DNA of 64,000 nucleotides from Pirellula sp. GTDB lineage: Bacteria; Planctomycetota; Planctomycetia; Pirellulales; PNKZ01. Position numbers and translations under genes: made by a program. Location: contig PNKZ01000017.1 of NCBI GenBank assembly GCA_013822735.1, forward strand, positions 62,001 to 126,000. Reading direction: 5' to 3'. The notes under the pieces were generated by a model that did not search any database, was not told the origin of the DNA, and saw only the letters and a program-made list of their open reading frames with translations. Positions 1 through 64,000 of this stretch are shown one piece after another; the first letter of the stretch is position 1, and each line of letters opens with the position of its first letter.

Positions 1-127
1 CAATACGCTGGAAGTGCACGTCAAGGAATTGCGTCGCAAGCTCGAGGCGTTCGGGCCGCGACTGATTCAAACACGTCGCGGGCAGGGCTATCTGCTCGCC
101 AAGCAAGCCGACTACGACGGCGAATAA
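1..127 (+). CDS. Response regulator, C-terminal end (OmpR/PhoB-type winged helix), partial
   Basis: An open frame enters the window at base 2 and stops with TAA at 125-127. The 41 visible residues contain EVHVKELRRKLE followed by QTRRGQGYLL, which is the recognition helix and C-terminal hairpin of an OmpR/PhoB-family DNA-binding domain. The gene lies 45 bases upstream of a sensor histidine kinase on the same strand, the usual order for a two-component pair. The receiver domain lies outside the window, so the stimulus and target genes cannot be told. Confidence 0.9.
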   Translation, partial: NTLEVHVKELRRKLEAFGPRLIQTRRGQGYLLAKQADYDGE

Positions 128-172
128 CCCTCCCCTTCTCCGCGGCGCCACGCTGCGCCGGCTGCAAACTCC

Positions 173-1609
173 ATGTCGCTCGTCAATCGACTTTCGCTCT
201 TCTTCCTCGCCGCCATCACGACGGCGCTGGTCGGCATTTCGATCTTGTTCTACGGATTGAGTCGTCGCCAACTCGAAGAGCAATTTGACCAGCAACTTTA
301 CGGCGCGCTGCATCTGCTGGTCGCCGCAGTCGAGGTCGAGTCGGACGACGTGAAATGGGAGCCTTCCGACCATACGATCGGGCTCGGCATCGAAGACGGC
401 CTGGAAGACATTCGCTGGACCGTTTTCGACGAAGACGAACGGGTGATGGACCACTCGCGCAACCTTTCCCTTGCGAAGGCGGGCGTCGACGCCAACCTGC
501 GCGACTACGGCCGGCGGTTGCAGAGCGACAGCGACGCAGCCGTCGATATCGACGGTTGGCGCGTGCTGCAACGTCGGCTCGCCGCCGCGCAACCGAAACC
601 GGAGGAGGAACGCGATCCGCTCGAACGGGAAGGGCTCGTCGTCACCGTCGGGCGCTCTCCGGATGATTTGCACGCCAACCTGCGCCGCCTGGGCGCGCTG
701 AGTATCGTCGTTCCCGTGGCAGTGGGCATTGTCGCGGCGCTCGTGGCTCGTGCGCTGTCTCGGCGCGCGCTGGCTCCGCTCCGTCGCATGGCCGATCAGG
801 CACACGACATGCCGGGCACCAATCCGGCCGCACGGTTGCCCATTCCCGCGGCGCGCGACGAATTGGCCGAGCTGGGTACCGCTTTCAATGCGCTGCTTGA
901 CCGATTATTCGAATCGCTCGACAAGCAGCAGCGATTCACCGGCGACGCCGCGCATCAATTGCGAACCCCGCTGACGGGCCTGCTCGGCAACGTCGAGGTG
1001 GCGCTGCGTCGTGAACGCTCGGCCGACGAATATCGTGAGACGCTCGTCGGCGTACGCGAGCAAGCGGAGGAAATGCGTCGCATGGTCGAAAGCTTGCTGT
1101 TTCTGGCTCGTGCGGAAGGTGAAGCTGTTGCGCCCGACTCGCAGTCGCTCGTTCTCGACCAGTGGCTCCCCGAGCAGTTGCGCAATTGGCAACCGCGGCA
1201 TCCGTCGACGCCGCTTCAGTTGATCGGACTTGAGACGGCGGCAGCGCGCTCCGAGCTCACCGTGCGTGCCTCTCCGGCATTGCTGCGGCAAGTGCTGGAG
1301 AACCTGATCGACAACGCCGTAAAGTACGGGGCACCGGACAAGCCCGTGATCGTTGCGTTGCAACGGCTGGGCCACGACGCGTGCATCTCCGTCGTCGACC
1401 AAGGGCCCGGCATCGCCGAGGCCGATCGCGCAATGATCTTCCAGCCGTTCTTCCGTTCGGCCGACGCGCGACGTTCCGGCGCCGCAGGCACAGGGCTCGG
1501 GCTGGCCGTCGCCGCCCGGATTGCCCGGGCTTTGGGAGGTTCGCTCGAGTGCACGAGCAGGCCCGGCAGCGGAGCGAAGTTCACGCTGAAGTTGCCGCTT
1601 TGCTCGTAG
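173..1609 (+). CDS. Membrane sensor histidine kinase with HAMP domain
   Basis: This 478-residue protein has a first membrane helix at about residues 8-28, a periplasmic sensor stretch to about 170, a second helix (IVVPVAVGIVAALVARAL) and a HAMP linker. The HisKA dimerisation helix carries the phospho-accepting His near residue 261 in DAAHQLRTPLTGLL. The ATPase domain shows the N box (NLIDNAVKYG), G1 box (DQGPGIAEAD) and G2 box (GTGLGLAVAARIA). It would autophosphorylate and pass phosphate to the OmpR-type regulator encoded just upstream. The periplasmic part matches no sensor domain I recognise, so the signal is unknown. The length is normal for the family. Confidence 0.95.
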   Translation: MSLVNRLSLFFLAAITTALVGISILFYGLSRRQLEEQFDQQLYGALHLLVAAVEVESDDVKWEPSDHTIGLGIEDGLEDIRWTVFDEDERVMDHSRNLSLAKAGVDANLRDYGRRLQSDSDAAVDIDGWRVLQRRLAAAQPKPEEERDPLEREGLVVTVGRSPDDLHANLRRLGALSIVVPVAVGIVAALVARALSRRALAPLRRMADQAHDMPGTNPAARLPIPAARDELAELGTAFNALLDRLFESLDKQQRFTGDAAHQLRTPLTGLLGNVEVALRRERSADEYRETLVGVREQAEEMRRMVESLLFLARAEGEAVAPDSQSLVLDQWLPEQLRNWQPRHPSTPLQLIGLETAAARSELTVRASPALLRQVLENLIDNAVKYGAPDKPVIVALQRLGHDACISVVDQGPGIAEADRAMIFQPFFRSADARRSGAAGTGLGLAVAARIARALGGSLECTSRPGSGAKFTLKLPLCS

Positions 1610-1627
1610 CTCGCGAAGGTGAGCGTC

Positions 1628-1698
1628 GGGTGGCTGGGGCAGAACGCAGTGATGCCCCAGAACTGGGGCTTCGCCTACGGCTCCAGCCCCAGCCACCC
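1628..1698. repeat. Dispersed palindromic element, family A, copy 1
   Basis: Perfect 13-bp inverted arms (GGGTGGCTGGGGC at 1628-1640 and its complement at 1686-1698) enclose a conserved core containing GCAGTGATGCCCC and GGGGCTTCGCCTACGG. Related copies lie at 28460-28533, 54298-54381 and 63317-63410, all between genes. Small open frames crossing it are unlikely to be translated. The rest of the 1610-1870 gap shows nothing else I can name. Confidence 0.85.
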
Positions 1699-1870
1699 GA
1701 AACGCGGCAAGTCGCCGTTTCTGAAGCCGATCTTATCTTCAACTCACGGGCTCTTTAGCGGCCACGGCGATAGTTCTCTTAGTCATGCGGCGCGATGGAG
1801 CCGAGCACGAAGATCGAACCTCTCGATCAGCGGCTCGCACGCCGTCCATGACCTATTCAGGAGAATTGTC

Positions 1871-2335
1871 ATGCGAGTTTCCAAATTAAGTTGGCTGGTG
1901 CCGGTGTTGATGACGGGGGCGGCCGTTGTGATGGGAGCCGCGGCGCCCGGCGGGAGCAACGCCGCGAAGCTGTCGGCCATTCTGGACGAGGTCGCCAAGC
2001 AAGGATATACCGACATTACGGACGCGTCGCTCGACGGTGGCGTTTGGGAGATCGATGCCCGACAAGGGGATCACCCCGTCGAATTGCACGTCGATCCCGC
2101 CTCCGGCAAAGTGCTACGCATCGAAGCGGAACAAACAGCCAAGCATCTTACGCCCGACGGGGCATTGCTCGCGACGATCGTCCGCGGCCTGGAAGCCGAG
2201 GGATACTCGGCGATTCACGACACAGACTTCGAAGGAACCCATTGGGAAATCGAAGCCGTGCGCGACGGGCTGCGCCGAGAGCTTTTCGTCGACGTACTGA
2301 CCGGCAAAGTCCTGAGCGATCGCAGCGATCCGTAA
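1871..2335 (+). CDS. Secreted PepSY-domain protein
   Basis: This 154-residue protein starts at ATG 1871, which has a good ribosome site (AGGAGA, about 1859-1864). The frame stays open upstream to 1619, but that part runs through a dispersed repeat. A signal peptide covers about residues 1-25. Two similar modules of roughly 55 residues follow, each with the PepSY pattern (GYTDITDASLDGGVWEI and GYSAIHDTDFEGTHWEI) ending in GKVL. PepSY proteins are secreted and often sit near two-component sensors; here the kinase gene is 260 bases upstream on the same strand, so an accessory role in signalling is possible but not shown. Confidence 0.85.
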   Translation: MRVSKLSWLVPVLMTGAAVVMGAAAPGGSNAAKLSAILDEVAKQGYTDITDASLDGGVWEIDARQGDHPVELHVDPASGKVLRIEAEQTAKHLTPDGALLATIVRGLEAEGYSAIHDTDFEGTHWEIEAVRDGLRRELFVDVLTGKVLSDRSDP

Positions 2336-2438
2336 ATCGCTATGATGGATGGAAAGACTCGCTAGGCGCGAGGGAAGGGATTGTAGGTGAATTTCGCCTT
2401 GCGCCGCGCGTGCCTCCCATTATCGGAGCCAGCATCGT

Positions 2439-2948
2439 ATGCCGTCGCTTGAACTTCGCGCCGCCTCGGCCGCCGATCTACCGGCGATCAACGACATCTA
2501 TAACCACTACGTGCTCCACTCGACTTGCACGTATCAGACGGAGCCCGAAACTATCGAGGCGCGGCAGGCTTGGTTTGCCGCACACGGAGAAGGGTATCCG
2601 GTGATCGTCGGGGAACAGGCCGGCGAAGTCGTCGGCTGGGGTTCCCTCTCGAAGTTCAAAGATCGGGCCGCTTATCAGCCGAGCGTCGAGGGCTCCGTCT
2701 ATATCCGGCACGATCGACTCGGCCACGGCTTCGGTCGCGTGCTCCTCGTCGACTTGATCGCGCGTGCACGAGCGCTCGGTTACCACACGTTTATCGGCGG
2801 CGCGTGCGCGTCGCAAGCGGCGAGCATCCGGCTGCAAGAATCGCTCGGCTTCGAGCGCGTGGGACAGTTCCGCGAGGTCGGCCTGAAGTTCGGCCGACGC
2901 CTCGACGTGGTTTACCTACAGTTGATGCTGCAAACGTCGACTGACTAG
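2439..2948 (+). CDS. GNAT N-acetyltransferase, phosphinothricin/methionine-sulfoximine acetyltransferase type
   Basis: This 169-residue protein fits the PAT/MnaT branch of the GNAT fold. The N terminus (LRAASAADLPAINDIYNHYV) and the YQTEPETIEARQAWF segment are typical of that branch. The acetyl-CoA loop appears as RLGHGFGRVLLVDLI and the C-terminal strand as LGFERVGQFREVGLKFGR. The family acetylates the amino group of small amino-acid-like compounds such as phosphinothricin or methionine sulfoximine; the true substrate is unknown. Its TAG stop overlaps the stop of leuB by four bases in tail-to-tail arrangement. Confidence 0.92.
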   Translation: MPSLELRAASAADLPAINDIYNHYVLHSTCTYQTEPETIEARQAWFAAHGEGYPVIVGEQAGEVVGWGSLSKFKDRAAYQPSVEGSVYIRHDRLGHGFGRVLLVDLIARARALGYHTFIGGACASQAASIRLQESLGFERVGQFREVGLKFGRRLDVVYLQLMLQTSTD

Positions 2949-4060
2949 ACCGACACCGCCGCCGCGATCGCGTCTCCCATTTCGCGCGTGCCGACCTTGC
3001 GGGCCTTGGCATCTTGGGCGATGTAGATATCGCCCGTGCGGAGGCCGTCGCCGATGACTTTGGCGATCGCCTTATGCACCGCGTTGGCGGCGTCGCTGAG
3101 GCCGAAGCTGTACTCGAGCATGAGCCCTGCCGAGGCGATTTGCGCGATCGGGTTCGCGAGGTTCTTGCCCGCGATGTCGGGCGCCGTGCCGCCGGCCGGT
3201 TCGTAGACGCCGAAGGTGCGCTCGCCGGTCGTTTGGCCGAGGCTGGCGCTGGGCAACATGCCGAGCGACCCGGCCAAGGCCGCGGCTTCGTCGCTCAAGA
3301 TATCGCCGAACATATTCTCGCAGAGCATCACGTCGAACTGGGTCGGCTTGAGCATGAGTTGCATGGCGCCGTTGTCTACGAACATATGTTCGAGCGCGAC
3401 GTCCGGATATTCCTTGGCGACGCGCGTGACGACGTCGCGCCAGAGGACGCCGTTCTCCAAGACGTTGGCCTTGTCGATGCTCGTGAGCTTCTTGTGTCGT
3501 AGGCGGGCCGCACGGAAGCCGACGTGCGCAATGCGTTCGATTTCCGCGGTCGTGTAGACCATGGTGTCGATCGCGCGCTTGCCGCCGGCTTCGAGATTTT
3601 CCGTCAACTTCGGCTGGCCGAAGTACATGCCGCCGGTGAGTTCGCGTACGACGAGGATATCGATGCCGTCTCCTTGTCGCTCCGGCTGCAGCGGGCAGGC
3701 ATGAGCCAGCGCTTTCGAGAGCACTACCGGGCGAAGATTCGCGAAGAGGCCAAACTCTTTGCGCAATCGCAGGAGCGCCGCGCGTTCCGGGCGTTCTTCC
3801 TTCGGAATCGTCGGGTCGCGATCGGGGAGCCCGACGGAGCCGAACAGCACGGCGTCGCTTTGCTTGCAGAGGGCGAGCGTCGCATCGGGGAGCGCCTTGC
3901 CGGCGGCGTCGATTCCGGCCCAACCGACCGGCGCTTCGGTGATCTTCAGCGTGAGGCCGAACTTCTTCTCGACGGCGCGCAAGACCTTGATCGCCTCGCT
4001 CATCACTTCCGGACCGATCCCGTCGCCGGCCAATGCGGCGATTTGAAATGCTTGCGACAT
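2945..4060 (-). CDS. leuB: 3-isopropylmalate dehydrogenase
   Basis: LeuB oxidatively decarboxylates 3-isopropylmalate to 2-ketoisocaproate in leucine synthesis, in the cytoplasm. The 371-residue protein starts at ATG 4060 (MSQAFQIAALAGDGIGPEVM). The frame continues 39 codons upstream, but that part crosses a hairpin and looks non-coding. Family signatures are RELTGGMYFGQPKL, the metal and substrate region ENMFGDILSDEAAALAGSLG, and the NAD-binding GTAPDIAGKNLANP. Length is normal (about 350-370). It stands alone without leuA, leuC or leuD nearby. A terminator-like hairpin lies 35 bases before its start and could act in regulation. Confidence 0.97.
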   Translation of the reverse strand: MSQAFQIAALAGDGIGPEVMSEAIKVLRAVEKKFGLTLKITEAPVGWAGIDAAGKALPDATLALCKQSDAVLFGSVGLPDRDPTIPKEERPERAALLRLRKEFGLFANLRPVVLSKALAHACPLQPERQGDGIDILVVRELTGGMYFGQPKLTENLEAGGKRAIDTMVYTTAEIERIAHVGFRAARLRHKKLTSIDKANVLENGVLWRDVVTRVAKEYPDVALEHMFVDNGAMQLMLKPTQFDVMLCENMFGDILSDEAAALAGSLGMLPSASLGQTTGERTFGVYEPAGGTAPDIAGKNLANPIAQIASAGLMLEYSFGLSDAANAVHKAIAKVIGDGLRTGDIYIAQDAKARKVGTREMGDAIAAAVSV

Positions 4061-4094
4061 ATGCGTTCTATTTCCGAATGCGAAGGCCAAAACG

Positions 4095-4127
4095 AAAAAG
4101 GACTCGCGGCTTCTCCACCGCAAGTCC
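4095..4127 (-). terminator. Terminator-like hairpin in the leuB leader (possible attenuator)
   Basis: On the minus strand a 10-bp stem (GGACTTGCGG / CCGCGAGTCC, one mismatch, 8-base loop) is followed by CTTTTTCGTTTT. It lies between any upstream minus-strand promoter and the leuB ATG at 4060, where an attenuator would sit. No upstream minus-strand gene is present for it to terminate. No leucine-rich leader peptide was found: the only short frame seen (25 codons) has one Leu. The stem and tail strongly resemble the terminator of tRNA-Leu at 25636-25673. Confidence 0.55.
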
Positions 4128-4306
4128 TCGACCGAAAAACGTACCCCGACTTTATCCCGTTCAAGGCCCGCTTTCAACCCGGTTTTTCGCCGGCGACTCG
4201 GCTCGCGACGAGAATCGGAGTCGCGAAGTTGCTACCATGCACGCTCGCACGATCCGGCTCTAACAGCGGTAGAATTCTCCCCACGATTCGGCGTCGAGAA
4301 GGCAAC

Positions 4307-5689
4307 ATGACGGCAAGTATTTCCCAACCGCCTCCCGGCTTCCACTTTGAATTACGGCCGGCCCGCCGGCGACGGCTCTGTTCGGTATTGCTCTGGCCCG
4401 CTCTGCTTTGGTCGATCACTGCGCAGATGCTGTCGGCGGCGGAACCTCGAGCGCTCCCCAGCGGCGAAGTGTCGGCCCGATCGTTCGTGGACACTTCGCA
4501 GATCGTCAGCAACTTCGCGAAGGAGCAGTATGCCCATCAATGCACGATGCGCATCGTCGACGGCATCGGGTATGTGGCGTACCAATGCAATGAATCGACC
4601 CCTGAGGAGAACCAAGCGGGACAAGTCGTGCGGCTGGCGATCTTCAACATTCTCAACCCGACGGCGACTGCGAAGTGGATCGACGTCTCGGGCCCGAACG
4701 ATTCGTCCGGGGGCATCACGATTACCGGCACGTTTGTCGCCTCCCCGATTCTGCATTCCATCGGCGACGCGACGGACGGAAGCCATGCGATCCGCATCTT
4801 CTTTGCCTCGCGGCAAGAGGGGGACACGGTGCCGATCTTCCGCGTCTTCTACAAAGACTACTCGATCGCCGACGGCAAACTCGGCGAGCTGCGGCAAGTG
4901 CGCTGTTCGATCGGAAAGCAACCGGCCGAGCTGCATGATCTTTCCATGCCGGTCGTGCAGCGGCACCTTGATTTTCTGTTCGGGCCGGGCGTCGGAGAAC
5001 CGTTCTCGAAAGGGATTACGCCGACGTGCGATATGGTGTCGATCGACGGTACGCTGTACAGCACCATTCAGATTAAGAACTCCGCCGACGGCCGCACGCT
5101 GCTGATGACCAACGTCTTGATGCGTAGCACCGACGAGGGTGCGACTTGGGAACTCCTTGGAGCGCCCGACCCACGACTGCTGCCGGGAGATGCTCCCGAC
5201 GCGGTGAAGATTCTGGCGGAGCCGGCGCTATCGCATGACGGGGCAAATATCTACCTGCACTTGCGGACGAATCAAGCGACGACGGGCTACGTGCTGAGTA
5301 AGGCACCCAAGTCGGACCTGTACAACTTTGATGCGCCGGAAACGAAATGGACTTACGGCATCGGCAGGCCGGCGATTTGCGACTTCGGTAAGCCGATCGG
5401 GACGGTGGCGCTATTCACCGCGCCAAGCGTCACGCTGGGAGGCGCGGGCGTTTCGCGCAATCGGTTGGACGTCGTGCAGATCGACCGGACCTACAAGGCT
5501 TACAGCCGGGCCTTCTCCATCGTCGACTACAATGCCGTGAATACGCCGTTTATCTGCCCCTACAACGACGAGATGTACGTCGCCTACACGACCGGCAAGC
5601 GGCGACTCATTCCGAAGTTCGGCACGTCGGAGATCGTGTTTACCAAACTCCGGCGCGAATTCTTCGTCGACACGCAAGCGCGCGACTAA
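4307..5689 (+). CDS. Secreted BNR/sialidase-like beta-propeller protein
   Basis: This 460-residue protein starts at ATG 4307; the open frame upstream of it is antisense to leuB and not coding. A twin-arginine-free N terminus with a hydrophobic helix (LCSVLLWPALLWSITAQMLSAAEP, about residues 25-48) suggests export. Further on, RSTDEGATWELLG is a BNR-type (Asp-box) motif of sialidase-like propellers, and the spaced blocks GGITITGTFVASPIL and PAICDFGKPIGTVALFT could be blades. Only one clear Asp box is visible, and no catalytic sialidase residues could be assigned. Function is unknown; a glycan-binding or hydrolase role is only inferred. Confidence 0.75.
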   Translation: MTASISQPPPGFHFELRPARRRRLCSVLLWPALLWSITAQMLSAAEPRALPSGEVSARSFVDTSQIVSNFAKEQYAHQCTMRIVDGIGYVAYQCNESTPEENQAGQVVRLAIFNILNPTATAKWIDVSGPNDSSGGITITGTFVASPILHSIGDATDGSHAIRIFFASRQEGDTVPIFRVFYKDYSIADGKLGELRQVRCSIGKQPAELHDLSMPVVQRHLDFLFGPGVGEPFSKGITPTCDMVSIDGTLYSTIQIKNSADGRTLLMTNVLMRSTDEGATWELLGAPDPRLLPGDAPDAVKILAEPALSHDGANIYLHLRTNQATTGYVLSKAPKSDLYNFDAPETKWTYGIGRPAICDFGKPIGTVALFTAPSVTLGGAGVSRNRLDVVQIDRTYKAYSRAFSIVDYNAVNTPFICPYNDEMYVAYTTGKRRLIPKFGTSEIVFTKLRREFFVDTQARD

Positions 5690-5725
5690 CAGGGCCGAAG
5701 CCGGCGGCTCCAGGAGCATCGTTCC

Positions 5726-6853
5726 ATGGTTCGCACCCTTCTCTTCGTCGTCTGCTGTGCGGCGAGCGTCTGGTCGTCCCCGGCCACGGCGCAGCCCGAC
5801 GCGGCGGTTGCTCCGGCGATTGCCCATACGCTTAGCGCCGAAGATGCCGCCGCCGTCGATGAAGCGGTCGCCGAGCAAATGGAGAAGCAAGGACTCGTCG
5901 GCGTGGCCGTCGGGCTGCTGCATCGCGGCGAGATCGTCTATCTGAAGGGCTACGGCTTGGCCGACCGCGAGCGACGCACGCCGGCGACGACGGCGACGGT
6001 CTTCAATTGGGCGTCGAACTCCAAGCCGCTCTGTGCCGTAGCCGCCATGCAACTGGTCGAACAAGGCCGGCTCGATCTCGATGCCGACGTTCGCACGTAC
6101 GTACCGGAGTTTCCCGACCATGGCACGCGGATCACCATGCGCGAGTTGCTCTGCCATCAAAGCGGCATTCCGCATTACTCCAACGGCCGCGTTGTTCCCG
6201 GCGCCCAGCGCAATCCGCGCACGCGTCCGTTGACCGACCCCCTCTATGCGCTCGACATGTTTAGCGAGTCGCCGCTGCTATTTACGCCGGGGAAGAAGAC
6301 CTCTTATTCTTCGTACGCCTACATCCTGGCGAGCGCCGTCGCACAACGGGCCGGCGTGGGGTCGTTCGCCGAGCAAGTGCAAGCGCGCATCGCCCAACCG
6401 CTTGGGATGAAGAGCCTGCAGATTGACGTGGCCACCAACGGCCAACCCCATTGGGCGACCGGCTACCTAGAGAACGACGACGGCGACGTGGTCCGCGCGA
6501 CGGAATTGGCCAACTATTGGAAGCACGGCGCCGGGGCATATAAGTCGAACATCGCCGACTTCGCCCGCTGGGCTCGGGCGCTGCTCCATCGCCGTTTGCT
6601 CAAGCCGCAAACCTATCGCGAGATGTGGCGACCGCAACCGCTCACGAGCGGCACGGCGACTACCTGGGGGCTCGGCTTCACCGTCGAGCAACAGAACGGG
6701 CTCAAAGTCTCGCACAACGGCAAACAAGACGAAGCGACGAGCCGGCTGGTGCTCTATCCCGACGCACAACACGGCATCGTGATCCTTACCAATTGCGGCC
6801 ACGGCGAACCCGGCGCCATTTCCACGGCGATTTATCAAGCCCTCGAAGACTAG
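5726..6853 (+). CDS. Serine hydrolase, beta-lactamase/penicillin-binding-protein fold (class C type)
   Basis: The 375-residue protein has a signal peptide (residues 1-24) and the AmpC/EstB fold. The nucleophile motif SxxK is S97-N-S-K100 in NWASNSKPLCAVAAMQL; the second motif lies at TSYSSYAYIL and the third (HNG) at VSHNGKQDEATSRLV. Family members include esterases, D-aminopeptidases, DD-peptidases and true beta-lactamases, and sequence alone does not decide among them. It follows the BNR-like gene by 36 bases and precedes the carboxypeptidase-like gene by 24 bases, so the three may be one transcription unit of secreted enzymes. Confidence 0.9.
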   Translation: MVRTLLFVVCCAASVWSSPATAQPDAAVAPAIAHTLSAEDAAAVDEAVAEQMEKQGLVGVAVGLLHRGEIVYLKGYGLADRERRTPATTATVFNWASNSKPLCAVAAMQLVEQGRLDLDADVRTYVPEFPDHGTRITMRELLCHQSGIPHYSNGRVVPGAQRNPRTRPLTDPLYALDMFSESPLLFTPGKKTSYSSYAYILASAVAQRAGVGSFAEQVQARIAQPLGMKSLQIDVATNGQPHWATGYLENDDGDVVRATELANYWKHGAGAYKSNIADFARWARALLHRRLLKPQTYREMWRPQPLTSGTATTWGLGFTVEQQNGLKVSHNGKQDEATSRLVLYPDAQHGIVILTNCGHGEPGAISTAIYQALED

Positions 6854-6877
6854 CTCCGACGCAGAGAAACAACGCTC

Positions 6878-8155
6878 ATGAATCATCTGTCGTTGCGTTT
6901 GCCGACATTGCTCGTTGCGACCCATCTCCTTTGCGCCGCGGCGACTGCCGGCGAGCCTCTGTCCGTTGCAGCTGACTTCGAAGGGGCTTCGGTGCGCGTG
7001 CTGGCGATCGACCAAGCGACGCGCCGCATCGACTGCATGCCGGGGGGCGATCCGGAGCGCGGCTGGCCCTGCTGGTGGTACTTTCGTGTCGACGGCATCA
7101 CGCCGGGCGAAACGATCACCGTGCGACTGCGCGGCTCCACGGCGACCTTCGGCAAGCCGGATGGCCCTCCGACGAAACCGCTCTCCTCGGTTTGGGCCAT
7201 GCCGACTCAAGCAACGTACTCCCTCGACGGCAAGTCGTGGCGGCATACCGCAAAGGGAACCAAGCAAGACGAGTGGATCGCTTACACGCTGAAGCCCAAC
7301 GCCGCTTCGGCCTTCATCGCTTGGGGTCCTCCATATACGCCGACGACCGCGGCAACGTTTGTCGAAGCAATGGCGAAATCGTCGCCCCACGCCAAGGCCG
7401 GCGAACTCTGCCGTTCGCGCGAGAACCGCGCCGTGCCGATGCTGCACGTGATGGAAGGGGATCGACCGCCGCAACAACGCTTCGGCGTTTGGGTTCAGGC
7501 CCGTCAGCATGCTTGGGAGAGCGGCTCGAGTTGGGTCGCTCAAGGTTTCGGCCGTTGGCTGCTCGGCGACGACGCCGACGCGGCTTGGTTGCGCCAACAT
7601 GCCGAGATCTTCCTCGTGCCGATCATGGACATTGACAACACCGCAACCGGCAACGGCGGCAAAGACGCCCGGCCGCAGGACCACAATCGCGATTGGTCGC
7701 CGCAGCCGCATTGGAACGAAGTGCGCGCGGCCCAGCGGATGGTCGGCGATCTTATCGATCAGGGTCGCATGGACCTCTTTGTCGATCTACACAACCCGGC
7801 GCCGGGCGATCCTACCTTCTTCTACATCATGCCCGACGAACTCTTGAAGCAGCCGATGATCGGCCTCCGCAATCGCTTCCTCGAGCTGGCGTACGGCCGC
7901 ATCAGCAAGATCAAGCCGCTGATGCCGATGAGCAACAAACCCAAAATCACCGGCGTCGATTACCATCCGCTGTGGCGCCAGATCAGCGCCAATTGGGTCT
8001 CGATGCACGGCAATCCGCAGACGGTGAGCGTCTGCTTGGAAACGGTCTGGAACCACGAGAACAGCACGACCGAGGGCTACCGCGCCGTCGGCGCGCAACT
8101 CGCCGCCGCCGTTCGCGAGTATCTCGGCGAGCGGCCGATGAAGCCTTGGCAATAG
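6878..8155 (+). CDS. Secreted M14-like zinc carboxypeptidase
   Basis: The 425-residue protein has a signal peptide (to about residue 25), an N-terminal beta domain of about 130 residues (CWWYFRVDGITPGETITVRL) and an M14-type catalytic domain. Zinc ligands HxxE are in ARQHAWESGSSWVAQG and the third ligand in LFVDLHNPAPGD; a candidate catalytic Glu is in VSVCLETVWNHE. The N-terminal domain plus M14 order resembles cytosolic-carboxypeptidase-like (M14D) proteins, but this one is exported. Substrate unknown. It ends six bases before the convergent kinase-like gene. Confidence 0.87.
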   Translation: MNHLSLRLPTLLVATHLLCAAATAGEPLSVAADFEGASVRVLAIDQATRRIDCMPGGDPERGWPCWWYFRVDGITPGETITVRLRGSTATFGKPDGPPTKPLSSVWAMPTQATYSLDGKSWRHTAKGTKQDEWIAYTLKPNAASAFIAWGPPYTPTTAATFVEAMAKSSPHAKAGELCRSRENRAVPMLHVMEGDRPPQQRFGVWVQARQHAWESGSSWVAQGFGRWLLGDDADAAWLRQHAEIFLVPIMDIDNTATGNGGKDARPQDHNRDWSPQPHWNEVRAAQRMVGDLIDQGRMDLFVDLHNPAPGDPTFFYIMPDELLKQPMIGLRNRFLELAYGRISKIKPLMPMSNKPKITGVDYHPLWRQISANWVSMHGNPQTVSVCLETVWNHENSTTEGYRAVGAQLAAAVREYLGERPMKPWQ

Positions 8156-8161
8156 CGCCGG

Positions 8162-9235
8162 CTAGCGACCTGCGGAATCAAACCATTGCTCGGCCGCGGC
8201 GAAGAAGCGCTCGATCTGTTCGTGAGCCAACGCCGCGCCGCGCTTGCCGGCCGCTTCTTCCGCCTCGTGAATCGTCACGGGGTAATACAGGCAGAGCAGC
8301 ACCGCCTTTCGGTAGTCTTCCGTCGCACGCGCCCATGAGTACTCCCGTACGCCGCCGCGGAGGAGCGTCTCATGCCAGCCTCGCAGCAAGTCGACTTCGC
8401 ACTCCGCGCGATCGCGCGGCTTCAAACTGCCGCATAAGAGCCGAGCCACGTCCATGATGCCGCGACCGCGGATCGCCAACTGCCAATCGAGAACCACCAC
8501 GGGATCCGCGGTCGCCCTCGCATCGAAGAGCAAGTTATCGGCCCGAAAGTCGGAATGCACGATCGTGTGCGGCCCCTGCTCCATTTCCTCGAGCAGAGTT
8601 TCCAATCGCTCGGCAAGCTCGTCCCCCAACACAATCGCCGCCGGCGGCAGTTGCGGCCCGAAGAGCTCGCGAAACTTCGGCCAAGCCGCTTGAAAGCGCG
8701 CCGGCTTCAAGTTTCTGTGCGGCATCCAATCGAGCGTCGCCAGTCGCGGCGAATCCCACCACTGGGCATGAAACCGTCCGATCGTCTCCACCGTCGCGAG
8801 CGCTTGTTGCAGGGTGAGCCCCTGCACTTGGTCGCCGGCGTCGAGCGCCGCGAGATCTTCCAACATCAATGCGTGCGCGCCGCTCTCCGGGTCGCTATCG
8901 CGGCCGAAGTAGCGCGCGAGCCGAATCACCGAGCCGGGTGCGACCGTCTCGTAGAACTTCCCCTCGCGCTCATACGCGTTGTAGAAGTTGCCGATCTGAC
9001 GATAGGTCCCCTCCGACGACGAAATCTTCACGACCAGCGACGCCGGTGCGTGCTCGCAGGCTCGATCGTACGTCGGCGTCACGCGCGCCACGACGTCTAA
9101 GAAGCCGACCTCCGTCCCGATCTTCTGCGCCGTGAACGCAATCACGTTGCCCTCGATGAGTCCGCCTCCCGCGCGCAGAACAGCGGTCAACCACTGCGGG
9201 CTGAGCGTCTCCGGCGAAGTCGGGCACTTGGGCAT
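8162..9235 (-). CDS. Phosphotransferase of the APH/ecdysteroid-kinase-like superfamily
   Basis: The 357-residue protein shows the kinase catalytic loop as VHSDFRADNLLFD (HxDxxxxN) and the metal-binding DxD-type motif as VLDWQLAIRGRGIMDVARLL. The N-terminal lobe contains VKISSSEGTYRQIGNFYNAYEREGKFY, like the CHK/DUF1679 branch that phosphorylates small molecules rather than proteins. No resistance gene context is present. The downstream small gene 9244-9519 is on the same strand and starts upstream, so the two may be co-transcribed. Substrate unknown. Confidence 0.88.
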   Translation of the reverse strand: MPKCPTSPETLSPQWLTAVLRAGGGLIEGNVIAFTAQKIGTEVGFLDVVARVTPTYDRACEHAPASLVVKISSSEGTYRQIGNFYNAYEREGKFYETVAPGSVIRLARYFGRDSDPESGAHALMLEDLAALDAGDQVQGLTLQQALATVETIGRFHAQWWDSPRLATLDWMPHRNLKPARFQAAWPKFRELFGPQLPPAAIVLGDELAERLETLLEEMEQGPHTIVHSDFRADNLLFDARATADPVVVLDWQLAIRGRGIMDVARLLCGSLKPRDRAECEVDLLRGWHETLLRGGVREYSWARATEDYRKAVLLCLYYPVTIHEAEEAAGKRGAALAHEQIERFFAAAEQWFDSAGR

Positions 9236-9243
9236 CGCCGCAC

Positions 9244-9519
9244 CTACTGCACTTCCTTCGCCACCTTGAGAATCTGCAACACGGCGATCGCCTTATCCAA
9301 GCCGCCGATCGAGTTCACGAACGCGGCGGCTTTGCGCACGTCTCCCACGCCGAACGTGCCGTCTTGCTGCGGCTCCGCTTTCGGTTTGCGCTCCTTCTTC
9401 GGAGCCGCGGCTTCGGCTTCTTCGTGCACCGCTTCTTCGACTTCGTGTTCGATGTCCGTCGGGTCTTCAATCACGGCAATCGAGCCCGACTTACGTCCGT
9501 TGACATTGCGCTTCACCAT
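9244..9519 (-). CDS. Small charged hypothetical protein
   Basis: A 91-residue protein with a good ribosome site (GGAG) before ATG 9519. It has a basic start, a central low-complexity stretch rich in Glu, Ala and Lys (about residues 25-52), and an ordered-looking C-terminal helix pair (VGDVRKAAAFVNSIGGLDKAIAVLQILKVAKEVQ split here as two helices). No membrane segment or signal peptide. The C-terminal part resembles short planctomycete proteins I cannot name with a function. It lies 8 bases upstream of the kinase-like gene on the same strand. Confidence 0.75.
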   Translation of the reverse strand: MVKRNVNGRKSGSIAVIEDPTDIEHEVEEAVHEEAEAAAPKKERKPKAEPQQDGTFGVGDVRKAAAFVNSIGGLDKAIAVLQILKVAKEVQ

Positions 9520-9594
9520 GTGGCACTCCGTTGGGTTGCGAATCGTGTGTGCGAATTCGAGCTCTAAGGTTATCGACGAAAACTCCGAAGCAAT

Positions 9595-10794
9595 TCACAC
9601 TTGAGCGGAAGTTGCCGCGTTGCCCAAAGTATGGAGATACCGCACAAACGCCGCGACGACGGCAAGTCGCTTGCCGGCACGGCCGGGATGTCGCGCCGGT
9701 GTAATCGGAAGCCCCTTCGTCGTGAGTAATTCTTCCAGCGTGCCGTAGCGCCGCTCCGCCTCGAAATCCACCGACTTGAGCACCAAGCACGATTCGCCGC
9801 GATTGCTCAACTGAGCCAGCAGTCGGGCCACGCTCTGGTTGAACACCGCCACGGCGTCATCCGGCTTCACAAACGCCTGCCAGTCGCGGCGCGCATCTTC
9901 CATCGACAATGCTCCAGCGAAGACGTCTGCCGGTAATTCCAGATGCTCGAAAAAAGTTGCGTCCGGCTCAAACTCCGGCTCGATCAAACAACGAAACGTT
10001 TCGCCGGTGCCGAGTCGCTCGGCGACCCAATAGACCGGCGGTCGGACGACGTGCGGATTCGCGGCATCGCGCGACGCCGACTCTCCGTACGCCACGACCA
10101 CGTGATCGAGGTTTCCCAACAGCGCTCGCGGAATATTGCGAAACGTCTGCCCGCGCCGCGAATTACTGCGCCAACCGTACTCGGCCTTCGGATGCTCAAA
10201 CTGCCGCTCGACCATCTGGAGGAACGCCTCCAACAGTTGATCCAGGCCGGCGGTGTCGGGTTCGAGCATGCGCAAAGCGGAGACCGTCGCCTCGACCGTC
10301 GAGAGCGCCGTCGCACTCGGTTCGCGACGGATGCGAAACCGGCTCGGTGCGGTCGGCGCAAGGCGATAGCGCGGCAGGCTCTGTAGCGCGGGAATGTCGC
10401 GCAGCATGGTCTTCGCGTGATGCCACGTGCCGTCGAGAATCACGAGCTGTTCCGGCCGTTCCGCGGGCGACAAGTGCGAAAGCAGCGTCGCCTCCGAGCC
10501 CGGGTACAACAATCCGGCCCCCGGCTTAAGCGCGAGTTCCGCCGCCAAAAGTTTCGGATGGCCGACCACGAGCTGCGAATTCCGGAGCGCCTTCCGCACC
10601 ATGCGGGCCGTGTTGAACGGATGAAACTGCTCGCGACGGTGCTGCAAGATGAGCACCTCGGTGCGGTTGTCGATCGCCGGAATCGCGGCGCAAAAGCAAT
10701 CGGCCTGCGGGCGGAAGCAACCGTAGCAACGGTGCTTCTCGGCGATTTCCAGACGATCCTCGTCCGTCGTGAGCATAGGTTCTTCCGTGGTCAT
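9595..10794 (-). CDS. DTW-domain tRNA-uridine aminocarboxypropyltransferase with extra C-terminal domain
   Basis: The N-terminal half (about residues 1-220) is a DTW domain (TapT/TuaA family), which transfers the 3-amino-3-carboxypropyl group from SAM to uridine in tRNA. Visible signatures are the cysteine cluster CYGCFRPQADCFCAAIP and the DTW motif in ILDGTWHHAKTM. Known members are about 200-250 residues; this one is 399. The extra 180 residues (from YGWRSNSRRGQTF onward) have alternating beta-alpha character and match nothing I recognise. Start ATG 10794 is chosen; ATG 10776 is an alternative. The frame stays open to 11280 but that part is a repeat-rich spacer. Confidence 0.88.
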   Translation of the reverse strand: MTTEEPMLTTDEDRLEIAEKHRCYGCFRPQADCFCAAIPAIDNRTEVLILQHRREQFHPFNTARMVRKALRNSQLVVGHPKLLAAELALKPGAGLLYPGSEATLLSHLSPAERPEQLVILDGTWHHAKTMLRDIPALQSLPRYRLAPTAPSRFRIRREPSATALSTVEATVSALRMLEPDTAGLDQLLEAFLQMVERQFEHPKAEYGWRSNSRRGQTFRNIPRALLGNLDHVVVAYGESASRDAANPHVVRPPVYWVAERLGTGETFRCLIEPEFEPDATFFEHLELPADVFAGALSMEDARRDWQAFVKPDDAVAVFNQSVARLLAQLSNRGESCLVLKSVDFEAERRYGTLEELLTTKGLPITPARHPGRAGKRLAVVAAFVRYLHTLGNAATSAQV

Positions 10795-11392
10795 TGCGAA
10801 ACATTGTACCGCCGCTACAAAATCGTGCGCGGATGCTGCGCCGTTCGCACTTTTTCGTGCGCAGAACGCACTTTTAAGTGCGCCGTGCGCCCCGCACATC
10901 GCACCGCTTTCTGCGCAAGAGTGCGCGAGCGTTCGCACTCCGCGACGCTCCACGCCGATCGAAGTGCTCCGTAGGCGGCAAATGCGACGCGTCGGCGCGC
11001 CCCAGATCGACGTAAGTACTCGCAGCGCCCCCTGCCCCGTGCGCACATGGTGAGCAGCGCTGTGCGCTCCCTTGTTGGTAAGCGCTCCGACGCGCACTAA
11101 GCCCCCCAGGTTGTGCGCATCGGCGCTATTTAGTGCGCAGCACTTACGTCGATTCGGCGACGTTGGTTGGAGCAGTCGTAGGTGGTGCATGGAATGTGCC
11201 GTGCCGTATTCTCCCCTCGCCCCTTGCGGGAGAGGGGCCGGGGGTGAGGGGTCCACGAATTCGAAATCAGCGCAAATCACGCCGCATTATCCCCGAACCG
11301 CCGGCCCAAAATCCAGCAAACTTTTGGCCGGCCGCAAGAGCGCGCAGTATCCGCCGAATGGCCCAAAACTTCCGTTGACTTCGGCGCGCAGG
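10795..11392. other. 598-base intergenic block with dense GTGCGC words
   Basis: No convincing gene is present between the DTW gene and trxA. Between 10825 and 11140 the hexamer GTGCGC occurs nine times and its complement GCGCAC at least twice, with related CGCACT words at 10846, 10867 and 10932. Spacing is irregular. The open frames crossing it have biased, unprotein-like composition. The second half carries a family G repeat at 11211-11252. Confidence 0.6.
11211..11252. repeat. Dispersed CT/GA-rich palindromic element, family G
   Basis: CTCCCCTCGCCCC, then TTGCGGGAGAGGGGCC, then GGGGGTGAGGGG forms the common bacterial 'CCCTCGCCCC...GGGGTGAGGGG' intergenic palindrome, whose translations read as the familiar spurious SPLAGEGPGVRG string. 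One copy in this window. Confidence 0.7.
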
Positions 11393-11695
11393 CTACGACT
11401 GCGCCCGCTTCAAATCGGCGCGCAGCACGTTCTCGGCCGTCACTCCGAGATGCTGGGCCACGACCTGCCCGTTCTTGAAGATGAGCAGCGCCGGAATGGA
11501 GGAGATGTTGTAACGGCCGGCGAGTTTCTGATTCTTGTCGACGTTCACTTTGCAGACTTTGAAGTCGCGGGCCAGCGCGTGCAACGTCGGCGTCATCGTC
11601 CGACACGGCCCGCACCACTCCGCCCAAAAGTCGACCAACACCGGCTCCGCCGACTCCAACACTTCATGCTTGAAATTAAACTCCTCAAGCAACAT
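11393..11695 (-). CDS. trxA: Thioredoxin
   Basis: A 100-residue cytoplasmic thioredoxin. The active site is WCGPC in VDFWAEWCGPCRTM, and the conserved cis-Pro is in ISSIPALLIFKNGQ. It reduces protein disulphides with electrons from thioredoxin reductase. The length is standard (about 105), with no signal peptide. It stands alone; the following gene on the same strand is separated by 598 bases of non-coding DNA. Confidence 0.96.
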   Translation of the reverse strand: MLLEEFNFKHEVLESAEPVLVDFWAEWCGPCRTMTPTLHALARDFKVCKVNVDKNQKLAGRYNISSIPALLIFKNGQVVAQHLGVTAENVLRADLKRAQS

Positions 11696-11819
11696 GACAA
11701 CACTCCTTGCACTTCCGCGAAACGACTCGCTTAAATCTTAGCGATGACGGTACGAACAAGATAGAATCCGATCGAATCGTCGAATCTCATCACTCCGGCG
11801 CACCACGCGCAAACCAGCG

Positions 11820-14033
11820 TTGAGCACATCGGCCGACAATACCTCCGAACCATTTGTCCCTCAAGACGCTCAAGGCTTCTATGAGCGAGGGGATTTGCAT
11901 TTCCGTGCCCGGAGATACGACCAGGCCGTCGCGGATTTTACTCAGACGATACTGCTTGATCCCAAACTTGCGGACGCTCGCCTCGCGCGCGGCATCGCCC
12001 TCGCGTCAAAACACGCCTTCGCCGACGCGCTCCAGGATCTCGATGCCTACATCCTGCTCAAAACAGACAGCATGCTCGCCTACCTTTGGCGAGGGCACGT
12101 CCATAGCGAGCAGGACCGAGGGGGTGAGGCGTTGGAAGATTTTAATCGAGCGAATGCGATCGATCCGGCAAATACGGCCGTTTTGCGCAACCGAGGCTTG
12201 CTGCATCTCGACAACGAAGACTATGAACTGAGCATCGCCGATTTCTCGGCGGCCATTCACGCGGATCCTCACGACGCCGATGCGTATCTCCATCGGGCGC
12301 GCGCGTATGCGTCGTTGGACCAAAACGACGATGCCGTCGCCGACCTGACCGCCGTATTGAGGCTGCGGCCCGACTGCGGGAATGCCTACTTCTATCGCGG
12401 TCGAACCTATCGTGAAGAGAATGAACTTCACCTCGCGGTCGCGGATCTTTCCGAGTCGATTCGCCTCGACGCGTTCACCGCTCACGCTTACTGCGAACGT
12501 GGGAAGTGTCGGTACGAATTAGAAGAATCCGAACAAGCGCTCGCCGACCTAACGGAAGCCATACGCCGAGAGCCCGACCTCGCCGAAGCATATTACTGGC
12601 GCGGGTCTTTGTTGGACAATTTGGGTGAATTTGAGAAGGCCGATCAAGATTTTGCCAAATTCGAAGAATTACGCGAACAAGCGAAAGAACCGATGTCTAC
12701 CGATAAAACCCTGATCTTGCCGTTGCTCCAAAGCCATTTCGATGCGGTCCCTCTCGACCAGTTGAGCATCACCGAACGACGCTTCCCGTCGCGCGTACGG
12801 GCCGATATCCAACGTGCCCTAGATAGTCTCGGCCAGCACATGACGATTCGCCAGTTTTTCGGCGTTCGCAAACAATACGACCATCACGGCGTGAACTTCA
12901 CCGACCTGATCGTCCGCGATCGCAACGATCCGCCCTGCGCCGTGCCGCCGCAGTATGAAGAGATCAACATCGGCGAAGACCAGCCCGTTCGCTGCCTGAA
13001 GGCGGGGCTCTGGCTGGCTGAGGACGAGGGGCTGCGCCTCGCCATCTTTCAAGAGCCGTTCCAACGCGGCGGCGCCGTGCGTTTTCAAGTCGCCACCGTC
13101 AACAATGAGCAAGGCATTCAAAGCACCACGAAGTTCTTCAAGCTGTTGGAGGCGGCCGTCAAAGACGCGCGGTCGTACCGCGGAAAAATCTTGTCGCTGG
13201 AATATGTGGAAAGTTACAGCGGCGTAGAGACCGGCATCAAAGTCCACAAACTGCGGACGGTACAACGCGAGCAAGTGATTCTGCCCCGTCGCACGCTCGA
13301 TCTGCTCGATCGAAATGTGATCCACTTTGTGAAGCAGCGCCCCAGGTTGGCGGCCTTGGGCTTGGCGACGAAGAAGGGGCTGCTCTTCTACGGACCGCCC
13401 GGCACGGGCAAGACGCATACCCTGCACTATCTCGCGGCCGCCCTTCCGAATACGACGACGCTCCTGATTTCCGCGGAACAGGTCGGCATTCTTTCGGAGT
13501 ATATGACTCTGGCCCGACTGCTGCAGCCGAGCATGGTGGTTATCGAAGACGCCGATCTGATTGCCCGCGACCGGCAACAAATGTCGAGCGCTTGCGAGGA
13601 GGTGCTGCTGAACAAGCTTCTCAACGAGATGGACGGCTTGAAAGAGGACGCCGACATCTTGTTCGTCCTCACGACCAATCGCCCCGAAGCGATCGAAGCG
13701 GCTCTTTCGGCTCGACCGGGGCGCATCGACCAAGCGATTGAGTTTCCGCACCCCGATGAGGAGGGCAGGAACAAGCTCGTACGACTCTATGCCGGCACCA
13801 ACGGTCTGGCCGACGAGGTGGTCGAAGCCGTCGTGAAGAAGACGGAAAACGTCAGTGCCGCATTCATCAAGGAGCTGATGCGACGCGCGGCCCAATTTCA
13901 GCTGGAACGCGAGTCGACGGAACTTACCTTGGGCGATGTGGAAGACGCCTTGAACGAGCTGCTCTTCGCCGGCGGCTCGCTCAATCGCAAGCTGCTCGGC
14001 GGCGCCGACTCGACCCTGGACTCTGATTCGTAA
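11820..14033 (+). CDS. TPR-AAA+ ATPase fusion protein
   Basis: A 737-residue soluble protein. Residues about 15-300 hold seven or eight tetratricopeptide repeats (for example AYLWRGHVHSEQDRGGEALEDFNRA and AYCERGKCRYELEESEQALADLTEA, each split by about 34 residues). About residues 310-500 form an unassigned domain. The AAA core has Walker A GPPGTGKT near residue 523, Walker B MVVIEDAD near 573, and the sensor and arginine-finger region TTNRPEAIEAALSARPGR. The start codon is TTG with a weak ribosome site; no in-frame ATG lies nearby. The AAA part resembles spastin/CDC48-type remodelling ATPases; substrate unknown, with TPRs as the likely docking surface. Confidence 0.88.
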   Translation: MSTSADNTSEPFVPQDAQGFYERGDLHFRARRYDQAVADFTQTILLDPKLADARLARGIALASKHAFADALQDLDAYILLKTDSMLAYLWRGHVHSEQDRGGEALEDFNRANAIDPANTAVLRNRGLLHLDNEDYELSIADFSAAIHADPHDADAYLHRARAYASLDQNDDAVADLTAVLRLRPDCGNAYFYRGRTYREENELHLAVADLSESIRLDAFTAHAYCERGKCRYELEESEQALADLTEAIRREPDLAEAYYWRGSLLDNLGEFEKADQDFAKFEELREQAKEPMSTDKTLILPLLQSHFDAVPLDQLSITERRFPSRVRADIQRALDSLGQHMTIRQFFGVRKQYDHHGVNFTDLIVRDRNDPPCAVPPQYEEINIGEDQPVRCLKAGLWLAEDEGLRLAIFQEPFQRGGAVRFQVATVNNEQGIQSTTKFFKLLEAAVKDARSYRGKILSLEYVESYSGVETGIKVHKLRTVQREQVILPRRTLDLLDRNVIHFVKQRPRLAALGLATKKGLLFYGPPGTGKTHTLHYLAAALPNTTTLLISAEQVGILSEYMTLARLLQPSMVVIEDADLIARDRQQMSSACEEVLLNKLLNEMDGLKEDADILFVLTTNRPEAIEAALSARPGRIDQAIEFPHPDEEGRNKLVRLYAGTNGLADEVVEAVVKKTENVSAAFIKELMRRAAQFQLERESTELTLGDVEDALNELLFAGGSLNRKLLGGADSTLDSDS

Positions 14034-14075
14034 GCGTTGAAATTACGAGGCCGTCGCCCTTGCGACGCCGCACGT

Positions 14076-17000
14076 TCACTCGACCTGCCAGAGCCGGATT
14101 GTCATGTCGTCGCCGGCGCTGGCGGCCTGTTTACCGTCGGGCGAGAAGCAAACGGTGCGCACGATGTCTTTGTGCCCGCGCAAGGTCTTTAGCAACGAAC
14201 CGTCGGCCGTGTTCCAGACCAGCACGTTGCAATCGACCTTGGTGCGCGAGCTGCCGGTCGCCACGGCCAGCAGCTTGCCCCCTTTGGAAAGGACGACGTC
14301 GTTAATCGGCTGACTCGGCAGCGGAATGGTCGTCATGAGTTCAAATCGCTTGATGCGCCACAGCGTAATTTCGCGCGTGTCGACGACCGCCAGAATCTCG
14401 CCGTCGCTCGAAACGCGGAGGAAGCGAATCGTTCCCTTCCGCGGAGTGAGATCGACCGACTTCTTCTTCGTGTCGAGATTCCAGAAGCCGACCCGGTTTT
14501 CGCGATCGCCGACGGCCAGCGTGCGACTATCGGGCACATACGCCAGGGCGGAGACTTCGACCGGCGCCATGTTCCATTCCAACGGCGACTCTTCCGACTT
14601 GTCGAGATTCCAGAAGCGGATCGTCTTATCGGATCCCGCGGTCGCCCATTCGGAGCCGTCGGTAGATAACGCCGCGGCGCTCACTCCTTCATGTCGGCCG
14701 ATGATGTGCGCCTTTTCATTGCGCGGCGGATAAAGCAGGATCGTGCCGTCCCAACCCGCCGAGACCGTCGTGTCGGCAAAAGGAACGACCGCCGAGAAGC
14801 GGGCCGCGTAGATCGGGTGCCCGGTGCGCGACACCAATTGTTGATCGGCGGCCCTCACGACGGTCAACGTCGAGGCGGCGTCTAAGGCGATCCAGTTTTT
14901 GCCGTCGACGGTCCAATGGAGCCGGAGAATGGCCGTTCGGACGTCGGAGAACAACGCTTTCTGCTCTCCCGCCGCGAGATCGTCTTGCGCCCAACGGCGC
15001 CAACGATCCACTTGCGAATCGATTTCAAACGGCGCGTAGCCGAGTCCGTCGAGGCGCGCCAGCGATTCGCGCGTCTTGGCTCGATCGCCGTGATGTCCCC
15101 AAAGCTTGACGGCGGCCTCGGCATAGCGGGCCGACTCCGGAAAGCGCTCATGCAAAAGCTGCAAGCCCGCCTGACCCCGTTGCCAATCGAACTTGAAGCT
15201 GACGAAGAGCCGACTGTTGGCGACGTCGACCATGTATGCCATCACTTCGCCGTAGAGCTGCTCGCCGTGCGTGCTGCGCGTCAGCTCGACGAGCTTGTCG
15301 GTGAACGCTTCCAAATCGCCGGGCTCGCCGTATTTGTTGATGAAGTAGTAGCGGCAGGCGTCGGTGAGCGTGGCGGTATAGTGCGGGTCGATCGCCAGCG
15401 AGCGTTTGACGATCGTCTCAAGCTGCTCGGGGGAGTAGTGCCGCTCGATCGCCAAATGAACGTCGGCCCGGCAGAGATACGGATCTTTCTCCGCCAGGTC
15501 GTAGGCGGCGTGGAGAATCTGCTCAGCCTTCGCGACGCGCTCTTGGTACAACTGATAGCGCACGTCTTCCGGCCGGCTTTTGTCGTAATAGCTCGCGAAG
15601 TAGGCATAGCCCAACCAGAAGCGCGACAGCGCGATTTGCGCTGCAACCGACTTCGGATAGGCTTTCTCCCAGGCTTCGTACATTTGCCGTTCGGCCTGCC
15701 AATCGTCTTCCGTCGCGGCCAACGGGCCCGTCCCCTCGTGGAACACGCTGATGAGCGCTCGGCCGTTTTTGTTGCGCGCCTTGCGGCTGCGGAGATCGGC
15801 GGCAATGGATTCCAACGTCGCAAACTCTCCGGTACGCAGTAGGCGTTGGACCTTCGACCGTTGCATCATTTCCGCGAGGCTCGGGTGAGTTTCCGGCATC
15901 GACGCCTGCGCAGGCGCGGCGTTCGGGTCGGCGCTCGGATCGGCGGCCACGATGATCATCGGCGGGCCCACGCGGCGTGTTCGCAAAGTCGCGGTTTCCC
16001 CGGCGCGGAACCTCTTCCAAAACACCAAGTGCGGCTCAAGGCCCGGGTTTTCGAAGTTCAAAGCGCCGACGAGTTGCCAGCCGGTGCGCTCGGCTTCGAA
16101 TTGCCCGATGCGCGCGTTTATCCAAGCCGGTTCGTCGGGTCCGTCGGCGTTCCAACAACCGGCCATGTAGACCCCCATGTCGCGATCGACGGCGATGCGA
16201 GTTTCGCCCAGATCAATCGGGCCCGCGGTGCCTGTCGGCGCGTAGCCGTAGATGGTCGCTTTTTGGAGAAAGGTCGGAATGAATCCGCGGCAAAAATCTT
16301 CGATCGCCGTCGGCTGGAAGGGCCGGCCCCCTTCGACGCGGATTCCCGCAACGGCCGCCGCGAGAGGAGCATTGCTACGAATCATTTCGGCGCTCCAAGT
16401 GATCTTGCAACTAGGCAGCGCGCGGCCTAGCGCTTCGTAGCCTTGGGCCGTGATGGCGCTGCCTACGATGGTAAGACTCGTGAGCCGCTTGAGGTTGCTG
16501 ATGTGCGGTACGGATGCGTCGCCGACGGGGCAGCCGTTGAAACGAAGTTGTCGCAACGAGGTCAGTTTCGCGACGTGGGCCATCCCTGCATCGCCGACTT
16601 TCGTATTATCGAGTTGCAGAATATCGAGCTTCTTAAGAACGGGCAGGTGCGCCAAACCGGCGTCGGTGACGGCGGTCGAGCCGACTTTGAGCACCGCGAG
16701 CTCGGGAAGTTGCGCCGCGGTCTTCAGACTGGCGTCGGTGATCGTCGTGTGGTCGAGGCTCAGGCCGCGAAGCTTCTTCAGACCAGCAACTTGCTTCACG
16801 CCCGCATCGGTCACCTTCGTCTCGGCCATTTCTAAAACGTTGAGCTCGCGCAGGCCCGTGATTCGTGCTAGTCCCGCGTCGGTGATCGGCCGGCCGATGA
16901 TGAGCAACCGTTCCAGGTCGGTGACCTTGGCGACTTCGGCCAGGTCGGCATCGGTCGCTTGCGAACTGCGCAGATCAATCTCATTGATGCGAATGGGACC

Positions 17001-17195
17001 CGCGGGCAACAGGCCGACATCTCGAATCGGCGGACCGCGTCTGCCGCCGATCAGCAGCGACACGCTTCCCTGCTTGGAGATTATCGATTCCGCAACTTTT
17101 CGAGCGACCGCCGGCTCCGTCGCTCGGAGCTCCGTCGCGGCAATCAGCAAGACGAGGAGCGACGCGTAGATACCACGGCGTTGCAAGAAGCGCAT
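14076..17195 (-). CDS. Secreted giant protein with leucine-rich repeats, helical repeats and WD40 propeller
   Basis: The start at ATG 17195 has a GGGAGA ribosome site and gives a 1039-residue product with a signal peptide (MRFLQRRGIYASLLVLLIAA). Residues about 45-270 are planctomycete-type LRRs of the form ITDAGL..(I/V)..L..L.VL.(L/M)..T.V. A middle stretch (about 430-700) looks like TPR-type helical repeats. The C-terminal 270 residues are WD40 repeats, for example GSDKTIRFWNLDK and GDDMTIRLWQVE. All three are protein-binding scaffolds and no catalytic motif is visible. It is convergent with the TPR-AAA gene, 42 bases apart. Confidence 0.87.
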   Translation of the reverse strand: MRFLQRRGIYASLLVLLIAATELRATEPAVARKVAESIISKQGSVSLLIGGRRGPPIRDVGLLPAGPIRINEIDLRSSQATDADLAEVAKVTDLERLLIIGRPITDAGLARITGLRELNVLEMAETKVTDAGVKQVAGLKKLRGLSLDHTTITDASLKTAAQLPELAVLKVGSTAVTDAGLAHLPVLKKLDILQLDNTKVGDAGMAHVAKLTSLRQLRFNGCPVGDASVPHISNLKRLTSLTIVGSAITAQGYEALGRALPSCKITWSAEMIRSNAPLAAAVAGIRVEGGRPFQPTAIEDFCRGFIPTFLQKATIYGYAPTGTAGPIDLGETRIAVDRDMGVYMAGCWNADGPDEPAWINARIGQFEAERTGWQLVGALNFENPGLEPHLVFWKRFRAGETATLRTRRVGPPMIIVAADPSADPNAAPAQASMPETHPSLAEMMQRSKVQRLLRTGEFATLESIAADLRSRKARNKNGRALISVFHEGTGPLAATEDDWQAERQMYEAWEKAYPKSVAAQIALSRFWLGYAYFASYYDKSRPEDVRYQLYQERVAKAEQILHAAYDLAEKDPYLCRADVHLAIERHYSPEQLETIVKRSLAIDPHYTATLTDACRYYFINKYGEPGDLEAFTDKLVELTRSTHGEQLYGEVMAYMVDVANSRLFVSFKFDWQRGQAGLQLLHERFPESARYAEAAVKLWGHHGDRAKTRESLARLDGLGYAPFEIDSQVDRWRRWAQDDLAAGEQKALFSDVRTAILRLHWTVDGKNWIALDAASTLTVVRAADQQLVSRTGHPIYAARFSAVVPFADTTVSAGWDGTILLYPPRNEKAHIIGRHEGVSAAALSTDGSEWATAGSDKTIRFWNLDKSEESPLEWNMAPVEVSALAYVPDSRTLAVGDRENRVGFWNLDTKKKSVDLTPRKGTIRFLRVSSDGEILAVVDTREITLWRIKRFELMTTIPLPSQPINDVVLSKGGKLLAVATGSSRTKVDCNVLVWNTADGSLLKTLRGHKDIVRTVCFSPDGKQAASAGDDMTIRLWQVE

Positions 17196-17309
17196 CGGAC
17201 GTCTCCCCGAGTGAGTTTCCGGTCGACTGAGCGAGATTGTCAAAGACCTGGAGGCGTCGGTCAAACAGATTCCATCCGGGGCTCTACCGATTTTATTAAG
17301 GCGCGTCAC

Positions 17310-18842
17310 CTAATCGCCGAAGTCGATACGTTCGTTCCTTGCCAACACCGGCGGCGGGAGCCAGGCTCCGGAGAGCAGCTCTTGTTTGGGCCCGTACGCG
17401 CGGAGGTACAGCGAAAACTTTCCCGCGGGCGACGGCAGCCAGTTGGCTTGTTCACCGGCTGCGGGGGGCCAGCTTTGCACGACGATCGTCAGCGAACCGT
17501 CCTCGTTTTTGCGAAGCCGGCTGCTTTTGGTGCCGAACGAATAGCGCTCCAGGTCGTTCTGATACAGAGCGTGGTTTTCGTCGTAGAGCGTCAGCGACCA
17601 GAAGCCGTCTGTCGGCGGCAGCTCGCCGGGGGCGAACGTAATCTCGTAGCTCTTCGAGCCGTCGAGATGCAGGCCGTTCGCATCGAAGTCTTGATAGAAG
17701 TACTTCGTCTCATGGTTGCGATTGACGAAGACGTTCGAGCGCGCGACGGCGGTTCGCGTGAGGTAGTCGTTGCCGAAGGCGGCGCCGTTGTCGATCGTCG
17801 TCCAATGATGCGCCAGCCGATTGCCGAAGCTGGCGAACTCGAACAGCGGCGACACCAATTCATCTTCCGCGCCGCGGGCGATTTCCGTCAGCAGGGCCTT
17901 TACGCTTGCATCGGCTTCCGCCCGCGCGAACAACTCCCGCAATCGCGCGTAGAGGGCTTCTTCGCCCGGCAGCGGCGGCAGGTCGCGGAGAACGGTCGCC
18001 AGCGAATCGAAGAACGTCTCCGGCTTTACCCAGCGACTTTGCTTGCCGCCGCGCGGTGCGAGTTGCGGCAGCCAACGGGTGCGCTTCCAGTCGGTCGTCT
18101 TCGGCGCCCCTTCGTAACGGCTCAGCGGATAGGCCATAATCTGGTTAAGCACCGGCAACACCGCTTCGCGATCGGCGGCCGTGTCTTCGAGAAACACACG
18201 CGGCAAGATGTAGCCGACCTGCGTCGGGCAGCGGAGCACTTCGCGAATGCCCGCCGGCTTCTCGCCGTTCCAATTCGGACCGACGATCAAATACAGCCCG
18301 GGCTGGGTGCCGTACATCTTGCCGATGTCGGCGAAGCCCTCGGTGCGATGATCGCCCAACTGATAGATCCAAAAGCGATCGCCGAAGTCAGGCACTTGCA
18401 CGACGACCGGCTCACGCGCGAGGTCGAGAATCCCGAACCCGTAAACGACGTCTCGGTTCGGGCACGGAACGACGGTTTGCTTGGGCGAGATGTAGTCGGT
18501 CAGCATGCAGAGCTGATTCGGAGGAGCGACCGGCATCCCTCCGCTGCGCGCCGGAGCGGGCACGAGCTCCAAGGCCTTACGGCAATTCTGCACGTAGACC
18601 ATCGGCCAGCCCCAAACATAGGCTTGCCGCGCGAGCTTGCGAATTTCGGCCTCATCGAGCGGCGCCGAAAAGAGGTCGTCGGCCGCGGAACTCTGCAGCG
18701 AGGCCAGAACGCTGCGGGCGTCGACGCCCGCACCCGTACCTAAACTCGCGTTCGTCGCAACCGCGCCGATACGGGCGCCCGAGGTCGCCGCCAAACTAAC
18801 TCCGAGGATCACCACCAAAGCCAAAACCAAGCCCGCTCGCAT
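17310..18842 (-). CDS. Secreted DUF1254/DUF1214 protein
   Basis: A 510-residue protein with a signal peptide (MRAGLVLALVVILGVSLAA). The N-terminal DUF1254 domain is seen in DVVYGFGILDLAREPVVVQVPD and GKMYGTQPGLYLIVGPNW, and the C-terminal DUF1214 domain in GFWSLTLYDENHALYQNDL and SPAGKFSLYLRAYGPKQELL. These two domains normally occur together in exported proteins of unknown function. Length and order are standard. It is upstream of the LRR/WD40 gene on the same strand with a 114-base gap. Confidence 0.9.
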   Translation of the reverse strand: MRAGLVLALVVILGVSLAATSGARIGAVATNASLGTGAGVDARSVLASLQSSAADDLFSAPLDEAEIRKLARQAYVWGWPMVYVQNCRKALELVPAPARSGGMPVAPPNQLCMLTDYISPKQTVVPCPNRDVVYGFGILDLAREPVVVQVPDFGDRFWIYQLGDHRTEGFADIGKMYGTQPGLYLIVGPNWNGEKPAGIREVLRCPTQVGYILPRVFLEDTAADREAVLPVLNQIMAYPLSRYEGAPKTTDWKRTRWLPQLAPRGGKQSRWVKPETFFDSLATVLRDLPPLPGEEALYARLRELFARAEADASVKALLTEIARGAEDELVSPLFEFASFGNRLAHHWTTIDNGAAFGNDYLTRTAVARSNVFVNRNHETKYFYQDFDANGLHLDGSKSYEITFAPGELPPTDGFWSLTLYDENHALYQNDLERYSFGTKSSRLRKNEDGSLTIVVQSWPPAAGEQANWLPSPAGKFSLYLRAYGPKQELLSGAWLPPPVLARNERIDFGD

Positions 18843-19259
18843 GTTCGTAACCCTGTCCTAAAGCGCATAAAAGTTGTTGCTGGAGAAGCAGATTCCGCGA
18901 CGGACAACAACAACACAGGGACATGGCTACACGTGCGCGTGGGGGTTAAGCGGTGGAAAAACAGTGAGAAACGGGGCGTTTGCCGCGATTCCTATTCATA
19001 CCATACTTCGATCATCAACAAAGTAAACTATAAATTTCCCGGGTTTCTTCGCATTGGTCGGATTTTGCAAATCTTGCGGCGGTTCGTACGTCTGTTGTTC
19101 CACGAAAAGGGCGGCATTTGAATTGCGTAACTTCGCCCCGCCTCCAAATTCCGCGCAAGAGCGACTATTTCCGTCGCATCTGCCGGAATTGCTCGGTAAT
19201 GCCACGGCCCCGTGGCGACGCGTGCAACGGAAACGCCTGAGCTCGAAAGATCGCTCCCT
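18843..19259. other. Intergenic region between divergent genes
   Basis: About 400 bases separate the DUF1254 gene (minus) from the acyltransferase gene (plus). The middle (about 18990-19110) is AT-richer than its surroundings and could hold promoters for both, but no pair of boxes stood out. No gene or repeat was recognised. Confidence 0.5.
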
Positions 19260-20093
19260 ATGCTCTCAGGGATTCATGCCCGATTTCAACGCTTTCGCAG
19301 TTATCTGCGCGGGATTCCTTGGGGGCGATCGGTCCAGCTCGATCCGCATCGGGTGCTGGTCTGCGACCTGTTGCACTTCGCCAAGCAGGTGCCGAGCATT
19401 CCCGTGCAGCGGCGCATGCAACTCGCCGTCGTGCAAGAAGCCCGCAATGCCGCGCGGCCGCGCCCGAGTTGGTGCGTGCTCTTCACGAAGGCGTTCGCTC
19501 GGGTCGCGGCGGAAATGCCCGAACTCCGCCGTGCCTACTTAGGATTTCCCAGCGAACGGTTTTACGAACATCCGGAAAGCGTAGCTTCGATCAGCGTCGA
19601 GCGGATGCGCGGCGGTAAGCGCCGACTGGCCTTCGCGAAGCTCACCCGACCGGAGTCGCGGCCGCTCGTGGTGCTCGATCGCTACCTCAAACGCTTTGCA
19701 AATTCTCACGACGGCAACATGGGAGTCGCGCAACTGGCGCTGAAGATCGCGCGGTTGTGGCGGCCGATTCGCCTGGCCGTCTGGTGGCTCGGCCTGAATC
19801 TCTCCGGAACGTTTCGCAGCCGGCGACTCGGAACGTTCGGCGTGAGCGTGTATTCGAGCCTCGGCGCCGAGTCGCTGCACCCGATCGCGCCGCTGCCGTT
19901 TGTGTTGAACTACGGCGTGATTCAACCCAACGGCGAAGTCGACGTTCGCATAATCTACGACCACCGCATTCTCGACGGTGCGACGATCGCCCGAGCGCTC
20001 GCCTTGCTCGAGGAAACGCTCCAAGGCGAGATGGTCGCCGAACTGCAATCACTGCAGCACGGCGATCGCCAACTCGCGCTTGCTTTGAGCTAG
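19260..20093 (+). CDS. E2-type (2-oxoacid dehydrogenase) acyltransferase catalytic-domain protein
   Basis: The 277-residue product resembles the catalytic domain of lipoamide acyltransferases. The active-site HxxxD motif is in IYDHRILDGATIARALALLEE, preceded by NYGVIQPNGEVDV at the position of the trimer-interface strand. There is no lipoyl domain or E1/E3-binding domain, and no dehydrogenase genes are near, so it is not a standard E2. ATG 19260 is used; an in-frame GTG at 19212 would add 16 residues of unconvincing sequence. It is followed 34 bases later by serine acetyltransferase, so a small-molecule acyl transfer role is possible. Confidence 0.82.
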   Translation: MLSGIHARFQRFRSYLRGIPWGRSVQLDPHRVLVCDLLHFAKQVPSIPVQRRMQLAVVQEARNAARPRPSWCVLFTKAFARVAAEMPELRRAYLGFPSERFYEHPESVASISVERMRGGKRRLAFAKLTRPESRPLVVLDRYLKRFANSHDGNMGVAQLALKIARLWRPIRLAVWWLGLNLSGTFRSRRLGTFGVSVYSSLGAESLHPIAPLPFVLNYGVIQPNGEVDVRIIYDHRILDGATIARALALLEETLQGEMVAELQSLQHGDRQLALALS

Positions 20094-20127
20094 ATCATTT
20101 CCCGCGGCGAAAAGTCCCACAGCACCG

Positions 20128-21102
20128 ATGTCATCGAACGAAAGCAGGACAAGTCTTATGTCGAACGGTCAAGCGACGACGCCGCGGCGGCTGGAACTAG
20201 AATGGGACATCGACCGGATCGTCTCCGAATTGCGCGAGCTGCGGGATGCGTCGCTCGCGGTCCGGCGCCGCTCGGCGAAGCCGCTCAAGCTGCCGTCGTG
20301 CAAATCGCTGGCCGTGATCGTCGAGAGTCTCGGCGCCGCGCTCTTTCCCAATCGGCTCGGCCTGCGCGATTTGGCCGACGAAAGCGTCGATTTCTTCGTG
20401 GGGCATACGCTCGACAACGCCCTGCGCGATCTCGCCTTGCAGATTGAGCGCGAGTTGCAATTTGCCGATCCCGAGGAAGACAATCACAACCTTTTGCAAC
20501 GCGACGCCCGAGAAATCATCCACGGCTTCGCAAATCAGTTGCCCGAGATTCGTCGCCGTTTGGAAACCGATCTCCACGCCGTAATCACGGGGGATCCGTC
20601 GGCGCGCAACGTCGACGAAGTGCTGGCCTGCTATCCGGGCGTCACCGCCATCACGCATTACCGCATCGCCCATGCGCTCCATGAACTCGGCGCGCCGCTC
20701 GTGGCCCGCACCGTTACGGAACTCGCCCATTCGACGACGGGAGTCGACATCCATCCCGGCGCGAAGATCGACGAGAGCTTCTTCATCGATCACGGCACCG
20801 GCGTCGTGATCGGCGAAACGGCGGTGATCGGCCGGCGCGTCCGGCTTTATCACGGCGTGACGCTCGGAGCGAAAAGCTTTTCGGCCGAAGAGTTCGAAAC
20901 GGCCGTCCGGCAACCGCGGCATCCGATCATTGAAGACGACGTCGTCATCTACGCCGGAGCCACACTGCTCGGCCGCATCACCATCGGGGCCGGCTCGACC
21001 ATCGGCGGCAACGTCTGGCTGACGCAAAGCGTGCCGCCGAAGAGCATCATCTCGCAGGCCAAGCTTCAAAGCGAAGAATTCTCGGCGGGCTCCGGAATCT
21101 AA
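20128..21102 (+). CDS. Serine O-acetyltransferase
   Basis: A 324-residue protein of the CysE/EpsC type that makes O-acetylserine from serine and acetyl-CoA for cysteine synthesis. The left-handed beta-helix shows the family signature HPGAKIDESFFIDHGTGVV, then IGETAVIGRRVRLYHGVTLGA. The N-terminal helical part is about 180 residues, longer than in Bacillus CysE and like the EpsC branch. ATG 20158 (MSNGQATTPRR) is an alternative start. It is the last gene before the tRNA-Leu fragment. Confidence 0.93.
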   Translation: MSSNESRTSLMSNGQATTPRRLELEWDIDRIVSELRELRDASLAVRRRSAKPLKLPSCKSLAVIVESLGAALFPNRLGLRDLADESVDFFVGHTLDNALRDLALQIERELQFADPEEDNHNLLQRDAREIIHGFANQLPEIRRRLETDLHAVITGDPSARNVDEVLACYPGVTAITHYRIAHALHELGAPLVARTVTELAHSTTGVDIHPGAKIDESFFIDHGTGVVIGETAVIGRRVRLYHGVTLGAKSFSAEEFETAVRQPRHPIIEDDVVIYAGATLLGRITIGAGSTIGGNVWLTQSVPPKSIISQAKLQSEEFSAGSGI

Positions 21103-21166
21103 CGAGCCCGCGGCCTACGCCTTCGGAAGCGCAAGGAAAATCGCTGACGACTAACGTAGTAAGCGC

Positions 21167-21221
21167 TTTCCTCATCAAAAGTACCGAAGGAGGGAGTCGA
21201 TCCCACACGCCCTTGCGGACA
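21167..21221 (-). pseudogene. Duplicated 3' end of tRNA-Leu with downstream flank (putative attachment-site copy)
   Basis: Bases 21182-21221 match the 3' 40 bases of tRNA-Leu(CAA) at 25686-25725 with two differences, covering the variable arm end, T arm and 3' acceptor strand. Homology continues for about 15 bases past the tRNA 3' end (CTTTC.TCAT...AAG). The anticodon half is absent. It has the same orientation as the intact gene, which is the geometry left by integration into a tRNA 3' end. The remainder of 21103-21643 holds no gene I can support. Confidence 0.8.
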
Positions 21222-21643
21222 ATTTCGACATAACGTGCAGTAAGAAAAAGGTGTGCGAATCAGAACACACCGGAGCAGGACGTATCCGTTTGAGGAGCGG
21301 GCTCGGTGTTACCCATCGGATAACCGCAGCTCACCAATCAGATCGCATGCAACGCCGCTTCGTCCGGCCGTGAGCCCCGAATGAATGTCCAGAAACTTCC
21401 GAGACTCACGCCGTCCGTATCGCTCACGTTTGTCGGAGCAGGTTTAGCTTTGCAGTAACGATGCGTCGGGTTCGCCGAGTCGGAGGGCGACATCTTGCAG
21501 GACGTTTGGGTCCTCGGAGCGGGCCAGTTCCGTGAGTACAATGCAAATTAGGTGGAGATGCAGCTTCGCAGCTCCTCCAACGCATGGACCGAAACCCGCG
21601 ACGCGAACGCCGCCCGACCGAATCTCCCCTCTTCTGCATATTC

Positions 21644-24067
21644 ATGCCTTCCAAGACTCTTTTCCCAACCTCAGTGATACTCCTGTTTTTGTTCGTACCT
21701 GCGTGGTCGGCAACGGAGTTCAAAAAGCCCTTCCTTCAATCGAACTGTATCGATTGCCACAACAGCGAAACGCGCGAAGGGGGCCTGAATCTGGATGAAC
21801 TCGCGTTTGAGCCGACGCGGCGGGACAATGCGACGACTTGGGAGCATGTCTTCGACCGTGTGGCCAAAGGCGAGATGCCTCCGAAAAACGAGCCTCGGCC
21901 TGCCGCAGAGGAGAAGGCTGCTTTCTTGAGGGAACTTGCGCACCGTCTGCGGACAGCGTCTCTTTCGGAGCAGCAAAAGGAAGGACGCGGCCCGGTGCGC
22001 CGATTGACGCGCACGGAGTATGAGAACACCGTCGCCGACCTGCTCCACATCAAGTGTGATCTCAAAGGGTTTTTTCCTGAGGACGGGGTCACGGCCGGCT
22101 TTGATAAAGTGGGCGAAGGCCTCACGCTCTCCGCCACGCATTTCGCGCGTTATCAAGAGGCCGCAGAAACGGCGCTCGCGGATGCGATCTTCCATGCGGG
22201 CAGCCAGCGATATTCACAGGACGGCGTTTCCTTCTTTAAACGAAACGAAAAGACGTTCGCCGACTACGGAAACTGGAAGGAGGACGACAGCTTCGTTCTG
22301 ACCTCGCGGATGTTCTATCCCTACACGGTCATCATGGGACCTTGGGCGCCGTTGAGCGGCAGGTATCGCATCCGCATTACTGCGCAGGCGCGAAACAACG
22401 GCGGCAAGCCCATGCCCATCGCCATCGGCGTTCACAATCGTCACGCCTCGAAGCCGGACGCACCGGAACTTCTCGATTGGCGGGATCTCTCGGAAACGGA
22501 GATGCGCACCGTCACGATGGAAGCGGATTTGCAGCGCGAGGAGCAAATCAACGTCTTCGGTCCGACGCTCCATCACCGCGACGACGTCATCCCGCTCAGC
22601 CGCAAAGGCGAGCGCTGGACGAAACAAGCGATCGTCATCCGGAAGATAGAAATCGAAGGGCCCCTCAAAAGCGACGGCGGCGTCGATGCATGGCCGTCGC
22701 AGGGCTATCGTGAATTGTTCGATCAATTGGAGCAACGTTCGCTTTCGAACATCACCGGCGTGCCGGCGAAGAAGGACGCGCCGAATCCCGCATTCCCGGT
22801 GTCCGCACAGCCTAAGGCAGACGCGGAGCGACTCATCCGGCGTTTTTTGCCGAAGGCGTTTCGGCGACCGGTGCCGGAGGAAATCGCTGCGCCCTATGTC
22901 GCGCGTGTGCTCAAGGCGTTGGATGAGGGCGTTTATTTCCATCAAGCCATGCTGGACGGCTACAAGGCGATTCTCTGTTCGCCCCACTTTCTGCTGCATG
23001 AAGAAACACCGGGCGCGCTTGATCGCCATGCCTTGGCCAATCGATTGGCATACTTCCTCTGGAACGGCCCGCCGGATGAGGAGCTCCTGCAGTGCGATCT
23101 CTCGCAGGCCGGCGTACGCCATGCCCAAGTCGAACGCATGCTGCGCGATCCCAGGTCCGCACGCTTTGAGAAGTCGTTCGTAGATCAATGGCTCGATTTG
23201 CAAAAGATCGACGCCACCTCGCCGGACAGCGCATTGTATCCGGAGTTCGACGCCGCACTGCAACTCTCCGCCGTGCGCGAGACGCAGCTCTTCTTCCATG
23301 AACTCCTCACCGAGAATCGGAGCCTGCTGGAAGGCGTTCAGTCCGACTGGACTTATCTCAACGAGCCCCTTGGCTGGCTCTACGGATTACCCGAGGTCCA
23401 CGGCCATGAGCTGCGCAAGGTTCGACTGCCGGCCGGTAGTCATCGCGGCGGCTTCCTGACGCAGGCGAGCATTCTCAAAGTCACTGCCGACGGCGCGAAG
23501 ACCTCGCCCATTTTGCGCGGTAACTGGATCAACGAAAAAATTCTCGGCATCCACCCGCCTGCTCCGCCGAGCGACGTGGCGAAGATCGAGCCCGACATTC
23601 GCGGCGCCACCACCATCCGCGCACAGCTCGCCAAACATCGCGACACGCCCGCGTGCATGAGCTGCCACACGGTGATCGATCCGCCGGGCTTTGCGCTGGA
23701 GACCTTCGACGTCATCGGCGGCCGGCGAGATTTTTATCGCGTGCCGACGAGCACCGGCCAGGTTATCGAAATCAAACCGAGCAAGAAAAGAGTTCATCGC
23801 GGACCGGCCGTCGAAGCCGGTTACACGATGCCCGACGGACGCGCCTTTGCAAACGTGGATGAGTATAAAACCATGCTGCTGGAGGACAAAGACGGCCTCG
23901 CCCGAGCCCTGGCCGACAAACTACTCACTTATGCCACCGGGGCGCGCGTGCAGTTCGCCGACCGCGATGATGTGGCCGCGATCGTGAAGTCGCTTCATAC
24001 TGACAACTACGGCCTCCGCAGCCTCATTCATCACATCGTCGATAGCCGACCATTTCTAAACAAGTAA
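21644..24067 (+). CDS. Planctomycete cytochrome protein with DUF1587/1592/1588/1585 domains
   Basis: The 807-residue protein starts at ATG 21644 with a signal peptide (LFPTSVILLFLFVPAWSA). An N-terminal cytochrome-like motif CIDCH lies in QSNCIDCHNSETREGG, followed by the DUF1587 segment RRLTRTEYENTVADLL, DUF1592 with LANRLAYFLWNGPPDEELL, DUF1588 with the second heme-type motif CMSCH in DTPACMSCHTVIDPPGFALE, and DUF1585 at the C terminus. Proteins of this kind are exported and paired with a DUF1552 protein, as here 12 bases downstream. Their biochemical role is not established. It lies within the tRNA-bounded segment. Confidence 0.95.
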   Translation: MPSKTLFPTSVILLFLFVPAWSATEFKKPFLQSNCIDCHNSETREGGLNLDELAFEPTRRDNATTWEHVFDRVAKGEMPPKNEPRPAAEEKAAFLRELAHRLRTASLSEQQKEGRGPVRRLTRTEYENTVADLLHIKCDLKGFFPEDGVTAGFDKVGEGLTLSATHFARYQEAAETALADAIFHAGSQRYSQDGVSFFKRNEKTFADYGNWKEDDSFVLTSRMFYPYTVIMGPWAPLSGRYRIRITAQARNNGGKPMPIAIGVHNRHASKPDAPELLDWRDLSETEMRTVTMEADLQREEQINVFGPTLHHRDDVIPLSRKGERWTKQAIVIRKIEIEGPLKSDGGVDAWPSQGYRELFDQLEQRSLSNITGVPAKKDAPNPAFPVSAQPKADAERLIRRFLPKAFRRPVPEEIAAPYVARVLKALDEGVYFHQAMLDGYKAILCSPHFLLHEETPGALDRHALANRLAYFLWNGPPDEELLQCDLSQAGVRHAQVERMLRDPRSARFEKSFVDQWLDLQKIDATSPDSALYPEFDAALQLSAVRETQLFFHELLTENRSLLEGVQSDWTYLNEPLGWLYGLPEVHGHELRKVRLPAGSHRGGFLTQASILKVTADGAKTSPILRGNWINEKILGIHPPAPPSDVAKIEPDIRGATTIRAQLAKHRDTPACMSCHTVIDPPGFALETFDVIGGRRDFYRVPTSTGQVIEIKPSKKRVHRGPAVEAGYTMPDGRAFANVDEYKTMLLEDKDGLARALADKLLTYATGARVQFADRDDVAAIVKSLHTDNYGLRSLIHHIVDSRPFLNK

Positions 24068-24079
24068 CCTGCTTCACCC

Positions 24080-25357
24080 ATGCACATCAGCCTCCGCCAA
24101 CCCATCGCCCGCCGTCACTTTCTCCGAGCCGGCGCCGTCAGCCTCGCGTTGCCCGCCCTGAACGCCATGCTTCCCCGCGGCCTCGGTGCGGAGCCGGCGC
24201 CGTCACCGAAGCGCCTGCTGCTCATCGGTCGCAACCTCGGCCTGCATGCGCCTTTCTTATTTCCCAAGACCGCCGGTTTGAAATACGAAAGCACGCGCTA
24301 CCTACGGCACTTGGAGGAGCACCGCGGCAAGTTCACGCTGTTCTCCGGCGTCTCGCACATCAAGTACAACAACCATCACAGCGAAGCAGGGCTCTTCACG
24401 GGCGTGAACTGGGACCGCATCAAAGAGCCCGCCAAAGAGCACCACAACAGCATCTCGCTCGATCAATATGCCGCCGAGCGGATTAAAGCGGACACGCGCT
24501 ATCGCAACCTCGTCATCGGCCCTCCCGTGCAATGGAAATTCTCGTGGAACGAGAAAGGCGTGCCCGTGCCGAGCGAGCGCAGTCCCAGCAAAGTTTTCAA
24601 GCAGCTATTTCTCGACGGCAGCCGGGATGAAATCGCTTCCGAAACGCATCGGCTCCAAACCGGGCGCAGCATCCTCGACCAAGTCGGTGATGAGGCGAAG
24701 GCCTTCGGCAAGAAGCTCGGACCCGAAGATCGTGAGCGGCTGGAACTGATGTTCAGTTCCATTCGCGAAACGGAGCAAAACCTCCTACGCTCTGAAGCCT
24801 GGGTGAATAGACCCAAACCCACCGTCGCCTATTCCGCTCCGAAAGCCGATCCGAACAACGAAGAGATCATCGCCCGCGAGACGCTCTGGTTCGACATCAC
24901 GCGACTCGCCTTCCAAACCGATTCCACCCGCGTCATTCTTCTCACCATGGGTGACGCCGGACGCCCCAAGCTCGAAGGCTTAAATCTCGGTCACCACGAC
25001 GCCTCGCATCACGGCAAGGATGAAACCAAGATCGAACAATTAGCCCTGATCGAGGAAACCGAGCTGAAGCAACTCAACCGCTTCCTCACCACCATGCAGC
25101 AAGCCAAGGAAGGTGATTGCAGCCTCTTCGACAGCACGTCGATTCTCAACGTCAGCAATCTCAGCAACGCTTCCGCTCACACTTGCGAGAATCTCCCGAT
25201 CATCCTCGCCGGCGGCGGCTACAAGCATCAAGGTCATGTCGTCAAAGACCTCAAAAACAACACCCCGCTGAGCAATCTGTTCGTCCGCATGCTCCAGCAA
25301 ACCGGCATCGAGACACAGCAATTCGGAGCAAATGACGGCGTGCTCAGCGACGTGTGA
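24080..25357 (+). CDS. DUF1552 protein, Tat-exported
   Basis: The 425-residue protein begins with a twin-arginine signal (IARRHFLRAGAVSLALPAL). It carries the DUF1552 pattern, including PKRLLLIGRNLGLHAPF near the start, HHSEAGLFTGV, and ILAGGGYKHQGHV near the C terminus. It belongs to the family that always accompanies DUF1592/DUF1588 proteins in planctomycetes and verrucomicrobia, probably as a translationally linked partner. No catalytic residues are established for the family. The 25358-25635 stretch after it shows no further gene. Confidence 0.94.
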   Translation: MHISLRQPIARRHFLRAGAVSLALPALNAMLPRGLGAEPAPSPKRLLLIGRNLGLHAPFLFPKTAGLKYESTRYLRHLEEHRGKFTLFSGVSHIKYNNHHSEAGLFTGVNWDRIKEPAKEHHNSISLDQYAAERIKADTRYRNLVIGPPVQWKFSWNEKGVPVPSERSPSKVFKQLFLDGSRDEIASETHRLQTGRSILDQVGDEAKAFGKKLGPEDRERLELMFSSIRETEQNLLRSEAWVNRPKPTVAYSAPKADPNNEEIIARETLWFDITRLAFQTDSTRVILLTMGDAGRPKLEGLNLGHHDASHHGKDETKIEQLALIEETELKQLNRFLTTMQQAKEGDCSLFDSTSILNVSNLSNASAHTCENLPIILAGGGYKHQGHVVKDLKNNTPLSNLFVRMLQQTGIETQQFGANDGVLSDV

Positions 25358-25635
25358 ACATGGGGTGATTCGTCGTCGTCGCCGAAGTCGAGAGGTAAAT
25401 CCACTCGCTGAGCTGAAGATCGTCCGAGGAAGTGAAGAGCTCCGACCCGCTGGAGATGTGCGAAACGAGGTGAGCCGGCCAGATCGAGATCTCTCGACGG
25501 TTCACGCGGGGGCGTTACGGACAAGTCGGCGGACGGCCGATCGCTCCGGAGTCGTCGAGCTCCTCCGAGAGACAACGCAACTTAGACAAAAAGTGGGGAG
25601 CTTTGAGGGAGATCGCTCCCGCAACCCGCCCGAAA

Positions 25636-25673
25636 ACGAAAAAGGACTTGCGACCCCGAGTCGCAAGTCCTTT
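25636..25673 (-). terminator. Rho-independent terminator of tRNA-Leu
   Basis: A perfect 14-bp stem (25641-25654 with 25660-25673, 5-base loop) is followed on the minus strand by CTTTTTCGTTTT. It begins 13 bases after the mature tRNA 3' end. Confidence 0.85.
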
Positions 25674-25685
25674 CGTCATTGGAAG

Positions 25686-25768
25686 TACCGAAGGTGGGAG
25701 TCGAACCCACACGCCCTTGCGGACACTGGATTTTGAATCCAGCGCGTCTGCCATTCCGCCACTCCGGC
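25686..25768 (-). tRNA. tRNA-Leu, anticodon CAA
   Basis: Read on the minus strand the 83 bases fold as a class II tRNA. The acceptor strand GCCGGAG pairs with CTTCGGT, the D arm is TGGCGGAATGGCAGACGC, and the anticodon stem CTGGA/TCCAG encloses the loop TTCAAAA, giving anticodon CAA (reads UUG, Leu). The variable arm is TGTCCGCAAGGGCG, and the T arm has the usual GGTTCGACTCC loop. The 3' CCA is not encoded. A copy of its 3' half is found at 21182-21221. Confidence 0.96.
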
Positions 25769-25820
25769 CCGATGCGGCGCCTGGCGAACTAATCCGCCGG
25801 GCACCGAATCCGAGTCTTCT

Positions 25821-25849
25821 AGTTTAGCACTTGTCGGCACAATCGTGAA
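25821..25849 (-). promoter_or_regulatory. Candidate promoter of tRNA-Leu
   Basis: On the minus strand TTCACG (25849-25844) and TAAACT (25826-25821) are 17 bases apart, ending about 53 bases before the mature tRNA 5' end. The boxes are near sigma-70 consensus. The remainder of 25769-26146 shows nothing else. Confidence 0.4.
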
Positions 25850-26146
25850 CCGGGGGTGCCGCGATTTTGCCGCCCCCTGCCGCAACCGCCGCGGCCTTGC
25901 GAGCGGCGCCCGTCGCAGGCATCCGCGAAATTGTCCCGTTGCCCGTAAATGCCTGCGGGAACGGCCTTCCGATGTTTCCGCCCCGTCGGCGTTCGGCCTG
26001 TTAGCGGTGACCTACACTTGGAATAATCGTTGCCGTCGGACGACGCCGGGCATTCGCTTATCGCGACGGTGCCGGCACCTGCGCACCAATCATCTCGCGG
26101 CCGCAGGCAACGAGAACCTAACGTCTACCGAAAGAGACCGCACGCG

Positions 26147-27403
26147 ATGGCCGTCGTACTGTTCGAAGACGATCTCGTCTCGCAGCTGTTCCCGATCTCG
26201 GTCGGTCGCGCCGCGGCGAACATCAGTTGCGGCGGGTTCACGCTCGTCGAATTGTTTCGCGCCCTGGGCGTTCGTCCGCATCTCACGGTCCGCCCGCACT
26301 TGCGCGAACTCCTGCGCGCCGACGGCTTGCTCACCGACCCGACCGGTTCCGATACGCTGCTGCGCGTCAAGCCGGGCGAAGCGTTGGTCCTGGTCAATGC
26401 GCGGCTGGTCCCAAGCGTCGCAGCCGTCGAACGTGTGATCGGCTTGGCGCGCGACGGCAAGCCCGGCATCGTACGGTCCGGCGATTCCGTTGCGCTGGCG
26501 GTTCTCGCGCCCGACGCGCCGCCCCTTTCCGCCGATGCGAGGCCGGCCGAAGTCGTCGAGTTCTTAGGGGGGTTGCAGGGCGCTCCGCTCGAAGCCGAAC
26601 TGCCGCTCTTTCAGTTTCCGCACGATGTCGTTCGCTACAACCTCACGACGCTCGTCGGCAATCTCGAGTTTCGTCTGAAGCAAGGGTCCTATCGCGAAGT
26701 GGCCGACGGCGTCTTCGCGGCCGATGATGCGAAGCTGGGCCAGTATTGCGTTTCAGAAACGCACAACGGCCCGGTGCTGCTCGATCGCGGCGCGTCGATC
26801 GGTCCGTACTGCTTCTTGCGCGGCCCGGCTTATCTCGGTCCCGGCGCGCGCGTGATCGAACAAGCGGCGATCAAAGATCACGTGAGCCTAGGGCACACGA
26901 CGAAGATCGGCGGCGAAGTAGAAGGCTCCGTCATCGAACCGTATACCAACAAACAGCATCACGGCTTTCTCGGCCACAGTTATCTCGGCAGCTGGGTCAA
27001 TCTCGGCGCCGGCACCTGTAATAGCGATTTAAAAAATACTTACGGCCACATCAACATGGAGTACCACGGCCGCAAGATCGCCACCGGCATGCAGTTCCTC
27101 GGCGCGATCGTCGGCGACTACGCCAAAACCGCGATCAACACCGGAATTTTCACCGGGAAAACGGTCGGCTGCTGCAGCATGCTCTACGGCTTCGTGACGA
27201 CGAACGTGCCGAGTTTCGTCAACTATGCGCGTTCGTTCGGTCAGGTGACCGAAACCCCCGTCGACGTCCTCACGGCGACGCAGGCGCGGATGTTCGCACG
27301 CCGCGGCGTCGAACAACGTGCCTGCGATATTCGACTCTTGCACGACATGTATGAGCTCACGCGCCATGAACGCCAAATGGCCGGCGAACCGCTGAGCTTG
27401 TAA
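26147..27403 (+). CDS. GlmU-like sugar nucleotidyltransferase/acyltransferase
   Basis: The 418-residue protein starts at ATG 26147. It fits the alternative bacterial GlmU-like group: an N-terminal nucleotidyltransferase-like domain (FEDDLVSQLFPISVGRAAANISCGG split over residues 5-30, with no standard GxGTRM loop) and a C-terminal left-handed beta-helix with IEPYTNKQHHGFLGHSYLG and VNLGAGTCNSDLKNTYG, as in the GlmU acetyltransferase half. The likely role is UDP-N-acetylglucosamine or related activated-sugar synthesis, but the degenerate N-terminal domain leaves the first activity uncertain. Confidence 0.85.
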   Translation: MAVVLFEDDLVSQLFPISVGRAAANISCGGFTLVELFRALGVRPHLTVRPHLRELLRADGLLTDPTGSDTLLRVKPGEALVLVNARLVPSVAAVERVIGLARDGKPGIVRSGDSVALAVLAPDAPPLSADARPAEVVEFLGGLQGAPLEAELPLFQFPHDVVRYNLTTLVGNLEFRLKQGSYREVADGVFAADDAKLGQYCVSETHNGPVLLDRGASIGPYCFLRGPAYLGPGARVIEQAAIKDHVSLGHTTKIGGEVEGSVIEPYTNKQHHGFLGHSYLGSWVNLGAGTCNSDLKNTYGHINMEYHGRKIATGMQFLGAIVGDYAKTAINTGIFTGKTVGCCSMLYGFVTTNVPSFVNYARSFGQVTETPVDVLTATQARMFARRGVEQRACDIRLLHDMYELTRHERQMAGEPLSL

Positions 27404-27563
27404 ACCCTCGGCCGGCAGAGCTCCGAGCTTGTAAACTACCGTGCCGGTGGTTATTTTCGAAGGTATTCTCAGGCTCGCGACGGAGCCTGCCGTTCATCTC
27501 AGGCTCCCCGCGCGACTTCGGCGGCGATAAGGGAGCAAATGCCTCGCCGAGTCTTCGAACACC

Positions 27564-28436
27564 ATGAATTTGCGCGACGCTTACGGGCCGGGAAAGTTCG
27601 GCCTTTCGTTTGAGTTGTTTCCGCCGAAATCGGATGCCGCCGAAGCCGAGCTCTTTCAACATGTCGGCGAGCTCGTCAAGTTTCGGCCGAACTATATCAC
27701 CTGCACCTACGGGGCCGGCGGTTCGACGCAAGCCAAGACGCTCGACATCATCGAGCGCGTGCGGCGCGAATACGGCGTGGCCGTGGCTTCGCACCTTACG
27801 TGCGTCGGTTCGACGATCGACCAACTGCGCGCCTACCTGATTCAAGCCGACCGACGCGGCGTGACGAACATCGTCGCCTTGCGCGGCGACCCGCCGAAGG
27901 GAGAAACGCAATTCCGCGCGGTCGAAGGGGGCTTGCGCTATGCCAATGAATTGGTATCGCTTATCCGAGGCGAGTTTCCGCAGTTCGGCATCGCCGTCGC
28001 CGGGTATCCGGAGAAGCATCTCGAGGCCGTCGACCTCGACGTCGATCTGACCAACCTGAAGCGCAAGGTCGAGAGCGGAGCCGACGCCGTCGTCACGCAG
28101 CTCTTCTACAACAACGCCGACTTCTTCGAATTCCGTCGTCGGGCCGAAGCGCTCGGCATCCGCCAACCGATCGTGCCCGGCATCCTGCCGGTGACGAATC
28201 TCGCGCAGATCAAGCGCATCACGTCGCTGTGCGGCGCCATTCTGCCGCCAGAGTTTACGGCCGCACTGGAAAGCTGCGGCGACGACGCAGCGGCGCAGTT
28301 TGAAGTCGGCGTCGAATTCGCCGTGCGCCAAGTACGCGAACTGCTCGATTCCGGCGTGCCGGGCATCCACTTCTACGTGCTGAACAAATCGCCGGCGACT
28401 TGCCGCGTGTTGAGCGGCGTGAAGCTCGCGCGCTAG
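27564..28436 (+). CDS. metF: Methylenetetrahydrofolate reductase
   Basis: A 290-residue FAD-dependent reductase making 5-methyltetrahydrofolate for methionine synthesis. The barrel start FGLSFELFPPKSDAAEAELF carries the catalytic Glu, and NIVALRGDPPKGE and VAGYPEKHLEA are family motifs. The length is standard for bacterial MetF. The ORF stops 23 bases before a family A repeat. The neighbouring envelope genes are on the other strand and convergent. Confidence 0.96.
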   Translation: MNLRDAYGPGKFGLSFELFPPKSDAAEAELFQHVGELVKFRPNYITCTYGAGGSTQAKTLDIIERVRREYGVAVASHLTCVGSTIDQLRAYLIQADRRGVTNIVALRGDPPKGETQFRAVEGGLRYANELVSLIRGEFPQFGIAVAGYPEKHLEAVDLDVDLTNLKRKVESGADAVVTQLFYNNADFFEFRRRAEALGIRQPIVPGILPVTNLAQIKRITSLCGAILPPEFTAALESCGDDAAAQFEVGVEFAVRQVRELLDSGVPGIHFYVLNKSPATCRVLSGVKLAR

Positions 28437-28459
28437 GCCGCGAGCCGAGTGAATATCGT

Positions 28460-28533
28460 GGGTGGCTGGGGCTGGAGCCAAAGGCGAAGCCCCAGAGGGC
28501 CGGGGCATCACTTCGTTCTGCCGCCAGGCACCC
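28460..28533. repeat. Dispersed palindromic element, family A, copy 2
   Basis: GGGTGGCTGGGGC at 28460-28472, a core containing GGGGCATCACTTCGTTCTG, and an imperfect complementary arm ending near 28533. It lies between the convergent metF and kinase genes and might also serve as a terminator for both, although it lacks a T tract. Confidence 0.8.
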
Positions 28534-28562
28534 GCAGCCAGATTGACGGACTACACGAACGA

Positions 28563-29369
28563 CTATGCCGCGCGGGCGCTCGGACGGCCGAAGTTGTGCC
28601 GATGATAGCGATCGGCCTTCCACATAATGCGCCGGGCCATTCGCTTCGCCGCCGGCGTCAGCTTCTCGATGCCGAAATACTGCTTGAAGAAGCGCAGTCG
28701 ATCGGTGCGCGTGACGCCCGGCACGTAGGTCGAGAAGCAAAGCGCGCCCAAGTCCTTCACCTGCCAGCGCGAAAGTCGCGAATACAGCAGCCGCCCTAGA
28801 TCGATGAGCACCAAGTCGAAGCCGTCGGGCCGCTCCGGATCGTCGCGCAGGAACATGTGGCAGACGTAGAAATCGCGATGGTAGAGCTTCTGGTCGTGCA
28901 GCCGTCGGGCCATGTCGACCATTCGCGCGATCAGCGCTCGCTTACGCTTGCGCCGCTCGGCGGCCGGCATCCGCGCCAAGGGGCCCGGAATGTAGATGTG
29001 CAGCGGCATGTAACCTTCGAGCTCGCGCGTCGCCAGAATGCTGCCGCAAGGATGCGACGGATCGGCGCCGGAGAACACCGTTTCCGGCACGCGCACGCCG
29101 AGGGAAGCCGCCTTCTCCAAATAGGTTTGCTCGAGCGGTCCGGGAAACGATTGAGCCGCGCCGAACAAGCGTCGCCACCAGGGGAGACGATAATGTTTCT
29201 TGACGTAGATGCTCAGGACGTTGCCGCCGGCCTTCAGCCGATACCGGCCCGTCGAACGACCTTGCTTCTCCACGTAGTCGTCCGTAGGGCGCAGCTCCAC
29301 CGCATCCTCATACGACTCAAGAGTCGCATCGGCAAGCAGCTCGCGGTACTCCGGATTGATCCAAAACAT
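28563..29369 (-). CDS. InaA/WaaP-type lipopolysaccharide core kinase
   Basis: The 268-residue protein starts at ATG 29369, overlapping the stop of the upstream epimerase gene as TGATG. Longer upstream starts run through that gene in another frame and were rejected. Kinase-fold motifs are KLYHRDFYVCHMFLRDD (catalytic loop) and DLVLIDLGRLLYS (metal-binding Asp). It matches the Kdo/WaaP-InaA group, which phosphorylates sugars of the lipopolysaccharide core. The translational coupling and position at the end of an envelope operon support that role. Confidence 0.9.
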   Translation of the reverse strand: MFWINPEYRELLADATLESYEDAVELRPTDDYVEKQGRSTGRYRLKAGGNVLSIYVKKHYRLPWWRRLFGAAQSFPGPLEQTYLEKAASLGVRVPETVFSGADPSHPCGSILATRELEGYMPLHIYIPGPLARMPAAERRKRKRALIARMVDMARRLHDQKLYHRDFYVCHMFLRDDPERPDGFDLVLIDLGRLLYSRLSRWQVKDLGALCFSTYVPGVTRTDRLRFFKQYFGIEKLTPAAKRMARRIMWKADRYHRHNFGRPSARAA

Positions 29370-30307
29370 CAGGCACTCATCGCGGGGAACACGGACAACA
29401 AATCCTGCAAGCTGCGCTCGATCGGCAGCGACGCGCGCCAAGCGCATTCGGCATGGGTCTTGGAAACGTCTCCGAACACGTCTTCGATGTCGTCGCAGCG
29501 CGGCGCGCCGGACGACTCCTCGATCATCGGAGCCACGTCCGCCAAACGGAGCATCATGTCCAGTAAGTCGCCGATGCGATGCGACCGGCCGCGGCAAATG
29601 TTGTAGGTCTCGCCGGGGCGACCATTTTGCATCACCGCGCGATATCCTTCGACGGCGTCGCGCACGTCGACAAAGTCGCGACGGTGCCCGAGCGTGCCGC
29701 AGAGAATGCGTTGCGATTCCCCGGCGCGCACGGCCTGCACCTGCCGCGCGAAGCGACCCAGCGCGAGGTGCTCCGGCAACCCGGGACCGACCAAGTTGAA
29801 CGTTCGGGCCGTGACGACTTGCACGGGTCCGCCAATCGGAAGATCGCGCACGATGCGCGTCACGGCCAGCTTGGCTTTTCCGTAGGGCGTCGCGGGCTCA
29901 CAGGGAGAGTCTTCGCGGGCCGGCAATTGCGCGGTGCCGGCCGTACCTAGTTCGGCGGCGCTGCCGATCGTCACCATCCGTACGGAATCACCGGTGCGTG
30001 CAGCGGTTTGCGCCAGCGCCGAATAGAGATTGCGGAAGCCGTCGACCACGGTCGCGTGTAACACTTCCGACGAAGCGGTGGGGGCGCAACTTGCCAAGTG
30101 ATAGACGCGCGACGGGCGCACATCCTCGATCACCTCGCGCACGGCCGACGCATCCGCAACGTCGCACGCGTAGTAACCGGCAACGGCTGCGGCGGTCGTC
30201 GGCGATCGGCCCAGCCCGAAGACGTCGACACCGTCGGCGCGCAGCGCTTCCGCCAGCCACCGTCCGGTGAATCCGCCGACTCCGGTAATGAGCGTCCGCG
30301 CCGCCAT
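29369..30307 (-). CDS. NAD(P)-dependent sugar epimerase/dehydratase (extended SDR)
   Basis: The 312-residue protein has the Rossmann motif LITGVGGFTGRWLAEAL at the N terminus and the catalytic YxxxK as Y-G-K-A-K in ATPYGKAKLAVTRIV. Overall layout is like GDP-4-dehydro-6-deoxy-mannose reductase and related nucleotide-sugar enzymes; the exact substrate is not determined. It is coupled to the kinase downstream (1-base overlap) and follows a nucleotidyltransferase gene by 4 bases, so both probably act on the same activated sugar. Confidence 0.9.
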   Translation of the reverse strand: MAARTLITGVGGFTGRWLAEALRADGVDVFGLGRSPTTAAAVAGYYACDVADASAVREVIEDVRPSRVYHLASCAPTASSEVLHATVVDGFRNLYSALAQTAARTGDSVRMVTIGSAAELGTAGTAQLPAREDSPCEPATPYGKAKLAVTRIVRDLPIGGPVQVVTARTFNLVGPGLPEHLALGRFARQVQAVRAGESQRILCGTLGHRRDFVDVRDAVEGYRAVMQNGRPGETYNICRGRSHRIGDLLDMMLRLADVAPMIEESSGAPRCDDIEDVFGDVSKTHAECAWRASLPIERSLQDLLSVFPAMSA

Positions 30308-30311
30308 TGCG

Positions 30312-31040
30312 TTAAGCCGCCTTCACATGCTTGGGGTAAAATCGATTCCGATCGCGGCGATACTCTTCGCAGGCCGTCGCGTAGTCGTCGGGCCGGCCGA
30401 TATCGAGCCAGTAGCAATCGTCGTGAAACGTTTGTACTTCGCGACCCGCATCGCGCAAGCGGAGCAATAGTTCAGGCATCGAGATCCGCTCGCCCGGCAC
30501 GATGAAGTCGCAGACGTCGGGCTCCAGGCAGTAGATGCCCATGCTCACGGCGAAGCTATGCGTCGGCTTCTCGATGTAATCGAGCAAGCGTCCGTTTTCA
30601 TCCGTTTCGAGCACGCCCAGGTCGATCTTGATTTCGCGACGATACGCGGCGATGGTCGCGGCGGGCCGGCGCAGTTTATGAAACTGAGCCAAGCGATTGA
30701 AATCGAGCGTCGTCAGCAGATCGCCGTTCATCACGAGAAACGGCTCGGACGATCGGGGCAGCAATCCGAGGCAACCGGCGGTATCGAGCGGCGTCGTTTC
30801 GCGGAAGTAGTTGATTCGCAAACCGTAGCGATCCCCGTCGCCGAGAAACGCCTTGATCAGCTCCGCTAAATGCCCGGTGACGACCGTGAGGTCGGTAATG
30901 CCGAACGAGTGGAGCTGTCGCACCAGGAGTTCGATGACCGGCGTGTCGTCGAGCGGCACGAGCGGCTTGGGGAATGCGGCGGTAAACGGCTGTAGCCGTG
31001 TTCCTTTGCCTCCCGCTAACAGTACCGCTCGCATCATCAC
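30312..31040 (-). CDS. Sugar-phosphate nucleotidyltransferase
   Basis: A 242-residue protein with the nucleotidyltransferase signature LLAGGKGTRLQPFTAAFPKPLVP and a metal-binding region at FLVMNGDLLTTLDF. It lacks a C-terminal hexapeptide domain. It probably activates a hexose-1-phosphate or heptose-1-phosphate; its closeness to HldE, a heptosyltransferase and an SDR favours an envelope sugar such as the HddC-type GDP-heptose or GDP-mannose route, but this is inference. Three tandem Met codons make the exact start uncertain by up to two residues. Confidence 0.9.
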   Translation of the reverse strand: MMMRAVLLAGGKGTRLQPFTAAFPKPLVPLDDTPVIELLVRQLHSFGITDLTVVTGHLAELIKAFLGDGDRYGLRINYFRETTPLDTAGCLGLLPRSSEPFLVMNGDLLTTLDFNRLAQFHKLRRPAATIAAYRREIKIDLGVLETDENGRLLDYIEKPTHSFAVSMGIYCLEPDVCDFIVPGERISMPELLLRLRDAGREVQTFHDDCYWLDIGRPDDYATACEEYRRDRNRFYPKHVKAA

Positions 31041-31091
31041 AATCGCCTTCTCTCTGGCAGTCGTCGAAACTATGGATTCGGAAAACCGGCG

Positions 31092-32306
31092 TTAAGCCGC
31101 TTGGGCCGGGGCCGGAACAGTGCGCGGTTTGGGCATCGCACGGTCGTATTGAGCCAGCACGCCCATCAGTTCTTTGAGCCGGGTCTCCATGGTGAAGCGC
31201 TCGGCGCGATGCCGGGCCTCGTCTGCCATGCAGGCGCGCATCGCCCCGTCGTCGCACAAGCGTCCCAGCACTTCGGCAAGTTCGCCGAGGTTCCACGGTG
31301 AGGAAACGACGAAACCGTCGACGCCGGATTGCAGCAGTTCGGCGGCGCCGTTTTGTTCGGTCGTCACGACGGGCAGACCGTAGTGCATCGCCTCGGGAAC
31401 GACTAGGCTGCAAGGATCGTAAAACGTCGGCAGCACGAAGGCGTCGCTGCCGAGGAACACTTGGTTCACATCTTCGACGAAACCGAGAAAGCGGACGCGC
31501 GACGCGATGCCGAGTTCCTTCGCTTTGTTTTGAAACCATTCGTCGCGACGACCGCCGCAGACGACGAGCTTGGCATGCGAGCGGGCTTCCGTCGTGAGCG
31601 CGAACGCCTCGAGCAACGGCTCCAGCCCCTTCAATTCGTAATTGCGCGCCAAGAACAAGAGCGCCACATCGTCATCGGCAATGCCTTGCGCTCGGCGAAA
31701 CGCCGCGCGCGCTTCGGCGTCGTGCGCGGCCAACGCAATCGTCGGAATGATGCCGTTGTAAACGACCGTCACCTGGCTGCGCGGCAAACCGTGATACTCG
31801 TGAAACTGTCGGGCCACGAAGTGACTCGGCGCGATAACGTGCATCGGCCGCGCCTCGGGTCCAAACTGTCGTCGTTCGATTAGCTTGAACATCCACTGCT
31901 TGGGACTAAACACCTTGCCAAGCTTGTGAAACGTCCGCCGCCACGGGCACTTGAAACGCTGCAAACTGTGTTCGACCACGGCCGGTTGGGCGCCGGCGAC
32001 GGCGATATAGACGTCTTGGTACCAAGTCTTGTTGAAACCGAGGATGAGATCGAAGCTTTCTTGCTTCAACGCCCGCTCGGAAGCGCAAGCAAAGCGAAAC
32101 GCGCGGAACCAGCCGCAGCCCGGCCATTTATTGACCACGACGCTATGCAAGGTGACGCCGTCGGGCACTTCGCCGGGGTCGGCGCCCCGGGCAAACACGT
32201 GAACATCGTGCCCCGCGTTGTGCAATTCACGCGCGATGACGCCGGCATACTTTTCGGCGCCGCCGCGCCGCGCACCGACCCATTCGATATTGAGGGCGAT
32301 CTTCAT
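31092..32306 (-). CDS. Glycosyltransferase family 4, lipopolysaccharide core type
   Basis: The 404-residue protein has the GT-B fold. The N-terminal loop is IEWVGARRGGAEKYAG, and the C-terminal nucleotide-sugar motif is VLPTFYDPCSLVVPEAMHYGLPVV (E-x7-E type). The pattern is closest to WaaG-like core glucosyltransferases. It lies in line with heptosyltransferase and HldE genes on the minus strand. Cytoplasmic, membrane-associated action on the growing core is expected. Confidence 0.9.
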   Translation of the reverse strand: MKIALNIEWVGARRGGAEKYAGVIARELHNAGHDVHVFARGADPGEVPDGVTLHSVVVNKWPGCGWFRAFRFACASERALKQESFDLILGFNKTWYQDVYIAVAGAQPAVVEHSLQRFKCPWRRTFHKLGKVFSPKQWMFKLIERRQFGPEARPMHVIAPSHFVARQFHEYHGLPRSQVTVVYNGIIPTIALAAHDAEARAAFRRAQGIADDDVALLFLARNYELKGLEPLLEAFALTTEARSHAKLVVCGGRRDEWFQNKAKELGIASRVRFLGFVEDVNQVFLGSDAFVLPTFYDPCSLVVPEAMHYGLPVVTTEQNGAAELLQSGVDGFVVSSPWNLGELAEVLGRLCDDGAMRACMADEARHRAERFTMETRLKELMGVLAQYDRAMPKPRTVPAPAQAA

Positions 32307-32419
32307 TTGGAGGGCGTAAGCTCGCGTCGGGCGTCCTTGCCGTGGAGGGGGGATTCTATCGAGCTGTTAATTCTGCAACAAGGCGAAACAATGCCGGCAC
32401 CGCCTGCATGTTTCTTCGA

Positions 32420-33526
32420 TCACGCCGCGCTGGTGCGGGCCTGCACACGTTCCGCTCGTTCGCCGGCTAACTCCAATTCCGTCAGCCTCCGGCGCACTAC
32501 TCGGTACACTTCGTCGACGGTCAGGTCGCGCATACATTGGTGCGTGCCGAGCGGGCAGACGCGACGTTGGCAAGGTCCGCACGGCAGTTTCTTCTGCAAA
32601 TGCACGGCGCCTTGCTGATGGTTCTCGCTCCAGGCAATGTGCGTCGGCCCGAAGAGCGACACCACCGGCACGTCGAACGCCGCCGCAAAGTGCCGCGGTC
32701 CGCTGTCGGTCGTCACCATGAGCTCGGCGCGCGCGACGCACGCCTTCGAGAGCCCGATGCTCAAAGATTGATCAGCGAGACTTGCGACGCGCAAGCTTGC
32801 CGCCCGTGCGACGATGTCGCGCGCCACTTCCCGTTCGGAAGGTCCGCAGATCACGAGCACGTGGCGATTGGTTTCGTCGGAGATACGTCGCGCGAGTTCG
32901 GCGAAGTATTCGTTCGGCCAAAGTTTCGCAGCGCCGAAGGCCCCGCCGGAATTCAGCACCACAACCTTGCCGTCTTTCGGAATTCCCAACGCCTCCCAAG
33001 CGGCGTCGGCGGCCGCGCGATCTTGCGGCGTGAGACCAAGCTCGAGCTTCGGCGACTCCGGCGGGCAGCCCAAGGCGTAGGCCGTTTCGAGGTAGTAGTC
33101 GAGCACGGGGGCCGGCGTGTAACGCGGCTTGCCGTACCACGTGCGGCCCTGCCTCGGCGCTTGCAGTCGATCGGTCAGCAGCGGGCTGCGAAAGCCGCGG
33201 GCATAACCGATGCGCCGCGGCGCGCCGCTGAGCCAGGCCAAGACGCCGGTGCGTAGCGAGTTTGTCAGCAGCACGACGGCATCGAGCTCCTGTAGCAAGA
33301 GACGTTGCACGAGGGCTCGGCTCTGAAAGTTGCGGTTCTTCGATTTCGGGTCGTAGTACAAGTGCGCGTCGAACCAGGGCGTGCCGTCGAGCACTGGCGC
33401 CACGTAGGGCCGCATCACGCCGACGAGCCGGCCTTCGTCGCCGACGTGCTTGCGCAAGGCGCGCAACGTCGGCACGGCCATCACCACGTCGCCGATCCAG
33501 TTCGGTAGGAAGACGCCGACGTTCAT
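32420..33526 (-). CDS. waaF: ADP-heptose:lipopolysaccharide heptosyltransferase (GT9)
   Basis: A 368-residue GT9 enzyme. The N terminus GVFLPNWIGDVVMAVPTLRAL and the C-terminal donor-site block TTDSGPRHFAAAFDVPVVSLFGPTHIAW are characteristic. It adds L- or D-glycero-manno-heptose from ADP-heptose to the inner core. It overlaps the end of the hldE gene by four bases (ATGA), so donor synthesis and transfer are translationally coupled. WaaF rather than WaaC is chosen on general likeness only. Confidence 0.9.
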   Translation of the reverse strand: MNVGVFLPNWIGDVVMAVPTLRALRKHVGDEGRLVGVMRPYVAPVLDGTPWFDAHLYYDPKSKNRNFQSRALVQRLLLQELDAVVLLTNSLRTGVLAWLSGAPRRIGYARGFRSPLLTDRLQAPRQGRTWYGKPRYTPAPVLDYYLETAYALGCPPESPKLELGLTPQDRAAADAAWEALGIPKDGKVVVLNSGGAFGAAKLWPNEYFAELARRISDETNRHVLVICGPSEREVARDIVARAASLRVASLADQSLSIGLSKACVARAELMVTTDSGPRHFAAAFDVPVVSLFGPTHIAWSENHQQGAVHLQKKLPCGPCQRRVCPLGTHQCMRDLTVDEVYRVVRRRLTELELAGERAERVQARTSAA

Positions 33527-35052
33527 CGTCGCAAGCCCTCACTGCGCGCCGGCTGATGTTGGAAGTGCGGCGCGGGAAGGGCTTGCTTCGCAAGCGACTC
33601 CACAATGCGCGAGGTCGAAATTCCGTCGACGACGCCGGTGACGCAGACGCGCCCGCCGTAGGAGGTGACGAAGTCGTAGCCGACGATCTCTTCCGGCTTG
33701 TAGGTGCCCCCTTTCACGAGCACGTCGGGACGAATCGCGCGGATCAGATCGAGCGGCGTTTCTTCATCGAACACCACGACGTTGTCGACCGAAGCCAAGG
33801 CGGCCAACATCGCGGCGCGGTCCCCTTCTCCGATGACCGGGCGTGAAGGGCCTTTGAGCCTGCGCACGGAAGCGTCGCTATTCAGCGCGACGATCAAGTG
33901 ATCTCCCATCGCCGCGGAGTCTTGCAAATAGGTCACGTGGCCGACGTGCAACAGGTCGAAGCAGCCGTTGGTGAAGACGATCCGGCGGCCGGCGGCCCGT
34001 TGCGCTTCGGCGAGTGCGGCAATTTGAGTCGCGTTGACGACCTTGCCGGTGCCCGAGGCCCGATCGAACGCGAGCCGGGCCATGATCTCTTGCCGCGGAA
34101 TCGGCGTGCAGCCTACCTTTTCGACTTCCAAACCGCCGGCGACGTTCGCCAACCGCACGGCGTCGGCCGGCGCGATGCCCGCGCCGAAGCAAATGCCGAT
34201 CATCGCAAGCACCATATCGCCCGCGCCGGTGATGTCGTACACGGCTCGGGCTTGCGTGGGATAGACTTCGCCGCGACCTTCGGGCGTGACCAGAGCCATG
34301 CCGTCGCGATCGAGCGTGACGATGCCGAAATCGAGCTTGTGTTCGCGCGCGAGTTTCCAACCGGCGCGAATCGCATCGTCGGCCGTTTCAATCTTAATGC
34401 CGGTCGCAAGCTCCGCTTCCAGGCGATTGGGGGTCATCGTCGTCGCCCCGCGATAACGCGAGTAATCGGTGCCGCGAATCGGATCGACGATCACCGGTTT
34501 GCCGAGTTCGCGCGCCGCGTCGATTACCTGACGGAGCAGCCGCGGGGTGCAGACGCCCTTGTCGTAATCGGAAATGAGCACGACATCGCAATGCTCCAGC
34601 GATGCCGCGAGGCGGGTGCTCAGTTCGTGCACGAGCTCGGGACGGAGCGGATCGCGGACTTCGTCGTCGACGCGGAGGATTTGATGGGGATGGCGGCCTT
34701 GGGCACGGCCGATGAAACGCTCTTTCGTCGTCGTCGGACGCTCGGCGTCGTAGAGGACGAGCGAATCGTCGACGCCGAGCTCGCGCAGCATCCGGCGGAC
34801 CAAGCGACCGCCGTCGTCGTCGCCGACCACGCCGGCCAAACGAACTTCGGCCTCGAGTCCGCGGAGCATGTTGCAAACGTTGGCCGCGCCGCCGAGCCTG
34901 GCCTCGCGCTTATCGGCGCGCAGCAGAATCACCGGAGCTTCCTGGCTCACGCGTTCGGCGTCGCCCCAGGTATAGCGGTCGAGAATCAGATCGCCGAGCA
35001 CCAGCACGCGCGGACGTGCCAAGCCGGCAAACAACGAGACGAGATCGGACAT
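33523..35052 (-). CDS. hldE: Bifunctional heptose-7-phosphate kinase/heptose-1-phosphate adenylyltransferase
   Basis: The 509-residue protein carries both halves. Residues about 1-330 are a PfkB-type kinase with GGAANVCNMLRGLEAEVRLAG and the DITGAGDMVLAM active-site motif. Residues about 350-509 are a nucleotidyltransferase with FTNGCFDLLHVGHVTYLQ (HxGH) and FTGVVDGISTSRIVESL-like end (VTGVVDGISTSRIV). It makes ADP-D-glycero-beta-D-manno-heptose precursor, two of the steps in the ADP-heptose pathway. gmhA, gmhB and hldD are not in the window. Confidence 0.95.
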   Translation of the reverse strand: MSDLVSLFAGLARPRVLVLGDLILDRYTWGDAERVSQEAPVILLRADKREARLGGAANVCNMLRGLEAEVRLAGVVGDDDGGRLVRRMLRELGVDDSLVLYDAERPTTTKERFIGRAQGRHPHQILRVDDEVRDPLRPELVHELSTRLAASLEHCDVVLISDYDKGVCTPRLLRQVIDAARELGKPVIVDPIRGTDYSRYRGATTMTPNRLEAELATGIKIETADDAIRAGWKLAREHKLDFGIVTLDRDGMALVTPEGRGEVYPTQARAVYDITGAGDMVLAMIGICFGAGIAPADAVRLANVAGGLEVEKVGCTPIPRQEIMARLAFDRASGTGKVVNATQIAALAEAQRAAGRRIVFTNGCFDLLHVGHVTYLQDSAAMGDHLIVALNSDASVRRLKGPSRPVIGEGDRAAMLAALASVDNVVVFDEETPLDLIRAIRPDVLVKGGTYKPEEIVGYDFVTSYGGRVCVTGVVDGISTSRIVESLAKQALPAPHFQHQPARSEGLRR

Positions 35053-35187
35053 CGCGGGTCTTCCTTGACGCGGATGCGGGGCCTAATGCGGAATGCGGAG
35101 GGAGCAGGATACCCGGTTGCCGGCATAACGACCAAGATGAAACGTCGAGCGAAGTTGCCGCACGCCGGCGGTGCCGGCATGTTGGGC

Positions 35188-35262
35188 CTGTAGGGAACGC
35201 CCTCCGTAGCGTTCCGGGATCGATCATGACGCACGGAGCGCCACGGAGGGCGTTCCCTACAG
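35188..35262. repeat. Dispersed palindromic element, family B, copy 1
   Basis: Inverted arms of 24 bases (35188-35211 and 35239-35262) read CTGTAGGGAACGCCCTCCGT then TAGCG (left) and its near-complement on the right, differing at one base, around a 27-base centre. The right arm contains the TAG stop of lpxK. A half copy is at 49013-49041. Confidence 0.85.
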
Positions 35263-36315
35263 ATCACCTTCTGGAGTGACTCGTTCGAGCAATTTCACGA
35301 GTTCCGCTTCGCCCGCGAGGAACTCCAGCCCGACGACCACGGCCCAAAGCGGCTTGCCGGCGAGCGCGTCGAGACGGACTTTGACTAAGTCTTTATGGGT
35401 GCAGACGACAGCGTCGGCCCCGGAAGACTTCGCGAGCTGCGCGAGGGCGTCGATATCCGCACGGGTGTAATTGTGGTGATCGGGGAATTCGCGAAACTCG
35501 ACGACCGTACAGCCGAGCCCTTCGAGCGTGCGGCGAAATCCGGCGGGGTTGCCGAGTCCGCAAAAGCCGACCACGCGCTTGCCTGCCAGCGACGACAGGT
35601 CCGACTCTTTGCCGAAGCTGTTGAGTAGCGTGCGCGGGGCGTGGCGCACTTCGCACCACGCGGTTTGCGGGGCGTGTTGCGTGACGATCCCGCGAATTCG
35701 CAAGCGTTCGGCTTCGTCGACCAGGTCGGCCCGCGAGAGCACGACGGCCGACGCGCGACTCAATCCGCTCAACGGCTCACGCAGCGTTCCGCGGGGAACG
35801 ACGTGCCCGAAGCCGAGCGGTTCTAAGGCGTCGAGCAGCACGACATCGAGATCGCGCTGCAGGCGGCGATGTTGGAAGCCGTCGTCGAGCAGGACGACTT
35901 GGCTTTCGAATTCTTCGATGGCCGTGGAAGCGCCGACGACGCGGTCGACGTTCTGCAGGTGCGGTACGTCGGGGAGCTTTTGTTCGAGCTCGAGCGCTTC
36001 GTCGTTGCGCGAGCCGGCTTCGGCGCCGTAGCCCCGGCTCACGATCGAGACGCGGACGCCGCGCTTGCGGAACCAGCGAGCGATCCACTCGACCATCGGC
36101 GTTTTGCCGGTGCCGCCCAGGGTGAGATTGCCGACGCACACGACCGGCGCACCGACGGCGAACGTTTGCGCCCGGCCGGCATCGTAGCGATAGTTGCGCA
36201 CGCGCATCGCGGCGGCATAGCCGAGCGAGCCGACGTACAACACGCCGCGGAGTGCGGACGCCGTGAGCCCGCGCCGCCGACCGCTCACAAGTTCGCGAAA
36301 GTCGGCGGCGTTCAT
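35257..36315 (-). CDS. lpxK: Tetraacyldisaccharide 4'-kinase
   Basis: LpxK phosphorylates the 4' position of the lipid A disaccharide at the inner membrane face. The 352-residue protein has an N-terminal membrane-anchoring stretch and the Walker A motif VGNLTLGGTGKTPMVEWIARW, and RDLDVVLLDALEPLG as the Walker B-type block. Length is typical. The last codons (GDL) and stop codon are inside a dispersed palindrome at 35188-35262, so the natural C terminus may have been altered by the repeat. Its presence implies lipid A synthesis. Confidence 0.94.
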   Translation of the reverse strand: MNAADFRELVSGRRRGLTASALRGVLYVGSLGYAAAMRVRNYRYDAGRAQTFAVGAPVVCVGNLTLGGTGKTPMVEWIARWFRKRGVRVSIVSRGYGAEAGSRNDEALELEQKLPDVPHLQNVDRVVGASTAIEEFESQVVLLDDGFQHRRLQRDLDVVLLDALEPLGFGHVVPRGTLREPLSGLSRASAVVLSRADLVDEAERLRIRGIVTQHAPQTAWCEVRHAPRTLLNSFGKESDLSSLAGKRVVGFCGLGNPAGFRRTLEGLGCTVVEFREFPDHHNYTRADIDALAQLAKSSGADAVVCTHKDLVKVRLDALAGKPLWAVVVGLEFLAGEAELVKLLERVTPEGDL

Positions 36316-36368
36316 GGGCTGCTAAGCGCGGAAACGAGCTCCGCGGCTAAATGACGACAACAAACGAA

Positions 36369-37463
36369 CTACAGCTTCGCGCAGATCGCTTCGGCCATTT
36401 CGCGCGTGCCGACGGCCGTCGGATCGTTGCGATCGTCCTTGAGATCGTACGTGACGTTCTTTCCTTCGGCGATCACGTCGGCCACGGCCTTCTCGAGCCG
36501 TGCCGAAGCACTTGCTTCGCCCAAGTGCTTGAGCATCAGCATGCCGGAGAGAATCAGCGCCGTCGGGTTCACCTTGTTCAGGCCCTTATACTTCGGCGCG
36601 CTGCCGTGCGTGGCTTCAAACACGGCGCCGTTCGGCCCGAGGTTGGCGCCCGGGGCGACGCCCAAGCCGCCGACGAGGCCGGCCGCGAGGTCGCTCAGCA
36701 CGTCACCGTAAAGGTTCGGCAACACGAGCACGTCATAAAGCTCAGGCTTTTGCACGAGCTGCATGCACATGTTGTCGACGATGCGATCTTCAAACTCGAT
36801 GCCGGGGTATTCCTTGGCGACGTTGCGGCCGCACTCGAGGAACAAACCGTCGGAGAACTTCATGATGTTGGCCTTATGCACCAACGTCACCTTCTTACGG
36901 CCGTTGTCGCGGGCGTAGTCGAACGCGCAGCGGATGATTCGCTCGGAGCCCGAGACGCTGATCGGCTTGATGCTGACGCCGGTCTCGTCGAGGCCCGACT
37001 TCACTTTGCCCGACTTCGAATGGGCGTTGACGAATTCGATGAGCTGCGCCGTTTCCGGCTTCCCCTTTTCAAACTCAGTGCCGGCGTACAAGTCTTCCGT
37101 GTTCTCGCGGACGATCACGAGGTCGACCGGCAGTTCACTGAAGTAGGTGCGCACGCCCTTGTAGATCTTGCAGGGGCGGATGCAGGCATAGAGCCCGAAC
37201 GCTTGGCGCAGATGGACGTTGATGCTGCGGAAGCCGGTGCCGACGGGGGTGGTGATCGGCGCCTTGAGCGCGCACTTGGTGCGACGCAGACTTTCCAAGC
37301 ATGCTTCGGGGAGCGGGGTGCCGGTGCGGGCCATCACGTCGACGCCGGCCTCTTGCACGTCCCAATTGATTTTCACGCCGGTCGCATCCACACAGCGGCG
37401 AGCCGCCTCGGCGAGTTCCGGGCCGGTACCGTCGCCGGTAATCAACGTCACTTCGTAAGCCAT
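36369..37463 (-). CDS. Isocitrate dehydrogenase, NAD-dependent type
   Basis: The 364-residue protein starts at ATG 37463; the open frame upstream is a repeat-bearing spacer. It belongs to the isocitrate/isopropylmalate dehydrogenase fold: [15 protein letters not shown] at the N terminus, [16 protein letters not shown] (isocitrate binding region), [37 protein letters not shown] and [12 protein letters not shown]. The short length and the ENTEDLYAG motif favour NAD-dependent isocitrate dehydrogenase over LeuB; LeuB is at 2945-4060. It feeds 2-oxoglutarate in the citric acid cycle. Confidence 0.88.
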
Positions 37464-37772
37464 GACCGAACTTTTCCTTTCCGCCGCGCGGCGAAGCAGC
37501 CGACACGCGACGCAAAACACCAACAAACTCTCGGGTACAACAACGGATCGATTAGCGTACCCCTGGTGCCGAAGGGGGTCAACGGGCCGGGCGGACACTG
37601 CGGACTGCCGACTGCGGAATGAAGAATAAACGAGCCGGAATTGCATTGCATAGCCGGCCGACGAATGCGTCTCGCCGGACATCGGCGAAATTCCGCGCGC
37701 CATTTTGTTGCCGTAGTGGAAACGTCGCCCAGAATCGAAATTAGGCGTCGGCAACGCCTGGGAGATCGAACC
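37464..37772. other. Intergenic region between divergent genes
   Basis: About 309 bases between the isocitrate dehydrogenase and the heme protein. It contains CGGACTGCCGACTGCGGAAT (37602-37621), one of the short 'GCGGAAT/ATTCCGC' words that recur at about 35085, 38918, 42170 and 54722. No clear promoter pair could be assigned. Confidence 0.45.
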
Positions 37773-38813
37773 ATGGCCACGTTTAGGGGAAGGTTTTTCG
37801 GTTTCGCACGCAGGCACTGGATTTTATCCGGCCTCGTCCTCATGGTCTTCGGCATCTGGAGCTTGAACCAGGCGTTTGCTTGGGCACGCTACATCGAGAT
37901 GCGACCTCGGGTGCTCGAGTGGCGTAAGGAATACGCCTACAAGTCGCTCTCCGGCCGCTTGGCTTATGAGCGGCCGCTGCAAGACGCCCCGGCTCCGAAG
38001 TTGAGCAAGGCGAGTCTCGAAGTGCTGGCGAAGGACGACGAGCAGGACAAATACCACTGGAATCCTCGCGCCGAGTCACTGAAATTGCTACACTCGGAAA
38101 GCGTCGCGCAGTTCGTCAGTCGCAACGACCGGTTCGGTTATTCGCGCATGCCTGCCATCGGACCTTCCTATATCGAACAGCGCCGGCCGTACGAAGATCT
38201 CACGCTCGCACGGGCCGCGGCACTGCCGCGCGAGGAGTACGACGCCGCACCGGTGCAGGCGTCGGCCGACGGCGCGACTTCTTCTCCGGAGCGAGAAGTC
38301 GAGCCGGGCACGCCGATCGCCGTCGTCGAAGCGCTCAGCCTGCATCGGGCTTCGCGCGAGGCGTTTCTCAGTCCTTCGCAGTTCGGCTACATCGAAAACG
38401 TCGACCGTGTGGCGGGCTTCGCATCACACGGCTTCAATTGGCGACCGGAGCAGAACGCCAACATCCCCGACACTTGGAAAACCGTCCGGTTGGAATTGCT
38501 CAGCTGGCTCAAGCACGATGAGCCGCGCGTTTATGTCTCGGAAAAGCTGCCGAGAATGGAGGAACTTTCCTCGACGAAAACCCGCGACCTCGACCGGTTT
38601 GAAACGTCGGCGCTCGAGCAACTCAAGGGGGGCGAGGAATTGCAAACGGCGTCGACCCCGAATCGCATCGTGATGCTCGGGGCGCTGCGAGCGAGCAACA
38701 GCTGCTTGCAATGCCACAGCGTGCCGCACGGCACGTTGCTCGGAGCGTTCTCGTACGAACTACACCGCGACCCGCCGCTGGCGATTTCCCAGCCGGCGGT
38801 CGTGCAGCAGTAA
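37773..38813 (+). CDS. Membrane-anchored protein with a single CxxCH heme motif
   Basis: The 346-residue protein starts at ATG 37773. An N-terminal membrane helix ([22 protein letters not shown]) anchors an exported domain. A single c-type heme motif CLQCH sits near the C terminus in [18 protein letters not shown]. The intervening 280 residues match no family I can name. It may be a single-heme electron carrier or a heme sensor. It is convergent with arginine decarboxylase, separated by a strong 23-bp inverted repeat. Confidence 0.85.
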
Positions 38814-38831
38814 GCAAACCGCGGCGGCTTC

Positions 38832-38908
38832 GTTAGCCGCGATGCGCAGCGGAGTTCGTGACTTCGCGAAAGCAAGCCGGACGAGCTCCGCTGCGCATCG
38901 CGGCTAAC
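38832..38908. repeat. Perfect inverted repeat, family C, between convergent genes
   Basis: Two 23-base arms at 38832-38854 and 38886-38908 are exact complements; the left reads GTTAGCCGCGATGCGCAGCG then GAG, with a 31-base loop. It lies between convergent genes and may help bidirectional termination, though no T tract follows. Diverged partial copies occur at 48970-48990 and 54676-54693. Confidence 0.9.
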
Positions 38909-38953
38909 CGACACGCTCATTCCGCAGTGCACAGTCGACTTTCCGCAGTCGTC

Positions 38954-40867
<1,914 letters not shown>

Positions 40868-41032
40868 GGAAGGACGTTTCTCCGGCCGCGATAGAATGAG
40901 CGACGACGTAACGAAAACCCTGGGAGCCTAGACACGGCTCCGGCAGCGTCGTCGACTTTCGACAATCCCCACAATCTTATCCAACTTTCGCCGCCGGTCG
41001 ACGGGTAGCATGCCGCCGGAGAGGAAAAAATC

Positions 41033-41959
41033 ATGACCACACAGCTCTCTTGGACGGCGAGCCCGAGCGCGGCGTGCTGGCAAGCGGCCGAACATTGGGC
41101 GGCCGGACGCATGCCGGCGGCGGCCACGATGCACGAAGCTCTCGCCGTGAAATTTGCCGCGCCCGCCGACGCGCTCGGTGCGTTTCTCCGCGACGAAAAC
41201 ATTCCCACGACGCTGTTTTTCGAGCACCTCACCCCTGCCGCTTGCGACATCGAAAGCAATCGGGCGCTGGCTCATACGGCGCTCACAAAAACCGTCGGTC
41301 GCGGTCGTGCCGAGGTCTTGGCCGAGCGCACTGCCGGCCTGCTCACCGATTGCGAGGCGGCATACTTTGCCGCGTTTCCCAAACTTCGCGAAGAATTGGA
41401 GCTGCGCTACCGCCCGCTGCGCGAACTTTGGGACGCGCGCGGGCCGGGCCTCGTGGCGGGCGTGGGGCGCCGGACCGATCGCGGGTTGATACCGGAAGCG
41501 GCGCGCGTCGCCGCCGTGCCGCCGTATCTGGGCGGCGGCGGTTGGGCCGCGCCGGCGTCGAACACCGTGGTCTTCGCAATGGTGCTGGCGAATCCGATCG
41601 ACCAGCTGCCCGAAACGCTCCGCTTGGGTTGGCTCGTCTCGCTGTTGAACTTCGATCTGCCCGACTTCGCCGAAGCGTTACCCGCCGATCGAGCGCGCGA
41701 GGTCGCGGCGTGGAGCATGTTGCCGGCCGTGCTCGAAGCGGCTGCCGATGTGGAACTGGTGTGGCCCGACACAACCGGACAGTTACTCGCGACCGCGGCC
41801 GGGGCCTGGCTACCGACGGCGCTGCGGGGCGGCGAAGTCGACGTGTCGGGGGAGCGTTTGGCGGCCGTCACCGGTTGGTGGACGACGGCGCGCGGGAACG
41901 CCGCGCCGTGGGGCGTAAAGCTGCGGGCACTGGCGCGGCTACTGGTGGAAACGGCATGA
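41033..41959 (+). CDS. Conserved-looking hypothetical protein, possibly planctomycete-specific
   Basis: A 308-residue soluble protein without signal peptide. ATG 41033 follows a good ribosome site (GGAGAGG). Composition is Ala-, Leu- and Trp-rich and helical. Recurrent features are CWQAAEHWAAGRMP, a block GPGLVAGVGRRTDRGLIPEAARV and LGWLVSLLNFDLPDFAE. I recognise no domain. It stands alone between divergent speA and the DUF485 gene. The reading frame is long with normal codon use, so it is likely real. Confidence 0.75.
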   Translation: MTTQLSWTASPSAACWQAAEHWAAGRMPAAATMHEALAVKFAAPADALGAFLRDENIPTTLFFEHLTPAACDIESNRALAHTALTKTVGRGRAEVLAERTAGLLTDCEAAYFAAFPKLREELELRYRPLRELWDARGPGLVAGVGRRTDRGLIPEAARVAAVPPYLGGGGWAAPASNTVVFAMVLANPIDQLPETLRLGWLVSLLNFDLPDFAEALPADRAREVAAWSMLPAVLEAAADVELVWPDTTGQLLATAAGAWLPTALRGGEVDVSGERLAAVTGWWTTARGNAAPWGVKLRALARLLVETA

Positions 41960-41969
41960 CGCAGTTTCC

Positions 41970-42104
41970 CTTCGTCTGATTATTTCTTCGTCTGATTATT
42001 TCGCCCCCGGTCGGCGACCGGGGGCACACGACGTTCGCTTCCATTCGGCGTCGTAGTGGATGGCGACGCACATTGCCGCCGGTCGCCGACCGGCGGCGAA
42101 ATAA
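41970..42104. repeat. Tandem 16-mer and paired palindromic elements, family F
   Basis: CTTCGTCTGATTATTT occurs twice in tandem (41970-41985, 41986-42001). Two hairpins follow in opposite orientation: 42003-42025 (GCCCCCGGTCG, centre G, complement) and 42075-42097 (GCCGCCGGTCG, centre C, complement), each next to TTATTTC or GAAATAA. Both have 11-bp perfect stems and differ by a compensating base pair. The rest of the 41960-42207 spacer has nothing recognisable. Confidence 0.8.
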
Positions 42105-42207
42105 ATACGGAAGCGTCCGAAGTTGAGCGGCGGCGCGCCATAGCGTACGCTGTGGAGCTTGCTTCCCCTGTTCCGCATTCAGTACTCCGCATTCAGCATT
42201 TCCGCCC

Positions 42208-42485
42208 ATGGTTCTCCACGATCACGCCGGCAGCGACGAGCCGCTCCATCAGCCGACGATCGACCGCAACGCGCGGCTCGGTCGTAACTTGTTCTTCGTC
42301 TACTTGGCGTTCTACCTCGGCTACGTGCTGCTCACGTCGACCTCGCCCGACACGATGCGGGCCACGGCCATCGGCGGCGTGAACGTCGCGATCGTCTACG
42401 GCTTCTCGCTCATTCTTCTCGCGCTAGTGTTGGCGCTCGTCTACTCCTGGATGTGCCGCAACCAAGCCGCCGAGGAACAAAGCAA

Positions 42486-42489
<4 letters not shown>
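42208..42489 (+). CDS. DUF485 (YjcH-type) small membrane protein
   Basis: A 93-residue protein with two membrane helices (LFFVYLAFYLGYVLLT and NVAIVYGFSLILLALVLALVYSWM). This is the DUF485 pattern, found upstream of acetate symporter genes. Its TGA stop overlaps the GTG start of the symporter as GTGA, so the two are translationally coupled. The N terminus is acidic and His-rich. Role: probably assembly or regulation of the symporter; not proven for the family. Confidence 0.92.
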
Positions 42490-44540
<2,051 letters not shown>

Positions 44541-44553
44541 GTGAAGTAATTTT

Positions 44554-44684
44554 CACCACGGAGTCACGGAGAACACGGAGGAAAGACGCCGCGACTCGCT
44601 TGCGTCGATTTGCAATTTGCAATTCTCGATTTGCAATTTGCAATCTACTCGTCCCCTTCTCCGTGCTCTCCGTGCCTCCGTGGT
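44554..44684. repeat. Dispersed palindromic element, family D, copy 1, with TTGCAATT repeats
   Basis: The left arm CACCACGGAGTCACGGAG (44554-44571, continuing to 44582) and the right arm 44660-44684 are complementary, as in copy 2 at 51037-51127. The loop contains four TTTGCAATTTGCAAT-type units at 44607-44645. It lies between convergent symporter and exporter genes. Confidence 0.8.
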
Positions 44685-44700
44685 AAGCATCGGATCCGTG

Positions 44701-45417
44701 CTACACGGAAAACATCTTCACCGCGGCCACGATGAGCACCACGGCCAGCACGCGGCGCAACCCCTTGTTGCCGAGTCGTCGGCTGCCGAGTTCCGAACCG
44801 ATGATGCCCCCCGCGCCTGCGGCGAGCGCCCACCAGACGATCTCGCCGGGCAGCGAAGGCCGCTTGAGCATGACGCCGATCAGGCCGGAGATCGAGTTCA
44901 CCAAGATAAAGGCCGACGATGTGCCTGCCGCGCGCCGCGCATCGGCCCAATTTAAAAAAATCATCAGCGGCGTAAGAAAGATGCCGCCGCCGGTTCCGGT
45001 GAGTCCCGAGAGCAATCCCACGGCCGCGCCGACCAAGACCCCGACCCACCAGCGCGGCGGCTGCATCGGCACCCCTTCGTGCGGCGTCGGGTCGTAGAGC
45101 AGCTTGGCGGCGGAAACGAGCAGCACCGCGCCGACGACGCGTTTGTAGACGAGCGACGAGAGCGTCAAAGAACCGCCGACAAACGCCAATGGGATGCTGC
45201 CCAGCGCGAACGGAATGAAAAGTCGGGCACGAAAACAATCGGCCCGAGCGTAGCGCACCGTGGCGATCGAAGCGACGAGAATATTCAGCACAAGCGACGT
45301 CGGCCGCATGACCGCCGGCTCGACGCCCATGAAGCCCATCGCCGCCAAATAGCCCGACGCCCCGGCATGCCCTACGGTCGAGTAGAGCAGTGCGGCGAGA
45401 AAAACGAGTACGGCCAT
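44701..45417 (-). CDS. TauE/SafE-family membrane transporter
   Basis: The 238-residue protein starts at ATG 45417; a GTG 48 bases upstream would add 16 residues. It shows the TSUP (TauE/SafE) two-repeat arrangement: STVGHAGASGYLAAMGFMGV near the start and GLLSGLTGTGGGIFLTPLMI with the conserved Gly-rich motif in the second half. About seven hydrophobic segments are seen. The family exports sulfite, sulfoacetate or other organosulfur anions; substrate not deducible here. Confidence 0.9.
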   Translation of the reverse strand: MAVLVFLAALLYSTVGHAGASGYLAAMGFMGVEPAVMRPTSLVLNILVASIATVRYARADCFRARLFIPFALGSIPLAFVGGSLTLSSLVYKRVVGAVLLVSAAKLLYDPTPHEGVPMQPPRWWVGVLVGAAVGLLSGLTGTGGGIFLTPLMIFLNWADARRAAGTSSAFILVNSISGLIGVMLKRPSLPGEIVWWALAAGAGGIIGSELGSRRLGNKGLRRVLAVVLIVAAVKMFSV

Positions 45418-45508
45418 ACCGCAAATATATAGAGCGGCGCGGGAAGCCGCGAAAGCCCCCGTCACCCTACCCTCCTCGTCTCCCGGTCTCTCCGTCTCGT
45501 GTCTTCTT

Positions 45509-45538
45509 CTAGCAACTAGCTACCAGCAACTAGCTACT
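45509..45538. repeat. Dispersed TAGCTACCAGCAACTAGC repeat, family E, copy 1
   Basis: CTAGCAACTAGCTACCAGCA then ACTAGCTACT. It contains the TAG stop codon of the nitrilase-like gene (45534-45536, minus strand). A second, inverted pair of copies lies at 55641-55736 and a variant at 57961-57996. Confidence 0.8.
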
Positions 45539-46889
45539 CTGCCTTCACCACCGGCCGATGCCGCGGTAGGTGGGCTTTGAAATCGCCGAGGCTGTTCCAA
45601 TTGAGCGGCTTCGCCAAATCAACTTCGGCCACGGCGATGGTGCCCCATTCCTTGGCCGCGGCGATCGCTTTTCCTTCGTGATCGTATACGGCCGACTGCA
45701 TCCATTGGTTCTTGGCGTCGCTAAACGTGCTGCTGACGACATACACGTGGTTCTCGCAGGCCCGTGCTTGGGCGAGGAGCGGATTGCAACCCCAGACCGG
45801 CCACGCAATGACCTCGGCGCCGTTGTTGGAGAGCTGCCGCGCGACTTCGGGGAAGAAGCCGTCGTAGCAAACCATCATGCCGACGCGACCGAAGCGCGTT
45901 TCGAACACCGGGTACTCGTCTCCCGGCGCGATGCCCGCGGCGAACTCATCGCGCGGCAACACGACCTTGCGATACTTGCCGGCGATCTTGCCGTCGGGGC
46001 CCAAGAGCACGGCGACGTTGTAGATGAGATGGCCGGCCCGCTCGTAGAGACCGACGACGATGTAAAGGTCATGCTCCTTGGCGAGCTTGCCGAAGTATTC
46101 CGTCGAAGGGCCGGGCACCGCTTCGGCGACGTCTTCGTACTTCGCACCGGGAAGACCCGCGTAGGTAATCGTTTCGCCGAGCACGACAAGGTCGGCTTTT
46201 TGCCGCGCCGCTTCGGCGATCAGCGGGGCGTATTGCCGGCGATTGTCTTCCGGCGTCTTCCCGCCGCGCGGCATGTAGTGCACCGTCGCGAGTCGGGCCA
46301 CGCGCGGTTGCGGGGCCGTCGTTTCGCTCAGCTCGACTTCGCTATAGCTCACCTTGCCGCCGGGAGCCCATTGCAGATGGAGCTCGATCAGCGCACGGGT
46401 CGCCGCCTTGGGAGCCTGGAAGGTGCCGTCGACCGGGCACCAGCCGTTGGCCGCGACCGGCCCGTCTTGCGGATGTTCGGCTTCGGCGTTGCCTGCCGTG
46501 GTCGGAGCGTAACCGTTGCCGGGAGGCGCGTCGCGCTTCACTTTGTTGCCGGCGTCGTCCGTCCAGACGATGCGCACCAATGCACTGCGCCGCGGCACCG
46601 CGACGTTCTCCGCCTTACGCACGCAATGGAACTTGTACCACGTGCCGCCGACGATCGGGAACGACTGTCGCCAATAGCCGTCGAGCCCTTCACGAGCATC
46701 ATGCTCGATCGTGAGCGCCGTGTAACCAAGCGGACCGACGCCGCGCCCGAACTTCGGCCGCAGCTCTTCACGCGGACTCGCCGGTTCCCATAGCGCGTCT
46801 TGCTCCGGCCGCGGCTCGCTGGCCGACGCCGATGCGAAGGCCCAAAGAAAACAGGACAAATAAGCCCAGCGTCCAAGGCGTCGTTGCAT
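45534..46889 (-). CDS. Secreted carbon-nitrogen hydrolase (nitrilase superfamily)
   Basis: The 451-residue protein starts at ATG 46889, with a signal peptide (RWAYLSCFLWAFASASA). After about 170 residues of a beta-rich N-terminal domain comes the nitrilase fold with the Glu-Lys-Cys triad: Glu in DLVVLGETITY, Lys in KYRKVVLPRDEF, Cys in GMMVCYDGFFPEVARQL. The substrate is a C-N bond such as an amide or nitrile but is unknown. The last residues and stop fall in a dispersed repeat. Divergent from the PhoD gene. Confidence 0.9.
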   Translation of the reverse strand: MQRRLGRWAYLSCFLWAFASASASEPRPEQDALWEPASPREELRPKFGRGVGPLGYTALTIEHDAREGLDGYWRQSFPIVGGTWYKFHCVRKAENVAVPRRSALVRIVWTDDAGNKVKRDAPPGNGYAPTTAGNAEAEHPQDGPVAANGWCPVDGTFQAPKAATRALIELHLQWAPGGKVSYSEVELSETTAPQPRVARLATVHYMPRGGKTPEDNRRQYAPLIAEAARQKADLVVLGETITYAGLPGAKYEDVAEAVPGPSTEYFGKLAKEHDLYIVVGLYERAGHLIYNVAVLLGPDGKIAGKYRKVVLPRDEFAAGIAPGDEYPVFETRFGRVGMMVCYDGFFPEVARQLSNNGAEVIAWPVWGCNPLLAQARACENHVYVVSSTFSDAKNQWMQSAVYDHEGKAIAAAKEWGTIAVAEVDLAKPLNWNSLGDFKAHLPRHRPVVKAE

Positions 46890-47059
46890 GGTTGGAACTC
46901 CGAGCGGAAAGGCGGGAAGCAAGCGAGGGAGGTGTCTCTAGTTTGCAAAACGGTGCGGTCGCCGGCAACGAGAATTGTTGCGAACCGTATCGCTCGACGC
47001 TTAATATCGCTCGTCCTACACGTTACGCACCCCACCCGTTTGTTTGCCGAGGCGCTTCC

Positions 47060-48532
47060 ATGTCGACGAATCCTGCTCGTTCATTGGGCCGTCGCACGTT
47101 TCTACAGGCCTCGACCGCGGCGGGGCTCGCAGCACCGCTGGTCGGCGGGCTCGCACGCGGCGACGCTGCCGATTCGAAGGAAGTGCATCAAGCGTCGGGC
47201 GTGAAGGTCGGCGAAGTGACGTCGACTTCGGCGCGCATTTGGACGCGGCTCACGAAGTCGCCCGTGCGAAATAACGGCGGCAAGTTGTACCCCGGCAAGG
47301 TGAAGAAGGGACAGCGCATCGTCGTCGACGTGCCTGTCGCGGAAATCGAAGGAGCCTGTCCCGGCATGGCGGGACGGATTCGCATTCGCTACCAAACAAA
47401 GGGGGGCGAGGTGCTCTACGCCCCGTGGGTCGCGGTCGACGCAACGACCGACTTCTCCCATCCGTTCGAGTTGACCAATCTGCAGCCGGATTCGCTGTAC
47501 GGCTACGCCGTGGAAACGACCGCGACGGAGGGCACCAATTCGACGCACGGCGAACTGCGCGGAGTTTTTCAAACGGCGCCGCTTGCCGCTGCACCGACCA
47601 ATTTGAAATTCTGCGCAATGACCTGCCAAGGCTACGCCGACCGCGACGGCGCCGACGGACACCCGATTTATCCGGCGATGGCGGAACTGCAACCGAACTT
47701 CATCGCGATGACCGGCGACCTCGTGTATTACGACAGCGATGAGCCGAGGGCCGTCACGGTCGAGCTTGCTCGCCTGCATTGGGAGCGCATGTTTAGCCTG
47801 CCGCGGCTGGTGAAGTGCCTGCGCAACACGGCGACCTATTGGCTCAAGGACGATCACGACACGGTCACCAACGACGCTTGGCCCGGCCGCCGTGAGGGCA
47901 AGCTTACTTTCAGCGCGGGGCAGCAAGTTTTTCGCGAGCAAGTCCCGCTGGCGGGTCTCGGGTATCGCACGTTTCGCCATGGTCGCGATCTTCAAATTTG
48001 GCTCACCGACGGTCGCGACTACCGTTCGGCGAACACCATGCCCGATGGACCGGACAAAACCATTTGGGGCGCTGAGCAAAAGGCGTGGTTCAAACAAAGC
48101 GTGCGGGCGAGCGACGCGACCTGGAAGATTCTGATCAGCCCGACGCCGCTGGTGGGCCCTGACCGCAAAAACAAGAACGACAACCACGCCAACGTCGGCT
48201 TCGCGCATGAAGGTGACGAACTCCGCGCGTGGCTACAAACGAATGTGCCGAACAACTTCTTCGTCGTCTGCGGCGACCGCCATTGGCAATATCACTCCGT
48301 GCACCCCGAGACGGGCGTACAAGAGTTCAGCGTCGGGCCTGCGAGCGATTCGCATGCCGGCGGCACTCCGGGCGAAGATAAGACTTTCCACCGCTTCCAT
48401 CGCGTAAAGGGTGGGTTCTTATCTGTATCGCTCGACAGTGACGCAACGCGCAGCAAGATCGCGCTGCGTCACCACGACGTCGACGGAGCCATCGTCTATG
48501 AACATCGCGCCGAGCGCGCGATCGGCAGTTAG
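47060..48532 (+). CDS. PhoD-like alkaline phosphatase, Tat-exported
   Basis: The 490-residue protein starts at ATG 47060 with a twin-arginine signal (RSLGRRTFLQASTAAGLAA). Metal-binding blocks of the PhoD metallophosphoesterase group are FIAMTGDLVYYDSDEP, YWLKDDHDTVTNDAWPG and NFFVVCGDRHWQYHSV. It would hydrolyse phosphomonoesters or diesters outside the cell. The stop overlaps the stop of the small peptide gene by four bases. The PHO regulon box is not obvious. Confidence 0.92.
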   Translation: MSTNPARSLGRRTFLQASTAAGLAAPLVGGLARGDAADSKEVHQASGVKVGEVTSTSARIWTRLTKSPVRNNGGKLYPGKVKKGQRIVVDVPVAEIEGACPGMAGRIRIRYQTKGGEVLYAPWVAVDATTDFSHPFELTNLQPDSLYGYAVETTATEGTNSTHGELRGVFQTAPLAAAPTNLKFCAMTCQGYADRDGADGHPIYPAMAELQPNFIAMTGDLVYYDSDEPRAVTVELARLHWERMFSLPRLVKCLRNTATYWLKDDHDTVTNDAWPGRREGKLTFSAGQQVFREQVPLAGLGYRTFRHGRDLQIWLTDGRDYRSANTMPDGPDKTIWGAEQKAWFKQSVRASDATWKILISPTPLVGPDRKNKNDNHANVGFAHEGDELRAWLQTNVPNNFFVVCGDRHWQYHSVHPETGVQEFSVGPASDSHAGGTPGEDKTFHRFHRVKGGFLSVSLDSDATRSKIALRHHDVDGAIVYEHRAERAIGS

Positions 48533-48717
48533 CGGCCGATGCGGTTCAAGGCTCGCACGGTGTTGCCGTACACATGACCGGGGCGATAGGGACGAGCCGT
48601 GATCGGCATCGAGCGAATGGCGGCGCGTTGATACGCGTTGTATGACGAGGCGGATGCAACGTCGACGGCGACCAGACTCAAAACCACGGCGACCGGCATC
48701 ACGAAACGAGCGAACAT
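48529..48717 (-). CDS. Small secreted peptide of 62 residues
   Basis: ATG 48717 has a good ribosome site (GGAGAG). The product has a signal peptide (MFARFVMPVAVVLSLVAVDV) followed by a 38-residue mature part rich in Arg, Tyr and Asn (YNAYQRAAIRSMPITARPYR). No cysteine. Its stop overlaps the PhoD stop. I know no family name. A short secreted cationic peptide in this position could be a structural or antimicrobial-like protein, but nothing in the sequence decides it. Intergenic 48718-49012 beyond it holds no other gene. Confidence 0.6.
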   Translation of the reverse strand: MFARFVMPVAVVLSLVAVDVASASSYNAYQRAAIRSMPITARPYRPGHVYGNTVRALNRIGR

Positions 48718-49012
48718 AACGACTCTCCAGGTTGTCGGTCCGGCCGTCGCAATCGACGGAAATTCCAGGACCACACAGAGGGACGAGAAAGAATAGATCG
48801 TCCCGGGAGAGATACAAATTTCGTGCCGTGCGGGAATTCCACTCAGTCGGGCTGCGTAATCCTTACCGCTGCTACGACATGTCCGCAAATACGCCGGGCG
48901 CGTGGTCGACGAGCGCGCAACGGGCGCGCAGTGAGCGGCCAAGGGTCAATTGAAACGCGGATTACAGAACCGTTAGCCGCATCGCTCGCAACGCGATTCT
49001 CAGTTCTGGCGA

Positions 49013-49041
49013 CGGAACGCCGCGGAGGGCGTTCCCTACAG
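49013..49041. repeat. Dispersed palindromic element, family B, half copy
   Basis: CGGAACGCCGCGGAGGGCGT then TCCCTACAG matches the right half of the full element at 35234-35262 with three or fewer differences. It lies between the small peptide gene and fabF. Confidence 0.75.
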
Positions 49042-49081
49042 CTGGCCACTAGCGCCAAGCGCCCGACGCCCGGCGCCTGTG

Positions 49082-50368
49082 TTATCCCTGATACGCCGTG
49101 GCGATCAGCGTGATGTTTTGGCCGCCGAAGCCGAAGCTGTTGGAAAGGGCAGTCCGGCACTTTGTCTGGCGCGCCGCGTTAGCGATGTAGTCGAGGTCGC
49201 AGTTCGGGTCGGGCGTTTCGTAGTTCATCGTCGGCGGTAGAACGCCGTCGCGAATCGCCAACAGGCAGACGATCAGTTCCGTCGCACCGGCGGCGGCGAT
49301 CAAGTGCCCCATCATGCTCTTGGTGCTGGAGACGCCGATCTTGTAGGCGCGATCGCCGAACGTTTGCTTGATGGCGAGCGTTTCGACCTTGTCGTTCACT
49401 TCCGTGCTCGTGCCGTGCGCGTTGATGTAGTCGACGTCGTCGATATTTTTGCCGGCGTCCTTGAGCGCCATCTTGATGCAGCTGATGGCGCCGCGCCCTT
49501 CAGGATGCGTGTCGGTAATGCGGAAGGCGTCGGCCGTGGAACCGTAGCCGGCGATTTCGCCGTGAATATGCGCGCCGCGGGCCTTGGCATGTTCGAGCTC
49601 TTCGAGAATCAGCATGCCGGAGCCTTCGCCGAGGACGAAGCCGTCGCGGTTCATGTCGAACGGGCGTGACGCCTTCGCCGGTTCGTCGTTGTGGGTGCTG
49701 AGGGCCGTGAGCAAGTTGAAGCCGGTGACGCCGAAGGGATGGATCATGCTGTGCGTACCGCCGGAGAGCATGACGTCGGCATCGCCGCGGCGGATCATTT
49801 CCACCGCTTCGCCGACGGCCTGACTACTCGCCGCGCAGGCCGTGAGACAGTTGACGTTCGGCCCTTGCGCGTTGAAGAGCGCGGCCATGTGGCCGGCCGG
49901 CATGTTCGGCTCTTGCTCGAGTTCGGCGATCGGGTGCAACACCTCGAGGCCGACTTGCGTGAACTTCGCGACGTCGAAACCTTCGCCGGCAGGCATCGCC
50001 GCGAGCATCATCTTCGTAAAGCGATCGAAATCTTGCGGGCCTTCGCCGCTGCCGAGATAAACGCCGAAGCGGGTCGGGTCGATCCGCGCGTCTTCCAAGC
50101 CGGAATCGCGTACGGCCTGCTTCGCCGCACCGACGGCGAAACGCGTATGCCGGGCCTGATACTTCCACTTTTCCGGATCTTCTCCGACGCAGTTGAGGTC
50201 GAAGCCTTTGACTTCGGCGGAGATCTTCGTGGGGAAATTCGAGGCGTCGAAAATCGTGGTCCGGCCGATGCCCGTGTCGCCGCGAAGCAAAGCCTTCCAC
50301 ATGGTTTCGACGTCGTTGCCGACAGGCGTAACGCAACCAATTCCGGTGACGACGACTCGACGACGCAT
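49082..50368 (-). CDS. fabF: 3-oxoacyl-[acyl-carrier-protein] synthase II
   Basis: The 428-residue protein starts at ATG 50368 (MRRRVVVTGIGCVTPVG). The catalytic Cys is in VNCLTACAASSQAVGEA, and the two catalytic His in INAHGTSTEVNDKVE and TKSMMGHLIAAAG. It condenses malonyl-ACP with acyl chains. It is the last gene of a minus-strand run of two FabZ-like dehydratases and an ACP, separated by small gaps. No malonyl transferase or ketoreductase is in the window, so the cluster must draw on them from elsewhere. Confidence 0.96.
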   Translation of the reverse strand: MRRRVVVTGIGCVTPVGNDVETMWKALLRGDTGIGRTTIFDASNFPTKISAEVKGFDLNCVGEDPEKWKYQARHTRFAVGAAKQAVRDSGLEDARIDPTRFGVYLGSGEGPQDFDRFTKMMLAAMPAGEGFDVAKFTQVGLEVLHPIAELEQEPNMPAGHMAALFNAQGPNVNCLTACAASSQAVGEAVEMIRRGDADVMLSGGTHSMIHPFGVTGFNLLTALSTHNDEPAKASRPFDMNRDGFVLGEGSGMLILEELEHAKARGAHIHGEIAGYGSTADAFRITDTHPEGRGAISCIKMALKDAGKNIDDVDYINAHGTSTEVNDKVETLAIKQTFGDRAYKIGVSSTKSMMGHLIAAAGATELIVCLLAIRDGVLPPTMNYETPDPNCDLDYIANAARQTKCRTALSNSFGFGGQNITLIATAYQG

Positions 50369-50468
50369 GGCTAGGGTTCCTGTACTTAGTGCTTCGTTCG
50401 TAGTGCGTTGTTCTTCACGATTCGAGGCCCATGCAACCAAGCACCACGAACCAAGAACTAAGCACTCC

Positions 50469-51008
50469 TTATGTACCTGCGGCCTTCAACTCTTCTTCGA
50501 GCTTCAGCAATCCGGCCGGCTCGGTGAGTCGGCTGCCGTCTTGCTTGCGGCCGACGTCGAAGACGCCCAGCAGCTTCAGCGTGAACACGAAGTTCTTCGG
50601 TTCGAAGAGCGACTTCGTGCGATCGTCGTCGCTCAGGTGCGCGAATACCACTTCAAGTTCGGCCTGCACTTTGTCGCCGACGCGAGCCACGGCCGTGACC
50701 ATGGCGCCGTCGTCCTTAATGTAGTCGACCGTGGTTTCGTAGCGGAGCGTGTCGCCGGGGACGACCGGAAAATGGAACACGGCTTTGGGCAACTTCGCGA
50801 GCACGACCTTCTTTTCAAAGGCGTGATATTCGCCGACCAACAACCCGCCCGTCTGCGCGATGCCCTCGGTGATGAGAGAGTTCGGCATCACCGGTCGGCC
50901 GGGGAAATGGTCGTGCAGATGCTCTTCGGCGAGCGAGACGTTTTTAATCGCCACGGCTCGCTTGCCGCTTTCGAATTCCTCGAACCGATCGATCCAGATC
51001 CAACGCAT
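50469..51008 (-). CDS. FabZ-like 3-hydroxyacyl-ACP dehydratase, first copy
   Basis: A 179-residue hot-dog fold protein. The active-site His lies in HLHDHFPGRPVMPNSLITEG and the catalytic Glu in ITEGIAQTGGLLV. FabZ is about 150 residues; the extra 30-odd residues at the C terminus (LLGVFDVGRKQDGSRL onward) are Lys- and Glu-rich. It precedes fabF by about 100 bases on the same strand. It removes water from 3-hydroxyacyl chains, with the second copy at 51889-52377 probably handling a different chain or partner. Confidence 0.9.
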   Translation of the reverse strand: MRWIWIDRFEEFESGKRAVAIKNVSLAEEHLHDHFPGRPVMPNSLITEGIAQTGGLLVGEYHAFEKKVVLAKLPKAVFHFPVVPGDTLRYETTVDYIKDDGAMVTAVARVGDKVQAELEVVFAHLSDDDRTKSLFEPKNFVFTLKLLGVFDVGRKQDGSRLTEPAGLLKLEEELKAAGT

Positions 51009-51036
51009 GACGCGATTTCCTCGCTGCGGAAAGATT

Positions 51037-51127
51037 CACCACGGAGACACGGAGTTCACGGAGTCGGGAACGATTGCGGAAAATTTGCAATCAAATCTCT
51101 CTCCGTGTTCTCCGTGCCTCTGTGGTG
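51037..51127. repeat. Dispersed palindromic element, family D, copy 2
   Basis: CACCACGGAGACACGGAGTT (51037-51056) and the complementary CTCCGTGTTCTCCGTGCCTC (51101-51120) frame a loop with AAATTTGCAATCAAAT. The same arms and TTGCAA word occur at 44554-44684. It is in the 128-base gap between the acyl carrier gene and the first dehydratase. Confidence 0.8.
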
Positions 51128-51136
51128 CAATACAAA

Positions 51137-51523
51137 CTACTTGGGCAGCTTCGTTTCGACGAAACGCACCATGTCTTGCACGGTCAGCAACGTGCCGAAA
51201 TCCTTGACGTTCGGATTCTTGGCGAAGTTGTCGAGGTTCACAAACGGCATCCGCTTCCGCAGTTCGGCGATGCCCGTCTCGGTCACCTTGCCGTTGGCCA
51301 CGTAGTCGGTGCTGGTGAGCACGTCTTCCGGGAACAATTCGCCGCGGCTGATCTTGATGTCGAAGGCCTTTTCCAGGCGAAACACGATGTCGAGGAAGTC
51401 GATCGATTCGGCTCCCAGATCTCCGACCAGCGTGGCTTCGGGCGAGACTTCGTCTTCATCGACGCCCAATGCTTCACACAACACGCTTTGAACTTTTTCG
51501 AAGACCTCGTTCTGCGACGGCAT
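51137..51523 (-). CDS. Acyl carrier protein with internal insertion
   Basis: The 128-residue protein starts at ATG 51523 (MPSQNEVFEKVQSVLCEALGV). The phosphopantetheine Ser lies in GDLGAESIDFLDIVFRLEKAF, with ESI in place of the usual DSL. A standard ACP is about 78 residues; this one has about 40 extra between helix II (ISRGELFPEDVL) and the terminal helix (LLTVQDMVRFVETKL), containing VTETGIAELRKRMPF. It sits between the two dehydratases. It probably carries a dedicated acyl chain rather than serving general synthesis. Confidence 0.9.
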   Translation of the reverse strand: MPSQNEVFEKVQSVLCEALGVDEDEVSPEATLVGDLGAESIDFLDIVFRLEKAFDIKISRGELFPEDVLTSTDYVANGKVTETGIAELRKRMPFVNLDNFAKNPNVKDFGTLLTVQDMVRFVETKLPK

Positions 51524-51888
51524 AACACATTTCTCCAGATAGAGCCGGACCGTGGGCCTAGTGAGCGGATGCGTCGGCGAGCGAACAAGCGAACCGTCGC
51601 CGCGCCGCACAGGTCGCCCCATGGCGACCATGCACGCGCAAGCAAACTATCGGATCGACGAGCCCTCGCCGCGGCCGCTTATCGGACCGTACGGCGTTCC
51701 CAAAAAACGAAACAAAAACACTTCCGCGCACTGCGTCGAAACGCGCACCGAAGCGAGATCGCAGCTGCGGCAGGCCGTCTACCCAACGGCCCGCCCGCGA
51801 TCAAACCTCAACGCGCTTTCGCTACCCATTCACAACGCGCGGCACTGACAATACTCAAACTCTGACAAACTCAAACTATGTCTGTGAT
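51524..51888. other. Intergenic region within the acyl-chain cluster
   Basis: About 365 bases between the ACP and the second dehydratase, on the same strand. No gene, tRNA or clear repeat was recognised. A leader or promoter for the ACP might be here, but no boxes stand out. Confidence 0.4.
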
Positions 51889-52377
51889 CTAACTTGCGAC
51901 AACCGCGGTCGGGCGCCACAGCAGCGCGAAGAGCTCGCGCATCTTGTGTCGCACCACGCCGTCGGTCACTTCTTTGGTCGGATCGGCATCCGCCAGGTTG
52001 TATCGTTCGAGCACCAGTCGGCCCGACACCGTTTGCACGTCGCCGACCATTCCCTGGGCTTTCAATTTCGTCGTATGTTCGTCCTGGCTGATCACTTCGG
52101 CCGTGATCGTCAGCGTCTGGCCCGGCTCGACGAAGCTCGCATACTTCACGTTGCGGGCTTCCTTGAGCGTTACCTGACTATTGGCGAAGTCTTCCCCCGC
52201 GCGAATGAGCCAAGCGCTCGCCTGCGTCATCGCTTCCAACATGAACACCCCCGGCATTACGGGAAAACCGGGGAAGTGATCGGCCAGGTACTCTTCCGCG
52301 AGCGACAGATTCTTAATCGCGACGATCCGGCGGCCCGGCTCGAGTTCGACGACCTTATCTACTAGCGTGAAGCGCAT
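51889..52377 (-). CDS. FabZ-like 3-hydroxyacyl-ACP dehydratase, second copy
   Basis: A 162-residue protein starting at ATG 52377. The catalytic His is in EEYLADHFPGFPVMPGVFML and the Glu in MLEAMTQASAWLIRA, with the hot-dog strand VKYASFVEPGQTLTITAEV. It resembles FabZ more closely than the first copy. The genes run 52377 to 49082 as dehydratase, ACP, dehydratase, FabF. A C-terminal tail (about 30 residues) follows the fold. Confidence 0.9.
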   Translation of the reverse strand: MRFTLVDKVVELEPGRRIVAIKNLSLAEEYLADHFPGFPVMPGVFMLEAMTQASAWLIRAGEDFANSQVTLKEARNVKYASFVEPGQTLTITAEVISQDEHTTKLKAQGMVGDVQTVSGRLVLERYNLADADPTKEVTDGVVRHKMRELFALLWRPTAVVAS

Positions 52378-52737
52378 GAAAACCGAAGACGTGTGGGTGC
52401 GAGAAGGCAGTCGGCTCAATCTCTTGCCGTCAACCAAGGTCGCGGCAATCGGCAAAGTCTGCCTAGTTATCGGAAATCGAAGCCTTCGAGTATATCGGTT
52501 TTCCCCAGGCCGACAATGCGAACCTCGGGCCCCTGCCGGCAAGCCTAAGTATGGGCACCGCCGGACCTTGCCGCAATTGCCGACCGTTGCACGGACCACC
52601 CTGACGGCGGAAAATACTCACGAAAAGTGCCGCTTTTCAACCGCTCTAGGGGCGAAACCGGCATCCGGCTACAATCCCGCCCCCATGTTTTGAGCCCGTT
52701 CGATGTGTCGTCGCAACCACTGGCCTGAGAGCTCTTT
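52378..52737. other. Intergenic region between divergent genes
   Basis: About 360 bases between the dehydratase operon (minus) and the membrane glycosyltransferase (plus), so it should contain promoters for both. No pair of boxes could be named with confidence. No repeat or gene seen. Confidence 0.4.
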
Positions 52738-54288
52738 GTGTCGCAGCCGATCGATCCAACGACGCCCGGCTCCCTGCCGCGACCGGCCCTCTGGCGACGG
52801 TTCGGCCGCGCCCCATGGCTGATGCTCGCCGTAGCGCTGGCCTTGCGCTTGGCGGCGATCGTCGCGCTGCCGCTTCCTGCTGATCGGCCGGCGACCTACG
52901 AACATGGCGCGATTGCCGAAAGCCTGCTGGCCGGACGGGGCTTCTCCGTCTGGTATCTCGGCACCGAAGGTCCCACCTCACAACAAGCTCCGTGGGTGCC
53001 GCTGGTTCTGGCCGGCTGCTACGGACTGTTCGGCGTCGGCACCCCTGCGGCGCTCTACGCCTACCAACTCTTGCAGTGCTTGGCAGGCGTCGCCCTTGTG
53101 GCGGCCGTCTGGCGACTGGCCCGGCATCTTGATATGCATCAGCCAGGCGTCGCTTCGTTGGCCGGTTGGGCCGCCGCGCTCTACCCGCCGCACATCTATA
53201 TGGCGACGCACGTCCAAGCCGCCCCCTGGGCCGCGCTCGGGGTCGTCGGGCTGTTGGCGCTCGTCTGCAACCCCACGGCCCGCGTCACCTGGCGCCGTGC
53301 GGCAGCCGCCGGCGCCATCGGCGGCTGGCTCCTCTTGGTCGACCCGATCACGGCGCTGGTCCTGCCGGTTGCCGCGCTCCGGCTCTTTCTCACGGCCCGC
53401 CGCCAGACCAAACGCCGACCCGCCCGACTCACCTCGCGCCCGGCATCCGTCATCGCTCATCGCCATCGGGCCCTCGGTGTCTGCGCCGCCTTCAGCGCCG
53501 CCGCGCTCCTGGTCATCGCCCCGTGGCTCGTGCGCAACGTTCGCGTCCACGGCGAGTTCGTGTTCATCAAATCATCGTTCGGCTACGCCCTATGGCAAGG
53601 GAACAACCCCTTGAGCCACGGCACCGACAAAGTTCCGAAGTCCACGGCGGTCGCCATTGCCGCCGATCACGACGGTTCGCTCGCCTCGCAAAACAACGCG
53701 CTGTGGGAAGCGCGTCACGAAACGCTCTACATCGACGACGTGCTCCTAAAGCCCGACGGCTACCGGGAGTTTCACGGCCTCACCGAGCCGGAACGATCGC
53801 GCTTGCTCGGCACCCGCGCCGAGCGTTGGATCGCCGCGCATCCGATCGACTACGCGAAACTCTGCTTCCAACGCCTCCGCTATTTCCTCCTCTGGGACGA
53901 CACGAACCCGAAAGCGGCGCATCCGCTCTATCGCCTCTCGAGCGTCGCGTGGCTCGTGCTCGCCTCGATGGGCCTCTTCGCGGCACGGCAACAAATGCGC
54001 GTACTCTGGCCGACGGTCGTACCGTTTGTCGGGATCATGCTGTTCCATACGCTCACCATCACCTCGGCCCGCTTCCGCATTCCGGTCGAGCCGCTCGGGT
54101 TCGTGTGGGCCGCGGTCGGCTTCGCTCCGGCGGCGACGAACATCGCGCGCCGCATCGCCGGCGCTTGGCGCGCGGCGCGTCAAACGGGCGAAGTCGCGCA
54201 GACCGCCGAGCGCGAACAGCGTCACGCGTTGCGCGGCCCGCACCTGGGCAAAGCGGCGAAGTCGTCACGCCGCGCCGGTCGCCGCTGA
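52738..54288 (+). CDS. GT-C membrane glycosyltransferase, ArnT/dolichyl-phosphate-mannosyltransferase-like
   Basis: A 516-residue protein with a GTG start at 52738. About ten hydrophobic segments; the first extracytoplasmic loop carries TYEHGAIAESLLAGRGFSVW and QAPWVPLVLAGCYGLFGVG, which is the acidic and Pro pattern of GT-C enzymes that use polyprenyl-phosphate donors. It would add a sugar to a lipid or protein at the outer face of the membrane. The C-terminal 60 residues are a basic cytoplasmic tail rich in Arg and Ala. Confidence 0.85.
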   Translation: MSQPIDPTTPGSLPRPALWRRFGRAPWLMLAVALALRLAAIVALPLPADRPATYEHGAIAESLLAGRGFSVWYLGTEGPTSQQAPWVPLVLAGCYGLFGVGTPAALYAYQLLQCLAGVALVAAVWRLARHLDMHQPGVASLAGWAAALYPPHIYMATHVQAAPWAALGVVGLLALVCNPTARVTWRRAAAAGAIGGWLLLVDPITALVLPVAALRLFLTARRQTKRRPARLTSRPASVIAHRHRALGVCAAFSAAALLVIAPWLVRNVRVHGEFVFIKSSFGYALWQGNNPLSHGTDKVPKSTAVAIAADHDGSLASQNNALWEARHETLYIDDVLLKPDGYREFHGLTEPERSRLLGTRAERWIAAHPIDYAKLCFQRLRYFLLWDDTNPKAAHPLYRLSSVAWLVLASMGLFAARQQMRVLWPTVVPFVGIMLFHTLTITSARFRIPVEPLGFVWAAVGFAPAATNIARRIAGAWRAARQTGEVAQTAEREQRHALRGPHLGKAAKSSRRAGRR

Positions 54289-54297
54289 GACGACGTC

Positions 54298-54381
54298 GGG
54301 TGCCCGGGGCAAAACGAAGTGCTGCCCCGGTCCGACATCGCCGACTCCTGGGGCATCGCTGACGCTCTGCCCCAGCCACCC
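54298..54381. repeat. Dispersed palindromic element, family A, copy 3
   Basis: GGGTGCCCGGGGC (54298-54310) to GCCCCAGCCACCC (54369-54381), with core GAAGTGCTGCCCCGG. Most diverged of the four copies. The remaining part of the gap 54289-54781 contains a partial family C copy (54676-54693), with no gene supported. Confidence 0.75.
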
Positions 54382-54781
54382 GACCACGCGCGTCGGTAGC
54401 ACCACTTCGCGCGCTACGTGTTGCCTTTCGGCAACATCTTCTCTCTAAGGCGCACATGCCTGAAATCGCCTAATTCCTCGCGTTTTTCGCACATTTCGTC
54501 GCTTTCGGGCAACACGATTCGGGTCGCGGCACTCGCTTTGCTTTTCGTCCCGTCCATGATGCCGTCGGACAAGAGCCCGCCAAGGTTCGATCCCCTCTGG
54601 CCTTGGCGGGCCCGATCCGACTGCTCCAACTATTTAGCCCCGGTGCTTGTCACCGGGAGTCGCGTCGACGCCCTGCTGCGCATCGCGACTAACTGAGTAT
54701 CAATCACCGAAAACGTCATTCCGCGTTCCGCAGTCAGCAGTCCGCATTCTCACACTCCCCTCCCCGTCCAAAGGCATCCAC

Positions 54782-55633
54782 GTGCAATCCGGAGAACTCG
54801 TCGAACTCGCGGCCGTCGTCGCTCGCCAAGGACCGGCACTCTTATCCGCCCGCGACGGCTTTCGTGTCGTCGGCATCGAAGAATATTGGGCCGCCAGTAA
54901 GTGTCGCTTCGATCGCTGGGGCCGCTCGCTCGGCCGCCTGCGGCGCGGCGAATCGCCGATCTTCGACGACCGCCCCGGCACCGTGCACGGCCTGATCGAA
55001 GAGATTCTCGGCGGCGAAGTGCTCACGCGGGTCTGGACGGCCCTGGTCTCCGCCTTCGACCGCGAGCATTCGCTGCAAGACAACGAAATCGTCGTCCGCA
55101 GCGTCTACATCGGCCACCTGGAAATGCGGCAACGAGTGCTGCAAATACTTGTCGGCGGCCCCGGAAATACCGGCCCCGGAGTCGATGCCGTGGCAGCCGT
55201 GGCGTTCAATCGCCTGCGACGCCGGGCCGAACTTTGGACCGATATGCTGCTCGCTCCGCTGGCCGCGACGCATGCCGTCGGCGAATTCGCCTTCGAACCT
55301 GCACGACTCCGACAACTCACGGCCGACATGCACGCGCCGGCCGCCGTCCCGAACGATGCGCCCGATCCCGCGGCCCTTTATCAAGCCTCGCTCCACACGG
55401 CCGTCGGCCTGGCGTTTTCCGATCCTGCTCCGAATGCCGACCTCAACGCGCGGATCGGCGGTGCGATCCTCGGCGCCTTTCCGATGGAGCAGTTCGACTC
55501 GTGCGGCGTCTTGCGTTCGCTCTGGATGATGCGCCTGGCCCACACCGCCGACGACACGCAGCGTCTGCTCGACGAACTCTATCAGAACGAACCGCTCACG
55601 CCGCGCCTGCCGAAGTCGCGACGGTTTGGATGA
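54782..55633 (+). CDS. Hypothetical helical protein
   Basis: A 283-residue protein if GTG 54782 is the start; the frame is open from 54647 but the upstream part runs over repeats. It is rich in Ala, Leu and Arg, without a signal peptide, and looks fully helical (for example LLSARDGFRVVGIEEYWAAS and LWTDMLLAPLAATHAVGEF). No domain recognised. It lies between repeat-filled spacers, so its operon context is unclear. The long open frame with normal composition supports it being real. Confidence 0.65.
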   Translation: MQSGELVELAAVVARQGPALLSARDGFRVVGIEEYWAASKCRFDRWGRSLGRLRRGESPIFDDRPGTVHGLIEEILGGEVLTRVWTALVSAFDREHSLQDNEIVVRSVYIGHLEMRQRVLQILVGGPGNTGPGVDAVAAVAFNRLRRRAELWTDMLLAPLAATHAVGEFAFEPARLRQLTADMHAPAAVPNDAPDPAALYQASLHTAVGLAFSDPAPNADLNARIGGAILGAFPMEQFDSCGVLRSLWMMRLAHTADDTQRLLDELYQNEPLTPRLPKSRRFG

Positions 55634-55640
55634 GGAAGAA

Positions 55641-55736
55641 GTAGCTAGTAGCTGGTTGCTAGTAGCTAGAAGGAAGTGAATGCCAAGCAACGATCCCATT
55701 CAAAAACTAGCTACTAGCTACCAGCAACTAGCGACT
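55641..55736. repeat. Inverted pair of family E repeats
   Basis: GTAGCTAGTAGCTGGTTGCT (from 55641) and its near-complement CTAGCTACTAGCTACCAGCA (from 55707) can form a long hairpin. Same words as at 45509-45538. Placed between the hypothetical gene and the FG-GAP gene. Confidence 0.8.
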
Positions 55737-55783
55737 CCGCCTAAACTAGGCGGATAAGAAGATCACTGGAAAGGGAGTCCTCA

Positions 55784-57958
55784 GTGGAAATTGCGCTCCG
55801 ACGGCTCATCTTGATTGTCTGCCTCGCGGCCTTCGGCAACGTTGTTTCCGCGGCCGAGTTTCATGGTTGGGAAGCGCTGCGCGTCGTGGCCGTCGAAGGC
55901 CAGCCGGAGCGTTTCTTCGCGGCCGATCTCAACGGCGACGGACGCCAAGAACTCGTGCTCATCAACACGCGTCAATCGCGGCTCGATCTCTATCGCTGGC
56001 TCCCGCCGGCCGAACGCAAGCCGATTCAGCCGAGCGATCCGAACAGTCCCAACGAGTTGCCGCTCGCGCCCGACTGGGGTCACGCGGAACTCGCGCTCGA
56101 CGATCTCCCGGCCGATGCCGTGGCCGCCGATCTCGACGGCGACAAGCGTCCCGAGTTGCTCGTCGTCACAGGCCCGACGCTGAAGCTCTCCGCCTACCGC
56201 CAAGAGGCGGACAAGCGTTGGCAGCGCTTCAAGCAATGGGATCTGCTCACCGGCCAACTCGCCGGCCGTGGGCGCATCGTCCTCTTGCGCACCGGCGCGA
56301 ATAACAAACGCGAGCTCTTGATCAGTTGCGAGCAAGGTATCCAAGTCGTACCGATCGACGAGCCGGGCCGCGCCCAGTGGTATCACCCGCGCGAAACGGC
56401 CGGTCGCGTCGATTGGCGTCTCGTCGATCTCGACGGCGACGGCGATGAAGACCTGCTGGAGTGGACGACCAAAGCAAATCAATCGGTCCGCTGGTACGAA
56501 TGCGCCGAAGGGGCGCTCCGTCCGCCGCAGGCCTTGCACGATCAATCGGTCACGCAAGTCGGCGCGCTCAACGGCGGCAACACGCCGGCCGACATTCTCT
56601 GCCTCGGCGGTGCACAGACCGGACTCTTGCGACGCTACCAACTGGCCCGCGGTGAAGAATCTCCCTACGGCCGGCGCGCGACGCTGCCGATCGCCGGCAC
56701 TACTTGGTGCGGCGTGAAGCTCGACGGCGCTGCGGCGCTCGCCGCGCTCGACCCGACCGAACCGAAAATCCGCGTCTATCGCCTCGTCGATGATCAATGG
56801 GCCTCGGAAGAAAGCTACCCGACGCTCGGCGGCATTCGCGAACTTGCCGCGCCGGCCGCGCGGCCCGGCACGCTGCTCTTGTGGACCAAAGAAGCCGCCG
56901 ATCTCTACGAAACGCGCTGGGAGCATGGCCGGCTCACATTCCCTAAGCCGCTCGTGAAATCGCCGGAAACGGCCGATCGACGGATCGTCGCGTTGGAAAC
57001 GGTCGACGACACGCTCTGGTGGGCACAGCGCGTCGGCGACAATCTCGATCTTTACGTCTGGCCCGCCGACGCGAAGGAACCGAAGGTCACGCGGTTCGAA
57101 AAGGCCGGCGCCAAGATCGAGCGCGTCCTCTGGCTCGGCGGCGAGCGCATCCTCGTGCAACAAGCCTACTCCAGCGCCGCCAAACTGCTGACGCTCGAAA
57201 AAGGCAAAGTCGTCACGGCCGATCTGCCGCATTTGGCGAAAGTAAACCTCGCCGAATACCGCCTCTATCGCGACGGCAAACGTTTGCGACCCGGCCGGCT
57301 CGCCGACGGCGTGCTGCAATGGCTCGACGACTCGCTCCTGCCGCAAGACCAAGTGATGCTGCCCGACGGCCAAAAGCTTGCGGGATACGTGCCGCTGGCC
57401 GACGGCGAAGCCCTCGCCTTGGAGCAAGGGGGCCAATTTCTGCATCGACTAAAGACCGATGCGTCCGGCATCGCCCGCACCACGCTGAGCGTCAAACTTT
57501 CCGGCGGCGTCGCACTCCGACAAGATCCCGTGCTCGGGCTCTTCGTCGTCGACGGCGATCGCATTGCTCGCCTCTCCGCCGGACGCCCTTGGGAACTGAA
57601 ACTACGCGATACGATCGACGGCCGCCGGGGCCGACCGAGCGGTGTGAAAGAAGCGACGATCCATCGCTTCTTCACGACCGACATCGACGGCGACGGGCGC
57701 GACGACCTCGTTCTCTGTGACGACCGCAAACACAACATGAGCGTCATGGAACGCCAAGGGGACGAGCTACGCGACGTCGTCAGTTGGCAGGTGCTCGAAG
57801 ATCAGGCCTACCCGTACGGTGAAGAACGTTCGAGCGTTCCGGTGGCCGAGCCGCGCTCGATCGTCTCGTTCGACGCCGACGGCGACGGCAATCGCGACCT
57901 AGGACTCTTGAGCCAAGACCGGCTGCTGCTCTATGTAGGGCGCGAGGAGAAGAAGTAA
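55784..57958 (+). CDS. Secreted FG-GAP/VCBS-type repeat protein
   Basis: A 724-residue protein starting at GTG 55784, with a signal peptide (LILIVCLAAFGNVVSAAEF). It carries several integrin-like FG-GAP repeats with calcium-type DxDxDG loops: AADLNGDGRQELVLIN, AADLDGDKRPELLVV, LVDLDGDGDEDLLEW, TTDIDGDGRDDLVLCDD and SFDADGDGNRDLGLL. This suggests a propeller that binds calcium and ligands outside the cell. Its stop overlaps the start of the protease gene (TAATG), which couples their translation. Confidence 0.88.
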   Translation: MEIALRRLILIVCLAAFGNVVSAAEFHGWEALRVVAVEGQPERFFAADLNGDGRQELVLINTRQSRLDLYRWLPPAERKPIQPSDPNSPNELPLAPDWGHAELALDDLPADAVAADLDGDKRPELLVVTGPTLKLSAYRQEADKRWQRFKQWDLLTGQLAGRGRIVLLRTGANNKRELLISCEQGIQVVPIDEPGRAQWYHPRETAGRVDWRLVDLDGDGDEDLLEWTTKANQSVRWYECAEGALRPPQALHDQSVTQVGALNGGNTPADILCLGGAQTGLLRRYQLARGEESPYGRRATLPIAGTTWCGVKLDGAAALAALDPTEPKIRVYRLVDDQWASEESYPTLGGIRELAAPAARPGTLLLWTKEAADLYETRWEHGRLTFPKPLVKSPETADRRIVALETVDDTLWWAQRVGDNLDLYVWPADAKEPKVTRFEKAGAKIERVLWLGGERILVQQAYSSAAKLLTLEKGKVVTADLPHLAKVNLAEYRLYRDGKRLRPGRLADGVLQWLDDSLLPQDQVMLPDGQKLAGYVPLADGEALALEQGGQFLHRLKTDASGIARTTLSVKLSGGVALRQDPVLGLFVVDGDRIARLSAGRPWELKLRDTIDGRRGRPSGVKEATIHRFFTTDIDGDGRDDLVLCDDRKHNMSVMERQGDELRDVVSWQVLEDQAYPYGEERSSVPVAEPRSIVSFDADGDGNRDLGLLSQDRLLLYVGREEKK

Positions 57959-59388
57959 TGGTAGACGCTAGAAGCTGGAAGCTAGAGGCTAGACCAGGCA
58001 ACGCTTTGCGCGACGGGGCGATCGACGTGCAGCGGCCCGGCGTGCGTTGCGGGACCTTGGCGTTTTTTGCTTTGCTGCTCCTCGGCGCGACGGCGTTTGG
58101 CGCGGAGCCGCCCGCACTCCCGACGGCCACGTTCCCGATGGCCACGGTGACGATGGTCGGCGGCACGAAGATCACCGCGCCGCTCTTGCGACAGAACGAA
58201 GAAGGCGTGGTGCTCGATCTCGGATACGACGTGATGCACGTGCCGGCCCGACGGCTGTTGAACGTGGAAAAATCGGGCGCCACGGCCCCCGCTCCGACCG
58301 TCAATACAGTGCAACCTACCAACACGGCGACCACCAAGGCCGCGCCGCAGCCGGACAAGAATCCCAAAACCGGTACGGTTGCGAAGCCGCCGGAAGTGAA
58401 AACGTCGCCGGCCGCCAATCCCAACGACGCCAACGGCAACGGCAATGCGTTTCCCGCCGTGACTACGGTCGCTGCGGATCAGCCGAAAGTCGACACCGGC
58501 CCGCTCTTCACGACCGGTCGCCTGGAAGCGGCCGACGTGCCGGAACTCGTGCGCCGTCACGGCGACGCCGTGGTGATGGTGAAGAACGCCGCCGGCCGAG
58601 GGAGCGGATTTCTCATCTCGAAGCAAGGGCATCTGATCACGAACTACCACGTGGTCGAAGGACATACGCGGCTGCAAGTCGAACTCTTTCGTCGCACGCC
58701 GCACGGTTACGAGAAGCATGACCTGCGGCGCGTGAAGATCGTCGCTTTGCAACCGCTCCGCGATGTGGCGCTGCTGCAACTCGACCCGGAAGAACTCAAA
58801 GGAGAACTTCCCGCCCCGGTGGTGATCAACGAACGCGACGACCTGCACGTCGGCGATTTGATCTTCGCCGTCGGCAATCCGCTCGGGCTCGAACGCTCGG
58901 TGACGCAAGGGATCGTCAGCTCGACGACGCGCCGCATGGGGAACCTGCGGATGATTCAAACCGACGCCTCGATCAATCCGGGCAACTCGGGCGGGCCGCT
59001 CTTCAACGCTCGCGGCGAAGTGGTGGGCATCGTTTGCGCGGGAGCCACGAGCTTCGACGGCCTGGCCTTCGGCATTCCGGCCGGCGACTTGGTCGACTTC
59101 CTCGTGCATCGCGAAACGTATCTCTACGACCCGGCGCAACCGCTGAACGGCATCACGTATTTGCAGCCGCCGTTCCGCAAACCGCCGACGCCGGTGCCGA
59201 GCGTGGCCCAAAAGACGACGAAGCCGGAGGCCCGCGCCACCGAAGGCAAGGCTCCCGAAGTGCAGAAACCGGACGCAAAAGCGCCGGAAGTAAAGCCCGC
59301 GGAAAAGAAGATTCCGCCGAAGCCGGACGACGCCAAGAAGCCCGCGGTCGTCGAAGCGCCGAAACCGCCGGTGCCGGATAAGAAGTAG
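57958..59388 (+). CDS. Trypsin-like serine protease, HtrA/DegP-type, without PDZ domain
   Basis: The 476-residue frame starts at ATG 57958, overlapping the upstream stop. The first 28 residues derive from a dispersed repeat (57961-57996), so the functional start may be GTG 58042, where the signal helix (LAFFALLLLGATAFGAEP) begins. The triad is His in LITNYHVVEGHTRL, Asp in DVALLQLDPEEL and Ser in INPGNSGGPLFNARG. A small beta domain (MVGGTKITAPLLRQNEEGVV) precedes it. The C-terminal 100 residues are Pro/Lys/Glu-rich. It probably cleaves misfolded or surface proteins. Confidence 0.88.
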   Translation: MVDARSWKLEARPGNALRDGAIDVQRPGVRCGTLAFFALLLLGATAFGAEPPALPTATFPMATVTMVGGTKITAPLLRQNEEGVVLDLGYDVMHVPARRLLNVEKSGATAPAPTVNTVQPTNTATTKAAPQPDKNPKTGTVAKPPEVKTSPAANPNDANGNGNAFPAVTTVAADQPKVDTGPLFTTGRLEAADVPELVRRHGDAVVMVKNAAGRGSGFLISKQGHLITNYHVVEGHTRLQVELFRRTPHGYEKHDLRRVKIVALQPLRDVALLQLDPEELKGELPAPVVINERDDLHVGDLIFAVGNPLGLERSVTQGIVSSTTRRMGNLRMIQTDASINPGNSGGPLFNARGEVVGIVCAGATSFDGLAFGIPAGDLVDFLVHRETYLYDPAQPLNGITYLQPPFRKPPTPVPSVAQKTTKPEARATEGKAPEVQKPDAKAPEVKPAEKKIPPKPDDAKKPAVVEAPKPPVPDKK

Positions 59389-59745
59389 CGATCGGCTTTT
59401 CCCCGAAGTAACGATGAAAGCACGAGCGTCGCGCGCCCGGAGCGAATCGCATAGCTGATTCGTAAAGCCCAGGGACAGCCGTCCCTGGGGGAACTGCCGA
59501 ACGGGGTTCTTCTCGAATAGCGGCGTCTTCTGCCGGCTCCCCCCAGCGACGGCGGTCGCCGGGCATTAGTCGCGGCATTCGCAACGCGCGATTTCCGGAC
59601 ACGTCGGGCTTACGCCTCGACGCTCGCCATTCTTCCGCCTGCGAGGCGAAAAACCCCCGAATGCCGGCCAAAATTTGGGCCGAAGCGATTCAGCGATTTT
59701 GGTACCATGCACGCCGACGGAGTATCAACGCGAGGGAGCAGAGTG
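59389..59745. other. Intergenic region with hairpin
   Basis: About 357 bases. A 9-bp perfect hairpin CCCAGGGAC-AGCC-GTCCCTGGG lies at 59468-59489, without a T tract. No other feature or gene recognised. Confidence 0.5.
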
Positions 59746-61674
59746 ATGCGATACGTTTCCACGGCAGTGCGAGTAGTAGCGGCGATTCTGTGCGGAGCCG
59801 CGGCATGGGCGTCGACCGAAGCCCGCGCCCAGCGCCCCTTATGGCAGGCGCTGCCCGACGAAACGTTGGCCGTGGTGCGAGTACCGGCGCCGCGCGAATT
59901 TTACGAAGCGCTGCATACGCGGACGAAGCTCGGCAAGGTGGCGTTCGAACCGGAGCGTATCGAAGCGGTGAAGGAAGTGCTCGTCGCCGACGCAAAGGAC
60001 GACCTAGATGCCGTCGCCGCGCGCTTCTCGAAGCTCGGCCTGAAGCTTGAGGACCTGCTGCCGCTGGCCGACGGCGAGCTCGGCGCGGCGGTCGTGATGC
60101 TGCCGCGCGAAGGGAAAGAACCGACCATCGGCTTCGTGCTCTGGAGCGAGTGCGGCGAACCGGCGGCCGAGAAATATTTGGCTGCGCTCGAGAAGGGACT
60201 CGATGCGGAACTCAAGGGAGACCATCCGCTGCGGCGCGAAGATCTGGAGATCGCCGGCAAGCAAGTGCGGCACTTTTTGAAGCCGAAATTCGTCGCGGCG
60301 CAACATGCTTTGCAATTCGGCCTGGGGGTGAAAAACGGCGTCCCGAACGGCAAATTCGACGTAAAAGAGGCCGACGGAGACGCGGCGAAGAAGAACACCC
60401 GCAACGGCTATTCGCACTTGCTGCTCTGCCGGAGCGAGACGACGCTCTTGGCTCTGTTCACTGATCCGGCCGGCGTCGCGGGGGAGATGCCTGCCGAGGC
60501 CGACGTGGAAGAGGAAGCCCGGCGCGGCGGTGATGAAGCCCGCGGATTGTTGGCCCGGATTTTGGAAGAGCGACAAGGAACGGCGGAAGGGGTCGTCGAA
60601 CGTTGGCTGAAAACGCCGGGCGTGGCGGCGACGCTCCCCGAGGGAGTGCCGGCCGTGGAAGTGGCGGCGGATGTGAAGCGGATCGCCGCGTTTTACGATC
60701 GTCCCGAAAGCCAAGAAACTTGGAAGATGATGAAGGCGCTGGGGCTCGGCGACGTCGGGCCGGCCGCGTATCGGATGACGCTCGACGGGACGACGCTCCG
60801 CAGCGGCTTCTTTCTTTCCGCGCCACAGCCCCGGCAAGGCCTGCTCGCGCTGATGGATCAAACGCCGATTGCGCCGGTGCCCGCCGATTGGGTCTCGGGC
60901 GACGTCGTCGGCTATCAGCACATCAGCTTCGACCTGGGCAAGGCATACAAGCAGATCGCGCAGATCGTGCGCGACAATTCGCACAAAGGGGGCGAGTCGA
61001 TCGCGCAGATCGAAGCCCAAACGCAGCAATTCTTGCAGGTCGACGTCGGCGCGCTGTTGTCGTCGCTCGGCACGAAGCATGTGATTCTGAGTTTCCCGCC
61101 GGTGGCGCCGAACAAGGTCGTGAAAGCGGCGGAAGAAGAGGTTGCTCAAAACGCCATGTCGATCGTCTGGCGCGTGGCCGACGAACCGCTTTGGAAGCGG
61201 CTGATGGGTACCGCGGCGCTCGTGGCCGGACAGCCCGTGAAGGAAGAGCAAGGCTTCAGCGGATTGCGTCACGATACGCCGGAATTCCACGGCGGCTGGT
61301 TCCTCGGCGACGGCAACATGGTCCTGGCGTTCGGCCAAGGAGTGACGGAGCGGACCTTGGCGATGCTGCGCAACCCGCCCCGCACGGCCGAGTCGCTGGC
61401 CGGCGGCGCGCTGGCCCGTCGGGCTGCGGAGCTGGTGCCGCCGCAACCTGCTTTGACGTATGACATTACGAACGGTCCCACGGCCCTACGGCTGCTCAAC
61501 GAGGCCGTGTTGGCGACCTTTGCGGAGTCGAAAGACCCGAGCATGGCGAAGCTCAAAAAGGCCTGGCCGAACCAGGAAGAGCTCGAAGGGGTGGTCGGCG
61601 TCAGTGCTGCGGTGACCCAAGCCGACGCCCACGGCCTGACGCATGTGAGCGTTTCCGACCTGCCTGCGCCGTAG
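59746..61674 (+). CDS. Hypothetical secreted protein
   Basis: A 642-residue protein starting at ATG 59746, with a signal peptide (STAVRVVAAILCGAAAWASTEARA). The mature part resembles the DUF3352-type pattern of planctomycete exported proteins, for example QALPDETLAVVRVPAPREFYE near the start and DVVGYQHISFDLGKAYKQIA in the second half. This resemblance is weak. No catalytic motif, cysteine pair or membrane segment. It is 357 bases after the protease gene and could be independently transcribed. Confidence 0.8.
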   Translation: MRYVSTAVRVVAAILCGAAAWASTEARAQRPLWQALPDETLAVVRVPAPREFYEALHTRTKLGKVAFEPERIEAVKEVLVADAKDDLDAVAARFSKLGLKLEDLLPLADGELGAAVVMLPREGKEPTIGFVLWSECGEPAAEKYLAALEKGLDAELKGDHPLRREDLEIAGKQVRHFLKPKFVAAQHALQFGLGVKNGVPNGKFDVKEADGDAAKKNTRNGYSHLLLCRSETTLLALFTDPAGVAGEMPAEADVEEEARRGGDEARGLLARILEERQGTAEGVVERWLKTPGVAATLPEGVPAVEVAADVKRIAAFYDRPESQETWKMMKALGLGDVGPAAYRMTLDGTTLRSGFFLSAPQPRQGLLALMDQTPIAPVPADWVSGDVVGYQHISFDLGKAYKQIAQIVRDNSHKGGESIAQIEAQTQQFLQVDVGALLSSLGTKHVILSFPPVAPNKVVKAAEEEVAQNAMSIVWRVADEPLWKRLMGTAALVAGQPVKEEQGFSGLRHDTPEFHGGWFLGDGNMVLAFGQGVTERTLAMLRNPPRTAESLAGGALARRAAELVPPQPALTYDITNGPTALRLLNEAVLATFAESKDPSMAKLKKAWPNQEELEGVVGVSAAVTQADAHGLTHVSVSDLPAP

Positions 61675-61863
61675 TTAGAGCTCGCAGGGGAGAAAATCCC
61701 TAAGTCGGGCTCTGAAATCTGGTCGCAAGGATCTGCTACCCGGAAAACTTTTTTCCTGGCGTGAGCAGGGTCGCTTTTGTGGCGACAGGCGTGATTTTCC
61801 CCTGGTTTTTCGGCGTCCCGGCAACTTCCGCAGAACTGTCACAGCCTGTTAACCCAGGCAACT

Positions 61864-61927
61864 TGGTAAAATTACCAAGAATCCTACGATCAAAAAAGTT
61901 GACACAATCGGAATGCTGGGTTATTTG
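61864..61927 (+). promoter_or_regulatory. Promoter with upstream inverted-repeat operator
   Basis: TTGACA (61899-61904) and TATTTG (61922-61927) are 17 bases apart, close to the sigma-70 consensus. An inverted repeat TTGGTAA-AA-TTACCAA occupies 61864-61879, some 20 bases before the -35 box, where an activator or repressor could bind. Transcription would start near 61934 and read towards the pilin-like gene at 62448. Confidence 0.6.
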
Positions 61928-61974
61928 TGGTCTTGTTGGATGTTTGAGGGCTTTGCGGCTTCTAGCGAAGAAGC

Positions 61975-62165
61975 GGGCTCCCGAGCATCCGGGTTGCTGT
62001 GTGGTTTGGCACTAACCGCACAACGACGAGACTGCAAGGGTTTGTTCGACGGGGTGAGAGCCGTCGAACGGGCAAGGCAGCGGGAAGGCACTCCCGGCTG
62101 ATTTGTCTAGGGCTCCGGCAGAGTCGTCGCGCAACAAGCGTGGGACGACTTCATCTGTTGGAGAG
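61975..62165 (+). ncRNA. Candidate structured leader RNA
   Basis: Within the transcript predicted from 61934, several hairpins follow one another: GTTCGACGG-GGTGAGAG-CCGTCGAAC (9-bp perfect stem, about 62043-62068), CAGCGGGA...TCCCGGCTG (about 62078-62100) and GTCGTC...GACGAC (about 62120-62146). I compared it by eye with known riboswitch consensus (cyclic-di-GMP types, glycine, cobalamin, THF) and found no match. Could be an unnamed leader motif or nothing. Confidence 0.3.
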
Positions 62166-62169
62166 AGAC

Positions 62170-62388
62170 ATGAAGACGGCCGGTTTAACTCTGAGGACTT
62201 CTTCCTCCAGTGCCGTCGTTCGCGCTTCCCTGGGAAGCGCCGCCACCCTCGCTCGAACGTCGACCGCGGTCGGCTTCGAACTCGGTGGCATGGGGATTGA
62301 GCTCGCCGCTTCGCTCCGGCACGAGCGAACTGAGGGCCGTCCTGTTACTTACACGCTCGACCGTTGTTCGGTCGGGCAGCTGGTATGA
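62170..62388 (+). CDS. Doubtful small protein behind a strong ribosome site
   Basis: A 72-residue frame starting at ATG 62170. Its GGAGAGAG ribosome site and ATGAAGAC start closely resemble those of the pilin-like gene at 62448. The product (MKTAGLTLRTSSSSAVVRAS...) has no membrane helix typical of pilins and is Ser- and Arg-rich. Either it is a small protein gene, a leader peptide, or a decayed copy of the pilin start. Confidence 0.3.
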   Translation: MKTAGLTLRTSSSSAVVRASLGSAATLARTSTAVGFELGGMGIELAASLRHERTEGRPVTYTLDRCSVGQLV

Positions 62389-62447
62389 CCTCGACCGTGT
62401 GTTACGGCGGGGAGTTTCGAGGTTCTTCAAATTCTGGAGAGAGAAAT

Positions 62448-62792
62448 ATGAAGACGATGTCGCGTTTGTGGAATGAAGAAGTCGGTGCGATCATTTCGGC
62501 CGAAATCATGTTGGTCGCTTCGATCCTCGTGATCGGCATGGTGGTCGGTCTGAGCAGCCTGCGTGATTCGGTCGTCACCGAACTCGCCGACGTTGCCCAA
62601 GCTTTGGCCCAAGTCAACCAATCGTACTCGTTCGGTACGATCCAAGGTCACCACTCGTTCTCGAACGGTGGCGCTTTTGTCGACTTGCAAGACTTCTGCG
62701 ATACGGCCGTCAACCCGGGCACCAACACGGGCAACTCGAAGTGCGTGGTCATCTGCACCGTTCCGACCCCGCTCGAAGCCCCGGCTCCGTAA
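62448..62792 (+). CDS. Flp-like small pilin of planctomycete type
   Basis: A 114-residue protein with the start MKTMSRLWNEEVGAIISAEI, a hydrophobic helix (MLVASILVIGMVVGLSSL) directly after a Glu residue, and a short Cys-containing tail (CDTAVNPGTNTGNSKCVVIC). This matches the small, membrane-inserted Flp/TadA-type pilin proteins often present in planctomycetes, which commonly get misnamed in automatic annotation. Start ATG 62448 has GGAGAGAG 10 bases before it. It is followed by two terminators at 62865 and 62909. Tad assembly genes are not in the window. Confidence 0.8.
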   Translation: MKTMSRLWNEEVGAIISAEIMLVASILVIGMVVGLSSLRDSVVTELADVAQALAQVNQSYSFGTIQGHHSFSNGGAFVDLQDFCDTAVNPGTNTGNSKCVVICTVPTPLEAPAP

Positions 62793-62864
62793 GTCTCCTT
62801 GGTCTGAGCATGATTCGCTCCGGCGAATCATGCCGGACCACTTGAGATACGCGAACCAACGAAA

Positions 62865-62897
62865 CGACCGGTGGAAAGTAACACCGCCGGTCGTTTT
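62865..62897 (+). terminator. Rho-independent terminator after the pilin-like gene
   Basis: A 10-bp stem CGACCGGTGG / CCGCCGGTCG (62865-62874 and 62884-62893, one G-U pair) with a 9-base loop is followed by TTTTCGTT. Confidence 0.85.
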
Positions 62898-62908
62898 CGT
62901 TCCGCAGG

Positions 62909-62946
62909 CCCTTTGGGAGCTCAGGCTTCCAAGGGGTCTTTTTCTT
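62909..62946 (+). terminator. Second terminator hairpin
   Basis: CCCTTTGG (62909-62916) and CCAAGGGG (62929-62936, one G-U pair), followed by TCTTTTTCTTTT. It backs up the preceding terminator. Confidence 0.7.
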
Positions 62947-63039
62947 TTGGGGCGCTCCGCGCGAGGGAAAGACGCGGCTAGACGGCATCGTGCGAAAACG
63001 GGAAGCTACCGAAAGCATCGAACCGCCGGCCCGTTCCTA

Positions 63040-63294
63040 ATGCCACGCACCATGTTGACCACGTACCTGCTCGGGTCTGCTCTCTTCTTCGCAGGCTTTC
63101 TCGCGGCATCCTTGCTCCGCGGCAAGCGCGGCGACGACGCCGCGGCCGATCTGCTTCTACAAAACGCGGCTGCCCGCCTCTTGGCCGACTGTCGCGCGGC
63201 GACTAACGAAGCTCCGGCCTGGCTCGTTTCGCAAGCCGCGGTCGACGACCTGCGGCAAGCCCTCGCCGCGCGAGGCGAACTCCGCTCGGGCTAG
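63040..63294 (+). CDS. Small membrane protein, doubtful
   Basis: An 84-residue frame from ATG 63040 or 80 residues from ATG 63052 (MLTTYLLGSALFFAGFLAAS). One membrane helix then an Ala/Arg/Leu-rich helical tail. No known family. It lies after two terminators and before a repeat, so it would need its own promoter, and none was seen. Confidence 0.45.
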   Translation: MPRTMLTTYLLGSALFFAGFLAASLLRGKRGDDAAADLLLQNAAARLLADCRAATNEAPAWLVSQAAVDDLRQALAARGELRSG

Positions 63295-63316
63295 TTCTCG
63301 TTTCGCCAACTCGCTC

Positions 63317-63410
63317 CGGGCGGCTGAGGCTGGAGCCGTAGATGAAGCCCCAAATGCCGGGCAACATGGAGCTTTTCTGGGGCATCACTGCGTTCTGCCC
63401 CAGCCACCCC
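63317..63410. repeat. Dispersed palindromic element, family A, copy 4
   Basis: The minus strand closely follows copy 1: GGGTGGCTGGGGCAGAACGC, then GTGATGCCCC and GGGGCTTC with CTACGGCTCCAGCC, but with about 23 bases more in the middle. Lies between the small membrane gene and a minus-strand terminator. Confidence 0.85.
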
Positions 63411-63434
63411 GGCGCCAACTTCCCGTCGCGCGCA

Positions 63435-63472
63435 ATAAAAAAGCGGCGGAAGACTTTCGTCTTCCGCCGCTT
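63435..63472 (-). terminator. Rho-independent terminator of the LRR gene
   Basis: A perfect 14-bp stem (63441-63454 with 63459-63472, loop TTTC) is followed on the minus strand by TTTTTTATTG. It ends about 130 bases after the stop of the LRR gene. Two further hairpins lie between: GCGACTC/GAGTCGC (63480-63504) and CGGTCGGGT/ACCCGACCG (63531-63556). Confidence 0.85.
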
Positions 63473-63599
63473 GAGCAGTGCGACTCGGAGAGAGAGTGAG
63501 TCGCCTGCCGTTTGAATCTCTGCCGGTCGCCGGTCGGGTGGCACAATACCCGACCGACGACCCGTTGAGAACTCTCCGCTGGAGAGAGAAGGAGAGAGA

Positions 63600-64000
63600 T
63601 TAGCGGATCACTCTCAACGTCGGCAAAGTCTTGCGGATGATCGCGAGCCCTTCATCAGAGACGGGCGTGCCGCGAACATCCAATTCCTCGAGTTTCTTCA
63701 AGCCGGCTAGGTGCACTAATCCGGCGTCGGTGATCTTCGTTCCCACCAGGTGCAGGAACCGGAGGTTCCCGAGCTTGGCAATTTCCTTCATGCCGTCGTC
63801 GGTCACTTGCGTGCCGATGAGGTGGAGCGATTCGAGCTGTTGCATCGTCGCGATGTAGGTCAGCCCCTTGTTCGTGACGTTCGAGCCGAGCACGTGCAGG
63901 CACTTCGCGGTCTTAAACTTCTCGACTTCCTTCAGTTCGGCGTCGCCGACCTTCGCAAAGCCCAGGTCGATGGTGTTCCAAGCCGGGTCGCGAGGAGCAA
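63600..64000 (-). CDS. Leucine-rich-repeat protein, C-terminal part, cut by window edge
   Basis: The frame runs from the window edge to TAA at 63602-63600 without a stop in between. Repeats follow the planctomycete LRR consensus: GMKEIAKLGNLRFLHLVGTKI, AGLVHLAGLKKLEELDVRGTPV and a matching preceding unit. The start and any signal peptide lie beyond base 64000; the apparent Met at 63893 is an internal Val codon (GTG). Similar repeats occur in the large protein at 14076-17195. Likely a protein-binding scaffold. Confidence 0.9.
   Translation of the reverse strand, partial: APRDPAWNTIDLGFAKVGDAELKEVEKFKTAKCLHVLGSNVTNKGLTYIATMQQLESLHLIGTQVTDDGMKEIAKLGNLRFLHLVGTKITDAGLVHLAGLKKLEELDVRGTPVSDEGLAIIRKTLPTLRVIR

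Follow-up and report, generated by a model that had tools for sequence, protein, structure and literature searches.

Does the 4.5-kb segment that lies between a tRNA-Leu(CAA) gene and a direct copy of that gene's 3' end record the integration of a mobile element, as the initial annotation proposed? The DNA analyzed (the window, 64,000 nucleotides) corresponds to bases 62001 to 126000 of contig C17 of a 6.88-Mb genome, assembled in 38 contigs and 99% complete.

A displaced copy of the tRNA-Leu(CAA) 3' end

ARAGORN identified a single tRNA in the window, an intact tRNA-Leu(CAA) on the minus strand at 25685 to 25768, which is 100% identical to the tRNA-Leu of G001 and G006 and is the presumed integration target. 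The gene had been annotated as intact with a start at 25686, one base off. A repeat finder returned a 66-nt direct repeat (21156 to 21221 versus 25660 to 25725) with 85% identity, the tRNA part of which (21181 to 21221 versus 25685 to 25725, minus strand) comprises the 3'-terminal 41 bases of the tRNA gene, 39 of them identical. The recurrence of the tRNA 3' end and flank at 21167 to 21221 in the same orientation, as annotated, was thereby confirmed. With the displaced copy excluded, the best other 41-mer in the window matched at 24 of 41 positions, and in the whole 6.88 Mb the left copy matched only itself and tRNA-Leu (E = 1.4e-14).

The displaced tRNA part carries two substitutions and, together with the weakened hairpin beside it (see below), seems to be free of selection and decaying as an old 3' half. 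It begins at tRNA position 44 and most copies found in relatives begin at positions 28 to 32, so erosion of the displaced copy must be assumed. The heptamer TCGAAAT that precedes it resembles the anticodon loop TCAAAAT and might be a remnant of that loop after a short deletion, a likeness that is suggestive only.

The outer flank matches the tRNA-terminator junction of a close relative

Each copy is accompanied by a terminator on the minus strand: a perfect hairpin (T2, 25641 to 25684) now lies behind the intact tRNA gene, and a decayed hairpin (T1, 21129 to 21180) behind the displaced copy. In G001, a genome of the same genus, the identical tRNA-Leu is directly followed by its terminator (L036). 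The left copy with its outer flank (21129 to 21221) aligned with this tRNA-terminator junction at 85% identity over 94 nt, and the right-hand window tRNA aligned with the same locus at 94% over 109 nt. In G006, a T1-type terminator directly follows tRNA-Leu, with no segment between them. Given the alignment with the G001 junction, 21129 to 21180 is most simply read as the original downstream flank of the tRNA gene, now 4.5 kb away, and G001 approximates the empty site, because the decayed T1 matches the terminator directly after its intact tRNA-Leu.

The initial annotation had named conservation of the 4.5-kb arrangement in all relatives as the result that would refute an island. This was not the case, since the segment was missing from the site in G001, where the tRNA is joined directly to the outer flank, and in G006; the far flank was non-syntenic. 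Past the terminator, synteny was kept in none of the relatives examined. Serine acetyltransferase, which had been proposed to adjoin tRNA-Leu and the GlmU-like gene in genomes without the segment, was rejected as an empty-site anchor because none of the family members examined keeps it close to tRNA-Leu. That adjacency was not found, and because the serine acetyltransferase side was non-syntenic in all relatives examined, no empty site spanning both flanks was observed.

The terminators also bear on an alternative that we regard as unlikely, in which tRNA-Leu, or its 3' half with the terminator, was first duplicated in tandem at this locus. The gene pair would then have been inserted between the copies by some separate process, such as homologous recombination or transformation, and the outer copy of the tRNA would have degenerated. 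Predicted hairpin energies were −16.4 kcal/mol for T1, −27.3 kcal/mol for the G001 terminator, and −26.6 kcal/mol for T2. Similarity scores to the G001 terminator were 28.5 for T1 (shuffle mean, 4) and 17.5 for T2 (shuffle mean, 4.4), and T1 and T2, with a score of 9.5, were less alike than either was to G001. By these scores, the decaying outer terminator is nearer to G001 than the functional inner one, the reverse of what local duplication predicts. Duplication would also call for two independent events at one spot, and the displaced copy comprises the 3' half alone, just as it does in the G003, G049, and G061 elements that carry an integrase. It is favored by the score of T2 against G001, which places both terminators in one class, by the lack of an integrase in the segment, and by the occurrence in G040 of two complete copies of the tRNA gene.

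Under integration into the tRNA gene, T2 was probably brought by the element. The terminator argument is only moderate, however, because tRNA-Lys in G002 is likewise followed by a T1-like terminator and T2 is similar to terminators found after tRNA-Leu in relatives; T1-like terminators are thus a type that the genus uses behind tRNA genes. The terminator stem AAAGNACTTRCGRC was slightly enriched in the genome (6 matches versus 1 for the control). In G002, the tRNA-Lys(CTT) locus (L194, 1501 to 1638) has an integrase-like open reading frame (ORF) (289 to 1530) directly downstream and a terminator like that of G001 tRNA-Leu.

tRNA-Leu(CAA) is a recurrent integrase target in relatives

In G003, of the same genus, an ORF with a Phage_integrase domain (PF00589, E = 3.7e-13) abuts the 3' end of tRNA-Leu(CAA) (L034), and on another contig (L095) a displaced 56-nt 3' copy of G003's own tRNA variant is followed by a T1-like terminator. 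In G004, of the same family, an integrase starts about 190 nt from tRNA-Leu. Integrase-bearing elements related by their site are thus found both in the genus and in the family. G061 (L091) holds tRNA-Leu, an integrase, and a displaced 55-nt copy within 6.6 kb, and in G049 (L092) the tRNA and the displaced copy are separated by a 17-kb element that carries a D5_N gene, an integrase-like gene, and a region weakly matching a terminase. Displaced copies were found in at least eight relatives (G003, G014, G015, G019, G033, G049, G061, and G075). Among the loci of the G003-type family of planctomycete tyrosine integrases (L111 to L132), the 3' end of the integrase points toward a tRNA gene in 20 of 22, the tRNAs being those for nine amino acids (Leu, Met, Arg, Asp, Lys, Glu, Ser, Thr, and Cys); the integrase and the tRNA are convergent in all 20.

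Two further tRNA-Leu(CAA) loci were recorded. That of G002 (L033, 15535 to 15619) has a genus-like 5' half and many differing bases in its 3' half, as if the latter had been swapped by an integration. In G040 (L105, 4604 to 6067), the two complete tRNA-Leu(CAA) genes lie 1.3 kb apart.

Within the segment, the absence of an integrase, as annotated, held up: no integrase ORF was found between the repeats. Neither the left margin (21222 to 21643) nor the right margin (25358 to 25640, the position of the integrase in relatives) showed recognizable homology, and in a BLAST search of both noncoding margins against the ORFs of all loci examined, integrases included, no match was better than E = 0.1. 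The left margin had no significant match elsewhere in the genome.

A further alternative, which we hold to be quite improbable, is that the segment is a resident mobilizable cassette, strictly a cis-mobilizable element, which has lacked an integrase from the start and is moved in trans by the integrases of other elements at the same site. G015 offers a parallel: on contig C45 (L093, 2117 to 6929), two displaced copies lie 4.7 kb apart with a chemotaxis-receptor gene and no integrase between them, and an integrase lies beside tRNA-Leu on contig C178. The genome studied here has 12 places elsewhere that score above the integrase cut-off, and one integrase lies beside tRNA-Glu. The genome yielded no integrase that targets tRNA-Leu(CAA), however, and the tRNA-adjacent ones in the loci examined faced other tRNAs. 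The mutated state of the displaced copy also argues against such a cassette, and the one in G015 is the only other candidate. A wider proposal, that planctomycete tRNA-Leu(CAA) sites host small integrase-less cassettes, which resident tyrosine integrases would move in trans and which would carry operons between Planctomycetota and Verrucomicrobiota, with the 4.5-kb segment and the 4.7-kb chemotaxis-receptor cassette as putative members, seems similarly doubtful.

The segment carries a gene pair of verrucomicrobial origin

As annotated, the segment carries a DUF1592/DUF1588 gene and a DUF1552 gene, and Pfam confirmed both. The first (21644 to 24067, plus strand; first start codon of the ORF at 21584) encodes a PSCyt1/DUF1587/DUF1595/DUF1592/DUF1588/DUF1585 protein, and the second (24080 to 25357, plus strand) encodes a DUF1552 (HXXSHH) protein with a twin-arginine-like N terminus. 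The DUF1592 protein was 79 to 82% identical to those of three verrucomicrobial loci (L141 to L143), and its best match in a 294-genome sample of the phylum was 47%. The DUF1552 protein was 85 to 88% identical to those of the same three Verrucomicrobiota metagenome-assembled genomes (two Chthoniobacter type and one labelled Akkermansia) and 68 to 69% identical to others, versus at most 56% in its own planctomycete family; the GlmU-like neighbor, for comparison, was 76 to 78% identical in G002 and G003. The window protein grouped in the DUF1552 tree with L141 to L143 and then with L144 and L145, all Verrucomicrobiota (bootstrap, 99 to 100), and the DUF1592 tree agreed with this placement. DNA homology to the verrucomicrobial loci (about 80%) spanned 21698 to 25357 on the plus strand, and none was found beyond the two genes. 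By domain set and gene adjacency, the same pair is present in L141 to L143. Judged by its sequence, the pair is foreign and of verrucomicrobial origin, and its nesting inside a verrucomicrobial clade gives the direction of transfer, from Verrucomicrobiota to planctomycete. In L141 and L143, two more genes, one of them for an ECF sigma factor, lie ahead of the pair, unlike here, where the pair stands alone; only part of the verrucomicrobial cluster is therefore present.

Codon use and GC content did not set the segment apart from the window. In the comparison of 21644 to 25357 with its neighbors that the initial annotation had suggested, the pair ranked 11 and 39 among 41 window ORFs, which fits donor-like loci with 59 to 63% GC. 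The most deviant codon use was that of two candidate genes elsewhere in the window (44648 to 45424 and 51074 to 51862; GC3, 0.51 and 0.57). A DUF1592/DUF1552 pair 7 kb from tRNA-Leu in G002 was considered as an ortholog and rejected (35 to 36% identity). No relatives of the cargo were found in viral contigs, and plasmids gave distant matches only (26 to 28% among the matches listed).

That the neighborhood is ordinary and vertically inherited, with a repeat due to chance or to assembly, is highly improbable, since the unexceptional codon ranks of the pair and the abundance of DUF1552 genes in the planctomycete family are set against the far greater identity of the DUF1552 protein to Verrucomicrobiota, a tRNA repeat far beyond chance expectation, and a repeat that would be too short and too diverged to cause a misassembly alone.

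A probable decayed, CIME-like island at tRNA-Leu(CAA)

We consider it likely that 21181 to 25725 is the footprint of a decayed tRNA-Leu island, similar to a CIME and carrying a cross-phylum operon, from which the integrase has been lost. An element with a tyrosine recombinase would have integrated into the 3' half of tRNA-Leu(CAA), and the incoming DNA would have carried a 3' half and a terminator of its own to take the place of the old ones, so that the tRNA stayed intact. The original 3' half and its terminator would thereby have been pushed to the far end, where they would now be decaying. The element would have brought, or later gained, the two-gene operon for the DUF1592-type cytochrome protein and the DUF1552 protein. 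The element would then have lost its integrase gene and its other parts, leaving an immobile CIME-like remnant. The tRNA repeat, the G001 junction that lacks the segment, the repeated use of this site by integrases in relatives, and the foreign origin of the pair are demonstrated; we infer the action of an integrase here and which one it was, the order of these events, including the arrival of the pair with the element and the later integrase deletion, and the function of the cargo. The absence of an integrase or a relic of one, the short displaced copy, the moderate terminator argument, and the non-syntenic far side count against this history. The island at the tRNA-Leu 3' end proposed initially is nevertheless largely supported, by the G001 site without the segment, the foreign genes, and the G003 footprint with its integrase.

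CIMEs are cis-mobilizable or decayed integrative elements. The segment resembles them in its two putative att-like flanking sites, in the lack of recombination or transfer genes, and in a site that is used by integrase-bearing elements of close relatives; mobility is putative, and the genome that holds the segment yielded no integrase specific to tRNA-Leu. With the tRNA-gene islands of Islander (PMC4383910) it shares a target tRNA regenerated at one end, a displaced 3' fragment in direct orientation at the opposite end, foreign cargo between the ends, and a site used by tyrosine integrases in relatives. Unlike those islands, it has neither an integrase ORF nor a relic of one, is just 4.5 kb long, and has a displaced fragment that is shortened and mutated. 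Because it is island-like but lacks the integrase that Islander demands, we classify it as a decayed island or CIME-like remnant.

Planctomycete-specific cytochrome (PSCyt/PSD) gene pairs are abundant in freshwater Verrucomicrobia (PMC5615132). They share the domain families of the present pair and the placement of a PSCyt gene beside a gene of another uncharacterized family; unlike them, the pair described here is in a planctomycete chromosome. In freshwater Verrucomicrobia, carbohydrate-binding modules and gene context have led to the suggestion that this domain class takes part in carbohydrate metabolism, and the authors stated that the function was not known at all (PMC5615132).

Each component of the locus is already of a known kind, and with its cross-phylum cargo it clearly illustrates familiar processes, in which transfer between phyla of the PVC group is tied to a physical entry point. 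The locus suggests that horizontal movement, in this case from Verrucomicrobiota to a planctomycete, affects at least part of the large population of "planctomycete-specific" cytochrome/DUF1552 pairs, and that such pairs therefore need not be ancestral paralogs. In this order, integrases make frequent use of tRNA-Leu(CAA), and of tRNA genes in general, as targets, and the G003-type integrase family is a candidate for studying the switching of target tRNAs within one family.
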